A stretch of 41,129 bases of DNA. It comes from Clostridia bacterium. Its GTDB lineage: Bacteria; Bacillota; Clostridia; Oscillospirales; Acutalibacteraceae. Location of the stretch: positions 1-41,129 of the forward strand of contig JAGAOS010000002.1 in assembly GCA_017623575.1 (NCBI GenBank). Direction: 5' to 3'. Within the stretch, counting starts at the first letter, position 1, and the number at the start of each line of letters is the position of its first letter. The notes under the pieces were generated by a model. It was not told the DNA's origin and did no database searches. It saw nothing but the letters and a program-made list of their open reading frames with translations. This document shows, in pieces, positions 1-41,129 of this stretch. Made by a program: the position numbers and the translations under genes.

Positions 1-173
1 GCGTCAAGGTTTATGTTTTCGTCTTTGCAAACAGCTGTTATTGTTGCAAAATTAACGTCAATAGGGGTTGTTTGTATAATCTCTTTGTAAAGTGAATTTA
101 TGTCTTTATCAAAATTTACTACTGTCTTTTTATCATTTTTTGTTTCTGTATTTTTGTTAATACGAACCTTCAT
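1..173 (-). CDS. Hypothetical protein, 5' part only
   Basis: The start codon and 57 codons of a minus-strand gene are visible before the window edge. The protein begins MKVRINKNTETKNDKK and continues with a mixed polar sequence with no motif I recognise. AAGGAG lies about 7 nt before the ATG, which supports this start. It follows the 113-residue gene by 17 nt and is probably in the same minus-strand operon within the mobile element. Function unknown; the rest lies outside the window. Confidence 0.7.
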   Translation of the reverse strand, partial: MKVRINKNTETKNDKKTVVNFDKDINSLYKEIIQTTPIDVNFATITAVCKDENINLD

Positions 174-190
174 AATATAAAATCTCCTTA

Positions 191-532
191 TTATTTCTTA
201 AAATATTTTTCTGTTTTTTTATCAATAGTTTTTGCGACAAGGTGGCAATACAATTTCCAAGCTTGTTCATTGTCATATTGGTTAGCTTCTTCGTCAGTTT
301 CTTCAAGGATATTTTTTAGACTTTCGCGCACATCGGTATAATAAATATCAAAAATACCTGCTTCAACCAAATGGTAGGCTTTGTGATATATGGTAGCACC
401 GCCCACACAACCAAAATATCTTAACAATATTTTTTCGGCTGATGTTTGTTCTTCTTCTATTTCGGTTTCAAGATGTTCGCATATATGCGCCCAAGTGTTT
501 TCGATAACCTTATTTGTATTCGTCTTCAACAT
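191..532 (-). CDS. Hypothetical protein, 113 aa
   Basis: The start chosen is the ATG preceded by GAAAGGAG; an upstream in-frame ATG-type start (position 571) has no ribosome binding site. The product starts MLKTNTNKVIENTWAHICEH and is acidic and helical, with Glu runs in the first third (ETEIEEEQ) and a Lys-rich end. There is no signal peptide or membrane segment. No family is recognised. It sits directly downstream of a strong minus-strand hairpin terminator (575-611), so it may be expressed only by read-through or antitermination from the promoter at 732-760. The next gene starts 17 nt after its stop. Most likely an accessory gene of the mobile element; function unknown. Confidence 0.7.
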   Translation of the reverse strand: MLKTNTNKVIENTWAHICEHLETEIEEEQTSAEKILLRYFGCVGGATIYHKAYHLVEAGIFDIYYTDVRESLKNILEETDEEANQYDNEQAWKLYCHLVAKTIDKKTEKYFKK

Positions 533-564
533 TTGAAAATCTCCTTTCTCGAAAATTCCAATAG

Positions 565-611
565 ACAACAAAAAAATACACCTATCCCTTTGTCTTTGGG
601 ATAGGTGTATT
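565..611 (-). terminator. Strong intrinsic terminator / attenuator hairpin
   Basis: A perfect 14-bp stem (575-588 with 598-611) with a 9-nt loop is followed on the minus strand by a run of seven T. It lies between a consensus promoter (732-760) and the 113-residue gene, with no ORF in between. It therefore either ends a small RNA or attenuates the genes at 1-532. Confidence 0.85.
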
Positions 612-726
612 GTCTTTATTTTGGGTTGAAAAATTATCTTATAGGGAAATCTAATTTAGTTTAATTGTCAAAAAATTGAGTTGAAAAAAAATTAGTCGGT
701 TGAATTTTGTTTGTTGAATTATTGTG
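566..726 (-). ncRNA. Candidate small RNA or attenuated leader, about 160 nt
   Basis: A minus-strand promoter (TTGACA, 17-nt spacer, TATCAT at 732-760) and a strong terminator (565-611) enclose about 160 nt with no ATG-initiated ORF of meaningful length. This is the layout of a stand-alone small RNA or a regulated leader of the two genes at 1-532. The interior is AT-rich with few strong helices apart from the terminator. No Rfam family is recognised. Limits are inferred from promoter and terminator only. Confidence 0.4.
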
Positions 727-731
727 TAATT

Positions 732-760
732 ATGATACCACAAAAACCGCCTTCTGTCAA
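732..760 (-). promoter_or_regulatory. Sigma-A type promoter
   Basis: On the minus strand TTGACA (755-760) is followed after 17 nt by TATCAT (732-737), five of six matches to the -10 consensus. A second TTGACA lies about 24 nt further upstream. Transcription would start near 725 and run into the terminator at 565-611. Confidence 0.55.
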
Positions 761-1040
761 ACCGCCTAAAACCTCTATATGTCAAAATAAACAAAAGTCC
801 CATGGTTACTTGGTTTTTGATTTTCAAAAAAGATATGAGGAAAAATACTCGCAACATCTTGCGATTTTCGGAATAAAATTTTCACGAAAAATTTTTCAAT
901 TTTTTTATTTTTGTTAAAAAACACAACGAAATTTAACCCTTATTTGCAAAAATAACGGTCAAAATGGCATTTAAGGTCAAGCGCTGCCTTTGGTTTTTTT
1001 ACGAAAAATGCAACAACTTTTTGTAGCATACATTTTTTCA
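761..1040. other. AT-rich intergenic stretch, no gene seen
   Basis: Between the promoter at 732-760 and the terminator at 1041-1068 the sequence is A/T-rich with homopolymer runs and only a short hairpin (5-bp arms CGCAA/TTGCG near 850-865). The short ORFs across it lack ribosome binding sites and have low-complexity translations. I see no supportable gene here. Confidence 0.5.
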
Positions 1041-1068
1041 AAAAAAGAACAGGGTGTTAGCCCTGTTC
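1041..1068 (-). terminator. Intrinsic terminator of the ArdC operon
   Basis: An 8-bp stem GAACAGGG/CCCTGTTC (1047-1054 with 1061-1068) is followed on the minus strand by a T-run. The stem overlaps the stop codon of the 53-residue gene, closing the ArdC transcription unit. Confidence 0.8.
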
Positions 1069-1228
1069 AATCTGCAAAAATATCATCAATTAGTGTTTCA
1101 TAGTCTTGGGGTTCTTCGTATGTCTGCTTTATCGGTGTAACCTTATCTGCTATCTGTGATAATAAGCCTTTGTTTCTTCGTTCTTTCAAAATCTCTATAA
1201 ACTCAACGTTTCCGTTCTGCTCGTTCAT
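1067..1228 (-). CDS. Small acidic hypothetical protein, 53 aa
   Basis: A 53-codon gene starting MNEQNGNVEFIEILKERRNK and ending DDIFAD. Its ATG overlaps the TGA of the upstream ArdC-like gene (ATGA), a typical translational-coupling arrangement, and its stop sits in a terminator stem. That context is the main evidence it is real. The product is soluble, acidic at its C-terminus and probably helical. No family is recognised. Being coupled to the antirestriction gene, it may be an accessory to it, but this is only inference from position. Confidence 0.65.
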   Translation of the reverse strand: MNEQNGNVEFIEILKERRNKGLLSQIADKVTPIKQTYEEPQDYETLIDDIFAD

Positions 1229-2214
1229 CTTATTTCCTCACTTTCTTTGTTTTTCTGTTCTTCAAGTTCCATTTCCCTGACACACTCTAATATCAAGTCC
1301 GAAGCCTTCTCGGCTTTGGTACTTGCAGAGATTATTTCATTAGGTTTGTCTTTAAGGTATGAAGCCCAACCTTGAATATAGCCAAGGTAATTTTCAGGTG
1401 TATCGCTATCATCGGGAATACACATTTCGGCGCAAACGATTTGACTACCGATTTCGGCAACCAATTCTTCTTTGCTATATTCCTTGTGTGCTGTTTCTAA
1501 ATCAACAACGGTTTTATCGTTGAAGCGACCGAGCGCAACACCTGTGCTATGCACCATTTCGTGTGCAAGGGTTGTAATGTATTCATAAACCGATGTAAAG
1601 TTATGTATGTCAGGCACTCTTATTTTCATATCGTGGGAGAAATATGCCTGTGTTCCGTCCTTAACGATTTGAACCTCAATACCGTATTTTTTACAATAAT
1701 AGTTGAAAAGTCGATTGAAACGGTCAAGTGCAAGTCTTGTTTGTTCGGTTGCTTCTTCGTGGGTAAAGTGTTCAAAATGGAATTTGGAAGGTAGATTCTC
1801 TCCGTTATCACGTTGAACAACATCTTCACGGCTGTAAACGTGGTAATATTTCAAAAACCCTTTTTTGATTTCGTTGCCGTCCTTATCTAACTTCGGTTCG
1901 CCTGTTTCTTCATCAAGAACAGGTGTTGTGTTGTAATAGCAAACGATATTACCCCTTGCACCTTTCCTGATTTGGTATTGTGGGGCGTCTTTCTTTTCGT
2001 TTAATGCCTTAACCATATTAAAGGTTAGGTATTCGTTATTATCAAGCAAAATTCGGTTGATACCCCTGTATGCTTCCATTGTGTTATAACTGTATGCCTT
2101 GTCGGGAGCGCCGAGCGCAAACGGTTTAACCCACCTGAAAGTCTTTCCCTGTTCTTCTGCTTCTTTCATCTTATTTAATATGTTTTCAGTAATTATTTGT
2201 GCTACATTAGCCAT
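1225..2214 (-). CDS. ArdC-like antirestriction protein (ssDNA-binding domain plus zincin-like metallopeptidase)
   Basis: 329 residues from the ATG preceded by GAAAGGG; the longer reading has no binding site. The N-terminal ~130 residues match the ArdC-type ssDNA-binding domain (for example WVKPFALGAPDKAYSYNTMEAYRGIN broken by family-typical N/Y residues). The C-terminal half is a zincin-like protease with AHEMVHSTG (His218, Glu219, His222) and a downstream KEELVAEI segment giving the probable third Zn ligand. Proteins of this family are carried by conjugative and mobilizable elements and protect incoming single-stranded DNA from host restriction. It is divergent from an XRE regulator (2434) and coupled to a 53-residue gene. 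Its presence beside a type I restriction system on the same element is notable. Domain assignment is confident; antirestriction activity is inferred. Confidence 0.88.
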   Translation of the reverse strand: MANVAQIITENILNKMKEAEEQGKTFRWVKPFALGAPDKAYSYNTMEAYRGINRILLDNNEYLTFNMVKALNEKKDAPQYQIRKGARGNIVCYYNTTPVLDEETGEPKLDKDGNEIKKGFLKYYHVYSREDVVQRDNGENLPSKFHFEHFTHEEATEQTRLALDRFNRLFNYYCKKYGIEVQIVKDGTQAYFSHDMKIRVPDIHNFTSVYEYITTLAHEMVHSTGVALGRFNDKTVVDLETAHKEYSKEELVAEIGSQIVCAEMCIPDDSDTPENYLGYIQGWASYLKDKPNEIISASTKAEKASDLILECVREMELEEQKNKESEEIR

Positions 2215-2340
2215 AATAAAAACCCTTTCTGCTCTCCGTGGACTTTTGGAGATAATAATATAGTTGCCAAGCAATATAAGTATGAAAGGCGAATTTATTA
2301 TTTAGTTTTTCTGCATATCTTTTTTAATTTACTAACTAAC

Positions 2341-2417
2341 GGTTATGTTGTCTTCCTTATAGTTCGTGTAAAATCTCATTAACATAACCTATACTAATAG
2401 TTATAGAGAATAACTAT
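2341..2417. promoter_or_regulatory. Operator region with two nested inverted repeats
   Basis: Upstream of the XRE regulator there is an 8-bp perfect inverted repeat ATAGTTAT/ATAACTAT (2397-2404, 2410-2417) 16 bp before the start codon, and a 9-bp inverted repeat GGTTATGTT/AACATAACC (2341-2349, 2381-2389). A TATACT -10-like element (2390-2395) lies between. The position suggests autoregulation by the XRE protein and control of the divergent ArdC gene. Confidence 0.5.
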
Positions 2418-2433
2418 AAGGGAGAATGCAAAA

Positions 2434-2769
2434 TTGAAATTAGATACAATAGGTGCAAATATCAGGAAATGCCGTTTATCTAAAAAAATGCGCCAAGAGG
2501 ACTTGGCTGAAAAGGCGAATTTATCCGTAACTTATGTTGGAATGATAGAACGCGGAGAAAAGACACCTTCACTTGAAACTTTGGTTGCTATATTAAATGC
2601 AATCGGTGTATCTGCTGATGTGGTTCTATGTGATGTGGTTACGGCTGGATATACGGTTAAAAATTCCTTGCTCAATGAAAAACTATCGCAATTATCGGAA
2701 GAAGACCGCAACAAGATTTATGATGTTATTGACACAATGATTTCCCATTCAAAACGGTCAATAAAGTAA
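2434..2769 (+). CDS. XRE-family helix-turn-helix regulator
   Basis: 111 residues starting at a TTG codon preceded by AAGGGAG. Residues about 8-62 form a Cro/C1-type HTH domain: IRKCRLSKKMRQEDLAEKAN, then LSVTYVGMIERGEKTPSLET, the classical recognition-helix pattern. The remaining ~45 residues (LNEKLSQLSEEDRNKIYDVI) are helical and could mediate dimerisation. It faces away from the ArdC gene across a region with inverted repeats, so it probably represses itself and possibly the ArdC unit. A terminator follows directly. This is a typical element-encoded maintenance regulator; its ligand or trigger cannot be told from sequence. Confidence 0.9.
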   Translation: MKLDTIGANIRKCRLSKKMRQEDLAEKANLSVTYVGMIERGEKTPSLETLVAILNAIGVSADVVLCDVVTAGYTVKNSLLNEKLSQLSEEDRNKIYDVIDTMISHSKRSIK

Positions 2770-2775
2770 AAAAAG

Positions 2776-2806
2776 AGTTCGCTTGACAAAAAGCGAACTT
2801 TTTTTA
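2776..2806 (+). terminator. Intrinsic terminator after XRE regulator
   Basis: A 9-bp stem AGTTCGCTT/AAGCGAACT (2776-2784, 2791-2799) with a 6-nt loop is followed by seven T, seven bases after the XRE stop codon. Confidence 0.9.
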
Positions 2807-2908
2807 TTTCGACAACAGGCTTCGTGTAATTTCGACATACTTTGTGTGGTATAACATAACTGTCAGTTAAGACAACAAACAAATAGTTATGAATGGAGAG
2901 AAAAAGAA

Positions 2909-3130
2909 ATGACAACAAAAAAGATTATTCGACAAATCGCAAAACAGAACGGTGTTACACCACAAGAGGTAATAAACGATATGAAGGAAGCAATCCGTGT
3001 CGGTATGGCTTCCACCGAGCCGACAGCAAGGGCATTTTGGCAACAAATTGCACCTGAAGGAAAAGAACCTTCGATAGATGTGTTTTTGAAGGCTTGTATC
3101 AGCAAGGTACATACCCAAACTATGAGTTAA
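2909..3130 (+). CDS. Spo0A C-terminal-domain-like small protein
   Basis: 73 residues with a GGAGAG site ahead of the ATG. The sequence IRQIAKQNGVTPQEVINDMK followed by EAIRVGMAS resembles the second half of the Spo0A effector domain ([23 protein letters not shown] type), a helical DNA-binding fold. Small stand-alone proteins of this kind are frequent in Clostridia, especially near mobile DNA; they lack the receiver domain and the full DNA-recognition region. The promoter region shares the words TTCGTGTAA, AACATAAC and ATAGTTAT with that of the XRE gene at 2434, so both may be under the same regulator. It is followed by a terminator shared with hsdR. A role in sporulation is not implied. Confidence 0.6.
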   Translation: MTTKKIIRQIAKQNGVTPQEVINDMKEAIRVGMASTEPTARAFWQQIAPEGKEPSIDVFLKACISKVHTQTMS

Positions 3131-3133
3131 AAC

Positions 3134-3168
3134 AAAATCGGTATGAGGAAATATCTCATACCGATTTT
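3134..3168. terminator. Bidirectional terminator between Spo0A-C-like gene and hsdR
   Basis: A 14-bp perfect stem (3134-3147, 3155-3168) with a 7-nt loop has T-rich sequence on the plus side and A-rich sequence on the other. It sits between two convergent genes and can end both the plus-strand gene at 2909 and the minus-strand hsd operon. Confidence 0.85.
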
Positions 3169-3172
3169 TCTA

Positions 3173-6145
3173 TTATAGGTCTGTTCGGTTAAACTCACGA
3201 TAAAGCATACTACCGAGCGCTGCCATAATGGCGTTATACTTGCTCTTGTTTTGGAAAAGTGATGTAAATGCTTCGGTCTGCTCTACATAACTATCTTGTG
3301 CAACAACATCAAAGGTTTTCGGGAAAATACTTTCTGCGAATACCTGTGGGTTAGAAGTTTTTGCAACCTTGCGGAGTTTATCATCATCTTTTAACCTATC
3401 GTGCAAAGCATAAATCAATACACGGTCGGCGTCGCTGAAATTACCTGCAAACAGTTCATTGATTTTCTGTATAACCTCTTCCAAAGGTTCTTTCTGTTCG
3501 GGAACCGCTTTGCCCTTTGCGCCTGAAGGTTCATAAGGTGTCGGTTTGTCTGTAAGGGCAATTTCACCTTTGAAGGTTTCTTCCAACTTGTAAAATTCAA
3601 GTTTCAATGCACCTTCAAGGTCAATCATCTTTACAGGTTCAGCAGGTATAAGTTTCAGCAGATACGAGCAGAACACATATTCCTTTTGCATTTCGCTATC
3701 GAACATACGGCAAACCTGCGAGATATAACCATACCATTTAATATAGGAACGAACCTGACGCCTGAAATTATATCTATCATCTTGTGCTTTATCGTTGTAA
3801 CGGTCAGCAACAGGTTTCAGGGTAGAGGTCATTTTACCCATACTAACGGCGTCTTGCTTCTTACCTGAATAGTAAATATCGCAAAATGCCTGAATGTCAT
3901 TTGTGGAATAAATGTTGTATGCTCTCAATTCCTTTTGCAACTGATAAATCAGGTCAACATTTACCTCTTGTGAAAGTGCCGTTTCCTGATAGAACGGTTG
4001 GAAGGCTTTTTGAATATCATCTGCTGTATTAACAAAGTCAAGTATAAAGGTATCGTTTTTACCTGCACAAGTTCTGTTAAGTCGGGAAAGGGTTTGAACA
4101 CACTTTACACCACGGAGTTTTTTGTCAACAATCATTGTGTGCAGTAACGGTTCATCAAAGCCCGTTTGGTATTTTTCGGCAACGATAAGCACGTTGAAAT
4201 TGCTGTGGAACTCTGCTTTTGTTTGGTCTTCGGAAATGTGCGAACCGTCCTTGCGAACATTAAGGGACGTTTCGGTGTATTCGTTTCCTTTATCCTTAAC
4301 AGCACCCGAAAAAGCAACCAAAATATCTATGTTGTCATAGTGCTTTTCTTCGATATAGCGCTTTACCTCGTGGTAGTATCGAACGGCCGCTAAACGTGAA
4401 GATGTAACAACCATCATTTTTCCTTTACCGCCGATTGCTTTCGCTGTGGTGGAAAGGAAGGTTTCAACAATGATTTGTGCTTTTTGAGATATGTTGTAAG
4501 GGTGCAAGTCTTCAAAACGGCGAATAACCTTTGCGGCGCGAGATACGGGCACATCAGGGTTATCAGGAATAGTCTTTGCTATCTTGAAGCAGGTGTTATA
4601 GGTCATATAGTTTTGAAGCACGTCCATTATGAACCCTTCCTGAATTGCCTGTTTCATAGAATAGACGTGGAAGGGGTGGAAAGAACCGTCCTTATATTCT
4701 GTTCCGAACATCTCCAAGGTTTGACCTTTGGGTGTGGCTGTAAAGGCAAAGAAGGATAGATTCTTGTGCTTTCCGTGAACAATCATTTCCTGTAACAATT
4801 TATCGTTCAGGTCAAGTTCTTCTTCGGCTTTACCTTCAATTTCTGCATACTCACGAAGCGCCATTTCGGTATCTGCAAGGGCGGTCTTGAGTTTGATAGC
4901 AGATTGACCTGTTTGTGATGAATGGGCTTCATCAACAATAACAGCAAAGTTCTTGCCCTTGGTGTTCTCAACCTCGGAATAGATTACAGGGAACTTTTGA
5001 AGGGTTGTTACAATAATTCTGCAACCACTATTGATAGCGTCACGAAGGTCTTTCGCTGTTTTACCTTCTCCGATTGTTTCAACCGTTCCGAGTGTATGGT
5101 CGAAGGCTGAAATGGTGTCCTGTAACTGTCTATCAAGCACCACACGGTCGGTAACAATGATTACCGATGAAAAGATAGGTGTGCTGTCAATATCGTGCAG
5201 ACTTGCCAAACGGTAGGACGTCCAAGCAATCGAATTTGATTTGCCTGAACCTGCACTATGCTGTATCAGGTAATTAGTTCCTGCGCTGTTGGTCTTAACA
5301 TCGGCAACGAGTTTTCTAACAACATCTAACTGATGAAATCTTGGGAAGATAAGAGTTTTGTTATCTTTGCGGTGGATAAACTTTTGAATTATATCCAAAG
5401 CGCTGTCTTTCTGTAAAACATTCTCCCAAAGGTATGCTGTGGGATAACCGTTCGGGTTGGCTGGGTTGCCCTTGCCTCCGTCATTACCTGCACCGTTAGA
5501 ACCCTGATTGAAGGGTAGGAAGAAGGTATCTCCCTTTGCAAGTTTTGTTGTCATAAAGACGTCGGTTTGGTCTACACAGAAATATGCCAAGATTCGCTTG
5601 TCAAACTGAAAACAAAGTTCTCTTGGGTTACGGTCATACATCCATTGGGTTTTTGCATTATCAACCGTTTGTCCTGTGTATTGGTTTTTCAGTTCCAAAG
5701 CAAAAACAGGTATGCCGTTGAACACAAGAACCATATCAACAGAATTGTTGTTTTCTGCTGTATAGTGCCATTGGCGAACCACATTACAAACATTTTGATT
5801 GTAATGTTCGGTCGCTGTCTTGTTCAGGTTGCTTTCGGGTTTGAAATAGCAAACTCGGAAGGTAATTCCTCTATGCTTAAAACCGTGTCTTAACACGCTA
5901 ATCAAACCTTCGGTATCGCAAGCGTTATTAAAGGCAATACAGAATTTCTTTACAGGGTCGCTATTACAGGTGTTTTCAAACCGCGCCCATTCCTTCGGCT
6001 GCGTGTTCTTAACAAAGTTTATCAGGGTATCGGTAAACAAGGCAACCGAGGGGTCGTATGTATCTGTGGTCTTTGTGTAACCGCCCTTATCGGTCAACAA
6101 AAAACTTTCAATATCTTCTTCAAAACGTCTTTCGTTGGTTATCAT
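3173..6145 (-). CDS. hsdR: Type I restriction enzyme, R (motor/endonuclease) subunit
   Basis: 990 residues, the usual length for HsdR. The N-terminal PD-(D/E)xK nuclease is visible as VDMVLV (Asp137) and FALELKNQ (Glu151, Lys153). The SF2 translocase follows: Walker A GSGKS (299-303), VDEAH (404-408), FTATPKG (near 469-475), then the second RecA lobe with QTGFDEP and QTLSRLNR, and a C-terminal helical region. The complex of HsdR with HsdM and HsdS cleaves DNA lacking the cognate methylation after ATP-driven translocation. The ATG overlaps the stop of the upstream membrane-protein gene (ATGA) and has an AACGGAGG site. It is the last gene of the operon, ahead of a bidirectional terminator. All motifs look intact. 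Confidence 0.97.
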   Translation of the reverse strand: MITNERRFEEDIESFLLTDKGGYTKTTDTYDPSVALFTDTLINFVKNTQPKEWARFENTCNSDPVKKFCIAFNNACDTEGLISVLRHGFKHRGITFRVCYFKPESNLNKTATEHYNQNVCNVVRQWHYTAENNNSVDMVLVFNGIPVFALELKNQYTGQTVDNAKTQWMYDRNPRELCFQFDKRILAYFCVDQTDVFMTTKLAKGDTFFLPFNQGSNGAGNDGGKGNPANPNGYPTAYLWENVLQKDSALDIIQKFIHRKDNKTLIFPRFHQLDVVRKLVADVKTNSAGTNYLIQHSAGSGKSNSIAWTSYRLASLHDIDSTPIFSSVIIVTDRVVLDRQLQDTISAFDHTLGTVETIGEGKTAKDLRDAINSGCRIIVTTLQKFPVIYSEVENTKGKNFAVIVDEAHSSQTGQSAIKLKTALADTEMALREYAEIEGKAEEELDLNDKLLQEMIVHGKHKNLSFFAFTATPKGQTLEMFGTEYKDGSFHPFHVYSMKQAIQEGFIMDVLQNYMTYNTCFKIAKTIPDNPDVPVSRAAKVIRRFEDLHPYNISQKAQIIVETFLSTTAKAIGGKGKMMVVTSSRLAAVRYYHEVKRYIEEKHYDNIDILVAFSGAVKDKGNEYTETSLNVRKDGSHISEDQTKAEFHSNFNVLIVAEKYQTGFDEPLLHTMIVDKKLRGVKCVQTLSRLNRTCAGKNDTFILDFVNTADDIQKAFQPFYQETALSQEVNVDLIYQLQKELRAYNIYSTNDIQAFCDIYYSGKKQDAVSMGKMTSTLKPVADRYNDKAQDDRYNFRRQVRSYIKWYGYISQVCRMFDSEMQKEYVFCSYLLKLIPAEPVKMIDLEGALKLEFYKLEETFKGEIALTDKPTPYEPSGAKGKAVPEQKEPLEEVIQKINELFAGNFSDADRVLIYALHDRLKDDDKLRKVAKTSNPQVFAESIFPKTFDVVAQDSYVEQTEAFTSLFQNKSKYNAIMAALGSMLYREFNRTDL

Positions 6146-6807
6146 TTTTTAACCTCCGTTTCATCTAGAAAAACATCTTTTCTCGTGTGCTCGTTAATGC
6201 TTTCGATTTTATCAAGATAGTAATTTGAAACATTCTTTTCTATCGCTAATTTGTCCTGTTCTTCCTTATCTATCGAAATGCTAGCATTTACAATGAAATA
6301 TGAAACAAACATAAAAGCCAAAGACAGCAGAGAAAGAACATTAATTGTTTTTGTTGTAATCAAGTCATAGGGAATAATTTTTAATGGAGATACAATTATT
6401 TGTATAGAACAGAAAACAATTTGAAACACGGTTAAACAACTAACCGTCTTTTTTAGAAAATAATATATTTTTTTATACTTATCCTTTTTGTTACTGCCTA
6501 GGACTGTTTGTAATTTATCTTCAAACATCTTAGTATCATTGTCAAATAACGAATACGGCTTGAAAACAGTAATATTCCTTTGCAATAAACCAATATAATC
6601 GTCCACGGTTTTTTCATACCGTTTAATATTAGAAAAACATATATTTGTAGTGCTTTTAATTAATTCAAGCAAAGTTAACTCAAAAGAAACAAATGCAACC
6701 GTTACATATATATTTGCACCAAGAATTCCTGGAACACACGCTTGAATAATAGCAATCACAATATAACTAATTCCAATCCCTAAAAACAGATAATTACTTT
6801 TGTTCAA
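6142..6807 (-). CDS. Unknown four-helix membrane protein inside the hsd operon
   Basis: 221 residues from a TTG start; AGGTGG precedes it inside the end of hsdS. Four hydrophobic segments are seen: about 6-26, 33-50, 119-142 and 155-175. They form two pairs separated by a ~68-residue polar, Lys-rich loop, and are followed by a charged ~45-residue tail. This two-by-two layout with a cytosolic middle resembles membrane effectors of SLATT-like immune proteins in outline only; I see no diagnostic motif. It lies between hsdS and hsdR, the slot where some type I systems carry an added toxin such as PrrC or RloC, and its stop overlaps the hsdR start. It is therefore co-translated with the restriction system. 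Function unknown; a membrane-acting defence partner is a hypothesis. Confidence 0.85.
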   Translation of the reverse strand: MNKSNYLFLGIGISYIVIAIIQACVPGILGANIYVTVAFVSFELTLLELIKSTTNICFSNIKRYEKTVDDYIGLLQRNITVFKPYSLFDNDTKMFEDKLQTVLGSNKKDKYKKIYYFLKKTVSCLTVFQIVFCSIQIIVSPLKIIPYDLITTKTINVLSLLSLAFMFVSYFIVNASISIDKEEQDKLAIEKNVSNYYLDKIESINEHTRKDVFLDETEVKK

Positions 6808-6808
6808 A

Positions 6809-8080
6809 TTATTCCACCTCTTTTTTGCCTGTTACATACTCGTATATAACAGATTTTTTGTAACTTTCCATTTCGTCAAGCAGATGTGTTTTATCGGCTA
6901 TCAGTTTGTCAATCTCGGCACATTTGCGGTCAAGGAAATCTGCGATTTCTTCTTGCTCTTGTAATGTTGGAAGAACAATTTTTGCTTTTGTCATAGAATC
7001 AAGTCCAACATTTGCTTGTGTATTTGAGTTTATGTATTGTTTTACATCTTCAAAAAACGCAGTAGATTTTAAATAATAAAACAAGAAATTACCGATTAAC
7101 AAACTTTGTGTGGGTTTAATCGTTAAACAGGAATATGATACTAAAAAGTCCTTGTCTATATCAACAATACAAACCGTTCCGATGGTGGCATATCTTGCGA
7201 AAATTATATCTCCCTTTGTTGCTTTGATTTTTGAAGATAGTGTTTCATAGTCTTCAAGAGAAACTTGTTTGCACACATCAAAATCAACTTGGCTGATTTT
7301 TTCTTTCAAATCGCCTGTCATTAAATAAGGAATACCTGTTTCAACAGAGTTTGGCATATAGTGGTCTATATCGCCAATTTTATCAATGGCTCTAAATAGT
7401 TTTCTTATTTCCCACTCTGCAGGAATATCGCCTATCCAATCAATACCGCTATCTTTCATAGCACGGTCGCCACGAATACCTTTTGTTACCGCTTCGGTTA
7501 TAACCGATTGCTTTAATTTTTTGTATTCTTCAATAGTCGCCTTGGTCTTCTCAATAACGGTATCAATTTCAGCACATTTGCGGTCAAGGAAATCTGCAAT
7601 TCGTTCTTGCTCGGACAAGGGGGGTTCAGGAATTGCTATGTGCTTCATATCTTGCCAATTTGTAGTCCACAAATCATTTACAATACCGTGTCCCCATTTA
7701 TAAAATTCATCGGAAAACATTGTGGAATGAAACAACCAATTATAGTATTTGGGGTTCATTTTATCTCGTGGTGCAAGTATTGTATTGATTAAAGATACCG
7801 AGCCATCATATTCCGATATACCACAAGAACCGCGCCTGTCTGAACGGCTATTTATCGCAAAATCGCCTACACATACTAACTTTCTATCATCGTGGGCGTC
7901 TGTTTTCGCTGCGTTAGCAAGTTGTGGCACAACTCCTTTCATAGTTACAGACAAGGGGGGATAATCTTTATCGCTGACTTTTGTTTTTCTTTCGGTGTAT
8001 TGATTACCGATTTTGATAATATTCCAATCGCTCGGAATATCGCCTATCCACTCAACACCACTATATTTTAATGCTCTCAT
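6809..8080 (-). CDS. hsdS: Type I restriction-modification specificity subunit
   Basis: 423 residues with two target-recognition halves, as expected for a full HsdS. Each half opens with the same signature (SGVEWIGDIPSDW at residue 7, SGIDWIGDIPAEW near 212) and closes with a conserved helical region (ERIADFLDRKCAEID and EEIADFLDRKCAEID) that forms the spacer and dimer contacts with HsdM. The two variable domains recognise the two parts of a bipartite DNA target that cannot be predicted here. The start has an AAAAGGAG site and overlaps the preceding gene by 4 nt. The near-identical central and terminal repeats offer a substrate for domain shuffling. No inverted second hsdS copy or recombinase is present in the window. 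Confidence 0.96.
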   Translation of the reverse strand: MRALKYSGVEWIGDIPSDWNIIKIGNQYTERKTKVSDKDYPPLSVTMKGVVPQLANAAKTDAHDDRKLVCVGDFAINSRSDRRGSCGISEYDGSVSLINTILAPRDKMNPKYYNWLFHSTMFSDEFYKWGHGIVNDLWTTNWQDMKHIAIPEPPLSEQERIADFLDRKCAEIDTVIEKTKATIEEYKKLKQSVITEAVTKGIRGDRAMKDSGIDWIGDIPAEWEIRKLFRAIDKIGDIDHYMPNSVETGIPYLMTGDLKEKISQVDFDVCKQVSLEDYETLSSKIKATKGDIIFARYATIGTVCIVDIDKDFLVSYSCLTIKPTQSLLIGNFLFYYLKSTAFFEDVKQYINSNTQANVGLDSMTKAKIVLPTLQEQEEIADFLDRKCAEIDKLIADKTHLLDEMESYKKSVIYEYVTGKKEVE

Positions 8081-8445
8081 AGTGTATCTCCTTTTTTATT
8101 GAAGATTACAACCACCGCTATTATACCTGCTATCAGCAATATACCGCCTAACGAAGATACAATAACAACCCAATGTGCCGTTATCCATTTTACAAGGGTT
8201 ATAACGCCGTAGGTTATCGCCCATATAACAACAAATACTACTAAACGAATAAGCCAATGGAAAAGACTACCTGCACCGCTCGAACTGATTGAACCGCTAT
8301 CGTACATATCGCCAACAGCCGAAAAGGCGATAGCATAAGCGATTGCACCAATAACAAGCAGAATAACATATTCGTATAGTGCAGAAATGGGTAGCCCTAA
8401 CGGGTCGGTCAATCTATCAAAAATTAAACTAAAAATTTCTCTCAT
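8077..8445 (-). CDS. Unknown three-helix membrane protein between hsdM and hsdS
   Basis: 122 residues. Hydrophobic segments at about 23-45, 63-88 and 92-114 leave a short N-terminus and a Ser/Gly-rich loop (SGSISSSGAGS). The ATG directly abuts the hsdM stop codon and the stop overlaps the hsdS ATG by 4 nt, so translation is tightly coupled to the methylase complex. No family is recognised. It has no catalytic-looking residues and could be a pore, anchor or inhibitor-type membrane protein. Because restriction subunits are normally soluble, a membrane protein in this position is unexpected; together with the 221-residue protein it suggests a membrane-associated function of this locus. Confidence 0.85.
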   Translation of the reverse strand: MREIFSLIFDRLTDPLGLPISALYEYVILLVIGAIAYAIAFSAVGDMYDSGSISSSGAGSLFHWLIRLVVFVVIWAITYGVITLVKWITAHWVVIVSSLGGILLIAGIIAVVVIFNKKGDTL

Positions 8446-10194
8446 TTATTGTTCCTTATGTAATAGTGTGTGTAGGGTTTGAGATATATCGGATTCCAAA
8501 CCGATAATGCGGTTGAGAATATCGTTTGAGGGTTCGGGAGATTGATATTCATAGAAATATCTTGTCATAGGTATTTCGTAACCAACCTTGGTTTTGCTCT
8601 TGTCTATCCAAGCGTCAGGTGCATAGGGTAAAACCTCTCTTGCAAAGTAGGCGTCAATATCTTCGTCTAACGGAACGTTCTCGGTATCTCGTAAACTGCT
8701 ATCAGCAACAGGTTTGCCCTTTTTCAAAACAGGCTTGCCGTTTTCATCAAGCAATGGTCTTTCAACAACGATTTTGTTATATCCAAATTCCACGCTGTCA
8801 AAAATCTTGCTTTCGCAATAGATACCTTCCTTGTCGCCATAGATACCTTCTTCAAATTCGCCGTAGGCTTTAACAATGAGATTACGGCATAACTCGGTAA
8901 TATCATTTCGTTTTGTGCCTATGGGTTTTCTTCTCGGCTCGTAACAATGGGAAGCGTCAATCAACTGAACCTTACCTGCACGATAGGAAGGCTTGTCCTT
9001 ATTGAACACCCAAATATATGTTGCAATACCTGTATTCATAAATTGGTCGGTGCTTAACTGAACGATTGCTTCCAACCAATCGTTTTCTAACATATAACGG
9101 CGAATTTCACTCGGTCCAGAACCTGCGTCGCCTGAAAACAAGGGCGAACCGTTTTGAACAATCGCCATTTTACCGTCTTCTGCAAGTTTTGAAAGTCCGT
9201 TCAAAACAAAGAGTTGCTGACCGTCCGAGATTTTGGGAAGACCTGCCGAAAAGCGACCGTTTTCGCCAAGTTTCGCTTCACTTTCCACCGCCTTTTGTTC
9301 GCGCTTCCAATCAATACCGAAAGGTGGGTTAGAAATGATACGGTCAAACTTGTAACCTGCGAATTGGTCTTCCGAAAGGGTGTCGCCAAATCTCATATTG
9401 TTCGGGTCGCCGCCTCTAATCATCATATCAGCCTTTGCAATAGCGAAGGTAGAAGGGTTGAATTCCTGACCGAAGCAGGTAACTGTTGCGTCTTCGTCCA
9501 AAGCTTTAATTCGTTCTTCCATACAGGATAACATCTGTGATGTTCCCATTGCCATATCATAAACGGTTATGTTTTGACCGTTAAACTTTGTATCGCAAAG
9601 TAGAATATCGGTCATCATATAAATTATATCTCGTGATGTGAAATGTGCTCCCGCTTCTTCGCCGTAACTTTCATTGAAACGGCGAACAAGGTCTTCAAAG
9701 ATATAACCGCAATCAACAGCAGAAATCTTGTCGTTACCAAGATAACCCTTCGGGGAATTAAATTCTTTGATAACTAAATACAAGGTGTTGCTTTCTACCA
9801 TTCGTTTTATGATGTTGTCAAAATCGAACTTGGAAAGGACGTCTTGAACATTGCCTGAAAAACCTGCAAGGTAATCACGGAAATTCGCTTCGATATTTTC
9901 GGGGTCTGCAAGTAATGTATCAAAGGTATATTTAGATACATTATAAAACTGATAACCCGAAGCACGAGTTAAGAAGCCATCTATAACCTCAAGGTCTTTT
10001 ACCTTTTGGTAGGTTTCCTGAACCGCGCTGTGTGTCGGTAACAGGCAATCGTGAAATCTTTTAACAACGGTCATAGGTAAAATAACAAGTCCGTATTCGT
10101 GGGGTTTGAACGGCCCACGAAGCATATCAGCAACGTTCCAAATAACCGTTGCTTTCTCATTTATGTTCAAGCCAACATTAGTAATTTCGCTCAT
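8446..10194 (-). CDS. hsdM: Type I restriction-modification methyltransferase subunit
   Basis: 582 residues. The N-terminal HsdM helical domain is followed by an N6-adenine methyltransferase domain with motif IV ISNPPFGIDW (NPPF at 289-292), which makes N6-methyladenine within the HsdS target. The region before the SAM pocket (HFTSRDIIYMMTDILL) aligns with the family TPREV segment. Motif I, normally DPACGTGG, reads DMAMGTSQM (213-221) and so lacks the usual Pro, Cys and two Gly. This may still bind SAM, since only the central GT is kept, or activity may be reduced. A GAGGAG site precedes the ATG, 1 nt after the XRE gene's stop. It is the first structural gene of the operon. Confidence 0.95.
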   Translation of the reverse strand: MSEITNVGLNINEKATVIWNVADMLRGPFKPHEYGLVILPMTVVKRFHDCLLPTHSAVQETYQKVKDLEVIDGFLTRASGYQFYNVSKYTFDTLLADPENIEANFRDYLAGFSGNVQDVLSKFDFDNIIKRMVESNTLYLVIKEFNSPKGYLGNDKISAVDCGYIFEDLVRRFNESYGEEAGAHFTSRDIIYMMTDILLCDTKFNGQNITVYDMAMGTSQMLSCMEERIKALDEDATVTCFGQEFNPSTFAIAKADMMIRGGDPNNMRFGDTLSEDQFAGYKFDRIISNPPFGIDWKREQKAVESEAKLGENGRFSAGLPKISDGQQLFVLNGLSKLAEDGKMAIVQNGSPLFSGDAGSGPSEIRRYMLENDWLEAIVQLSTDQFMNTGIATYIWVFNKDKPSYRAGKVQLIDASHCYEPRRKPIGTKRNDITELCRNLIVKAYGEFEEGIYGDKEGIYCESKIFDSVEFGYNKIVVERPLLDENGKPVLKKGKPVADSSLRDTENVPLDEDIDAYFAREVLPYAPDAWIDKSKTKVGYEIPMTRYFYEYQSPEPSNDILNRIIGLESDISQTLHTLLHKEQ

Positions 10195-10195
10195 A

Positions 10196-10411
10196 TCAAT
10201 TCTCCTCTTGGGTTTCGTGTGTGTATTCTACAATATCGCCATAAGTGATTTTGTAGGTTTGACATATCTTTGTTAGGACAGATAAACTGACCTCTTTGTT
10301 TTGGTTGATTTTAGTCCAAGTATTCGGGGAGATACCGCAATCTTTTCTACAATCAGCCTTGGATATGTCGTGTTCTACACAGAAACGAAACAACGGTCTA
10401 TAACTAATCAT
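10196..10411 (-). CDS. Small XRE-type HTH regulator heading the hsd operon
   Basis: 71 residues from the ATG preceded by a strong AGGAGG; the longer ORF upstream lacks a site. It is essentially one HTH domain: the segment DISKADCRKDCGISPNTWTK forms the first helices and turn, then EVSLSVLTKICQTYKITYGD, similar to the YozG/Cro-type subfamily. It ends 1 nt before hsdM, making it the leader gene of the restriction operon, like controller (C) proteins that delay restriction until methylation is established. The promoter just upstream carries repeated CAAGAAT words that could be its binding sites. The autoregulatory role is inferred. Confidence 0.85.
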   Translation of the reverse strand: MISYRPLFRFCVEHDISKADCRKDCGISPNTWTKINQNKEVSLSVLTKICQTYKITYGDIVEYTHETQEEN

Positions 10412-10448
10412 AATAAGCCTCCTGAACGGAAATTTAATACTAACTATC

Positions 10449-10477
10449 ATTATACAGGAAAACTCATATTCTTGCAA
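10449..10477 (-). promoter_or_regulatory. Promoter of the hsd operon
   Basis: On the minus strand TTGCAA (10472-10477), a 17-nt spacer and a perfect TATAAT (10449-10454) lie 38 bp before the start of the XRE gene. The word CAAGAAT occurs at the -35 element and again about 22 nt upstream, a spacing of two helical turns, so it may be an operator. Confidence 0.75.
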
Positions 10478-10553
10478 CAGAAAATCGCAAATTCTTGTGA
10501 GTTCTTTCGCAAGATTCGATGAACTTTTTTAGGCGAACCGTAAAAAAAGATAT

Positions 10554-10582
10554 GCTACTTTTTTTATTCCGAAAAAAGTAGC
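10554..10582 (-). terminator. Possible intrinsic terminator upstream of hsd promoter
   Basis: An 11-bp stem GCTACTTTTTT/AAAAAAGTAGC with a 7-nt loop (10554-10582) is followed on the minus strand, four bases later, by seven T. It would stop read-through from the primase gene into the hsd operon. Confidence 0.5.
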
Positions 10583-10773
10583 ACAAAAAAGCGGACGCTT
10601 AACTCACTTGAGGTTCATTAAGCGTAAAACAAGTTCAATATAATTTTTGGTGAACACCAACTTAACCTTTAAGAGTTCTTTTAAGGGTATGCTTAACCTT
10701 TTAGATTCTGCTACACCATATACCTATAATATAATATATAACGAACATATTTGTAAAAAATAGTTCCAAACAA
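10583..10773. other. Repeat-rich intergenic region downstream of the primase gene
   Basis: No gene is seen. The stretch holds an 8-bp inverted repeat ACGCTTAA/TTAAGCGT (10595-10602, 10618-10625), a near-palindrome TTGGTGAACACCAA (10647-10660) and the direct repeat CTTAACCTTT (10661-10670, 10692-10701). Next to a replication-primase gene this could be a replication origin or regulatory region; nothing proves it. Confidence 0.35.
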
Positions 10774-10805
10774 AAATCACTATGGGAATAACCTCATAGT
10801 GATTT
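10774..10805 (-). terminator. Intrinsic terminator of primase gene
   Basis: An 11-bp stem AAATCACTATG/CATAGTGATTT (10774-10784, 10795-10805) overlaps the stop codon and is followed on the minus strand by a short T-run. Confidence 0.8.
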
Positions 10806-12134
10806 CTTTTTACGATAATATGTTGATTTACTAATACCGAGGGTTTCCCACGGTTTTTCTTTCGGCGGTTTCTGTTTGAGTGTCTTCGACAATCGGGATA
10901 TGGTCGCAACGGATAAACCTGTATCTGCAGATATTTGTTTGTAGGTCATACCTTCTTTGAGCAGGTGCAAAGCACGGTCTTTCTTTTGCTGTGTTTGTTC
11001 TTTTCGCTTCCTGATTTCTGCATTTCGGGTAAGGTTTACTGATTGCTTTTTGTATTCATCTTCAAACCTTTTAATTTCATCATCGTGAGCTGATAGCATT
11101 TCGTAAAACCTTTTGTTTGTTAGTTTGTATGTTTTTTTCTGTTGGAAGATATAATCTATCTTTTTTAATGGTTCGGAAAAGTCCTGATTTAGTTGTTTGC
11201 AATATTCCTGTGCCTGTGTTATCGGCATAAGCATAACGGCGCTGTTATAGGCAAGAAATAACATAATATCCCTTTTCCCGACACTATCTAACAAAATCTG
11301 CGAATACCATTTGATAAAGGCAAGTCTTTTCAGGTGTAATGCCTGTATGGGATTCCGTTTCTTTTTAGTAGCCTGACCTTTCCGACTTGCTTCGCTGCGC
11401 TTGGCAAAACCTTGTTTTTTCAGTAGTTCTTTTAGTTCGTATTCCTTATAAACAGGGTGTTCGGAAAGTGCTTTGTTTAGTTCGTTTATATCATAACCTG
11501 TGGTGTTGATAATCTCGTGTTCAACTTTTGTTCGGGTGTGGGTGTTCCACGTTCCGACAAGGCGACAAAGGCCGACCGCATTTTTTGACGCCGACACATC
11601 AATTTCAACCTGCTGTTCAAGGTCAGGGTATTCGGTCAAAAAGTCTTTTATGATGATAGCGATTTTATCAATAATGTTGTTATACAAAAATAAAAGTTTA
11701 GGGGAAGCACTATTGATATGCCACCATAATTGAAAGCCACGTCCACTACGAACCCAAATTGAAGGTTTAGGAATGTTAAAAGGGGGTTGTATGTTTATCA
11801 AATCTCTAAAAAAATAAAACTCGAATTTTTCCATAGCACACATTTTGTCAAAAGCATTCTGTCTGCTGTGGAAATCTATGTCAAGGCAGATGTTATTTAA
11901 TGTAAACAACTTTTCTGCACATCGTTTTGAATACGGTTTCAAACCGTTCTTGGTTATGTAATAATCGTTGCTTTTTAATATCTTGAGGTCGCTTATGCGT
12001 TCTTCGATGTTCTCAAAATAACAACAACCTAAACTTTTCATTTCCTTATCTTTGGTTCGGGTAGATATATTAACCATACTTTTGAATTTCTCATTCGGGG
12101 GATAAAGCACGGTAAACACGTCAAATTCGTTCAT
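10794..12134 (-). CDS. Primase-like replication protein with C-terminal HTH
   Basis: 446 residues from the ATG with GAAGGGAG ahead. The N-terminal ~210 residues show the archaeo-eukaryotic primase (AEP/PrimPol) pattern: ICLDIDFH (metal-binding Asp85, Asp87), SGRGFQLWW (130-138) and EIDVSASK with the downstream LCRLVGTWN (Asp179, Arg191). Such proteins on plasmids and integrative elements prime or initiate replication. The last ~60 residues hold a resolvase/Hin-type HTH (MTYKQISADTGLSVATISRL) plus a second short HTH-like GISKSTYYRKKK, which may direct origin binding. The middle is Lys-rich. It lies 58 nt after a terminator that ends the upstream small-gene operon. It is probably the element's replication protein; AEP assignment is motif-based. 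Confidence 0.75.
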   Translation of the reverse strand: MNEFDVFTVLYPPNEKFKSMVNISTRTKDKEMKSLGCCYFENIEERISDLKILKSNDYYITKNGLKPYSKRCAEKLFTLNNICLDIDFHSRQNAFDKMCAMEKFEFYFFRDLINIQPPFNIPKPSIWVRSGRGFQLWWHINSASPKLLFLYNNIIDKIAIIIKDFLTEYPDLEQQVEIDVSASKNAVGLCRLVGTWNTHTRTKVEHEIINTTGYDINELNKALSEHPVYKEYELKELLKKQGFAKRSEASRKGQATKKKRNPIQALHLKRLAFIKWYSQILLDSVGKRDIMLFLAYNSAVMLMPITQAQEYCKQLNQDFSEPLKKIDYIFQQKKTYKLTNKRFYEMLSAHDDEIKRFEDEYKKQSVNLTRNAEIRKRKEQTQQKKDRALHLLKEGMTYKQISADTGLSVATISRLSKTLKQKPPKEKPWETLGISKSTYYRKKKSL

Positions 12135-12192
12135 ATCAATTCTCCCTTCGCAATTTCTCAAAGGAAGAATGATAGATTCAGGTGCATAAATA

Positions 12193-12230
12193 AAAATCGC
12201 TCATAAGCATTTTTGCCTACGAGCGATTTT
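12193..12230 (-). terminator. Intrinsic terminator between small-gene operon and primase
   Basis: A 10-bp outer stem AAAATCGCTC/GAGCGATTTT (12193-12202, 12221-12230) with a partly paired interior is followed on the minus strand by TTTTTATTT. It directly follows the stop of the 80-residue gene and may limit primase expression. Confidence 0.85.
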
Positions 12231-12231
12231 G

Positions 12232-12474
12232 TTATGTAACGGTTATTGTTTTAACCTTTTGCATAAAGTTAAACCCTGTTTTATAAAACTGTGCATTTTT
12301 AATTTCATCTTGCAAGAGTTCTCTATACTTGTCTAATTCGTTTTCCAATAGGGTTATGTGTTCCTTTAACTCCTTTATGGTTTCCTCGTATACCTCTGTC
12401 TGCACGGTATCAAACAGGTCATTCATTGTGCCTGTAACCGCTTTGCGTGTTTGTTCTAATTCTTTATCAGCCAT
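12232..12474 (-). CDS. Small coiled-coil hypothetical protein, 80 aa
   Basis: 80 residues with an AAAGGAAGG site before the ATG. Residues about 30-62 have heptad spacing of Leu/Ile with many Glu and Lys (EETIKELKEHITLLENELDK), predicting a coiled coil. There is no membrane segment. It is the last gene of the minus-strand operon that begins with the MobC-like protein, so it may be part of the mobilisation or replication accessory set. No family is recognised. Confidence 0.7.
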   Translation of the reverse strand: MADKELEQTRKAVTGTMNDLFDTVQTEVYEETIKELKEHITLLENELDKYRELLQDEIKNAQFYKTGFNFMQKVKTITVT

Positions 12475-12494
12475 AGTTTTTCCTTCCTTTCTTT

Positions 12495-12668
12495 TTATTC
12501 TTCAAAGTCCTGAACATCTAAATATACGGCCACATATTTTGATGTTTTGCATTTTCGGGTTTGGGGGTATTCTTGGCTCACGGAATTTATTTGCAAGCCA
12601 CAGTATTCCTCAATGGTTGATACCATTGCTTCAACTTGTTGTGGTAGTCCTGTTATTCTTATTTTCAT
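12495..12668 (-). CDS. Small hypothetical protein, 57 aa
   Basis: 57 codons beginning MKIRITGLPQQVEAMVSTIE and ending YVAVYLDVQDFEE, with an AAGGGAG site nine bases before the ATG. The alternating beta/alpha pattern (KIRITG, then a helix, then KYVAVYLDV) suggests a small ferredoxin-like alpha/beta fold. Small proteins opening MKIRITG are common accessory genes of clostridial mobile elements, though their role is not known to me. It overlaps the 3' end of the upstream gene by 38 nt in another frame, consistent with compact operon packing. Confidence 0.7.
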   Translation of the reverse strand: MKIRITGLPQQVEAMVSTIEEYCGLQINSVSQEYPQTRKCKTSKYVAVYLDVQDFEE

Positions 12669-12906
12669 TGTTTTGTTTCTCCCTTTCTTTATAGTTTTTC
12701 AAAAATGCTTCGGGGGTCATAAGATTAACTAACTTTCCGTCCTTCTTAAACTCAATCAAATAGTATTCTCGTGTTAGCTTCTTTCGCTTAATGATAGCGA
12801 AAATGATTGATATTGTTACCGCTTCGGTCTTCGGTGTGCTTGTTACACCCTGAAATATCAAATCGTGAATTCCACCTGTTGTTTTGTAAATGGATATAGT
12901 TTTAAT
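12631..12906 (-). CDS. Hypothetical protein, about 91 aa, apparent ATT start
   Basis: The open frame runs from just after the MobC-like gene to 12631. The best-placed ribosome binding site (AAAGGGG) stands 9 nt before an ATT codon at 12904-12906, 4 nt after the upstream stop. Starting there gives a natural-looking N-terminus (KTISIYKTTGGIHDLIFQGV). The only conventional start inside, a TTG at 12859-12861, has no site and would cut off that segment. The protein has a hydrophobic beta stretch (AVTISIIFAIIK) and a Lys/Asn-rich tail. Either ATT is used as a rare start or an ATG was mutated. No family is recognised. The coding reading is likely; the start is uncertain. Confidence 0.55.
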   Translation of the reverse strand: MKTISIYKTTGGIHDLIFQGVTSTPKTEAVTISIIFAIIKRKKLTREYYLIEFKKDGKLVNLMTPEAFLKNYKEREKQNNENKNNRTTTTS

Positions 12907-12910
12907 AGTC

Positions 12911-13195
12911 TTATGCCCCTTTCTGCAATAAAGCCTTTATTTCCGTTTTTCGCCTTTTCAGGTCTTCGCGCTCTGCAACGGATAACGAAGCGCTGTTGCT
13001 TAATTGGTTCAGTATTATTTGTAGTTCATTTTCAAGGTATGCTGTATCGCTCTGTTGCTCGGTAGCATAAACCCTTTCTTCAATTAGGTTTAACAACCAT
13101 TTGCTGACCGAGGTGTTTTCTGCAATCGCACACAGTTTGATTTTTGTTTTAAGTTCAGGCGAAACATTACAACGAACATCAGTAAACTTTTTCAT
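12911..13195 (-). CDS. Ribbon-helix-helix, MobC-like mobilisation accessory protein
   Basis: 94 residues with an AAAGGAG site. The N-terminus (KFTDVRCNVSPELKTKIKLC) followed by AIAENTSVSKWLLNLIEERV is a ribbon-helix-helix DNA-binding pattern, and the C-terminal half is a helical segment rich in Leu, Glu and Arg (ELQIILNQLSNSASLSVAER). This is the architecture of MobC/relaxosome accessory proteins that bind oriT and help the relaxase. It is divergent from the MobV relaxase gene across ~230 bp, as in many mobilisation modules. It opens an operon of four small genes. The RHH assignment is good; the mobilisation role rests on context. Confidence 0.75.
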   Translation of the reverse strand: MKKFTDVRCNVSPELKTKIKLCAIAENTSVSKWLLNLIEERVYATEQQSDTAYLENELQIILNQLSNSASLSVAEREDLKRRKTEIKALLQKGA

Positions 13196-13199
13196 ACCG

Positions 13200-13422
13200 C
13201 TTTATCTCCTTTCTGCCGTTATGCTTAATTGCTTAATATAAGAATGTTCGATAATAACGAAAAACGAAAAAATGTACTGTGCGATAGTTACCTTCGGAGA
13301 ACACAACATGAATGTCAAAAACAGGGTTTGGGACGTTCATTATATTGTGTTATTTATAATGCACCGCATTGATAAATAAAAAGTAACATTCTTATATTAG
13401 AAAATTGAAAGGAGTATTTTGT
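13200..13422. promoter_or_regulatory. Divergent promoter region and candidate oriT
   Basis: Between mobC-like and relaxase genes a 15-bp perfect inverted repeat (13234-13248 and 13385-13399, arms beginning TAATATAAGAATG) frames the region symmetrically, each arm containing a TATATT -10-like element directed outward. On the plus strand TTGATA (13369-13374), 18 nt and TATATT (13393-13398) form a promoter for the relaxase. The interior carries short inverted repeats, including AATGC/GCATT (near 13359-13371). The origin of transfer normally lies next to the relaxase gene, so nic is probably here; its exact position is not visible. Confidence 0.5.
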
Positions 13423-14853
13423 ATGGAAAATTACACTTTAACGGTTAGTGTGCATAAAGGCACTTGTGCCGAAGCACACCTGAACCATAACAGGCGAACA
13501 ATCGCTGTTCCACACGCTGACAAAGACCGATTACATTTAGACCGTGCATATATAGATATGAGTGTTGAACAGGCATACCACATTAAATTTGACAAAGCAT
13601 TGGAAGAATACAACAAGGGCAAAAAGCCTTCGCGCCGTATAGAGAACTATTACGAACACATCAAGGCACAATACGAAAAAGGCGAACAAGCCATTCAGCA
13701 GGCTCGCTCTCGTGGTGCAAGCCGTAAAGAGATTGCAAAGTTAAAGATGAAGCGCCCGACTTTGTTTTCGGAAATAATCGTAACTCTCGGTTCGTGCGAC
13801 GCATACTGCGGTTTGTTTGCCTGTGGTGGAAACAAGGAAGCAATAACGGTAGGGATATTAGATGAATATATGGCGTCTTTCCAAAAACGAAACCCACACC
13901 TATTTGTCTTTTCAGCCCATTTGCACCTATCGGAACAGACACCGCATATCCATATCGACTATATACCTTGGACTGATAGAAAAGGCAGGGGTTTACCTGT
14001 CAGGGTATCGGAAAACGGTGCTTTTGTGCAACAAGGCTTAACGAATGGAGAAAGGGGCAATATCGGAACTATTGCTTTTCAGGAACAGGAACGAGACGCC
14101 TTGTCGGAAATTGCACAAAAGAGGGGCATATCTATTGCAGAAAATAAGCACACAAAAAGGCACTTATCCAAGGAAGAATATATCTTAACCAAGGAAAAGG
14201 AAAAAGCGGAAGAAGACCGAAAGGTTATTGACGGTTCGGCTGAAGAGATTGTGAAAATGCAAGATGAGTTTTTGGACTACCTTTCCAAAAGCAAATTTGC
14301 AGAAGCATTTTCCGACCATATTGAAAACATAGATTTAAGGCAAACTGTTCATCAGTATTCCGAACAGGAAAAAGACAACAAAAAAATTCTTGCTCAAAGT
14401 TGGCAAGAATTTAATAGTTGCACGTCCGATTTCTTTTCATCATATCGTATATCAAAAGAATTGCTGTGGAACGAGATTCAACAAGCAAGGAAAACACAGC
14501 GCTATAACAAAAAGCGATTGGAAGATTTGATTTATGATATAACCGATAGCACCGATTTCTTTATTGTAAAAATTTTCAAGTTGTTTATTGCCTTATTTGT
14601 TGCTATAGGTAATGCTCGATTTGAAACCCACCTTGAAGAACTGCAGGAAGCAAACAGGCAATTAAAGGCACAGGCAAAAAAGGTTATGCAACAAAGCAAC
14701 GATGTTTCTCAAACCTTAAAATCACAAGATTTTGATAATATTGAAACGGCGCTGCACGAATACGAATACCGCCTGACCTCTTTAAGTGCATACATTAAAA
14801 GAACAGTAAATGAGGTTTTGACCGAACAGGGAGAAAAGGAAAATTCAAGATAA
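13423..14853 (+). CDS. MobV/Pre-type relaxase (plasmid mobilisation protein)
   Basis: 476 residues from the ATG with GAAAGGAG ahead. It has the MobV/Mob_Pre motifs: HNRR near residue 22-25 (motif I type HNxR) and AHLHLSEQTPHIHIDYIP (165-182), giving the metal-binding His triad. The relaxase nicks oriT and leads the strand into the recipient, using a conjugation machine supplied elsewhere. The rest is helical and Glu/Lys-rich, with one short hydrophobic segment (IFKLFIALFVAIG, ~388-400) before a coiled-coil tail, suggesting contact with the membrane or the coupling protein. No type IV secretion genes are in the window, so the element is mobilizable rather than shown to be self-transmissible. 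Confidence 0.88.
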   Translation: MENYTLTVSVHKGTCAEAHLNHNRRTIAVPHADKDRLHLDRAYIDMSVEQAYHIKFDKALEEYNKGKKPSRRIENYYEHIKAQYEKGEQAIQQARSRGASRKEIAKLKMKRPTLFSEIIVTLGSCDAYCGLFACGGNKEAITVGILDEYMASFQKRNPHLFVFSAHLHLSEQTPHIHIDYIPWTDRKGRGLPVRVSENGAFVQQGLTNGERGNIGTIAFQEQERDALSEIAQKRGISIAENKHTKRHLSKEEYILTKEKEKAEEDRKVIDGSAEEIVKMQDEFLDYLSKSKFAEAFSDHIENIDLRQTVHQYSEQEKDNKKILAQSWQEFNSCTSDFFSSYRISKELLWNEIQQARKTQRYNKKRLEDLIYDITDSTDFFIVKIFKLFIALFVAIGNARFETHLEELQEANRQLKAQAKKVMQQSNDVSQTLKSQDFDNIETALHEYEYRLTSLSAYIKRTVNEVLTEQGEKENSR

Positions 14854-15110
14854 TATTGCATTGTAATTTATATTGTGTTATAATGTAGGTGGTATTTTTA
14901 AGTATGACACCGTTCACGAAACATATCAAACCCTGAAATCAGGGAAAAACACCGCCGTTTTCCCTCATAACTAAAAAATTTTTTGTGCATATTCTTGTGC
15001 AAAACCTTAAAATACCGCATAAATACAGGGTTTGTTGTGATGAAGCTCGACACGGTAAGGCTTTTGAGGGACTTCTCAACCGTTATTTTAAGTAATCATA
15101 AAACATTAAG
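14854..15110. other. Non-coding stretch after the relaxase, possible element end
   Basis: No supportable gene. A 9-bp inverted repeat CAAACCCTG/CAGGGTTTG (14927-14935, 15026-15034), a small hairpin CCCTGA/TCAGGG (14931-14944) and a direct repeat TTGTGCA lie here. The gene content changes from mobile to chromosomal on either side, so the element boundary (an att site) may fall between about 14880 and 15160. No duplicate of this sequence is visible in the window to prove it. Confidence 0.35.
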
Positions 15111-15133
15111 ACCGCCTTTCGAGGCGGTTTTTT
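15111..15133 (+). terminator. Intrinsic terminator downstream of relaxase
   Basis: A 7-bp GC-rich stem ACCGCCT/AGGCGGT closed by a TTCG loop (15111-15128) is followed by six T. Confidence 0.9.
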
Positions 15134-15134
15134 G

Positions 15135-15163
15135 TTGCAGTATTTGTCGTAATATGATATAAT
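15135..15163 (+). promoter_or_regulatory. Sigma-A promoter upstream of hydrolase gene
   Basis: TTGCAG (15135-15140), a 17-nt spacer and TATAAT (15158-15163). The implied ~100-nt leader contains a 6-bp hairpin GTCTAC/GTAGGC with an AACG loop (one wobble pair) followed by CTCTTTTTT, which could act as a weak attenuator. Confidence 0.6.
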
Positions 15164-15271
15164 TCTTTTGGAATAAGGTGAGTCTACAACGGTAGGCGGT
15201 TTGTCCTCTTTTTTGATTACATATAGTAATTTATAAACATATAAGTACAAAAAACAAATCGGGTGAGGAAA

Positions 15272-16303
15272 ATGTATAATAATATTATTAAAGAAAACGA
15301 TATTTGCCGTGCGGCATATAAGGACGGCATTGATGCCTACATAAAAAGGCTGGCAGATGAAAGCTATGCTAAGCGGGACACCTTTATACCAACCGAAAAT
15401 TTTCTTGAAAATATAGAAAAATACCGTACCAAATACATAAAAATGTTGGGGCTTGACCGTATTAACTCCGACGACGCACCCTCTTCTACAATAACAAAGT
15501 TAGGCGAGGATGAGGACGCTGTAATCTACCGTGTTACCGTTTATATCACGCAGGAAATTCCCCAGTTCGGTCTTTTATTTGTACCCCACGGAGTTAAGCA
15601 GGAGCCCCTTGTTATAGTACAGCACGGTGGCGGCGGAACCCCCGAGCTTTGCTCTGATATGAACGGAAAAAACAACTATAACCACATAGTTCGCCGTGTG
15701 CTGAAACGAGGTTTTATTGTCTATGCGCCACAGCTTTTAATATGGAACAGCGGCGAGTCCCTTCCCACCGCCCCCGGTCATCCAATTCCATACAATAGGG
15801 GCGCGGTGGATAAGGATTTGAAGCATTACGGACTAAGCATAACCGCCCTTGAAATTAAGGGCATTATGAACGCCATTACCTTTTTATCTGAGTTGCCCTT
15901 TGTTGAGCAGGAAAACATTGCTATGACGGGTATATCCTACGGCGGATATTTTTCCCTCTATACAATGGCGGCGGATACTCGCATTAAGGCGGGATTTTCA
16001 AACGCTATTTTTAACGATAGAAATATATATTCAAGAGCCGATTGGTGCTACCAAAATTCAGCAAACACCTTTCACGATGCCGAGGTAGCCGCCCTTTGTG
16101 CGCCCCGTAAGCTCTATGTTGCGGTGGGAAAAGAGGATACGGTTCAAGACTATCAAGCCGCCATTCCCGAAGCAGAGCGAGTAAGCAAATATTTTGCCGC
16201 AGCATCTGCTCCCCAAAACTTTGTATTTGACCTTTGGGAGGGTGGACACACCGTACCCGATACCGATGAGGGATTTGATTTTATATTTTCTGTTTTCAGG
16301 TAA
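15272..16303 (+). CDS. Alpha/beta hydrolase (esterase-like)
   Basis: 343 residues from the ATG that follows GTGAGG; a GTG nine bases upstream is possible but overlaps that site. The fold is shown by the oxyanion region VIVQHGGGGTP, the nucleophile elbow GISYGGY (Ser near 226), an acid in VAVGKEDTV and a His in WEGGHTVP. There is no signal peptide, so it is cytosolic. The arrangement resembles dienelactone hydrolase or acetyl-xylan-esterase-like families that deacylate small molecules or sugars; the substrate cannot be told. It stands alone after a sigma-A promoter and is followed by a terminator. It may be the first chromosomal gene beyond the mobile element. Confidence 0.85.
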   Translation: MYNNIIKENDICRAAYKDGIDAYIKRLADESYAKRDTFIPTENFLENIEKYRTKYIKMLGLDRINSDDAPSSTITKLGEDEDAVIYRVTVYITQEIPQFGLLFVPHGVKQEPLVIVQHGGGGTPELCSDMNGKNNYNHIVRRVLKRGFIVYAPQLLIWNSGESLPTAPGHPIPYNRGAVDKDLKHYGLSITALEIKGIMNAITFLSELPFVEQENIAMTGISYGGYFSLYTMAADTRIKAGFSNAIFNDRNIYSRADWCYQNSANTFHDAEVAALCAPRKLYVAVGKEDTVQDYQAAIPEAERVSKYFAAASAPQNFVFDLWEGGHTVPDTDEGFDFIFSVFR

Positions 16304-16374
16304 AAGCAGTTTCTACGAGGGGTGTTGCGGTGATGACAACGCCACCAGACTATCAGAAAAATTTATCAACGCAA

Positions 16375-16420
16375 AAAACTGCAATAGAAAAGTGATGAAA
16401 CTCACTTCTATTGCAGTTTT
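16375..16420. terminator. Bidirectional hairpin terminator (CTGCAATA family)
   Basis: A long stem AAAACTGCAATAG/CTATTGCAGTTTT with an inner AAGTGA/TCACTT and a 2-nt bulge separates the hydrolase gene from the convergent 77-residue gene. The same CTGCAAT core recurs at 18213 and 33807. Confidence 0.8.
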
Positions 16421-16449
16421 GTTTTGAATTAAGCTTAGCAGCGCAAATG

Positions 16450-16683
16450 TTATTCGTGCTCTTTAATCCATTCCTCGGCTTTTGCGGCAGACATTCTTTT
16501 AATATCCTCTTTTTTGTAGGGGGAGGCTTCGCCGCCGTTTACATAAAGAAAATATTTGCCATCTTCGGTTTGATAAAGTCTTTCCTCATAGCCTTCGGGG
16601 TTGCCAAATTCACCACAGGTCATCTGACCTAAAAGCTTGGAACATTCGGTATCATATTCTACCTTACAAATAATTTTTTTCAT
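16450..16683 (-). CDS. Small conserved-looking hypothetical protein, 77 aa
   Basis: 77 residues with AAGGAG ahead of the ATG and a near-consensus promoter at 16725-16753. The sequence begins MKKIICKVEYDTECSKLLGQ and contains ERLYQTEDGKYFLYVNGGEA, then ends in a helix (AAKAEEWIKEHE). This pattern (a beta-rich core with LYxTxxGxYFLxxxGG and an Ala/Glu helix) occurs in many small clostridial and Bacillus proteins, often near mobile elements, whose function is unknown to me. It is soluble and has two Cys. It is transcribed alone. Confidence 0.75.
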   Translation of the reverse strand: MKKIICKVEYDTECSKLLGQMTCGEFGNPEGYEERLYQTEDGKYFLYVNGGEASPYKKEDIKRMSAAKAEEWIKEHE

Positions 16684-16724
16684 ATTTATTCTCCTTGATT
16701 TTTTTAAATTTATCTTATGGCAAT

Positions 16725-16753
16725 ATTATATCATATTTTTTAATACAAATCAA
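16725..16753 (-). promoter_or_regulatory. Promoter of the 77-aa gene
   Basis: On the minus strand TTGATT (16748-16753), a 17-nt spacer and TATAAT (16725-16730), 42 bp before the start codon. Confidence 0.7.
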
Positions 16754-16805
16754 GGGTGGGCAGGCAATCCAAATTTTATTGTGTTTTTATGTATTATATA
16801 TCCAC

Positions 16806-17031
16806 AATAAAAATGCTGAGCATTAGTCTGCAAAATACCTGTAGCCTTTCGGCCGCGGAACGGGACTAAGCCTGAACCAAAAACCATGGCGGAATAAAAA
16901 CGCTGTGCGTTAGTCTGCAAAATATCTGTAACATTTCGGCCGCGGAACGGGACTAAGCCTGAACCCAAAAAAACTGTGGCGGAATAAAAACGCCGTGCGT
17001 TCTTGACAAAAATATCTGCTACTTGTATAAT
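16806..17031. repeat. Tandem imperfect repeat, about 88 bp, 2.5 copies
   Basis: Unit 1 spans 16806-16892, unit 2 16893-16982 and a partial unit 3 starts at 16983. Shared words are AATAAAAAYGC, TTAGTCTGCAAAATA, TTTCGGCCGCGGAACGGGAC and TAAGCCTGAACC. No RNA or protein family is recognised. In unit 3 the segment aligned with AGTCTGCA has become TTGACA and forms a promoter. A minus-strand ORF across the units merely translates the repeat and lacks a start signal. Confidence 0.8.
17003..17031 (+). promoter_or_regulatory. Consensus promoter for the DivIVA-like/fumarase-beta unit
   Basis: Exact TTGACA (17003-17008), 17-nt spacer, exact TATAAT (17026-17031), 48 bp before the TTG start at 17079. It lies inside the third, truncated copy of the tandem repeat. 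Confidence 0.85.
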
Positions 17032-17078
17032 AATAATTGGTTTTTAATAGTATTTTAAAATTAACGGATGTGATTAAT

Positions 17079-17678
17079 TTGGCGAAAATTGGTTTCCGCT
17101 CAGCTATGTTTGGCTTTAATAAAACAGATGTAAATATGTATTTAATGAAGCTTCAACAGGAATATGCCCTTAAAGAGCAGGATTTTACAAAAAAACTTGC
17201 AGATATAGAAAAAGAAAATTCTTCTTTAAAAGAAAAATGCAATTCTGTCGAAGGTGAGCTTCAAAGAACTCGCGATGAGCTTAACCGCGTAAACGGCGAA
17301 TTTTCCTATTTAAAAGGCAAAGAGCAGGAAATTGAGCAAATGAGCGAAAGCATAGGCACTATGTATATGGTGGCAATGCAGAATGCAGAGCAAATAATTT
17401 CCGAGGCAGAAGCCTGCGCCAGAGAGGTTAATGAAATATCGGCGCTCCGTTTAGAGGCGGCGGCAAGAGCCGAAGAACAGCTTAAAGCCATTAAAGAAAG
17501 CATTAAAACCTCTGCCGAGGAGTTTGCCGAGAATATAAACTCAATGTCACTATCATTAGAGGGACCAAAAAATCGCCTTGCGGCTCAGTTAGAGGGCAGA
17601 AAAGCCGGTCTGGCAGAAGCCGATGCCGTATTACCCGAAATTACTACGGAGTTAAAAACCGAAGATGATGAAGATTAA
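17079..17678 (+). CDS. DivIVA-like coiled-coil protein
   Basis: 199 residues from a TTG preceded by ACGGATG, the site type seen at several genes here; the longer frame upstream begins within 6 bp of the -10 box. The N-terminus FRSAMFGFNKTDVNMYLMKL matches the DivIVA/GpsB lipid-binding pattern (hydrophobic turn, then GF/GY-N-K/R-x-x-V-x-x-(F/Y)-L). It is followed by long coiled coils (residues ~28-90 and ~100-165). Such proteins mark negatively curved membrane at poles or septa. The C-terminus is acidic. The stop overlaps the fumarase-beta start by 14 nt, an unexpected functional pairing. DivIVA-like assignment is good; the specific role is unknown. Confidence 0.75.
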   Translation: MAKIGFRSAMFGFNKTDVNMYLMKLQQEYALKEQDFTKKLADIEKENSSLKEKCNSVEGELQRTRDELNRVNGEFSYLKGKEQEIEQMSESIGTMYMVAMQNAEQIISEAEACAREVNEISALRLEAAARAEEQLKAIKESIKTSAEEFAENINSMSLSLEGPKNRLAAQLEGRKAGLAEADAVLPEITTELKTEDDED

Positions 17679-18189
17679 TACAAATGAACTGAAAAAAGCA
17701 ATCCCCACCTTAAAGGCGGGGGAAAGTATTCTGCTTTCGGGCAGGGTTTATACCGCCAGAGATGCCGCCCACGGAAAGCTTATGGAGCTTATAAAAAGCG
17801 GTAAAGAGCTACCCTTTGATATTAAAGACGCCACCATTTATTACGCAGGACCTACCGAAGCGCCTGAGGGTAGACCTATAGGTAGCTGTGGTCCCACTAC
17901 ATCAAGCCGTATGGATAGCTTTTCGCCAACCCTTTTAGATATGGGGCTTTGCTGTATGATAGGCAAGGGCGACCGCAATAGAGACGTTAAGGATTCTATT
18001 GTAAAAAATTCGGCAATCTACCTTTGTGCTATTGGCGGTGCGGGTGCTTTGGCGGCAAAATGCATTACCGAATGTGAGGTAATTGCCTTTCCTGAGCTTG
18101 GCTGTGAAAGCATAAAACGACTTGAATTTAAGGATTTCCCCCTTATTGTGGGAATTGATTCCAAAGGCAATTCCGCCTTTGCAGAATAA
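17665..18189 (+). CDS. Class I fumarase/tartrate dehydratase beta (C-terminal) subunit
   Basis: 174 residues starting at ATG-ATG within the end of the DivIVA-like gene. Family signatures are GRVYTARDAAHGKL, YYAGPTEAPEGRPIGSCGPT followed by TSSRMDSF, MIGKGDR and VIAFPELGCESI, which correspond to the beta subunit of the two-subunit, Fe-S class I fumarase (fumarate + water to malate). The beta subunit needs the alpha subunit, which carries the 4Fe-4S cluster, and alpha is normally the adjacent upstream gene. Here no alpha gene is nearby, so it must be encoded elsewhere or the protein has another partner. Length is normal. A terminator follows. Confidence 0.92.
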   Translation: MMKINTNELKKAIPTLKAGESILLSGRVYTARDAAHGKLMELIKSGKELPFDIKDATIYYAGPTEAPEGRPIGSCGPTTSSRMDSFSPTLLDMGLCCMIGKGDRNRDVKDSIVKNSAIYLCAIGGAGALAAKCITECEVIAFPELGCESIKRLEFKDFPLIVGIDSKGNSAFAE

Positions 18190-18212
18190 AATTAAACCGA
18201 ATAAAAAATTTT

Positions 18213-18258
18213 AAAATCTGCAATAAAAGTGCTTTTTCGCATTTTTTATTGCAGATTT
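18213..18258. terminator. Hairpin terminator (CTGCAATA family)
   Basis: Outer stem AAAATCTGCAATAAAA/TTTTATTGCAGATTTT with an inner AT-rich/GTGC...GCAT portion, followed by T. It lies between the fumarase gene and the convergent exporter operon, so it probably works in both directions. Confidence 0.85.
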
Positions 18259-18284
18259 TTGTATACATCAAGATTTGTAAAGCT

Positions 18285-18740
18285 CTATTTGTCAGGCATA
18301 GCGTGTTTAACTCTAATCGTCCTAAATACCACTGCAAATATTCCCGAAACAAGACTTATGCCCACCGCCATACCAAAGGCTACAAGCGCAGTTTGTGTGC
18401 CAAAGCTTTTAAACTGCAAATAATCACCCGAAACGGCATAATGCATTGCGTAATAAAGGCTGCTTCCCGGAATAAGCGGTATAACAGAGGGAATTAAAAA
18501 TACTGTAGTAGGCGCTTTAAAGCACCTTGCAGATATTTCTGAATAAAGGGTAGAAACTACGGCGGCTACAAAGGGCGCAAAAAAGAATCCGCTTAAAAAT
18601 TCTGCCGCTAACAAGTATACACCCCAACAAACAAATCCACCAAATGCGGCGGAAATTAAATATTTTTTGCTTACATGAAAAATCAGAGCAAAACCCAAAG
18701 AACCCAACATAGCGGTTATAAGCTGCTGTATAATAATCAT
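18285..18740 (-). CDS. ThrE-type exporter, small subunit (YjjB-like)
   Basis: 151 residues, largely hydrophobic with about five predicted membrane helices (residues ~3-20, 28-50, 52-68, 77-95, 115-140). The motif FLIPSVIPLIPGSSLYYAM is typical of the YjjB/DUF3815 half of the threonine/serine exporter (ThrE) superfamily. Its ATG overlaps the stop of the YjjP-like gene (ATGA), and the two halves together make the equivalent of a full-length ThrE. Relatives export small amino acids or, in E. coli YjjPB, succinate. The substrate here is unknown; proximity to a fumarase subunit is suggestive only. Confidence 0.88.
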   Translation of the reverse strand: MIIIQQLITAMLGSLGFALIFHVSKKYLISAAFGGFVCWGVYLLAAEFLSGFFFAPFVAAVVSTLYSEISARCFKAPTTVFLIPSVIPLIPGSSLYYAMHYAVSGDYLQFKSFGTQTALVAFGMAVGISLVSGIFAVVFRTIRVKHAMPDK

Positions 18741-19507
18741 AATGCAATCCTCCCCGTAACCGCAATTGCAAGCATAAACCCACCTGCAATGGCAACTGCC
18801 CAGATAAGACTTTCAATAAAACGCATTGTTCCTGAAAGGGTATCGCCTATAAGCATATCGCGAATAGAATTGGTTATGGCAATTCCCGGAATAAGCAGCA
18901 TAATATCGCCTATCATAATTTTATCGGAATGTAAAAGTGTTATGAGGGATGCCGTAATAGAAATTCCAATACCAACTAAAAAGGCTGTGCTGAAATAATA
19001 GAATACCCGATTAGGGCATACCGGTGCAAATATGCGGGAAAGCAAACAAATTATAGCTCCAAAAAAAGCCGCTGCTATACCATCAAAAATAGTACCACCA
19101 AAGAAAACGGCAAAGGCTCCCGATGCCAAAATACTGCCTGTGTATTCAAAAAACCTTGTTGGCTTGTGAGTAGTAATTTCCTTTAGTCTTGCCTTTACCT
19201 CACCTATATCAGGCGTATGTTCGTTGCAAATTCTGCTAAGATTATTAAGCTGTTCCAATCTGCTAAGATTTGTGGAAACCGAGCGCATAATTCGTCTTGT
19301 GCAGGTAAGCTCCTCATCGTCTGAAAAAATAACCGTCATAACAATGCTGGAGGTTATAACAAAAACATTAACCTTTTTTGCTCCATAGGCAAACCCTATT
19401 CGGCAAAGGGTATCTTCCACTCGGTTTACCTCTGCGCCGGATGAAAGAAGCTCCTCCCCCAACTCCAGCATAATATCCATTAATTTTCTGTTATTACTTT
19501 GTTTCAA
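18737..19507 (-). CDS. ThrE-type exporter, large subunit (YjjP-like)
   Basis: 256 residues. The N-terminal ~110 residues are cytosolic (MLELGEELLSSGAEVNRVED, the DUF1212/YjjP signature, then RRIMRSVSTNLSRLEQLN), followed by about five membrane helices from residue ~115, including GGTIFDGIAAAFFGAIICLL and IMLLIPGIAITNSIRDML with the PG-I-T-N-(S/A)-IRD motif. It pairs with the YjjB-like gene that overlaps it by 4 nt. The assigned start is a TTG at 19505-19507 with a weak GGTAGTGG site; an ATG nine codons downstream is possible. Membrane export of a small metabolite is known for the family. Confidence 0.9.
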   Translation of the reverse strand: MKQSNNRKLMDIMLELGEELLSSGAEVNRVEDTLCRIGFAYGAKKVNVFVITSSIVMTVIFSDDEELTCTRRIMRSVSTNLSRLEQLNNLSRICNEHTPDIGEVKARLKEITTHKPTRFFEYTGSILASGAFAVFFGGTIFDGIAAAFFGAIICLLSRIFAPVCPNRVFYYFSTAFLVGIGISITASLITLLHSDKIMIGDIMLLIPGIAITNSIRDMLIGDTLSGTMRFIESLIWAVAIAGGFMLAIAVTGRIAL

Positions 19508-19541
19508 TATACCACTACCAAACTATAAGTACTATTATTTT

Positions 19542-22418
19542 TTACAACCAAAAATCCCCTGTTGTTACGGGCAAAACATCAGTTTCGGCAGAGCTTAAAG
19601 CGTCAAGCTCCCCCTTTACAAATTGACGGAAAAACAGCCGCTCAGAATCAAGATATTTTTTAAGCTCGTCAGCCGCAAATTCACTTCCGCACCTTGCGGC
19701 GGTGGCCATAATTCTTAAATAAAGCTGAACCGAATGTATTTCATCACCGTCTGAAAGGCGAATGTTTTTCTTTTTGCTAAGACCTATAAGCGCCTCTGTA
19801 AGGCATTTATCAGCAACCATTTCAGAGGCTGCAACAAGTCCGAATATTGCCTTGAAGTTTGGCACAATGCGATTGCTTACCTTAGAATTCTGGTAAATTC
19901 CGTTCTCGGGGTTGCCATAGCCTCCCCCTGCCTCCATAGCCTCAAGCGCCTCCCTGAGAATTGGCAAAAGCTCTGCCTTTTTAGCATCGTCCTCTGCCGC
20001 AAGTCGGGATAAAAGTACTGCGTGACTCTTTATTTTATCGGGCGAAGCCTTTGATGCCTTGGATTTTTCTATAAGTGTAGCATTATCGGCAGATATAGCA
20101 TCGCCTGATTTTTTATATTCTTTTATAAGGTCTTTAAGCTCAATCAGCATATTTTCAAAGGGCAGCTTACTACCCAACGCCGCAAGCACCAAACCTAAAT
20201 TTTTATCCCCGTCATAGGCGGCTTCAAAATCGGCTACCATTTCAGGGCATACCGTTGCAACGGCTCTTGCCCATATATCACCCGACTTGATTTTTGCAAT
20301 AAGCTCCTCCGCCGTATATTCCGGAGAGATGTTATAATAATCGGGTAAAATCTGCTTATTAATAAGGTCGTTTTTGATTTCAGGTGTATATGCGGCTTCA
20401 TAATCAATACCGTTTTTGGCGGCATTGGCGGCTATAACGCCTGCCGCATAGCCTGTATTTTGAATATCGGGATTCATTCTGATTAAACAGCCCGCATCAC
20501 GGGTGGCAGAAATGGCCTTGGAAATAACCATAAGCCCTTCGTCCCCTTCGGGCAAAAGCGCCCTTAAAGGGATTCTGGTGCGAACATCGGGGATTTCTTT
20601 GCCCCGCAAGGCACTGAAAATCATTGTATGGTACGCATCAGAGGTGCCCATACCGTGAGCATCATATTTACAAAGCGAAACGGTAACGGTATCATCAAAG
20701 GTTTTCTCCTTTAAAATATCCTTCATATTAAGGGTATATTTACCCTTGATTCTGCGAGATTCACGCACTGTAAGCAAGGCGGAAAAGCCTGCATCCGATT
20801 GCTTTAGATGGGCGGTAAATATTCCGCGCAAAAACTCACTGTATTTTTCGGTGGAGATACTGTCCTCATCGCTTTTATAAAGGGAATCCTTAAAGGGCGT
20901 ACCAACCTTTTCCTCGCCCCAAACGGAATAGCCCTGAGTAACCTTATCGCGGGGGTCACCGTTTGGCATATATCTTACACCCGATAAAGCGGCTAAATCG
21001 CCGTCACCTGTAGCATCAACAGTTTTAACGACGCTTACCTTAACTATGCCATCGGGGGTGGCGAGCAACCCGCCCACAGTATTTTCGCCCTGCTTTAAAG
21101 CGGCAAAAACAATGCTTTCATAAAATACGGTTGCCGCCTTACAAAAAGAGGTATCATAGGCTGTTTCGGCAACATAGGTTGGTACCTTTTCACCCAGATT
21201 TTCTTTTGAAAATTTCTTAACCTCGGCAAGATTCTGCACCGCAAAACCGCCCTGATAACCGTGCCAGAATGCCGAAACCATACCCTGACCTCTTGTGCCT
21301 GCAGGCAACGGCAAAGCCTCTGCGCCTACCACCTTTGCTCCGCTTTCAAGGGCGGCTTTCATAGCCGCCGCGCCGCCTGCGCCAAGTCCGGCAATAAAAA
21401 GCTCGGCGCTTACGGTTGGGGCATTTTCATCAGGAATTTTTATACCCAAAAGCTCGGCGCCTAAAAATTCATCCAGCTCGGTGCCGTTATAAAGCTCTCT
21501 TAAATTAAAGCTACCGTATGTTGTTTCAAAGCAGTCAGGTTCTTTAAAATCTGATTTTTCCAAGAATGTAGCTATTAAATCTGTAGCAAACAAAAGGGCA
21601 TTAAAATAATCCTCGTCATTTAAAATACTGCCCGATTTAAACCTAAGCAAATTTTTTTGCGGTGTGTCAAAGCTCACCTCTGTTGATATAGGTCTTAGGG
21701 AATATTTTAAAACACCGCTGTGGACAAATTCGTTATGATTTTTAATAAGATATTTAACAAGCTCAATGCCCTTTTCCATAGCTGATGGTGCATATTTTTC
21801 CTGTGTTTTAAAGGTTAAAACGCAGGTGTCCTCACTACGGCAATCTCTATGCAAAGTTACATCACAAATATCGGTTAAATCGGTTTTAATTTTATGGGGA
21901 GCGCGAATTTCCTTTAAATCTACACCGCCAAGCTGAACAGCATAAAGATACTCATTGTAAGCTTTTTCATATTTATAAAATGTACGGTCACTAAAATCGG
22001 CAACAAAATTGCCCTTTAAAGCAAAGGCACCAAATTTGGTTGCCACTGCAATGCCGCAAACAATATTCTCATTTTTAAGCAGACCTATTGGTGCCGCCTT
22101 TAAAAACAGGTTTACTCCCGCATTTTTAAGATATTTAAGTGCCGCTTTGGCTGCCATACCGCAGGGGATGTGGTACTCCTCGCCTACATCAGCAGGCTTT
22201 ATTCCCATATCTGTAAGGATTTCAAAAATGGGTAAATTTTCCTTTAAGAATCCCAACAGACCTTCGCTAAACTCACCAAAAAGCAATTCGCTTTGGGTAA
22301 CAAGTGCCACTGACTTACCGCTCTTTGCAGCTTTTCCTGCCGAAACCACCGCGGCAAGGCTATTGCCCACTACCACCAAATCATAGTTTTTGATTGTTGG
22401 TGTGTTGTTATAAAACAT
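19542..22418 (-). CDS. Large FAD-dependent oxidoreductase
   Basis: 958 residues with an AAAGGGGAG site before the ATG. Two nucleotide-binding stretches are seen: a degenerate N-terminal one (DLVVVGNSLAAVVSAGKAA, residues ~13-31) and a good internal one (FIAGLGAGGAAAMKAALESG, ~347-366). Downstream signatures of the FAD_oxidored family are TRGQGMVSAFWHGYQGG, TVDATGDGDLAALSGVRYMP, TVRESRRIKGKY and ISATRDAGCLIRMNPDIQNT plus GYAAGVIAA. The C-terminal ~250 residues are helical with HEAT-like character (LAALGSKLPFENMLIELKDL). Most relatives are ~450-600 residues, so this is a tandem or extended form. The substrate is unknown. It is cytosolic with its own promoter. Confidence 0.85.
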   Translation of the reverse strand: MFYNNTPTIKNYDLVVVGNSLAAVVSAGKAAKSGKSVALVTQSELLFGEFSEGLLGFLKENLPIFEILTDMGIKPADVGEEYHIPCGMAAKAALKYLKNAGVNLFLKAAPIGLLKNENIVCGIAVATKFGAFALKGNFVADFSDRTFYKYEKAYNEYLYAVQLGGVDLKEIRAPHKIKTDLTDICDVTLHRDCRSEDTCVLTFKTQEKYAPSAMEKGIELVKYLIKNHNEFVHSGVLKYSLRPISTEVSFDTPQKNLLRFKSGSILNDEDYFNALLFATDLIATFLEKSDFKEPDCFETTYGSFNLRELYNGTELDEFLGAELLGIKIPDENAPTVSAELFIAGLGAGGAAAMKAALESGAKVVGAEALPLPAGTRGQGMVSAFWHGYQGGFAVQNLAEVKKFSKENLGEKVPTYVAETAYDTSFCKAATVFYESIVFAALKQGENTVGGLLATPDGIVKVSVVKTVDATGDGDLAALSGVRYMPNGDPRDKVTQGYSVWGEEKVGTPFKDSLYKSDEDSISTEKYSEFLRGIFTAHLKQSDAGFSALLTVRESRRIKGKYTLNMKDILKEKTFDDTVTVSLCKYDAHGMGTSDAYHTMIFSALRGKEIPDVRTRIPLRALLPEGDEGLMVISKAISATRDAGCLIRMNPDIQNTGYAAGVIAANAAKNGIDYEAAYTPEIKNDLINKQILPDYYNISPEYTAEELIAKIKSGDIWARAVATVCPEMVADFEAAYDGDKNLGLVLAALGSKLPFENMLIELKDLIKEYKKSGDAISADNATLIEKSKASKASPDKIKSHAVLLSRLAAEDDAKKAELLPILREALEAMEAGGGYGNPENGIYQNSKVSNRIVPNFKAIFGLVAASEMVADKCLTEALIGLSKKKNIRLSDGDEIHSVQLYLRIMATAARCGSEFAADELKKYLDSERLFFRQFVKGELDALSSAETDVLPVTTGDFWL

Positions 22419-22451
22419 ACAAAACTCCCCTTTTTGTACAATTCTGCGTTA

Positions 22452-22480
22452 ATTATACATCATTTATTTTTACAAAACAA
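22452..22480 (-). promoter_or_regulatory. Promoter of the FAD oxidoreductase gene
   Basis: On the minus strand TTGTTT (22475-22480), 17-nt spacer, TATAAT (22452-22457). Confidence 0.65.
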
Positions 22481-22593
22481 GTGCAAATATGTACATATAA
22501 TATTGCAAATATACCTTTCAGGTGCATAAATTTATGGTGTAGTGTTCAAAATAAAAGTAGCAATAATTTTGAAAGGATATAGGTAAATAAAAA

Positions 22594-23301
22594 ATGAGTA
22601 ACAGCAGACTTAACAGATTTTTAAATGGCAAGGGGTTTTACATTGCCCTTGGAATTTGTATGATAGCAATAGGCGTTTCTGCCTGGGTGGCTGTGGATAA
22701 AGCTACAACCCCGCCCGCTGACCTTTTAAGCAGTAACACCGCACAAACAGTAAGCGAAAATAACACCTCTGCCGAGGCAGAGGTTAATAAAGAGCAAAGC
22801 GACATTCCCGATGAAAGGGAAGAAACAACCTCCAAAACCGAATCTGAAGCAATAAATACCGAATCTACCGTAGAAGCACCTGATGAGGAACCGGTTGCAA
22901 ACTATTTTGTATTCCCTGTTGTGGGCGAGGTTATAAAAAAATTCAGCAACAGTGAACTGCAATATTCGGTTACCTTTAACGATATGCGCCTTCACAAGGG
23001 CATTGATATAAAGGCGGATGAGGGCACCTCAGTAAAATCGGCAGGCGACGGCAAAGTAACCGCCGTTACAAACGACCCCCAGCTTGGTTACCTTGTTGAA
23101 ATAGACCACGGCAACGGAATAACGGCAGTTTACGCAGGGCTTAATAAAGCGGTTGCGGTAAAGGAAAATGAGGTTGTAAAATCCGGAACAAATCTGGGTC
23201 CCTTGAGTACAGTTAACAACGAATGTTTAGATGCCCCCCACCTTCATTTTGAGTTATATAAAAACGGCGAGGCGGTTGATCCGTTAGAATATTTAGAATA
23301 A
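22594..23301 (+). CDS. M23 (LytM) family peptidase, SpoIIQ-like
   Basis: 235 residues with GAAAGGATATAGG upstream. One N-terminal membrane helix (residues ~14-34, FYIALGICMIAIGVSAWVAV) is followed by a ~70-residue acidic, Thr/Glu-rich linker and a LytM domain with both Zn-binding motifs intact: LHKGIDIKAD (HxxxD) and PHLHFEL (HxH). This layout matches clostridial SpoIIQ, which sits in the forespore membrane and binds SpoIIIAH during engulfment; unlike in Bacillus the catalytic residues are kept. The upstream words GCATA (22524) and GTTCAAAATA (22544), 15 nt apart, weakly resemble a sigma-F promoter. A general cell-wall endopeptidase remains possible. Confidence 0.75.
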   Translation: MSNSRLNRFLNGKGFYIALGICMIAIGVSAWVAVDKATTPPADLLSSNTAQTVSENNTSAEAEVNKEQSDIPDEREETTSKTESEAINTESTVEAPDEEPVANYFVFPVVGEVIKKFSNSELQYSVTFNDMRLHKGIDIKADEGTSVKSAGDGKVTAVTNDPQLGYLVEIDHGNGITAVYAGLNKAVAVKENEVVKSGTNLGPLSTVNNECLDAPHLHFELYKNGEAVDPLEYLE

Positions 23302-23311
23302 AAACCAAGGC

Positions 23312-23340
23312 TTGACAAATTAAAAATATTGTAATATAAT
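23312..23340 (+). promoter_or_regulatory. Consensus promoter of the TPP riboswitch transcript
   Basis: Exact TTGACA (23312-23317), 17-nt spacer, exact TATAAT (23335-23340), just upstream of the THI element. Confidence 0.9.
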
Positions 23341-23357
23341 ACCAATGACAACAAAAC

Positions 23358-23465
23358 AAGGGGTGCTGAGTGCCGTAAATATTCCGCGGATTTTACTGTG
23401 CTTGGCTGAGAGGGCACTTGCCCAACTCTGGAACCTGATTCGGGTAATTCCGACGGAGGGATGTT
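23358..23465 (+). ncRNA. TPP riboswitch (THI element)
   Basis: The conserved parts are present in order: GGGGTGC, GCTGAGAGGGCAC, CCAACTCTGGAACCTGATTC and GGGTAATTCCGACGGAGGGA. The aptamer binds thiamine pyrophosphate. A terminator (23509-23536) follows, so ligand binding should stop transcription before thiT. The P3 arm is somewhat extended. Confidence 0.97.
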
Positions 23466-23508
23466 TATTCAAGTTTAAGCGCTATGCTTGATTTAACAGA
23501 TTATGGTT

Positions 23509-23536
23509 CCGCCCCATTTATTTGGGGCGGTTTTTT
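23509..23536 (+). terminator. Riboswitch-controlled terminator before thiT
   Basis: Stem CCGCCCCA/TGGGGCGG (23509-23516, 23523-23530) with a 6-nt loop and six T, 44 nt after the TPP aptamer. Confidence 0.95.
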
Positions 23537-23589
23537 GTTTGTCAAAATTTATGGGGATTGTTTTAATATCCCCGAAAGGATGATAAATT

Positions 23590-24411
23590 TTGAGTACAGT
23601 AAAAACAAACTTTACAAAAAAACTAACCGAAAGCGCTGTTATGCTTGCGCTGACCCTTATTTTAAGCTATTTAAAGCTTTTAGACCTGCCATATGGCGGC
23701 AGTATAACACTTTGCAGTATGCTCCCCCCCATTTTAATAGCCTATCGTCACGGTTTATTATGGGGTCTTGGTATGGGTCTTGCAAACGGAATTATGCAGC
23801 TTTTAATGGGTATTAACTCCCTTTCATACGCAACATCAGCCGCGGCGGCTGTGGCAATTGTACTGCTTGATTACATAATTGCCTTTGCAGTTACAGGCTT
23901 TGGCGGATGCTTTAAAAGAGCATTTAAAAATCAATCGGTTTCATTGGTTTTTGGCACCGCGTTTGTCTGCATTTTAAGGTATATCTGCCATGTTATTTCA
24001 GGCTGTACCGTATGGGCAGGACTTTCTATTCCTGATGCCGAAGCGCTTATTTATTCCTTTGCATACAACGCAACCTATATGCTGCCCGAACTTATTATTG
24101 CAGTAGCAGGTGCCGCATATCTTGGCAGTGCAATTAATTTTGAAAATGAAACCTTAACCCGTATTTCAAAGCAGAATACACCTAAAAGCAGCTTTGTTTT
24201 AAAAACTGTAGGCTCTCTTTTAGGTCTGGCTGCATTTATAACAGATATAGTTCTTGTTGCCCCTAACCTGCAAAATCCCGAAACAGGTGATTTTGACATT
24301 ACAGGAATTGCGGATACTAACTTTACCGCTTTTGCCATTGTTACTGTGGCGGGCATTATAGGATTGACATTTTTCTTTATTTTATCCCATATAAAAACAA
24401 AAAACAATTGA
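23590..24411 (+). CDS. thiT: Thiamine ECF-transporter substrate-binding protein
   Basis: 273 residues starting at a TTG with a GAAAGGATG site. Six membrane helices in the first ~190 residues with the ThiT signature: YLKLLDLPYGGSITLCSMLP and RHGLLWGLGMGLANGIMQLL, and RYICHVISGCTVWA near 131-145. As an S component it captures thiamine outside the cell and works with shared ECF energising subunits (EcfA, EcfA', EcfT) encoded elsewhere. The TPP riboswitch directly upstream confirms the substrate. The protein is ~80 residues longer than standard ThiT, with two further hydrophobic stretches at ~203-222 and ~247-268. The stop codon overlaps the -35 box of the next gene. Confidence 0.95.
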   Translation: MSTVKTNFTKKLTESAVMLALTLILSYLKLLDLPYGGSITLCSMLPPILIAYRHGLLWGLGMGLANGIMQLLMGINSLSYATSAAAAVAIVLLDYIIAFAVTGFGGCFKRAFKNQSVSLVFGTAFVCILRYICHVISGCTVWAGLSIPDAEALIYSFAYNATYMLPELIIAVAGAAYLGSAINFENETLTRISKQNTPKSSFVLKTVGSLLGLAAFITDIVLVAPNLQNPETGDFDITGIADTNFTAFAIVTVAGIIGLTFFFILSHIKTKNN

Positions 24412-24436
24412 CTTAGATTCCATTTTTAAGTATACT
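24408..24436 (+). promoter_or_regulatory. Promoter of the NSS transporter gene
   Basis: TTGACT (24408-24413), 17-nt spacer, TATACT (24431-24436). The -35 element overlaps the thiT stop codon, so this gene is not simply part of the thiT operon. Confidence 0.7.
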
Positions 24437-24471
24437 TATTTAGGTAATCTACTTAAAAGGATGTGCTTAAA

Positions 24472-25848
24472 GTGGCTAGAGAAAAATTCGGCTCCCGACT
24501 TGGCTTTTTGCTTATAAGTGCGGGTTGTGCTATTGGTATTGGTAATGTATGGAAGTTTCCTTACATAACAGGTCAGTACGGCGGTGCGGCATTTGTTCTT
24601 ATTTATCTTTTCTTTTTGGCAATTTTCGGAATACCGCTTATGACAATGGAGTTTGCGGTAGGTCGTGCCTCCCGAAAGAGCTGTGCCTCCAGCTTTAAAA
24701 CACTGGAGCCAAAGGGAACAAAATGGCATATAGCATCATATTTTGGTATGGCAGGTAACTATCTGCTTATGATGTTTTACACCAATGTTTCGGGTTGGAT
24801 GCTTTCCTATGTGTTTAAAATGGTTAAGGGCGATTTTGTAAACGCAACCTCTGAAGCTATATCTGCTTCTTACGGTTCAATGCTTTCTGAACCCTTGCCA
24901 CAAATCCTTTGGATGGTTATTGCCACCCTTTTAGGCTTTGGCATTTGCAGTCTGGGACTTCAAAAAGGTGTTGAAAGAATCACCAAGATTATGATGGTTT
25001 GTCTACTTGCGCTTATGGTTATTCTTTCGGTAAACAGTATTTTATTACCTGGTGCATCAAAGGGTCTTGCTTTTTACCTTGTTCCCAACTTTAACAATCT
25101 TGTTGAACACGGTATTTTCAATGCAATTTATGCCGCAATGAGTCAGGCTTTGTTTACACTTTCTTTGGGTATTGGTTCAATGGCAATTTTCGGCAGCTAT
25201 GTTGGCAAGGAGCGCACACTTCTTTCCGAATCCATAAACATCACCCTTTTGGATACAGGTGTTGCGCTTATGGCGGGTCTTATTATATTCCCTGCCTGCT
25301 TCGCCTTTGGCGTGGATGCCGGTGCAGGCCCCGGTCTTATTTTTGAAACCCTTCCCAACATCTTCAGCCAGATGGCAGGTGGCAGACTTTGGGGTTCGCT
25401 GTTCTTTGTATTTTTAAGCTTTGCAGCCCTTTCCACCCTTATAGCTGTGTTTGAAAACATTATTTCCTTTGCTATGGACTTATTTAATTGGTCCCGCAAA
25501 AAGGCAGTTATTATAAACATTATTGCAATTATAATTCTTTCTGTTCCCTGCGTTTTGGGCTTTAACCTATGGTCAGGCTTTGAACCTCTTGGCGACGGCA
25601 CAGGAATTTTAGATTTAGAGGACTTTATTGTAAGCTACAATCTGCTACCCTTAGGCTGCCTGATTTACCTGTTCTTCTGTACCCGCAAAAAGGGTTGGGG
25701 CTTTAAAAACTTTCAGGAGGAAGCCAACACAGGTAAGGGCATTAAGTTCCCCAACTGGATGCGCTTTTATGTATCATACATTCTGCCCGTAATTGTTCTT
25801 GCAGTATTTGTGCTTGGCTACATTGCCACATTTACCGATATACTCTGA
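24472..25848 (+). CDS. Sodium-dependent transporter, NSS/SNF family
   Basis: 458 residues from the GTG placed 8 nt after AAAAGGATG; a GTG nine bases upstream falls inside that site. About 11-12 membrane helices. The family signature at the N-terminus is clear: SRLGFLLISAGCAIGIGNVW followed by KFPYITGQYGGAAFVLIYL, forming the Na+ and substrate sites of TM1. Relatives such as LeuT, TnaT and MhsT import amino acids (Leu, Trp, hydrophobic) with Na+. The substrate cannot be told. It stands between two vitamin-uptake genes but has its own promoter. Length is typical for the 11-helix bacterial form. Confidence 0.94.
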   Translation: MAREKFGSRLGFLLISAGCAIGIGNVWKFPYITGQYGGAAFVLIYLFFLAIFGIPLMTMEFAVGRASRKSCASSFKTLEPKGTKWHIASYFGMAGNYLLMMFYTNVSGWMLSYVFKMVKGDFVNATSEAISASYGSMLSEPLPQILWMVIATLLGFGICSLGLQKGVERITKIMMVCLLALMVILSVNSILLPGASKGLAFYLVPNFNNLVEHGIFNAIYAAMSQALFTLSLGIGSMAIFGSYVGKERTLLSESINITLLDTGVALMAGLIIFPACFAFGVDAGAGPGLIFETLPNIFSQMAGGRLWGSLFFVFLSFAALSTLIAVFENIISFAMDLFNWSRKKAVIINIIAIIILSVPCVLGFNLWSGFEPLGDGTGILDLEDFIVSYNLLPLGCLIYLFFCTRKKGWGFKNFQEEANTGKGIKFPNWMRFYVSYILPVIVLAVFVLGYIATFTDIL

Positions 25849-25855
25849 TAAGGTA

Positions 25856-25884
25856 TTGACAAAAGCTTTTTTATAGCATATAAT
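25856..25884 (+). promoter_or_regulatory. Consensus promoter of the FMN riboswitch transcript
   Basis: Exact TTGACA (25856-25861), 17-nt spacer, exact TATAAT (25879-25884), beginning 7 bp after the NSS gene. Confidence 0.9.
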
Positions 25885-25896
25885 ATTAAAAAATAA

Positions 25897-26074
25897 GTCT
25901 TCGGGGCGGGGTGAAACTCCCCACCGACGGTGATAAGGCTAAGCCTTTAAGTCCGTGAACCGCAAGTCTGCCATTGCCTTTTTTGGGGGCGGCATACGCG
26001 GCCGATTTGGTGAAATTCCAAAACCGACGGTAAACAGATTTATACTATCTGTAAAGTCCGGATGAGAGAAGATG
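25897..26074 (+). ncRNA. FMN riboswitch (RFN element)
   Basis: Hallmarks in order: TCTTCGGGGCGGGGTGAAA, CTCCCCACCGACGGTGATA, AGTCCGTGAACCGC, GGTGAAATTCCAAAACCGAC, and AGTCCGGATGAGAGAAGATG. The aptamer binds flavin mononucleotide; a terminator follows, so FMN should shut off ribU. Confidence 0.98.
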
Positions 26075-26102
26075 TTTTGATAATATTTATTAAAACAATT
26101 GC

Positions 26103-26139
26103 GCCCTGTCTTTTTATTTAAAAAGGCAGGGCTTTTTTT
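26103..26139 (+). terminator. Riboswitch-controlled terminator before ribU
   Basis: Stem GCCCTGTC.../...GGCAGGGC (26103-26110 with 26125-26132, extended by A/T pairs) followed by seven T, 15 nt before the ribU start. Confidence 0.93.
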
Positions 26140-26153
26140 GGAGGTTTTTTAAA

Positions 26154-26744
26154 ATGCAAAAAAAGGTAAATATTAAAAGCATAACCGTAATGGCAATAAT
26201 GGGCGCCATAGGCTTTATTTTAATGATGCTGGAGTTCCCCCTGCCATTTATAATTCCAAGCTTTATAGAATTTGATTTTTCTGAGCTGCCCGCAATTATA
26301 ACCGCTTTTGCGTTAGGCCCCATTCAGGGAATTGTGGTTTGCTTTATTAAAAATCTGCTCCATTTATTTGTTACAACAACGGCAGGTGTAGGCGAGCTTT
26401 CCAACTTTATTCTGGGAGCAATTTTTGTGGGTGTTGCAGGTTTTATTTACAAATACAAAAAAACGCGTGCGGGCGCACTTATAGGCTCTGTAAGCGGTGC
26501 TTTAATAATGGCAGTAGTAAGCATTGCCACAAACTATTTTATAACATATCCCTTCTACACCAATTTTATGCCAATGGAAGGTATAATTGGAGCTTATCAG
26601 GCGATTTTACCCGCGGCAGATTCCCTTTTAAAATGCCTTATAATATTTAATGTGCCCTTTAATTTTGTAAAAGGTATGGTAGTGTCATTAATCTGCTTTG
26701 GCATTTACAAAAAGCTTTCGCCTGTTTTAAAATCAAAAAAATAA
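26154..26744 (+). CDS. ribU: Riboflavin ECF-transporter substrate-binding protein
   Basis: 196 residues with a GGAGG site. Five to six membrane helices. RibU features are LEFPLPFIIPSFIEFDFSEL followed by PAIITAFALGPIQGI and FIKNLLHLFVTTTAGVGELS plus NFILG. As an S component it binds riboflavin outside the membrane and couples to the shared ECF module. The FMN riboswitch upstream confirms the assignment. Length is standard. A bidirectional hairpin ends the unit. Confidence 0.97.
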   Translation: MQKKVNIKSITVMAIMGAIGFILMMLEFPLPFIIPSFIEFDFSELPAIITAFALGPIQGIVVCFIKNLLHLFVTTTAGVGELSNFILGAIFVGVAGFIYKYKKTRAGALIGSVSGALIMAVVSIATNYFITYPFYTNFMPMEGIIGAYQAILPAADSLLKCLIIFNVPFNFVKGMVVSLICFGIYKKLSPVLKSKK

Positions 26745-26806
26745 AGGATGTAAAAATAGCAAAGCCACACAATTTATAGCATTAATTAAAATATCGGTAA
26801 CGCAAA

Positions 26807-26839
26807 AACCGTAATAGAAGCATTGCTTCTATTACGGTT
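26807..26839. terminator. Bidirectional hairpin between ribU and metallophosphoesterase genes
   Basis: A 15-bp perfect stem AACCGTAATAGAAGC/GCTTCTATTACGGTT with a 3-nt loop. T-rich sequence follows on both strands, separating two convergent genes. Confidence 0.85.
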
Positions 26840-26887
26840 GCTTTTATATTTAAAGAAGTTTGATTTTTTTCATACCTCAAAAATATT

Positions 26888-28027
26888 TTAAATTAATTTT
26901 ATACTAACGATTTCGCTGTTTGTACCAACCCTCATAGGCATACCCCAATAGCCAACACCCGAGGTTACAATAACCTGTGGACTTTGGGGATTTTTGCGGT
27001 AATACCCGTGGTCTACATCATAAACAAGGCTGGTTATTATATTTGCGGGAAAAATCTGCCCCTTGTGGGTGTGACCGCAAACAATTAAATCAACATCCGA
27101 ATTATATTCACCTATATTCTGAGGGTTGTGCTCCATTACAATTACAGGTAAATTTTCGTCGTTCTTCAGTCCTATTTCGGCAAAGGGCTTTCGTTTTAAA
27201 TCCCCATAGCCGCCAATAGAATGGGCGTCCAATCTGCCTACAAGAATAAGGCGATTATCAATAACCGTATAACTATCATTTAACAAAATAACATTACTCT
27301 GCTTTAAAAAATTCTGCATTTGATTAAAGGTTTCGCCCGCATCGTGATTACCAAGACAGGCATATGTGCCAAAGGTAGCCTCTATGCGGGAAATTGTTTT
27401 AATAGCCTTTTGGGGATTTTTTATTGCCGAATAGGTTGTATCAAAAAAATCGCCGGCAATTAAAACAAGGTCGGGATTAAGAGAATTAATTTCATCAACT
27501 ATTTCTGCTAGCCTGCTTTCAGAGCCTACCGCACCCAAATGGACATCGCTTATAAGGGCTATATTAAGGTCGGATACATCGGTGACGCTATCCACCTTAA
27601 TTTCATAGGATATATGGTCAATATCCCTTGCGTTGCAAATGCCGCAAACAACCGTTGTAATAGCCAACACAAGCACCAATGCGGCAGAAATCCCCTTAAA
27701 TAAAGCATTTTTTACAAAAGGCAGTTTAAAAAGCTTTAGTATTAAAGCTACAATATCGGCAAGGATACAAAACAAAAGAAGATACACAAATGCGCCCATC
27801 CAATATGCTGAAATAACCTCCAGCACACCCTTTACCACCGTTGGAAAAGCGGTAATGCGCATAAATCCCAGTAAAGTGCAGACAGTAAGCAATAAAAGGG
27901 GTACAAGCACCGCCCACAAAGGAGCTTTGGGCAGAACAGCTTTAATACCGCCGTGGAGCTTATTTGCAATATAGTATGTTAAAAGACCAAGCATTAAAAG
28001 CATAATAATTGCAATAACAATAAACAT
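26888..28027 (-). CDS. Membrane-bound metallophosphoesterase (YkuE/YaeI-like)
   Basis: 379 residues with a GGAGAAAA site. Four N-terminal hydrophobic segments (residues ~2-20, 40-58, 72-98, 110-132) precede a calcineurin-like phosphoesterase domain with all metal-site motifs: LISDVHLG (~159-166), AGDFFD, LGNHDAG and CGHTHKGQ. The domain is probably outside the membrane. YkuE/YaeI relatives hydrolyse UDP-diacylglucosamine-like or other phosphoesters; the true substrate is unknown. It is transcribed alone between two bidirectional terminators. Confidence 0.9.
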   Translation of the reverse strand: MFIVIAIIMLLMLGLLTYYIANKLHGGIKAVLPKAPLWAVLVPLLLLTVCTLLGFMRITAFPTVVKGVLEVISAYWMGAFVYLLLFCILADIVALILKLFKLPFVKNALFKGISAALVLVLAITTVVCGICNARDIDHISYEIKVDSVTDVSDLNIALISDVHLGAVGSESRLAEIVDEINSLNPDLVLIAGDFFDTTYSAIKNPQKAIKTISRIEATFGTYACLGNHDAGETFNQMQNFLKQSNVILLNDSYTVIDNRLILVGRLDAHSIGGYGDLKRKPFAEIGLKNDENLPVIVMEHNPQNIGEYNSDVDLIVCGHTHKGQIFPANIITSLVYDVDHGYYRKNPQSPQVIVTSGVGYWGMPMRVGTNSEIVSIKLI

Positions 28028-28050
28028 AAATTTTCTCCATTATAATTTCA

Positions 28051-28091
28051 AAAAACTCGTTTCAGCCCTTACGGGAACGAAACGAGTTTTT
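28051..28091. terminator. Terminator downstream of rny
   Basis: A 13-bp stem AAAAACTCGTTTC/GAAACGAGTTTTT (28051-28063, 28079-28091) with T-runs on both strands; on the minus strand it ends the RNase Y transcript. Confidence 0.88.
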
Positions 28092-28127
28092 ATTTATACA
28101 GTATAGATTAGCATTAATCCAAGACTA

Positions 28128-29684
28128 TTATTTGGCGTAATCAACTGCGCGATTTTCGCGGATGATATTTACCTTAATCTGACCGGGATATTCAAGCTCA
28201 TCCTCATAGCGCTTTGCAATATCGCGGGCAATAATAACCATCTGGTCATCAGTAACCTGCTCGGGCTTAACAATAACGCGAACCTCACGACCTGCCTGAA
28301 TAGCGAATGATGATTCAACACCGTTAAAGGAATTGGCGATTTCCTCCAATTTTTCAAGACGCTTAATATAGCTTTCGATATTTTCGCGACGCGCACCGGG
28401 ACGGGCGGCTGAAATGGCATCGGCGGCCTGTACAAGGCAGGCGATAACGGTTTTTGCCTCTACATCGCCGTGGTGGGCGTGTATTGCGTGAACAACCGCT
28501 TCACTTTCCTTACACTTTTTGGCAACCTCAACACCAAGCTGAATATGTGAGCCTTCCTGCTCATGGTCAATAGCCTTACCAATATCATGAAGAAGACCTG
28601 CGCGGCGGGCAAGGGTAACATCCTCACCAAGCTCAGCGGCCATAAGACCTGCCAGATGGCAAACCTCCATAGAATGGTTAAGTACATTCTGACCGTAGCT
28701 TGTACGGTAACGAAGTCTACCAAGCAGACGAATAAGGTCGGGATGCAGACTGTGCAGACCTGCATCAAGCATAGCGCGCTCGCCCTCCTGCTTAATGGTA
28801 TGCTCCACCTCGGCGGTAGCCTTGGCAACCGTTTCCTCAATGCGGGCGGGGTGAATACGGCCGTCTAAAATTAACTTTTCAAGGGACAAACGGGCAATCT
28901 CACGACGCACGGGGTCAAAGCTTGAAAGGGTAATTGCTTCGGGGGTATCATCAATAATAAGGTCAACACCTGTGGCAGTTTCTAAAGCGCGGATATTTCT
29001 ACCCTCTCTACCGATTATGCGACCCTTCATTTCATCACTGGGAAGCTCCACAACCGAAATGGTTGCTTCAGAAGAATGGTCAGCGGCACAACGCTGAATT
29101 GCCTGAGAAATAAGCTCTCTTGCCTTTTGGTCGGTTTCTTCCTTAAACTGCTGTTCAAATTCAAGAATTTTAACTGCCTTATCGTGGTTGAGCTCGCCAT
29201 CCAGCATAGAAAGTAACTGCTCCTTAGCCTGCTCAGCGGTAAGACCTGAAATTTTCTCCAGCATTTCAAACTGGCTTTTTTTCAGATGCTCAACCTCTGT
29301 GAGCTTATCCTCAACCTCTTTGGCTCTTTTTGCAATTTTTTCTTCCTTAACTTCAAGGTTGTCTACCTTGCGGTCAAGGTTTTCTTCCTTTTGTTGAAGC
29401 CTGTGTTCTAATCGCTGAACCTCACTTCTGCGCTCGCGGATATCTTTATCTGCTTCGGAACGCTGACGGTGAATTTCATCCTTGGCTTCGATTAACATTT
29501 CCTTCTTTTTAGCCTCTGCGTTTTTAAGGGCGTCGCTTAAAATCTTACGAGCCTCATCCTCAGCAGAGCCTATGGTTGTACGGTCTGCCTTGCGACGGAA
29601 AGCCGAGCCGGCAAAAAAACATACAATACCTATAACCACAGCGATAGCCGCCGCGATTATGTAAAATAACGGACTTGTGGGCAT
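28128..29684 (-). CDS. rny: Ribonuclease Y
   Basis: 518 residues from the ATG preceded by AAGGAGGTG; the GTG at 29693 lies in that site. Architecture is complete: N-terminal membrane anchor (~8-25), long coiled coil (~40-200), KH domain with [20 protein letters not shown] (~225-245) and an HD nuclease domain with [10 protein letters not shown] and [13 protein letters not shown] (~345-375). RNase Y is a membrane-anchored 5'-preferring endoribonuclease that starts bulk mRNA decay in Firmicutes. It has its own promoter and an unusually long structured leader of ~200 nt. Confidence 0.98.
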
Positions 29685-29699
29685 AAAATGCACCTCCTT

Positions 29700-29886
29700 A
29701 TATTATAAAGCGTATTACCCAAAACGGGCTACGCGTTGTAGGCAGGGTTTTCACCTGCCGCCTTCTAGCCTTAGGCATTGCCGCCCAAAGCCGATATATT
29801 TGTGGGTTTTTATACCCGCCAAAGCATAAAAACCGCACATTAAGTTTGTTGAGCTTAAAAGAAACACCAACAACCCAATATACCAT
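29700..29886 (-). ncRNA. Structured RNA leader upstream of rny
   Basis: Read on the minus strand from a promoter at 29892-29920 to the rny binding site, the region forms successive helices: GGTTTTTATGC/GTATAAAAACC (11 bp, 29805-29834), GCC/GGC (29768-29776), GGCAGG/CCTGCC (29741-29759) and GCGTA-CCC/GGG-TACGC (29710-29734), plus TTGTTG/CAACAA near the 5' end. No terminator is visible. I recognise no Rfam family; it could be a regulatory leader, a target for RNase Y itself, or a separate small RNA such as 6S RNA. Confidence 0.55.
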
Positions 29887-29891
29887 ATTCT

Positions 29892-29920
29892 ATTTTATAC
29901 CTATTTAGTGTATATGTCAA
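29892..29920 (-). promoter_or_regulatory. Promoter of the rny leader
   Basis: On the minus strand TTGACA (29915-29920), 17-nt spacer, TAAAAT (29892-29897), about 205 bp before the rny start codon. Confidence 0.65.
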
Positions 29921-30020
29921 GAAAAAAATACATTAAATTACTAGATATTGATGTAAAAATAAAACAAGTCATTTGAAAAGTTCAAACAACCTGTTAATAT
30001 TTTAAAATTGCGGATATTTT

Positions 30021-30236
30021 CTATTGCTCAACGCTGTTTTTTACGCCCTTTTTATTTCTCTTTTCCCATTTTGCCAATCCCTGAGCTATTTTTGGAAAGC
30101 TGTTATCACTGTCATCCGTAGGCTGGATATTATAAGTGCCGTATTTATTTATAAGCTCAAAAACATTTTGTGGCTGACCCTGAACACTATTTGCCGATGG
30201 TGTTAAATAATCCTCATTGTTGTTAGATTTTTTCAT
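30021..30236 (-). CDS. Small hypothetical protein, 71 aa
   Basis: Start chosen at the ATG with AGAGGTG eight bases upstream; the upstream part of the frame has no site. The sequence begins MKKSNNNEDYLTPSANSVQG and has a hydrophilic, disordered N-terminal half, then FELINKYGTYNIQPT and a Lys-rich end (AKWEKRNKKG). No family is recognised and there is no membrane segment. It lies 67 nt after the TtcA-like gene in the same direction and is probably co-transcribed with it. Confidence 0.65.
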   Translation of the reverse strand: MKKSNNNEDYLTPSANSVQGQPQNVFELINKYGTYNIQPTDDSDNSFPKIAQGLAKWEKRNKKGVKNSVEQ

Positions 30237-30303
30237 TTTAAAATCACCTCTGCAATTAGTTTTGGCGATTTGAAAATAAAAATTAAAGTAAATTTTTGTT
30301 TTT

Positions 30304-31143
30304 TTAAATATCGTCATAGGTATCTAAAAAGGAGTGTTCCTCACCTTTTTTGTGATACCCGATTATAGTACTTAAATTAACCCTGTGAAAACTGCGGAAG
30401 ATGTTTATATCTATTAAATCATCGTCCTTTTTAAGCTCCTTTATAAGCTGCTTACATTTATATCTTTTAGAAATACCCTCACGATCAATTGCTCCCGCCT
30501 CGCCTAATTTTTCGGTAAAACGGCAGGCACAATTTAAAAATTCCAGATTATTATATCTGGCAAAAGCCTTTATATCGTCCTCGCGCACACAATATATTGG
30601 GCGAATAAGCTCCATCCCCTCAAAATTGGTGCTGTGAAGCTTGGGCATCATTGTTTGAAACTGACCGCTGTAAAGCATACCCATAAGGGCGGTTTCAATG
30701 GCATCATTAAAGTGATGCCCCAATGCAATTTTGTTGCACCCCAGCTCCTTTGCAAAGCTGTAAAGATGCCCCCTACGCATACGGGCGCATAGATAACAGG
30801 GCGACTCGGTAATATTTTCCACTGCCGCAAAAATATCGCTTTCAAAAATTTTTACGGGAATCTGCATAAGCTCACAATTATCCTCAATTTTTTTGCGATT
30901 TGCGGGACTGTAGCCGGGATCCATACATATAAATTCCAAATCAAAATCGGTGTGACCGTGGCGTTTCAGTTCCTGCATAAGCTTAGCCAGAATAAAGGAA
31001 TCCTTACCGCCCGATATACAAACAGCTATTTTGTCCTCCTCGCTTATAAGCTCATAGGATTGCACAGCCTCAATAAAGCGGTTCCAAACGCTTTTGCGGA
31101 ATTTTTTTATTAAACTGCGCTCAATTTCAGTGCATCTATCCAT
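30304..31143 (-). CDS. TtcA-like tRNA 2-thiolation protein (PP-loop ATPase)
   Basis: 279 residues from the ATG 10 nt after AAGGA; a TTG nine bases upstream is too close to that site. The PP-loop ISGGKDS (~46-52), the CYLCARMRRG CxxC motif and GHHFNDAIET are typical of TtcA/TilS-type proteins, and further Cys residues at LNCACRF complete a probable Fe-S site. TtcA thiolates C32 of tRNA using ATP and an iron-sulfur cluster; related proteins may act on other bases. It is followed by the 71-residue gene. Confidence 0.88.
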   Translation of the reverse strand: MDRCTEIERSLIKKFRKSVWNRFIEAVQSYELISEEDKIAVCISGGKDSFILAKLMQELKRHGHTDFDLEFICMDPGYSPANRKKIEDNCELMQIPVKIFESDIFAAVENITESPCYLCARMRRGHLYSFAKELGCNKIALGHHFNDAIETALMGMLYSGQFQTMMPKLHSTNFEGMELIRPIYCVREDDIKAFARYNNLEFLNCACRFTEKLGEAGAIDREGISKRYKCKQLIKELKKDDDLIDINIFRSFHRVNLSTIIGYHKKGEEHSFLDTYDDI

Positions 31144-31187
31144 ATAAATCAAATCCTTATAATTAACATAAATTATACTTTTAATTA

Positions 31188-32030
31188 TTAATCTTTTTCT
31201 ATTTTTGAAGGCTGAATATTATTGTACTTTTTAAAAACCTTTGTGAAATAACTTAAATTATTAAATCCACAAGCGAACGCCGCTTCTGACACACTACTAC
31301 CACCTCGCAACAATTCGGTGGCAAAATTTATTCTGCGAAAATTAAGATATTCACCAAAGCTTTTTCCAAAGTTCTTTCGAAAAATCCTACAAAAATAGCT
31401 TTTATCATAGCCCAGCTTTTCTGCCGCATGAGTACTTGTAATATTATCTGTAAAATTATCTTCAACAAAACCGGTAACCTTTTTTGTGAAGATATGATTT
31501 TTAGTTATCGGCATAAGGGTGTATTTTTTGTTTTTATAAAGCAAACCAAAAATCCTGAACATTGCAGAGGATACAAAAAATTCCCAGCCCTCCTCCTTTT
31601 TTGTAAATATATCTTCGAGTTCAAACAAAATATTGGATATTTCAGAATCCTTTACCAGGTTATGAAATTTCATAGTACCTTCCGACATTTGCTGGCATAT
31701 TTTAGTGGAAGGATGTGTGGCGGATGCCAAAATAAGCGAAAGATCAAAGGTAATGCAATAATAAGAAAATGGCATAAACTCCGTCAAAGCATATGCAGAA
31801 TGTATTTCATAAGGGTTTACAAGTATTATATCGCCCTTTTCGGCGAAAAAGGTGTGTTCATCAATAACAAACCTAGCTTTACCCTTTTTTATTACCAATA
31901 TTTCAAAATCGTGATGATTATGAATATGGGTAAAGCGCACCTCTTCGCCGGCTTCGGAGGTTTCAATTTCCTTGCTATATATTGCAGCAACAACCGAAGT
32001 AAACCGTTTTCTGTAATTATCATCATACAT
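31188..32030 (-). CDS. AraC-family transcription regulator
   Basis: 280 residues with GAGGTGC before the ATG. An N-terminal cupin-like sensing domain (HIHNHHDFEILVIKKGKARF then AEKGDIILVNPYEIHSA) is followed by a C-terminal double HTH (ITSTHAAEKLGYDKSYFCRI and VSEAAFACGFNNLSYFTKVF plus KKYNNIQPSK). Regulators of this form sense sugars and activate glycan-use genes. It is divergent from a glycosidase-like gene at 32235 across 204 bp and may control it and the minus-strand glycan cluster beyond 33.9 kb. The inducer is unknown. Confidence 0.95.
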   Translation of the reverse strand: MYDDNYRKRFTSVVAAIYSKEIETSEAGEEVRFTHIHNHHDFEILVIKKGKARFVIDEHTFFAEKGDIILVNPYEIHSAYALTEFMPFSYYCITFDLSLILASATHPSTKICQQMSEGTMKFHNLVKDSEISNILFELEDIFTKKEEGWEFFVSSAMFRIFGLLYKNKKYTLMPITKNHIFTKKVTGFVEDNFTDNITSTHAAEKLGYDKSYFCRIFRKNFGKSFGEYLNFRRINFATELLRGGSSVSEAAFACGFNNLSYFTKVFKKYNNIQPSKIEKD

Positions 32031-32109
32031 ATTTCTTGCACCTCATAACCATTATAAATACTATTATTAAAAAAGTCAATACAGTGCTAAATAGATGTCA
32101 AATTCACGC

Positions 32110-32138
32110 TTGAAAACAGCACCCCGAAAATGCATAAT
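32110..32138 (+). promoter_or_regulatory. Candidate promoter of the glycosidase-like gene
   Basis: TTGAAA (32110-32115), 17-nt spacer, CATAAT (32133-32138), leaving a ~90-nt leader. The AraC-type regulator probably binds nearby, but I see no certain operator. Confidence 0.45.
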
Positions 32139-32234
32139 TTAACTAGAAGCCAAAACTTTAAAATACATATTTTTCGTTTTGTTTCATTTAAATACTAAAA
32201 ATTTCAAGCAAAAAACATTGAAAGGGATGATCCT

Positions 32235-33710
32235 TTGTACGCTAATATTTACGGTGACAGCAGAGCTTTAATTGTCTGTGGAAAATATGAAGGTAGAGAT
32301 AAACAAAGCGCAGACTATCTTTATGGAGAGCTTGCCCCACAATTACCCTATGTTCTTACCATATGTGAAGCTGATTCTTTAACACCTAAGCAGGAGGAAT
32401 ACTACAATATTATTGCAATTGGCACTAAACAGAGCAACTCTTATATAGCCCGACTTTGTGATGACGGAATTATCACCCCACCCGATAATAAAGACGGGTA
32501 CCGAATAAAGGTTTGTGACAACCCCAAAAACAGCCAAAGACAGATTTTTATACTTGCAGGCGGCGGTGACAATGGTGCTTTCTATGCTGCAAGCTGCTTT
32601 ATAAATAAATATTTATTCGAATATGGTGGCAAGGGCGACCAATATGCTCCCGGATATTCCGGACCTGCGGCAAATGACTTTTTGTTTGCCTATAAGCTTA
32701 AAGAGGTTGATTTTGAGGATATACCCCAAATTGCCGAGCGTGGAATCTGGACCTGGGGACATGTTATATATGATTATAAGCGTTTTCTTAATAATATGGC
32801 GCACCAACGCATGAATATTATCACCGTTTGGAACGATACCGTACCCATAAATGCAAAAGAGTTTATTGAGTATGCCCACTCACTGGGAATTAAGGTAATA
32901 TGGGGATTTTCTATGGGTTGGGGCTACGCTTACGATATTTCAGACGATAATACCCTGAACAAAATAATTGCCGACGCCGCAGAAAATTATCGGGATAATT
33001 ATATGGGGCTGGGCGGCGACGGAATTTATTTTCAAACCTTTACCGAAACAAAGGATGATAGCAAAGACGGAATTAACATAGCCGAAAGAGTTGCCGTTTT
33101 TGTAAACAACATAAACAAGCACTTCAGGGAACAATTTGGTAATATAAGAATACAGTTTGGTCTTCACGCCACAAGCGTAAAGGAGCATCTTGACAAAATC
33201 GGCACTATTGACCCCAAAATTGAAATAGTTTGGGAGGATTGCGGAAGCTTCCCATATGAATACAACCCAAAATCTACAGAAGGGTATGAAGAAACTAAAG
33301 CATTTACTAGCCAAATTACAACTCTACGAGGAGAAAACGAGCATTTTTCTGCTGTACTTAAAGGCTCCTCTACCCTTTCTTGGAGCACATTTGAACACCA
33401 AATGGATGTTTTCAATATGGGGGTTTGGGGGAATCGGTATGTAAAGGACGAATATGCACGAAGAAAAGGTTTTTGGCGCATTAAAAATGTTTTGTGGCTT
33501 AAAAACGGAGAACTGGCACACGAGATACACGAAATTATCAGAGAAAAAACAAAGGGCGCTGCCACTATTCAGTATTTGATTGAAGCAGGTGTTTTTGAAG
33601 AAAAAATCAGTCTTTCAAGTGCAATTGCAGCACAGCTTATGTGGAATAGCAACCGCAAATTTTTAGATATTGTTTACGAAGCCGGACTTATGTCAGATGT
33701 TGAATTTTAA
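32235..33710 (+). CDS. Glycoside-hydrolase-like protein (alpha/beta domain plus TIM barrel)
   Basis: 491 residues from a TTG with AAAGGGATG. The first ~130 residues resemble the N-terminal alpha/beta domain found in GH67 and GH20 enzymes (YYNIIAIGTKQSNSYIARLC, then GYRIKV and QIFILAGGGDNGAFYAA). From ~155 a TIM barrel begins (GIWTWGHVIYDYKRFLNNMA, HQRMNIITVWND, LGIKVIWGFSMGW). Candidate acids are in YFQTFTETKDD and IVWEDCG. There is no signal peptide, so it should act on imported oligosaccharides. The family and substrate cannot be fixed from sequence. Control by the divergent AraC regulator is likely. Confidence 0.7.
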   Translation: MYANIYGDSRALIVCGKYEGRDKQSADYLYGELAPQLPYVLTICEADSLTPKQEEYYNIIAIGTKQSNSYIARLCDDGIITPPDNKDGYRIKVCDNPKNSQRQIFILAGGGDNGAFYAASCFINKYLFEYGGKGDQYAPGYSGPAANDFLFAYKLKEVDFEDIPQIAERGIWTWGHVIYDYKRFLNNMAHQRMNIITVWNDTVPINAKEFIEYAHSLGIKVIWGFSMGWGYAYDISDDNTLNKIIADAAENYRDNYMGLGGDGIYFQTFTETKDDSKDGINIAERVAVFVNNINKHFREQFGNIRIQFGLHATSVKEHLDKIGTIDPKIEIVWEDCGSFPYEYNPKSTEGYEETKAFTSQITTLRGENEHFSAVLKGSSTLSWSTFEHQMDVFNMGVWGNRYVKDEYARRKGFWRIKNVLWLKNGELAHEIHEIIREKTKGAATIQYLIEAGVFEEKISLSSAIAAQLMWNSNRKFLDIVYEAGLMSDVEF

Positions 33711-33806
33711 ACACATGAGGATGTAACAAGGCTCTAAGATATACAAACTGTAATTTGACGGGTTGATTTTTCCCTCTGCTGCGTTAAAATATGAATATAT
33801 TTGTAT

Positions 33807-33853
33807 AAAAAATCTGCAATAGGGTGCTTTCGCACCTTTATTGCAGATTTTTC
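33807..33853. terminator. Hairpin terminator (CTGCAATA family)
   Basis: Outer stem AAAATCTGCAATA/TATTGCAGATTTT and inner GGTGC/GCACC with a TTTC loop, followed by T. It lies between convergent genes and shares its core with the hairpins at 16375 and 18213. Confidence 0.85.
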
Positions 33854-33895
33854 ATTTTATTCTTTTTTAAAGGGATTTAATAAACTATATTATTC

Positions 33896-35743
33896 TTAAC
33901 CCTTAATACCAGTGTAGATTACTACACAACCGCCTTCAACAGTATCGGTGAATTTGTCCTTTACATTTGCAAAGGTCTTATCAGCGTCTGCAAGGTGAGC
34001 AGCGGTGGTAGCTATATTGGTATTAACATTGTTAACATGACGATAAAGGGTTTGGTAAATAGCCTTTTGAAACTCAACGGTAATCTGATATGGATCAATA
34101 CCTGCGTTAACAACGGTAATTGTCCAGCTGCCATCCTCTAACTGAGCTGCACCAATATAAATTTCAGATCCGGTTTCTCTGGCTTGGAGCGCTGCGTTAT
34201 TGGTTCTGTAGGATTTACCGTTTTTGTAGCCGTTATATTTAGCAAACAAACCGGTAGAATAATACTGTCTTCTGGGGATAGAAGAAATAAAGAGTGACGG
34301 TGCGGAGCCGCAAGCGTGAATACCGTTTACAAACTCACCGCCGGTATTGGTCTGGTCGGTCCACAACTGGTCAAATATCTGCCAAAGAGAAATGTTGTTA
34401 ATACCTCTCTGCTGTGCAATAATACCGCCAACAGCCATCTGAAGACCTGCCCAGGGGCTATCAACACCAAGCTTGGCATTTTTAGAACGGCAGTAGAATT
34501 CATCTACCCAGAACTCAACCTTTTTGAAATGTCCAACATCCTTAAGAGGCTGAACATAAGACTCAAATACAGGGTCGATTGTATCGTAATAAACATTATC
34601 ACTGGCTTCATTTGCCTCAGGATAGAAGTGAGCGGTCCAAACATCAAACATATCAATACAGTCGCGCTCTAACATATAGCGGAGAAGACCGTCACCATGC
34701 TTAATAGAGCCTTGGTTGGGACCAACATGCTCAACCATATCATACACGCCGCGCTCTTTAAGCTTTTTCTGAATAGTCTGTACAATGAAGATATATTCAT
34801 CAGGCTCGCCACCCTCATTGCCGTAAGCGGGATGACTGCTGTCAGGCATATGAACAGTGGTAGTAGTAGCATATGAAGGCTCGGTAAAATAGAGAAGGTG
34901 AGAAATATTGTGAATACCACGAGCCTTAGCCTCTAAAAGAAGCTGAGCGTGAGCCTCACCAAGACGAAGACTTTCTTTAGCCATGCGTCTGTATTCATCA
35001 TTCTTACAGTTAGCAATAAAGCTTTCATAGCCTTTGGTTTCACCGTAAATATCCTCGGGGTAGTTTTCTGACTCGGTAATATAACCATGCTCATCAATTG
35101 AACCTTTTACAAGGTGAGTATGGCAGCCTAAGTGCCAACCAACCGACTGAACAACGCTTACACCGTGCTTTGCAAGGTTGCGGCAATAGTTCCAATAATA
35201 GGTCATACGAGGACTATCCCAGTTCCAACCACCGGTAGCGCCATCCCAAGCCCACAGAGTTGTATAACGGGTTCTTGCAAAACGAACACCTGAATCCTGT
35301 AAACGCGAAAGCTCTAAATCCATCATTTCCTTGGTGTATACACGACCGGTTTTGTCATCTTCCATATGACCAAATGCGTGATAAATAGAGGAGCTCATAC
35401 CACGATACTCAGTATTAATCGGCGCTTCTTTGTTGTATACATAAAGGGTTTCGGCCATAACATCATCGCTGTAGTCTTCGTCATCGTCTTCCTCATCCTC
35501 AGGCCAATTATCTTCCCCGGAATCACCTGTAGGCTCGTCAAATCCATCGTTATTATCGCCTTTATTTTCAGGATCTTCAATCTCAACCTCAGGTTCAGTA
35601 TTATCAGAAGGCTCAGAAGAAACATCAGAGGTGGAAGGCTTAGAACTGCTACCACCTTGGTCTGAACAAGCACCTAAAAGTGATATTGCCATAAATAAAC
35701 AAATAATTAAGCAAATAAGTTTAATTAATTTACTATTACGCAT
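33896..35743 (-). CDS. Secreted lipoprotein glycosidase (clan GH-A, GH39-like)
   Basis: 615 residues from the ATG 8 nt after AAGGGAAGG. A lipoprotein signal ends in LLGAC (Cys near residue 25), then an acidic Ser/Glu/Asp-rich linker (~26-95) leads to a TIM barrel. GH-A features are the N-terminal RFARTRYTTLWAW strand, a possible acid/base Glu in LLYFTEPSY and a possible nucleophile in VEFWVDEFYCRS. A small beta domain closes the chain (GSWTITVVNAGI). It is anchored outside the membrane. Its start overlaps the end of the 1602-residue surface protein by 8 nt, so the two are translated together. Confidence 0.82.
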   Translation of the reverse strand: MRNSKLIKLICLIICLFMAISLLGACSDQGGSSSKPSTSDVSSEPSDNTEPEVEIEDPENKGDNNDGFDEPTGDSGEDNWPEDEEDDDEDYSDDVMAETLYVYNKEAPINTEYRGMSSSIYHAFGHMEDDKTGRVYTKEMMDLELSRLQDSGVRFARTRYTTLWAWDGATGGWNWDSPRMTYYWNYCRNLAKHGVSVVQSVGWHLGCHTHLVKGSIDEHGYITESENYPEDIYGETKGYESFIANCKNDEYRRMAKESLRLGEAHAQLLLEAKARGIHNISHLLYFTEPSYATTTTVHMPDSSHPAYGNEGGEPDEYIFIVQTIQKKLKERGVYDMVEHVGPNQGSIKHGDGLLRYMLERDCIDMFDVWTAHFYPEANEASDNVYYDTIDPVFESYVQPLKDVGHFKKVEFWVDEFYCRSKNAKLGVDSPWAGLQMAVGGIIAQQRGINNISLWQIFDQLWTDQTNTGGEFVNGIHACGSAPSLFISSIPRRQYYSTGLFAKYNGYKNGKSYRTNNAALQARETGSEIYIGAAQLEDGSWTITVVNAGIDPYQITVEFQKAIYQTLYRHVNNVNTNIATTAAHLADADKTFANVKDKFTDTVEGGCVVIYTGIKG

Positions 35744-38700
35744 TATCTGCACCTTCCCTTCTTTTTCTTATAAACATTAACACGAAGCTTGCAACAACTG
35801 CAAGTACAATAATCATAACAGGCATTGCTACACTGTCACCGGTAGAGGGTGAGCCTGTATCATCAACAACACCATCAACATCGCCATCATAATAAGGCTG
35901 CTCGCCAAAACCGCCGTTGATAACGGTAGTGGATGACTTAAGATTATCGTAATCGTAAGGTACATATACGGTATAATCGTTAGGATCATAACGGTAGCCG
36001 TAATCTGTTGTAAACATCATTACGCTATCAATATCCAACACACCGGAGGTAACATCAATAGTAACATAAGCTATTCCGCTACCGTCGGTAATAAATCTAA
36101 AGCCTTTGCGTTTCCAACCTTTTTCTTCAGAATCAAATTCAACTATAGAAGCAGGTTCTTCATCGCGGTTGGCATAGTAAGTAGTGCCTTCTTTATCAAT
36201 GGTAACACCAATGCTACCTACAGTTGTAGCTGTACCGCGAACAGAGGCCGCAAAGTAATATTCAACACCTGCGCTAACAGGAACTTCAAGAACATAGTGT
36301 GTACCTGCGCTGGCGCGGAGGAAATGCTTGCCCTTGAGAGCATCGCCCTTAATCACCTTAGCAGTAGTGGGAAGTCCCTTCCAATCTGCTGCAGAGGGGG
36401 TGCTTTCAAAGCCTTCGTTATCAATTGCATTGTAAAGGCGCTCACAATAGGTCATCTTGGAGTTTTCCTCACTAACCATAGGCGGAGCAACAGAAATCAC
36501 AATATCATCAATATAGAAATCGCAACTAGTACTACCTGCTACGCTATTTATTTTTGTTTTAAATACAGCGTGTGTAGTATTGTTAACATAGAAAGAAATA
36601 CTTTGCCATTCATCAGTTTTGGAGATATGCTCAAAACCTGATTCGCCACCGTATATACCACTATATTCCGGTGCAAGACCGACTGCACCGCCGGAAACAC
36701 CATCCACAATTTTATACTTCATACTAACTTTTATAGTACCATTGGGCACAGGCTGATATGAAAGCCAAGCTTCATCGAAAATTTCGCTTGTATTTTCAAG
36801 AAGCTCATTGTAGGTAAATTTAAGTGATGCTTTGCCCGAATAAACATATGGATCATTTTCAGGTGCAGTACTGTAATACATTGAATATGAAGATGCTTTT
36901 GTTAATGCAAAACGATCGGACTCAAAGTCAATACACTCAATTATAGAGCCCGCATTATTTTTTTGCTTTTCAATCTTAACATCATCAATCATTGCGCCAT
37001 CTTCATTTGCCTTAAACGCAATGTTCATGCTCTTTTGAACACCGGAATAAACCTTGAAACTATACTCATTCCATGTGTCGTTATCAACATCCAAATAACT
37101 TACAGAAGATATGTAGTTTTTCGGATTTACTACAACCTTTGTCATATCCATAGCTGCGGCAGTAATGTTACCCTTAGCCTTAAAAGAAACAACATATGAT
37201 GAATATTCATCAACTGCTACATTATTATAAGCATACTCTTGTTGGTTGAGAGCAAGGGCATTATTGTCACCATCAGGAACAACATTAGTATTGCCATACC
37301 ATTTCATAGCGCCATCTTCAAAATCGCCGTTAACAACTTCTTTTGGTGCGCTATACTGATAAAGCTCGAAGTTATCAATAAGAAGTGCGCCTATCTCGGT
37401 TCCCTTGGTATCCTGCTTATCTGCATCGTATCTAAGGAACAGTCTTACTGAAGTATCGCTTTCAGAATTAAAGTATATAGTTACTTTATTCCAGCCGCTA
37501 TCAGTTTCCACCTTTTTTACAGATGAATAGATTTTATTTGATAAGTTAACATCATTTTCACCTATGACAGCAATGTTAGGAATACTTGCATTTACTCTGT
37601 CAGCATCCGGTTGGAAAACATAGAAAGAAAATCTATAATCAGCATTTGGAATCAATCCATCCAAATCGAAAACGCTATTATTGTAGCGAGCGCCTATTAC
37701 AAGTGCTTTATCACCTTCATAAGCAGTACAATTCGGATATTTAGGTTCGGCTTTTGCTTTGTCAGCCTTCAAATCTACAACCCTATAGGATGCCCAAGTT
37801 AAATCAGTAAGCTTGCTGGCTTCATAACCGTGCCAACCACTGATTAAAGCTCCATCACTGTAGCTTTCAAAAGTACCATCAAGTCCTCTGTTTAAAAACT
37901 CATCACGAGGAGGTTTGTTAGGACCGTTAAAATAAGCTGTTAATTTTATAGGTTCAGTCACGGTAAACTTATATTTCTGAGAAGTAGATACCCTTGTACC
38001 ACTATTATCATACCAACCATCAAAGGTATTACCCTCTAAAGGTGTAGCCGAAAAAGTAATAACAGAACCTTTAGGAATACTGGAATCTGTAAAATCGGCA
38101 TAAGCATTACCGCCAAGACCCGAAGCAATTTCAACAGCTACGGATTCAAATACGGCAAAGTTATCTAAATAAACTATACCAAGCTTATCGTGGTACATCC
38201 AGAAAATAACCTCAGTATTATCACCTGAGTTAAATTCCATAGTACATTTGCCCCAATTATCATAATAACCGTACTTCTTATCCGAAGCAGCAATACATTC
38301 GGATGCTGCTTTACTCTTACCATCTGCATTATAAATGGTTTCATTGGTCTTTGTAATCTTAAAGCTACCAATGGTAGCATCTGTAGCACCCTGGATCAAC
38401 GAATAGAAAGAAATATTATAATTGGTGTTTTTCTTAAGGCCGGTAATTTTTTTACCCAAGGCACCATATTTACCGTCAAAAGCAACAGAGAAATTACCGG
38501 TATGTGCGTATGCGGTAGAAATGTTTGCTTTACGCCAGGTGCCGCCGTTGTTGGAATCAAAATAGTGGATATTATCTTTAGTGGTAGCAAGCCAGGATTC
38601 ATCGGTCCAAGTGGTGTCGGGATTATCGCTTGGCAAAGCGTGTGTAGCCTGTGCCAATACCTGACCATCGGTATAGCCTGTTTCAAAGCCTGCGTTGGGA

Positions 38701-40544
38701 ACTGCTGTTTCGCCTGCTTTGAAGTGAGCAGTAAGACCTGCGGCATAGTCGTTGGTGAACTTGAAGGTGAATTCAGCATCAGCACTTACCTTTTCATTGC
38801 CTAAATACCAACCGTCAAACTCATTGCCATCTAAAGGAGTTGCCTTAAAGGTTACTTCATCACCGGGTACGCAAACCTGACCCTCAGCAGGGGAAGCAAA
38901 GCCTAGGTTAAAATCATTAACTGTGGGCTTGAATTTAACAGGAGCACGAGCAATGGATATATCATCCATATAAAGTGCTGTGCCGTCCTTTTCTGAACGA
39001 ACCCAAAGAATAACTTCGGTACTGTCTTTAGAATTAAAATCAATAGATACCTTTTCCCAGGTATTTCTGAAGTTGGTATCAGCCGCACTGATTTTTGCCA
39101 AAGCGCCTGCTTCAACAGTTCTTTGAACTATAGCATTACTGGAATTTTTAACCATACAGCTCATATTGCTATCTGTAACCATAACAGAGCTAATGGTATT
39201 GCCAGCCTGAGTACTGCCAAGAGTCATTGCATAAAAGCTTATGGTATAATTAGTGTTTTTGCTAAGTCCAGGGATTTTATAACCAATAGAACGGGAATTT
39301 GTATGATGTTTTAACGAGAACTTGCCGGAATGAGCTTGCTCGTTAGTGATTGTAACTTTACCGTGTTTTGCCCAGTCAGAATCAATAAAGAACATATTGT
39401 TTCCGTCCATGGAGCTTTGCTTAAACAACTCACCGTTCCAAATACCGGCAGAATCGTTCTTACCATCGTATGACACATCGGGACTCTGAGCTAATACCTG
39501 ACCATTGGAATATCCGGTTTCAAAGCTACCATCAATACCCCAATCTGCTTTAGTAAAGCGAGCCTCATACTTAGGAGGATTGGTAGGGTCATAGGTGAAG
39601 GTAAGTGTTTTTTCTTCAGATACTAACTCACCGTCTACAAACCAACCATCAAAGATATTTTCACCATATGGCTCGGCAGTGATTTCAGCTAACTTACCAT
39701 TTAGAAGAGGAACATCCTTAGAAACTGAACCTAAAGTATCATCATTAAGTGTGGGCGTATAATAATCCTCAACCTCTGATTTTACAACATTCATTTTAAA
39801 ATCAGCAAATGAGATTTCACCACCTACTGCTCCGGCAAACTTAAAGGAATAGCTTGCTACAGCTTCGTGAGCTGCAATATTACCGGTTGTAAAGGTATGA
39901 ATAACCTGCAGCCATTCACCCTCTCTGTTTGCAGTGGGAAAATCAGGAGTTAAAACCAGCTCCTCACTGCCTTTACGAGTAATGAACATAGAAACGCCGT
40001 TAGCATCACCAATTTCGTTACCTGTTTCGGCAACCTTCCATATATGGTGAATATCGGTACGGCAAACACGGGTGGTTCCGTTATCGTAGGCATATGTATA
40101 GATATTTTTACCATCAGCTGCATCCCAATCGGTTTTCTGGGAGCCATCCTTGGCTATATATTCCGGCTCATAAAAGTATACCTTTAAGCCTTTTATATTT
40201 TTTACTCTTACCCAAAAAGTTGTGGTGTAAGTAGCATTTTTTTCAATTTTAATTTTGTTTTTGTGATAAAAACTACTAGTGCCTTCCGCAGCACCGGTTT
40301 TGAAGGTTACAACATTCGTCTTAAGGTCATCTGTAATCTGAACATTATCTTCAATTTTACCGGATGCTTGCGATTTGGAGTTTAAACTAATTCCCCATCC
40401 TGTTATTGAACTGCTGGTATGGTCGGAGAAATCACCGTTTGTTATAAGATTTTCACTATCTGCCAAAATAGAAGGCAGACCTGTAGAAATCGTTACAGCA
40501 AGCAGTGTGACAACCAATAACAAGGAAAGTAATTTGTTTTTCAC
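35736..40544 (-). CDS. Large cell-surface multi-module glycan-binding protein
   Basis: 1602 residues from a GTG with AAGGGGAG. A signal peptide (1-28) is followed by about seven jelly-roll, CBM-like modules (roughly 32-250, 337-533, 615-798, 889-1063, 1069-1194, 1202-1353, 1375-1510), most ending in a DD/DN-I/F motif such as LYMDDISIAR and VYLDNFAVFE. Between modules 1-4 stand three InlB/bacterial-repeat-like units (FDGWFVDGELVS, FDGWYLGNEKVS, FDGWYDNSGTRVS). The C-terminus has SPSTGDS, a membrane helix (~1574-1592) and RKRR, a sortase-type anchor with a non-standard signal. No catalytic domain is seen. It probably captures carbohydrate for the coupled lipoprotein enzyme. Confidence 0.85.
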   Translation of the reverse strand: MKNKLLSLLLVVTLLAVTISTGLPSILADSENLITNGDFSDHTSSSITGWGISLNSKSQASGKIEDNVQITDDLKTNVVTFKTGAAEGTSSFYHKNKIKIEKNATYTTTFWVRVKNIKGLKVYFYEPEYIAKDGSQKTDWDAADGKNIYTYAYDNGTTRVCRTDIHHIWKVAETGNEIGDANGVSMFITRKGSEELVLTPDFPTANREGEWLQVIHTFTTGNIAAHEAVASYSFKFAGAVGGEISFADFKMNVVKSEVEDYYTPTLNDDTLGSVSKDVPLLNGKLAEITAEPYGENIFDGWFVDGELVSEEKTLTFTYDPTNPPKYEARFTKADWGIDGSFETGYSNGQVLAQSPDVSYDGKNDSAGIWNGELFKQSSMDGNNMFFIDSDWAKHGKVTITNEQAHSGKFSLKHHTNSRSIGYKIPGLSKNTNYTISFYAMTLGSTQAGNTISSVMVTDSNMSCMVKNSSNAIVQRTVEAGALAKISAADTNFRNTWEKVSIDFNSKDSTEVILWVRSEKDGTALYMDDISIARAPVKFKPTVNDFNLGFASPAEGQVCVPGDEVTFKATPLDGNEFDGWYLGNEKVSADAEFTFKFTNDYAAGLTAHFKAGETAVPNAGFETGYTDGQVLAQATHALPSDNPDTTWTDESWLATTKDNIHYFDSNNGGTWRKANISTAYAHTGNFSVAFDGKYGALGKKITGLKKNTNYNISFYSLIQGATDATIGSFKITKTNETIYNADGKSKAASECIAASDKKYGYYDNWGKCTMEFNSGDNTEVIFWMYHDKLGIVYLDNFAVFESVAVEIASGLGGNAYADFTDSSIPKGSVITFSATPLEGNTFDGWYDNSGTRVSTSQKYKFTVTEPIKLTAYFNGPNKPPRDEFLNRGLDGTFESYSDGALISGWHGYEASKLTDLTWASYRVVDLKADKAKAEPKYPNCTAYEGDKALVIGARYNNSVFDLDGLIPNADYRFSFYVFQPDADRVNASIPNIAVIGENDVNLSNKIYSSVKKVETDSGWNKVTIYFNSESDTSVRLFLRYDADKQDTKGTEIGALLIDNFELYQYSAPKEVVNGDFEDGAMKWYGNTNVVPDGDNNALALNQQEYAYNNVAVDEYSSYVVSFKAKGNITAAAMDMTKVVVNPKNYISSVSYLDVDNDTWNEYSFKVYSGVQKSMNIAFKANEDGAMIDDVKIEKQKNNAGSIIECIDFESDRFALTKASSYSMYYSTAPENDPYVYSGKASLKFTYNELLENTSEIFDEAWLSYQPVPNGTIKVSMKYKIVDGVSGGAVGLAPEYSGIYGGESGFEHISKTDEWQSISFYVNNTTHAVFKTKINSVAGSTSCDFYIDDIVISVAPPMVSEENSKMTYCERLYNAIDNEGFESTPSAADWKGLPTTAKVIKGDALKGKHFLRASAGTHYVLEVPVSAGVEYYFAASVRGTATTVGSIGVTIDKEGTTYYANRDEEPASIVEFDSEEKGWKRKGFRFITDGSGIAYVTIDVTSGVLDIDSVMMFTTDYGYRYDPNDYTVYVPYDYDNLKSSTTVINGGFGEQPYYDGDVDGVVDDTGSPSTGDSVAMPVMIIVLAVVASFVLMFIRKRREGADNA

Positions 40545-40592
40545 TTTATATCTCCCCTTTTTAAAAAATTCTCGAATAATATCTCCCCAGCC

Positions 40593-40627
40593 GGAGCATT
40601 TAAAGCTGATTTAAGCTTGAATGCTCC
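40593..40627 (-). other. Leader hairpin upstream of the surface-protein gene
   Basis: GGAGCATT/AATGCTCC arms (40593-40600, 40620-40627) with an inner AAGCT/AGCTT pair form a hairpin about 50 nt before the gene start. No T-run follows on the minus strand, so it is more likely an mRNA 5' structure than a terminator. Confidence 0.45.
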
Positions 40628-40698
40628 AGGCAACCCAAAATACAATATACCTTTTGCCAAAAATGCTTTTCGGTTTTAAAGGGCTGAATTATTTTAGG

Positions 40699-40732
40699 TG
40701 GCGGGGGTTTCACCCGAGGTGAAACCCCGCCA
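40699..40732 (-). terminator. GC-rich hairpin after the solute-binding protein gene
   Basis: Arms TGGCGGGG(G)TTTCACC and GGTGAAACCCCGCCA form a 15-bp stem with one bulged G. The T-tract on the minus strand is poor, so it may only partly terminate or may protect the upstream mRNA 3' end. Confidence 0.55.
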
Positions 40733-40771
40733 TTCAGAAATTTAAATGTTAATTATGAACCTACCTATTAA

Positions 40772-41129
40772 TTATTTGATTCTGGCAAGGTCCTTATTAG
40801 CACGAGCGATACCTGTCTGAACAGAACCCTTCTTAGAATTAAGCTGAGTGGTAATGTTAGCAGGTGTAGTGGTTGCAAGAGCGTTACAAATTCTGGAATA
40901 GGTATCAGACTCAACATAGTCAGCAACACCCCAACCGTGCATAACGGTTTTCTTTGCGCTGGTAGAAGTAATCTTCTTATAAATGGTCTCAAACTGCTTG
41001 TTGTGGAAGGTTGAAGACTGGTTGAATTCGCTGGTGTCAAGGAAGTAACGGAGGAAGTATGCAGCGCCTTCGGGGTTCTTAGCCTTCTTAGGAACGCCCC
41101 AGCACTTAGGACGAACAGGAGTGTAAGCA
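40772..41129 (-). CDS. ABC-transporter sugar-binding protein, C-terminal part
   Basis: The last 118 or so codons of a minus-strand gene that continues beyond the window. The visible part, for example VRPKCWGVPKKAKNPEGAAY followed by FLRYFLDTSEFN, is typical of the C-terminal lobe of family 1 extracellular solute-binding lipoproteins (WGIPKGSKNPEAA type), which deliver sugars to ABC importers. It ends ...KDLARIK. It lies upstream of the surface-protein and glycosidase genes in the same direction, fitting a glycan uptake cluster. The permease genes, if any, lie outside. Confidence 0.8.
   Translation of the reverse strand, partial: AYTPVRPKCWGVPKKAKNPEGAAYFLRYFLDTSEFNQSSTFHNKQFETIYKKITSTSAKKTVMHGWGVADYVESDTYSRICNALATTTPANITTQLNSKKGSVQTGIARANKDLARIK

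Follow-up and report, generated by a model that had tools for sequence, protein, structure and literature searches.

A clostridial type I restriction operon with two accessory-gene slots, each holding an unnamed membrane protein

Why should a type I restriction operon carry genes for membrane proteins between its hsd genes? The question is raised by a 41,129-nt stretch of DNA from a Clostridia bacterium, referred to here as the window. Its ORF map confirmed the gene order that the initial annotation had read on one strand, XRE-hsdM-3TM-hsdS-4TM-hsdR, with neighboring genes either overlapping by 4 nt or lying no more than 1 nt apart at every junction (Table 1). Purine stretches that resemble, by eye, ribosome sites are found upstream of the starts.

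Table 1. Genes of the operon and the junctions between them
Feature	Position	Strand	Basis or spacing
XRE/HTH_26 regulator	10196..10477	-	Operon's first gene; Pfam HTH_26 (2.6e-13)
XRE/hsdM junction			1 nt
hsdM, type I adenine methylase subunit, 582 aa	8446..10194	-	Pfam HsdM_N, N6_Mtase; PADLOC MTase_I (3.5e-215)
hsdM/3TM junction			ATG immediately after hsdM TAA
3TM, membrane protein in the hsdM/hsdS slot, 122 aa	8077..8445	-	ORF, hydropathy and relatives
3TM/hsdS junction			ATGA overlap
hsdS, specificity subunit, 423 aa	6809..8080	-	Pfam Methylase_S, two stretches; PADLOC Specificity_I (1.8e-109)
hsdS/4TM junction			1 nt; 4TM start is TTG
4TM, membrane protein in the hsdS/hsdR slot, 221 aa	6142..6807	-	ORF, hydropathy and one relative
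4TM/hsdR junction			ATGA overlap
hsdR, restriction/translocase subunit, 990 aa	3173..6145	-	Pfam HSDR_N, SWI2_SNF2, ResIII, T1R_D3-like

According to Pfam and PADLOC, the hsdM, hsdS and hsdR genes of this single operon bear the characteristic domains of a type I restriction-modification (RM) system. The NCBIfam models TIGR00348 (hsdR, 198 bits) and TIGR00497 (hsdM, 90.3 bits) scored under the NCBI cut-offs of 284.55 and 242.75, respectively. The XRE gene contains an internal ATG start that would yield a shorter protein, and XRE homologs were detected by BLAST at the hsdM start in 12 of the 80 related loci described below. Mobile-element genes, encoding an ArdC-type protein and a Mob_Pre relaxase, adjoin the operon.

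The initial description of the two membrane proteins agrees with their hydropathy: 3TM has three hydrophobic segments (residues 27-45, 68-86 and 93-111), and 4TM has two pairs (7-25 and 28-46; 121-139 and 155-173) around a charged central loop with 15 K/R and 9 D/E. From its charge pattern, both ends of 4TM and its central loop are predicted to be cytoplasmic. Neither protein had a Pfam family at cut-off or an NCBIfam or PADLOC match up to E 1; SUR7, DUF4481 and Ion_trans all fell under the Pfam cut-offs. PHROG returned no match for three 3TM proteins of the PLGLP type or for two distant ones; its single match for the window 4TM (0.066) was insignificant. Among PDB sequences, one search found none and the other only matches at E 0.68 and above.

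An hsdM scan provided 80 relatives (HsdM 77-90% identical in the best segment); related loci occur mostly in gut and rumen Clostridia. Of 76 loci, 20 had a filled junction between hsdM and hsdS; for the junction between hsdS and hsdR the count was 37 of 58. Junction widths were bimodal, with closed junctions mostly of about 10 nt or less. Both junctions, which hold variable ORFs and are closed in most of the remaining relatives, are accessory-gene slots, hsdM/hsdS being of the mlo type and hsdS/hsdR of the rlo type. Their cargo amounted to 77 ORFs in 45 families, many of them unnamed. Pfam was run on 32 of the 77 ORFs, 13 of which scored above cut-off and 19 of which had no family at cut-off. 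The families named by Pfam included TIR, YhcG PDDEXK nuclease, RhuM, AbiJ_NTD4, FRG, Schlafen AlbA_2, GmrSD, Fic, DUF4062 and an ABC-3C component, all of them annotations known from sequence alone. SieB (PF14163, 8.5e-23) was found in the rlo slot of a further relative, the viral contig L003. The YhcG family uses both slots (three mlo, six rlo). The TIR proteins of L016 and L115, located in the rlo slot in both, are 64% identical over 139 residues, and each of these loci also has a 3TM gene in the mlo slot. Apparently, cargo can pass from one lineage to another without changing slots.

Are the slots generally devoted to membrane proteins? ORFs with at least two hydrophobic segments comprised 6 of 49 rlo cargoes versus 71 of 533 flanking ORFs, which is no enrichment. 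The mlo cargo did contain an excess (8 of 23, p=0.0095), six of these eight being members of the 3TM family. Thus, a general membrane enrichment of the cargo was rejected. The proposal that the window proteins are membrane effectors or anchors tied to restriction survives insofar as both are unnamed membrane proteins and 3TM is slot-specific within hsd operons; it does not extend to the cargo at large.

In the 80 loci found through hsdM, all six 3TM genes occupied the mlo slot. The probability of this outcome is about 0.001 if the slots are chosen freely, or about 0.01 with two near-copy pairs each counted once. Searches blind to hsd covered 391 class genomes, 398 family genomes, and viral, phage and plasmid sets, and placed 3TM in the mlo slot of eight loci, window included. 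These loci span three type I lineages, with HsdM 40-45%, 57-58% and 81-90% identical to that of the window. The mlo slot accounted for four of four matches in the family genomes (window included, one with HsdM 57% identical), three of four in viral contigs and the single match in phage records; no 3TM was seen in the rlo slot among the examined loci. Plasmids had no match for the window or L109 3TM, nor did viral contigs when a single 3TM sequence served as the query. Four clear relatives lie outside hsdM/hsdS pairs: L110, downstream of an HTH gene, and the distant L111, L112 and L113. Because of these four, the wider 3TM family needs no restriction enzyme. The initial annotation had held that homologs located mostly outside hsd operons would speak against a tie to restriction. 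The close ones are inside (eight of the nine with the PLGLP motif, window included), and the distant L111, L112 and L113 are outside.

Several candidates were not accepted as clear 3TM relatives: G335/L114 has three internal stops, the G414 match covers 39 residues of a 1871-residue frame, and the short mlo cargoes of L065, L066, L080 and L084 reached at most 4.1 bits. Of the seven pairs for which dN/dS could be computed, six had ratios of 0.09-0.20 and one, near-identical, had 0.39; in three of the pairs dS was at least 1.7, near saturation. The low ratios, together with relatives at the matching position elsewhere, indicate that the 3TM gene is real, beyond chance, and represents an unnamed family under purifying selection. 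Exchange of 3TM between lineages is not shown by its tree, in which a weak branch (36/83) separates the seven lineage-1 rows from the rest.

As judged by sequence searches, 4TM is a rare occupant of the rlo slot known from two sequences. Its one clear relative, 43% identical and in the same slot of a second genome (L096), speaks against a chance ORF and had no PHROG match. Eight weak matches, three of them with internal stops, came from the 391 class genomes at E 7.7e-4 to 9.7e-3 and were rejected, as were G684 (6.5e-5, two internal stops) and the minus-strand frames of L090 and L076 (E 0.0048 and 0.18). Plasmids had no match for the window 4TM, and viral contigs had none with a single 4TM or the 4TM pair as the query. 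The genomes of 60 relatives yielded nothing besides the window's own genome. The expectation that 3TM and 4TM form a conserved set failed, since the pair occurs together in no other locus examined: in L096 the mlo slot holds an unrelated protein that is soluble, and the 4TM model finds no kin in other 3TM loci. Of the two proteins, 3TM is the more interesting.

We lean toward reading the locus as a type I operon with two accessory slots, whose membrane proteins provide a second, membrane-level defense, with 3TM linked to the M/S complex. Both are most likely accessory membrane defense proteins co-produced with the restriction enzyme. They would be translated alongside the restriction subunits, presumably under one XRE-type regulator, and might either block phage DNA entry like SieB proteins or arrest the cell once restriction fails. 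In this scheme 4TM would be one among many interchangeable rlo cargoes and 3TM a dedicated mlo cargo. In all three type I lineages 3TM is confined to the same slot, and its activity is therefore probably linked to the M/S complex, which may silence or recruit it as EcoprrI does PrrC. It is possible, if doubtful, that 3TM serves type I enzymes as a dedicated membrane subunit or guard, which would define a class working at, or reporting to, the membrane.

The main rival to accessory defense is that 3TM, and perhaps 4TM, tethers HsdM and HsdS, with or without HsdR, to the inner membrane face, where the enzyme would meet DNA on entry. The exclusive position of 3TM between hsdM and hsdS in hsd operons of three lineages fits a tether, and so do its mostly near-zero or overlapping junctions there, L016 having an additional gene between hsdM and 3TM. 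The 3TM motif is PLGLP...E...HW..R...WA..Y, and the charge pattern weakly favors placing the C-terminus and the conserved G..HW..R loop in the cytoplasm (9 of 10 sequences). EcoKI is membrane associated; our literature search on this association listed nothing on it. SNIPE, a membrane-bound nuclease, offers a precedent for defense at the entry point (PMC13190303). However, membrane proteins are absent from both slots in the majority of same-lineage loci (segment-bearing ORFs were found in 11 of 76 mlo and 14 of 58 rlo slots), 3TM divergence tracks HsdM divergence weakly (rho 0.31), and no hsd gene was found near the relatives in L110, L111 and L112. We consider a tether unlikely.

Alternatively, the slots may be tolerated insertion or recombination points, and the proteins' roles may be unrelated to restriction. 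The strict slot choice of 3TM, the selection acting on it and the defense-like families that share these slots make this quite improbable, despite the large number of cargo families and the mobile-element neighbors of the operon. That the membrane proteins instead regulate the RM enzyme, for example by curbing HsdR on host DNA, would suit their translation alongside M, S and R and the single slot of 3TM in three lineages, but is very unlikely given that they are dispensable in most same-lineage relatives, where the junctions carry other genes or none.

Genes inside defense operons have repeatedly proved to be phage defenses, and 45 candidate families can be cataloged here from the junctions of a single type I subtype. 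Accessory defense remains our preferred reading, and the constancy of the 3TM slot in three type I lineages is what would be expected of an RM-linked partner. If 3TM acts together with the enzyme, type I systems would have a partner at the membrane level, with implications for how entering DNA is met by restriction or how restriction failure is sensed.

SLATT and S-4TM proteins are effectors of CBASS-like systems. Kinship with SLATT, Abi or holin proteins was not found by sequence in Pfam, NCBIfam, PADLOC, PHROG or PDB sequences: the sequence models of the first three gave no SLATT or S-4TM match at cut-off for the window proteins, and there was no Pfam holin or significant PHROG match. The SieB of L003 is, like 4TM, a membrane protein in the rlo slot. 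However, it has two segments rather than four and is missed by the 4TM model, and neither window membrane protein matches PF14163.

Miller and colleagues reportedly described the mlo and rlo ORFs of Campylobacter jejuni in 2005. The type I loci of that species have variable M-linked (mlo) and R-linked (rlo) ORFs at both junctions, as here, and the GmrS/DUF262 protein RloF lies between hsdS and hsdR, where L059 has GmrSD (PMC5183652, PMC2610378, PMC4619093). Since this arrangement is known from Campylobacter, the architecture is not new. The difference is that the excerpted C. jejuni accounts mention neither a 3TM nor a 4TM family, nor any cargo restricted to one slot in several type I lineages.

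PrrC of ecoprrI is a second-line effector embedded in a type I locus and switched on by enzyme inhibition (PMC12707154). It is a tRNA anticodon nuclease, whereas the window proteins are both membrane proteins, with no AAA domain of the PrrC/RloC kind in Pfam, and their gating is what we infer here. In the type I system of Vibrio cholerae VPI-2, the embedded tgvAB genes defend alongside restriction; TgvAB is a type IV modification-dependent enzyme rather than a membrane protein (PMC11411939). A similar layout is that of a DarTG2-bearing Escherichia coli type I island that protects against phage: a small regulator (there RptR) comes first, followed by hsdM, hsdS, cargo and hsdR, as in the window, with a toxin-antitoxin pair as cargo in place of membrane proteins (PMC12255303).

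The six genes of the window's type I restriction operon lie on the minus strand in the order proposed in the initial annotation: XRE, hsdM, a 122-residue ORF (3TM), hsdS, a 221-residue ORF (4TM) and hsdR. Every junction is closed, with two 1-nt gaps, one start codon directly behind the stop codon and two ATGA overlaps. The restriction subunits were recognized by both Pfam and PADLOC, the HTH gene was recognized by Pfam, and the NCBIfam hsdM and hsdR models gave matches below cut-off. Neither the 122-residue nor the 221-residue protein matched a Pfam, NCBIfam or PADLOC model at cut-off. Hydropathy counts, which are not topology experiments, agree with the three and four hydrophobic segments previously assigned to 3TM and 4TM, respectively. 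The K/R balance of 4TM (24 versus 2) strongly predicts that both termini and the central loop are cytoplasmic. For 3TM the balance is almost even in the window copy (3 versus 2) and favors a predicted cytoplasmic C terminus in 9 of the 10 family sequences counted. Such an arrangement is consistent with a restriction operon carrying a pair of accessory genes, whose membrane protein products would be made in step with the enzyme. About 900 bases past the end of hsdR lies a gene with ArdC anti-restriction and zincin metallopeptidase domains; together with a Mob_Pre relaxase gene in the window, it suggests that the operon is carried by a mobilizable element.

Scanning GTDB contigs with the window's HsdM yielded 183 relatives, the best 80 of which (mostly from gut and rumen Clostridia, with many loci being metagenome bins) were used for the slot counts. 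Both hsdM and hsdS were placed in 76 of these 80 loci, and hsdR as well in 58. Junction lengths among the placed loci were bimodal, the majority within about 10 nt. An opening of 200 nt or more separates hsdM from hsdS in 21 of 76 loci, 20 of which have an ORF of at least 60 aa there; between hsdS and hsdR, 37 of 58 loci have such an opening, and each of these carries an ORF. Both slots were occupied in 10 of the 58 loci, hsdM-hsdS alone in 5, hsdS-hsdR alone in 27, and neither in 16. In 12 of the 80 loci, hsdM has an XRE homologue at its start.

The inserts in these best 80 of 183 relatives comprised 77 ORFs, grouped by BLAST linkage into 45 families, with some short frames possibly spurious. 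A Pfam scan covered 32 of these 77 ORFs, and 13 reached the family cut-off: TIR, YhcG/DUF1016 nuclease, RhuM, AbiJ_NTD4, DUF4238, FRG, Schlafen AlbA_2, DUF5677, GmrSD, Fic, DUF4062, RhuM-Fic and ABC-3C CTD6. PADLOC, run on nine cargo proteins, added the names SoFic, ThsB-like and HEC-06/Orf5. The YhcG family used both slots (three in hsdM-hsdS, six in hsdS-hsdR). Several recurrent families had no Pfam match in the copies scanned: the 252- to 257-aa proteins (L016 and L053), the 320- to 327-aa proteins (L037 and L046), whose cysteine pairs resemble zinc ribbons by eye, and the 210- to 302-aa proteins (L017, L041 and L091). In one related locus, L016, the hsdM-hsdS slot holds an unnamed 252-aa protein and 3TM, and the hsdS-hsdR slot holds a TIR protein together with a membrane protein of two segments.

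Coordinates of features in the window and in related loci (L-numbers)
Feature	Locus	Coordinates	Strand
ArdC N-domain/zincin metallopeptidase gene	window	1225-2274	-
Mob_Pre relaxase	window	13405-14853	+
Second type I lineage operon	L107	3474-15420	
Second type I lineage operon	L109	3476-15403	
Second type I lineage operon	L115	832-13117	
Four cargo genes in single operon	L016	11741-15668	
Unnamed cargo, 252-257 aa, both slots	L016	11741-12499	
Same family	L017	11759-12523	
Same family	L053	13122-13895	
hsdS-hsdR cargo, 320-327 aa	L037	11763-12731	
Same family	L046	4337-5320	
Same family	L059	13045-14007	
Same family	L084	4990-5973	
hsdS-hsdR cargo, 210-302 aa, hydrophobic segments	L017	14082-14990	
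Same family	L041	10981-11616	
Same family	L080	4451-5083	
Same family	L091	8438-9091	
366-aa HTH-bearing gene, then PLGLP-motif 3TM relative	L110	3279-4772	

Homologues of 3TM occurred in 6 of the 80 loci (L016, L022, L033, L037, L038 and L042), each time between hsdM and hsdS. Given that 23 of 72 cargo ORFs of at least 100 aa sit in this slot, the chance of six out of six would be about 0.001 if slots were free, or about 0.01 when the near-copies L033/L038 and L037/L042 are each counted once. Searches blind to hsd genes found 3TM in 4 of 398 genomes of the family sample, including the window's (G000, G114, G623 and G788), in all four between hsdM and hsdS; the G623 locus has the same gene coordinates as L042. 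Viral contigs gave four matches, three in the hsdM-hsdS slot (L107, L108 and L109) and a fourth, L110, on an 11-kb contig with no hsd gene, where 3TM follows an HTH gene. It is possible that these two L110 genes form a free-standing unit. The one match among 50,697 phage records (L130) lies in the hsdM-hsdS slot with its frame split; for most of its length, this record shares about 90% DNA identity with L115 (of G114). No 3TM was found in 72,556 plasmid records. The class sample gave matches in 6 of 391 genomes, including the window's. Three of these are only distantly related: no hsd gene was detected in the neighborhood of L111 and L112, and in L113 fragments of hsdR lie about 5 kb from the match. 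L114 (broken frame) and G414 (probably chance) were left out of the clear matches. Over all hsd-blind searches, window included, 8 of 12 clear matches, and 8 of 9 with the PLGLP motif, were in the hsdM-hsdS slot.

The 3TM loci span three type I lineages, as judged by HsdM identity to the window's: 81 to 90% in lineage 1, 57 to 58% in L129 (the sole member of its lineage here), and 44 to 45% end to end (about 40% locally) in L107 to L109 and their kin L115 and L130. In L107, L109 and L115, an AAA_13 gene directly precedes hsdM, 3TM lies between hsdM and hsdS, and an EVE-AAA_5 gene follows hsdR (domains scanned in L109). The L109 AAA_13 gene may be termed RloC-like and the EVE-AAA_5 gene McrB-like; operons of this type perhaps bring three defense layers together. 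3TM identity tracks HsdM identity weakly (rho of 0.31, 55 non-independent pairs). The window's 3TM is 56 to 59% identical to those of the 45%-HsdM lineage and 45% identical to that of L033, though the HsdM of that locus shares 82% identity with the window's. In a tree of 86 HsdM rows, which leaves out L115, L129 and L130, the 3TM label must change four times or more, three of the changes being forced by starred branches, and it is clustered beyond all 500 shuffles. The TIR proteins of L016 and L115, 64% identical over 139 residues, both occupy hsdS-hsdR, and each locus has 3TM in hsdM-hsdS, which suggests that cargo moves between lineages while keeping its slot; the 3TM tree is too weak as proof. 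Of seven 3TM pairs with a computable dN/dS, three of them near saturation, six gave 0.09 to 0.20 and the seventh, L037/L042, whose two sequences are nearly identical, gave 0.39.

The idea that 3TM and 4TM form a conserved set did not hold. A 4TM relative (43% identical over 208 residues) occupies hsdS-hsdR in L096 (genome G187), as in the window, but the hsdM-hsdS slot there holds an unrelated 252-aa protein without a Pfam match, and the 4TM model found no match in any other 3TM locus. The two are therefore not a set. The hsd-blind family search for 4TM returned the window and L096 copies again plus one weak match with two internal stops, and the class search returned the window's copy and eight weak matches.

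We regard accessory membrane defense as a somewhat probable role for 3TM and 4TM. SieB lies in hsdS-hsdR of L003, a related viral contig, which shows that this slot can house a membrane exclusion protein. 4TM would most simply act at the membrane on its own, as an effector or an exclusion protein. That 3TM keeps to hsdM-hsdS across the three lineages points to a link with the M/S complex, in which 3TM would act as a guard silenced by the complex or as a tether. We consider the membrane tether explanation rather unlikely. That the genes are hitchhikers seems slightly less likely still, and a regulator of the restriction-modification enzyme is improbable.

Word-match searching of open-access papers found no description of 3TM or 4TM. 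Embedded defenses are reportedly the subject of a preprint by Payne et al. 2024, to which two of the papers named below refer. Intervening ORFs in type I loci are described, in PMC5183652, PMC2610378 and PMC4619093, for the hsd loci of Campylobacter jejuni, as rlo (hsdR-hsdS) and mlo (hsdS-hsdM), and are credited there to Miller et al. 2005. Further papers present PrrC as the classic embedded defense in a type I locus (PMC12707154), DarTG2 within a type I locus of an Escherichia coli island as protecting against phage (PMC12255303), and TgvAB within a type I locus of Vibrio cholerae as having anti-phage activity (PMC11411939).
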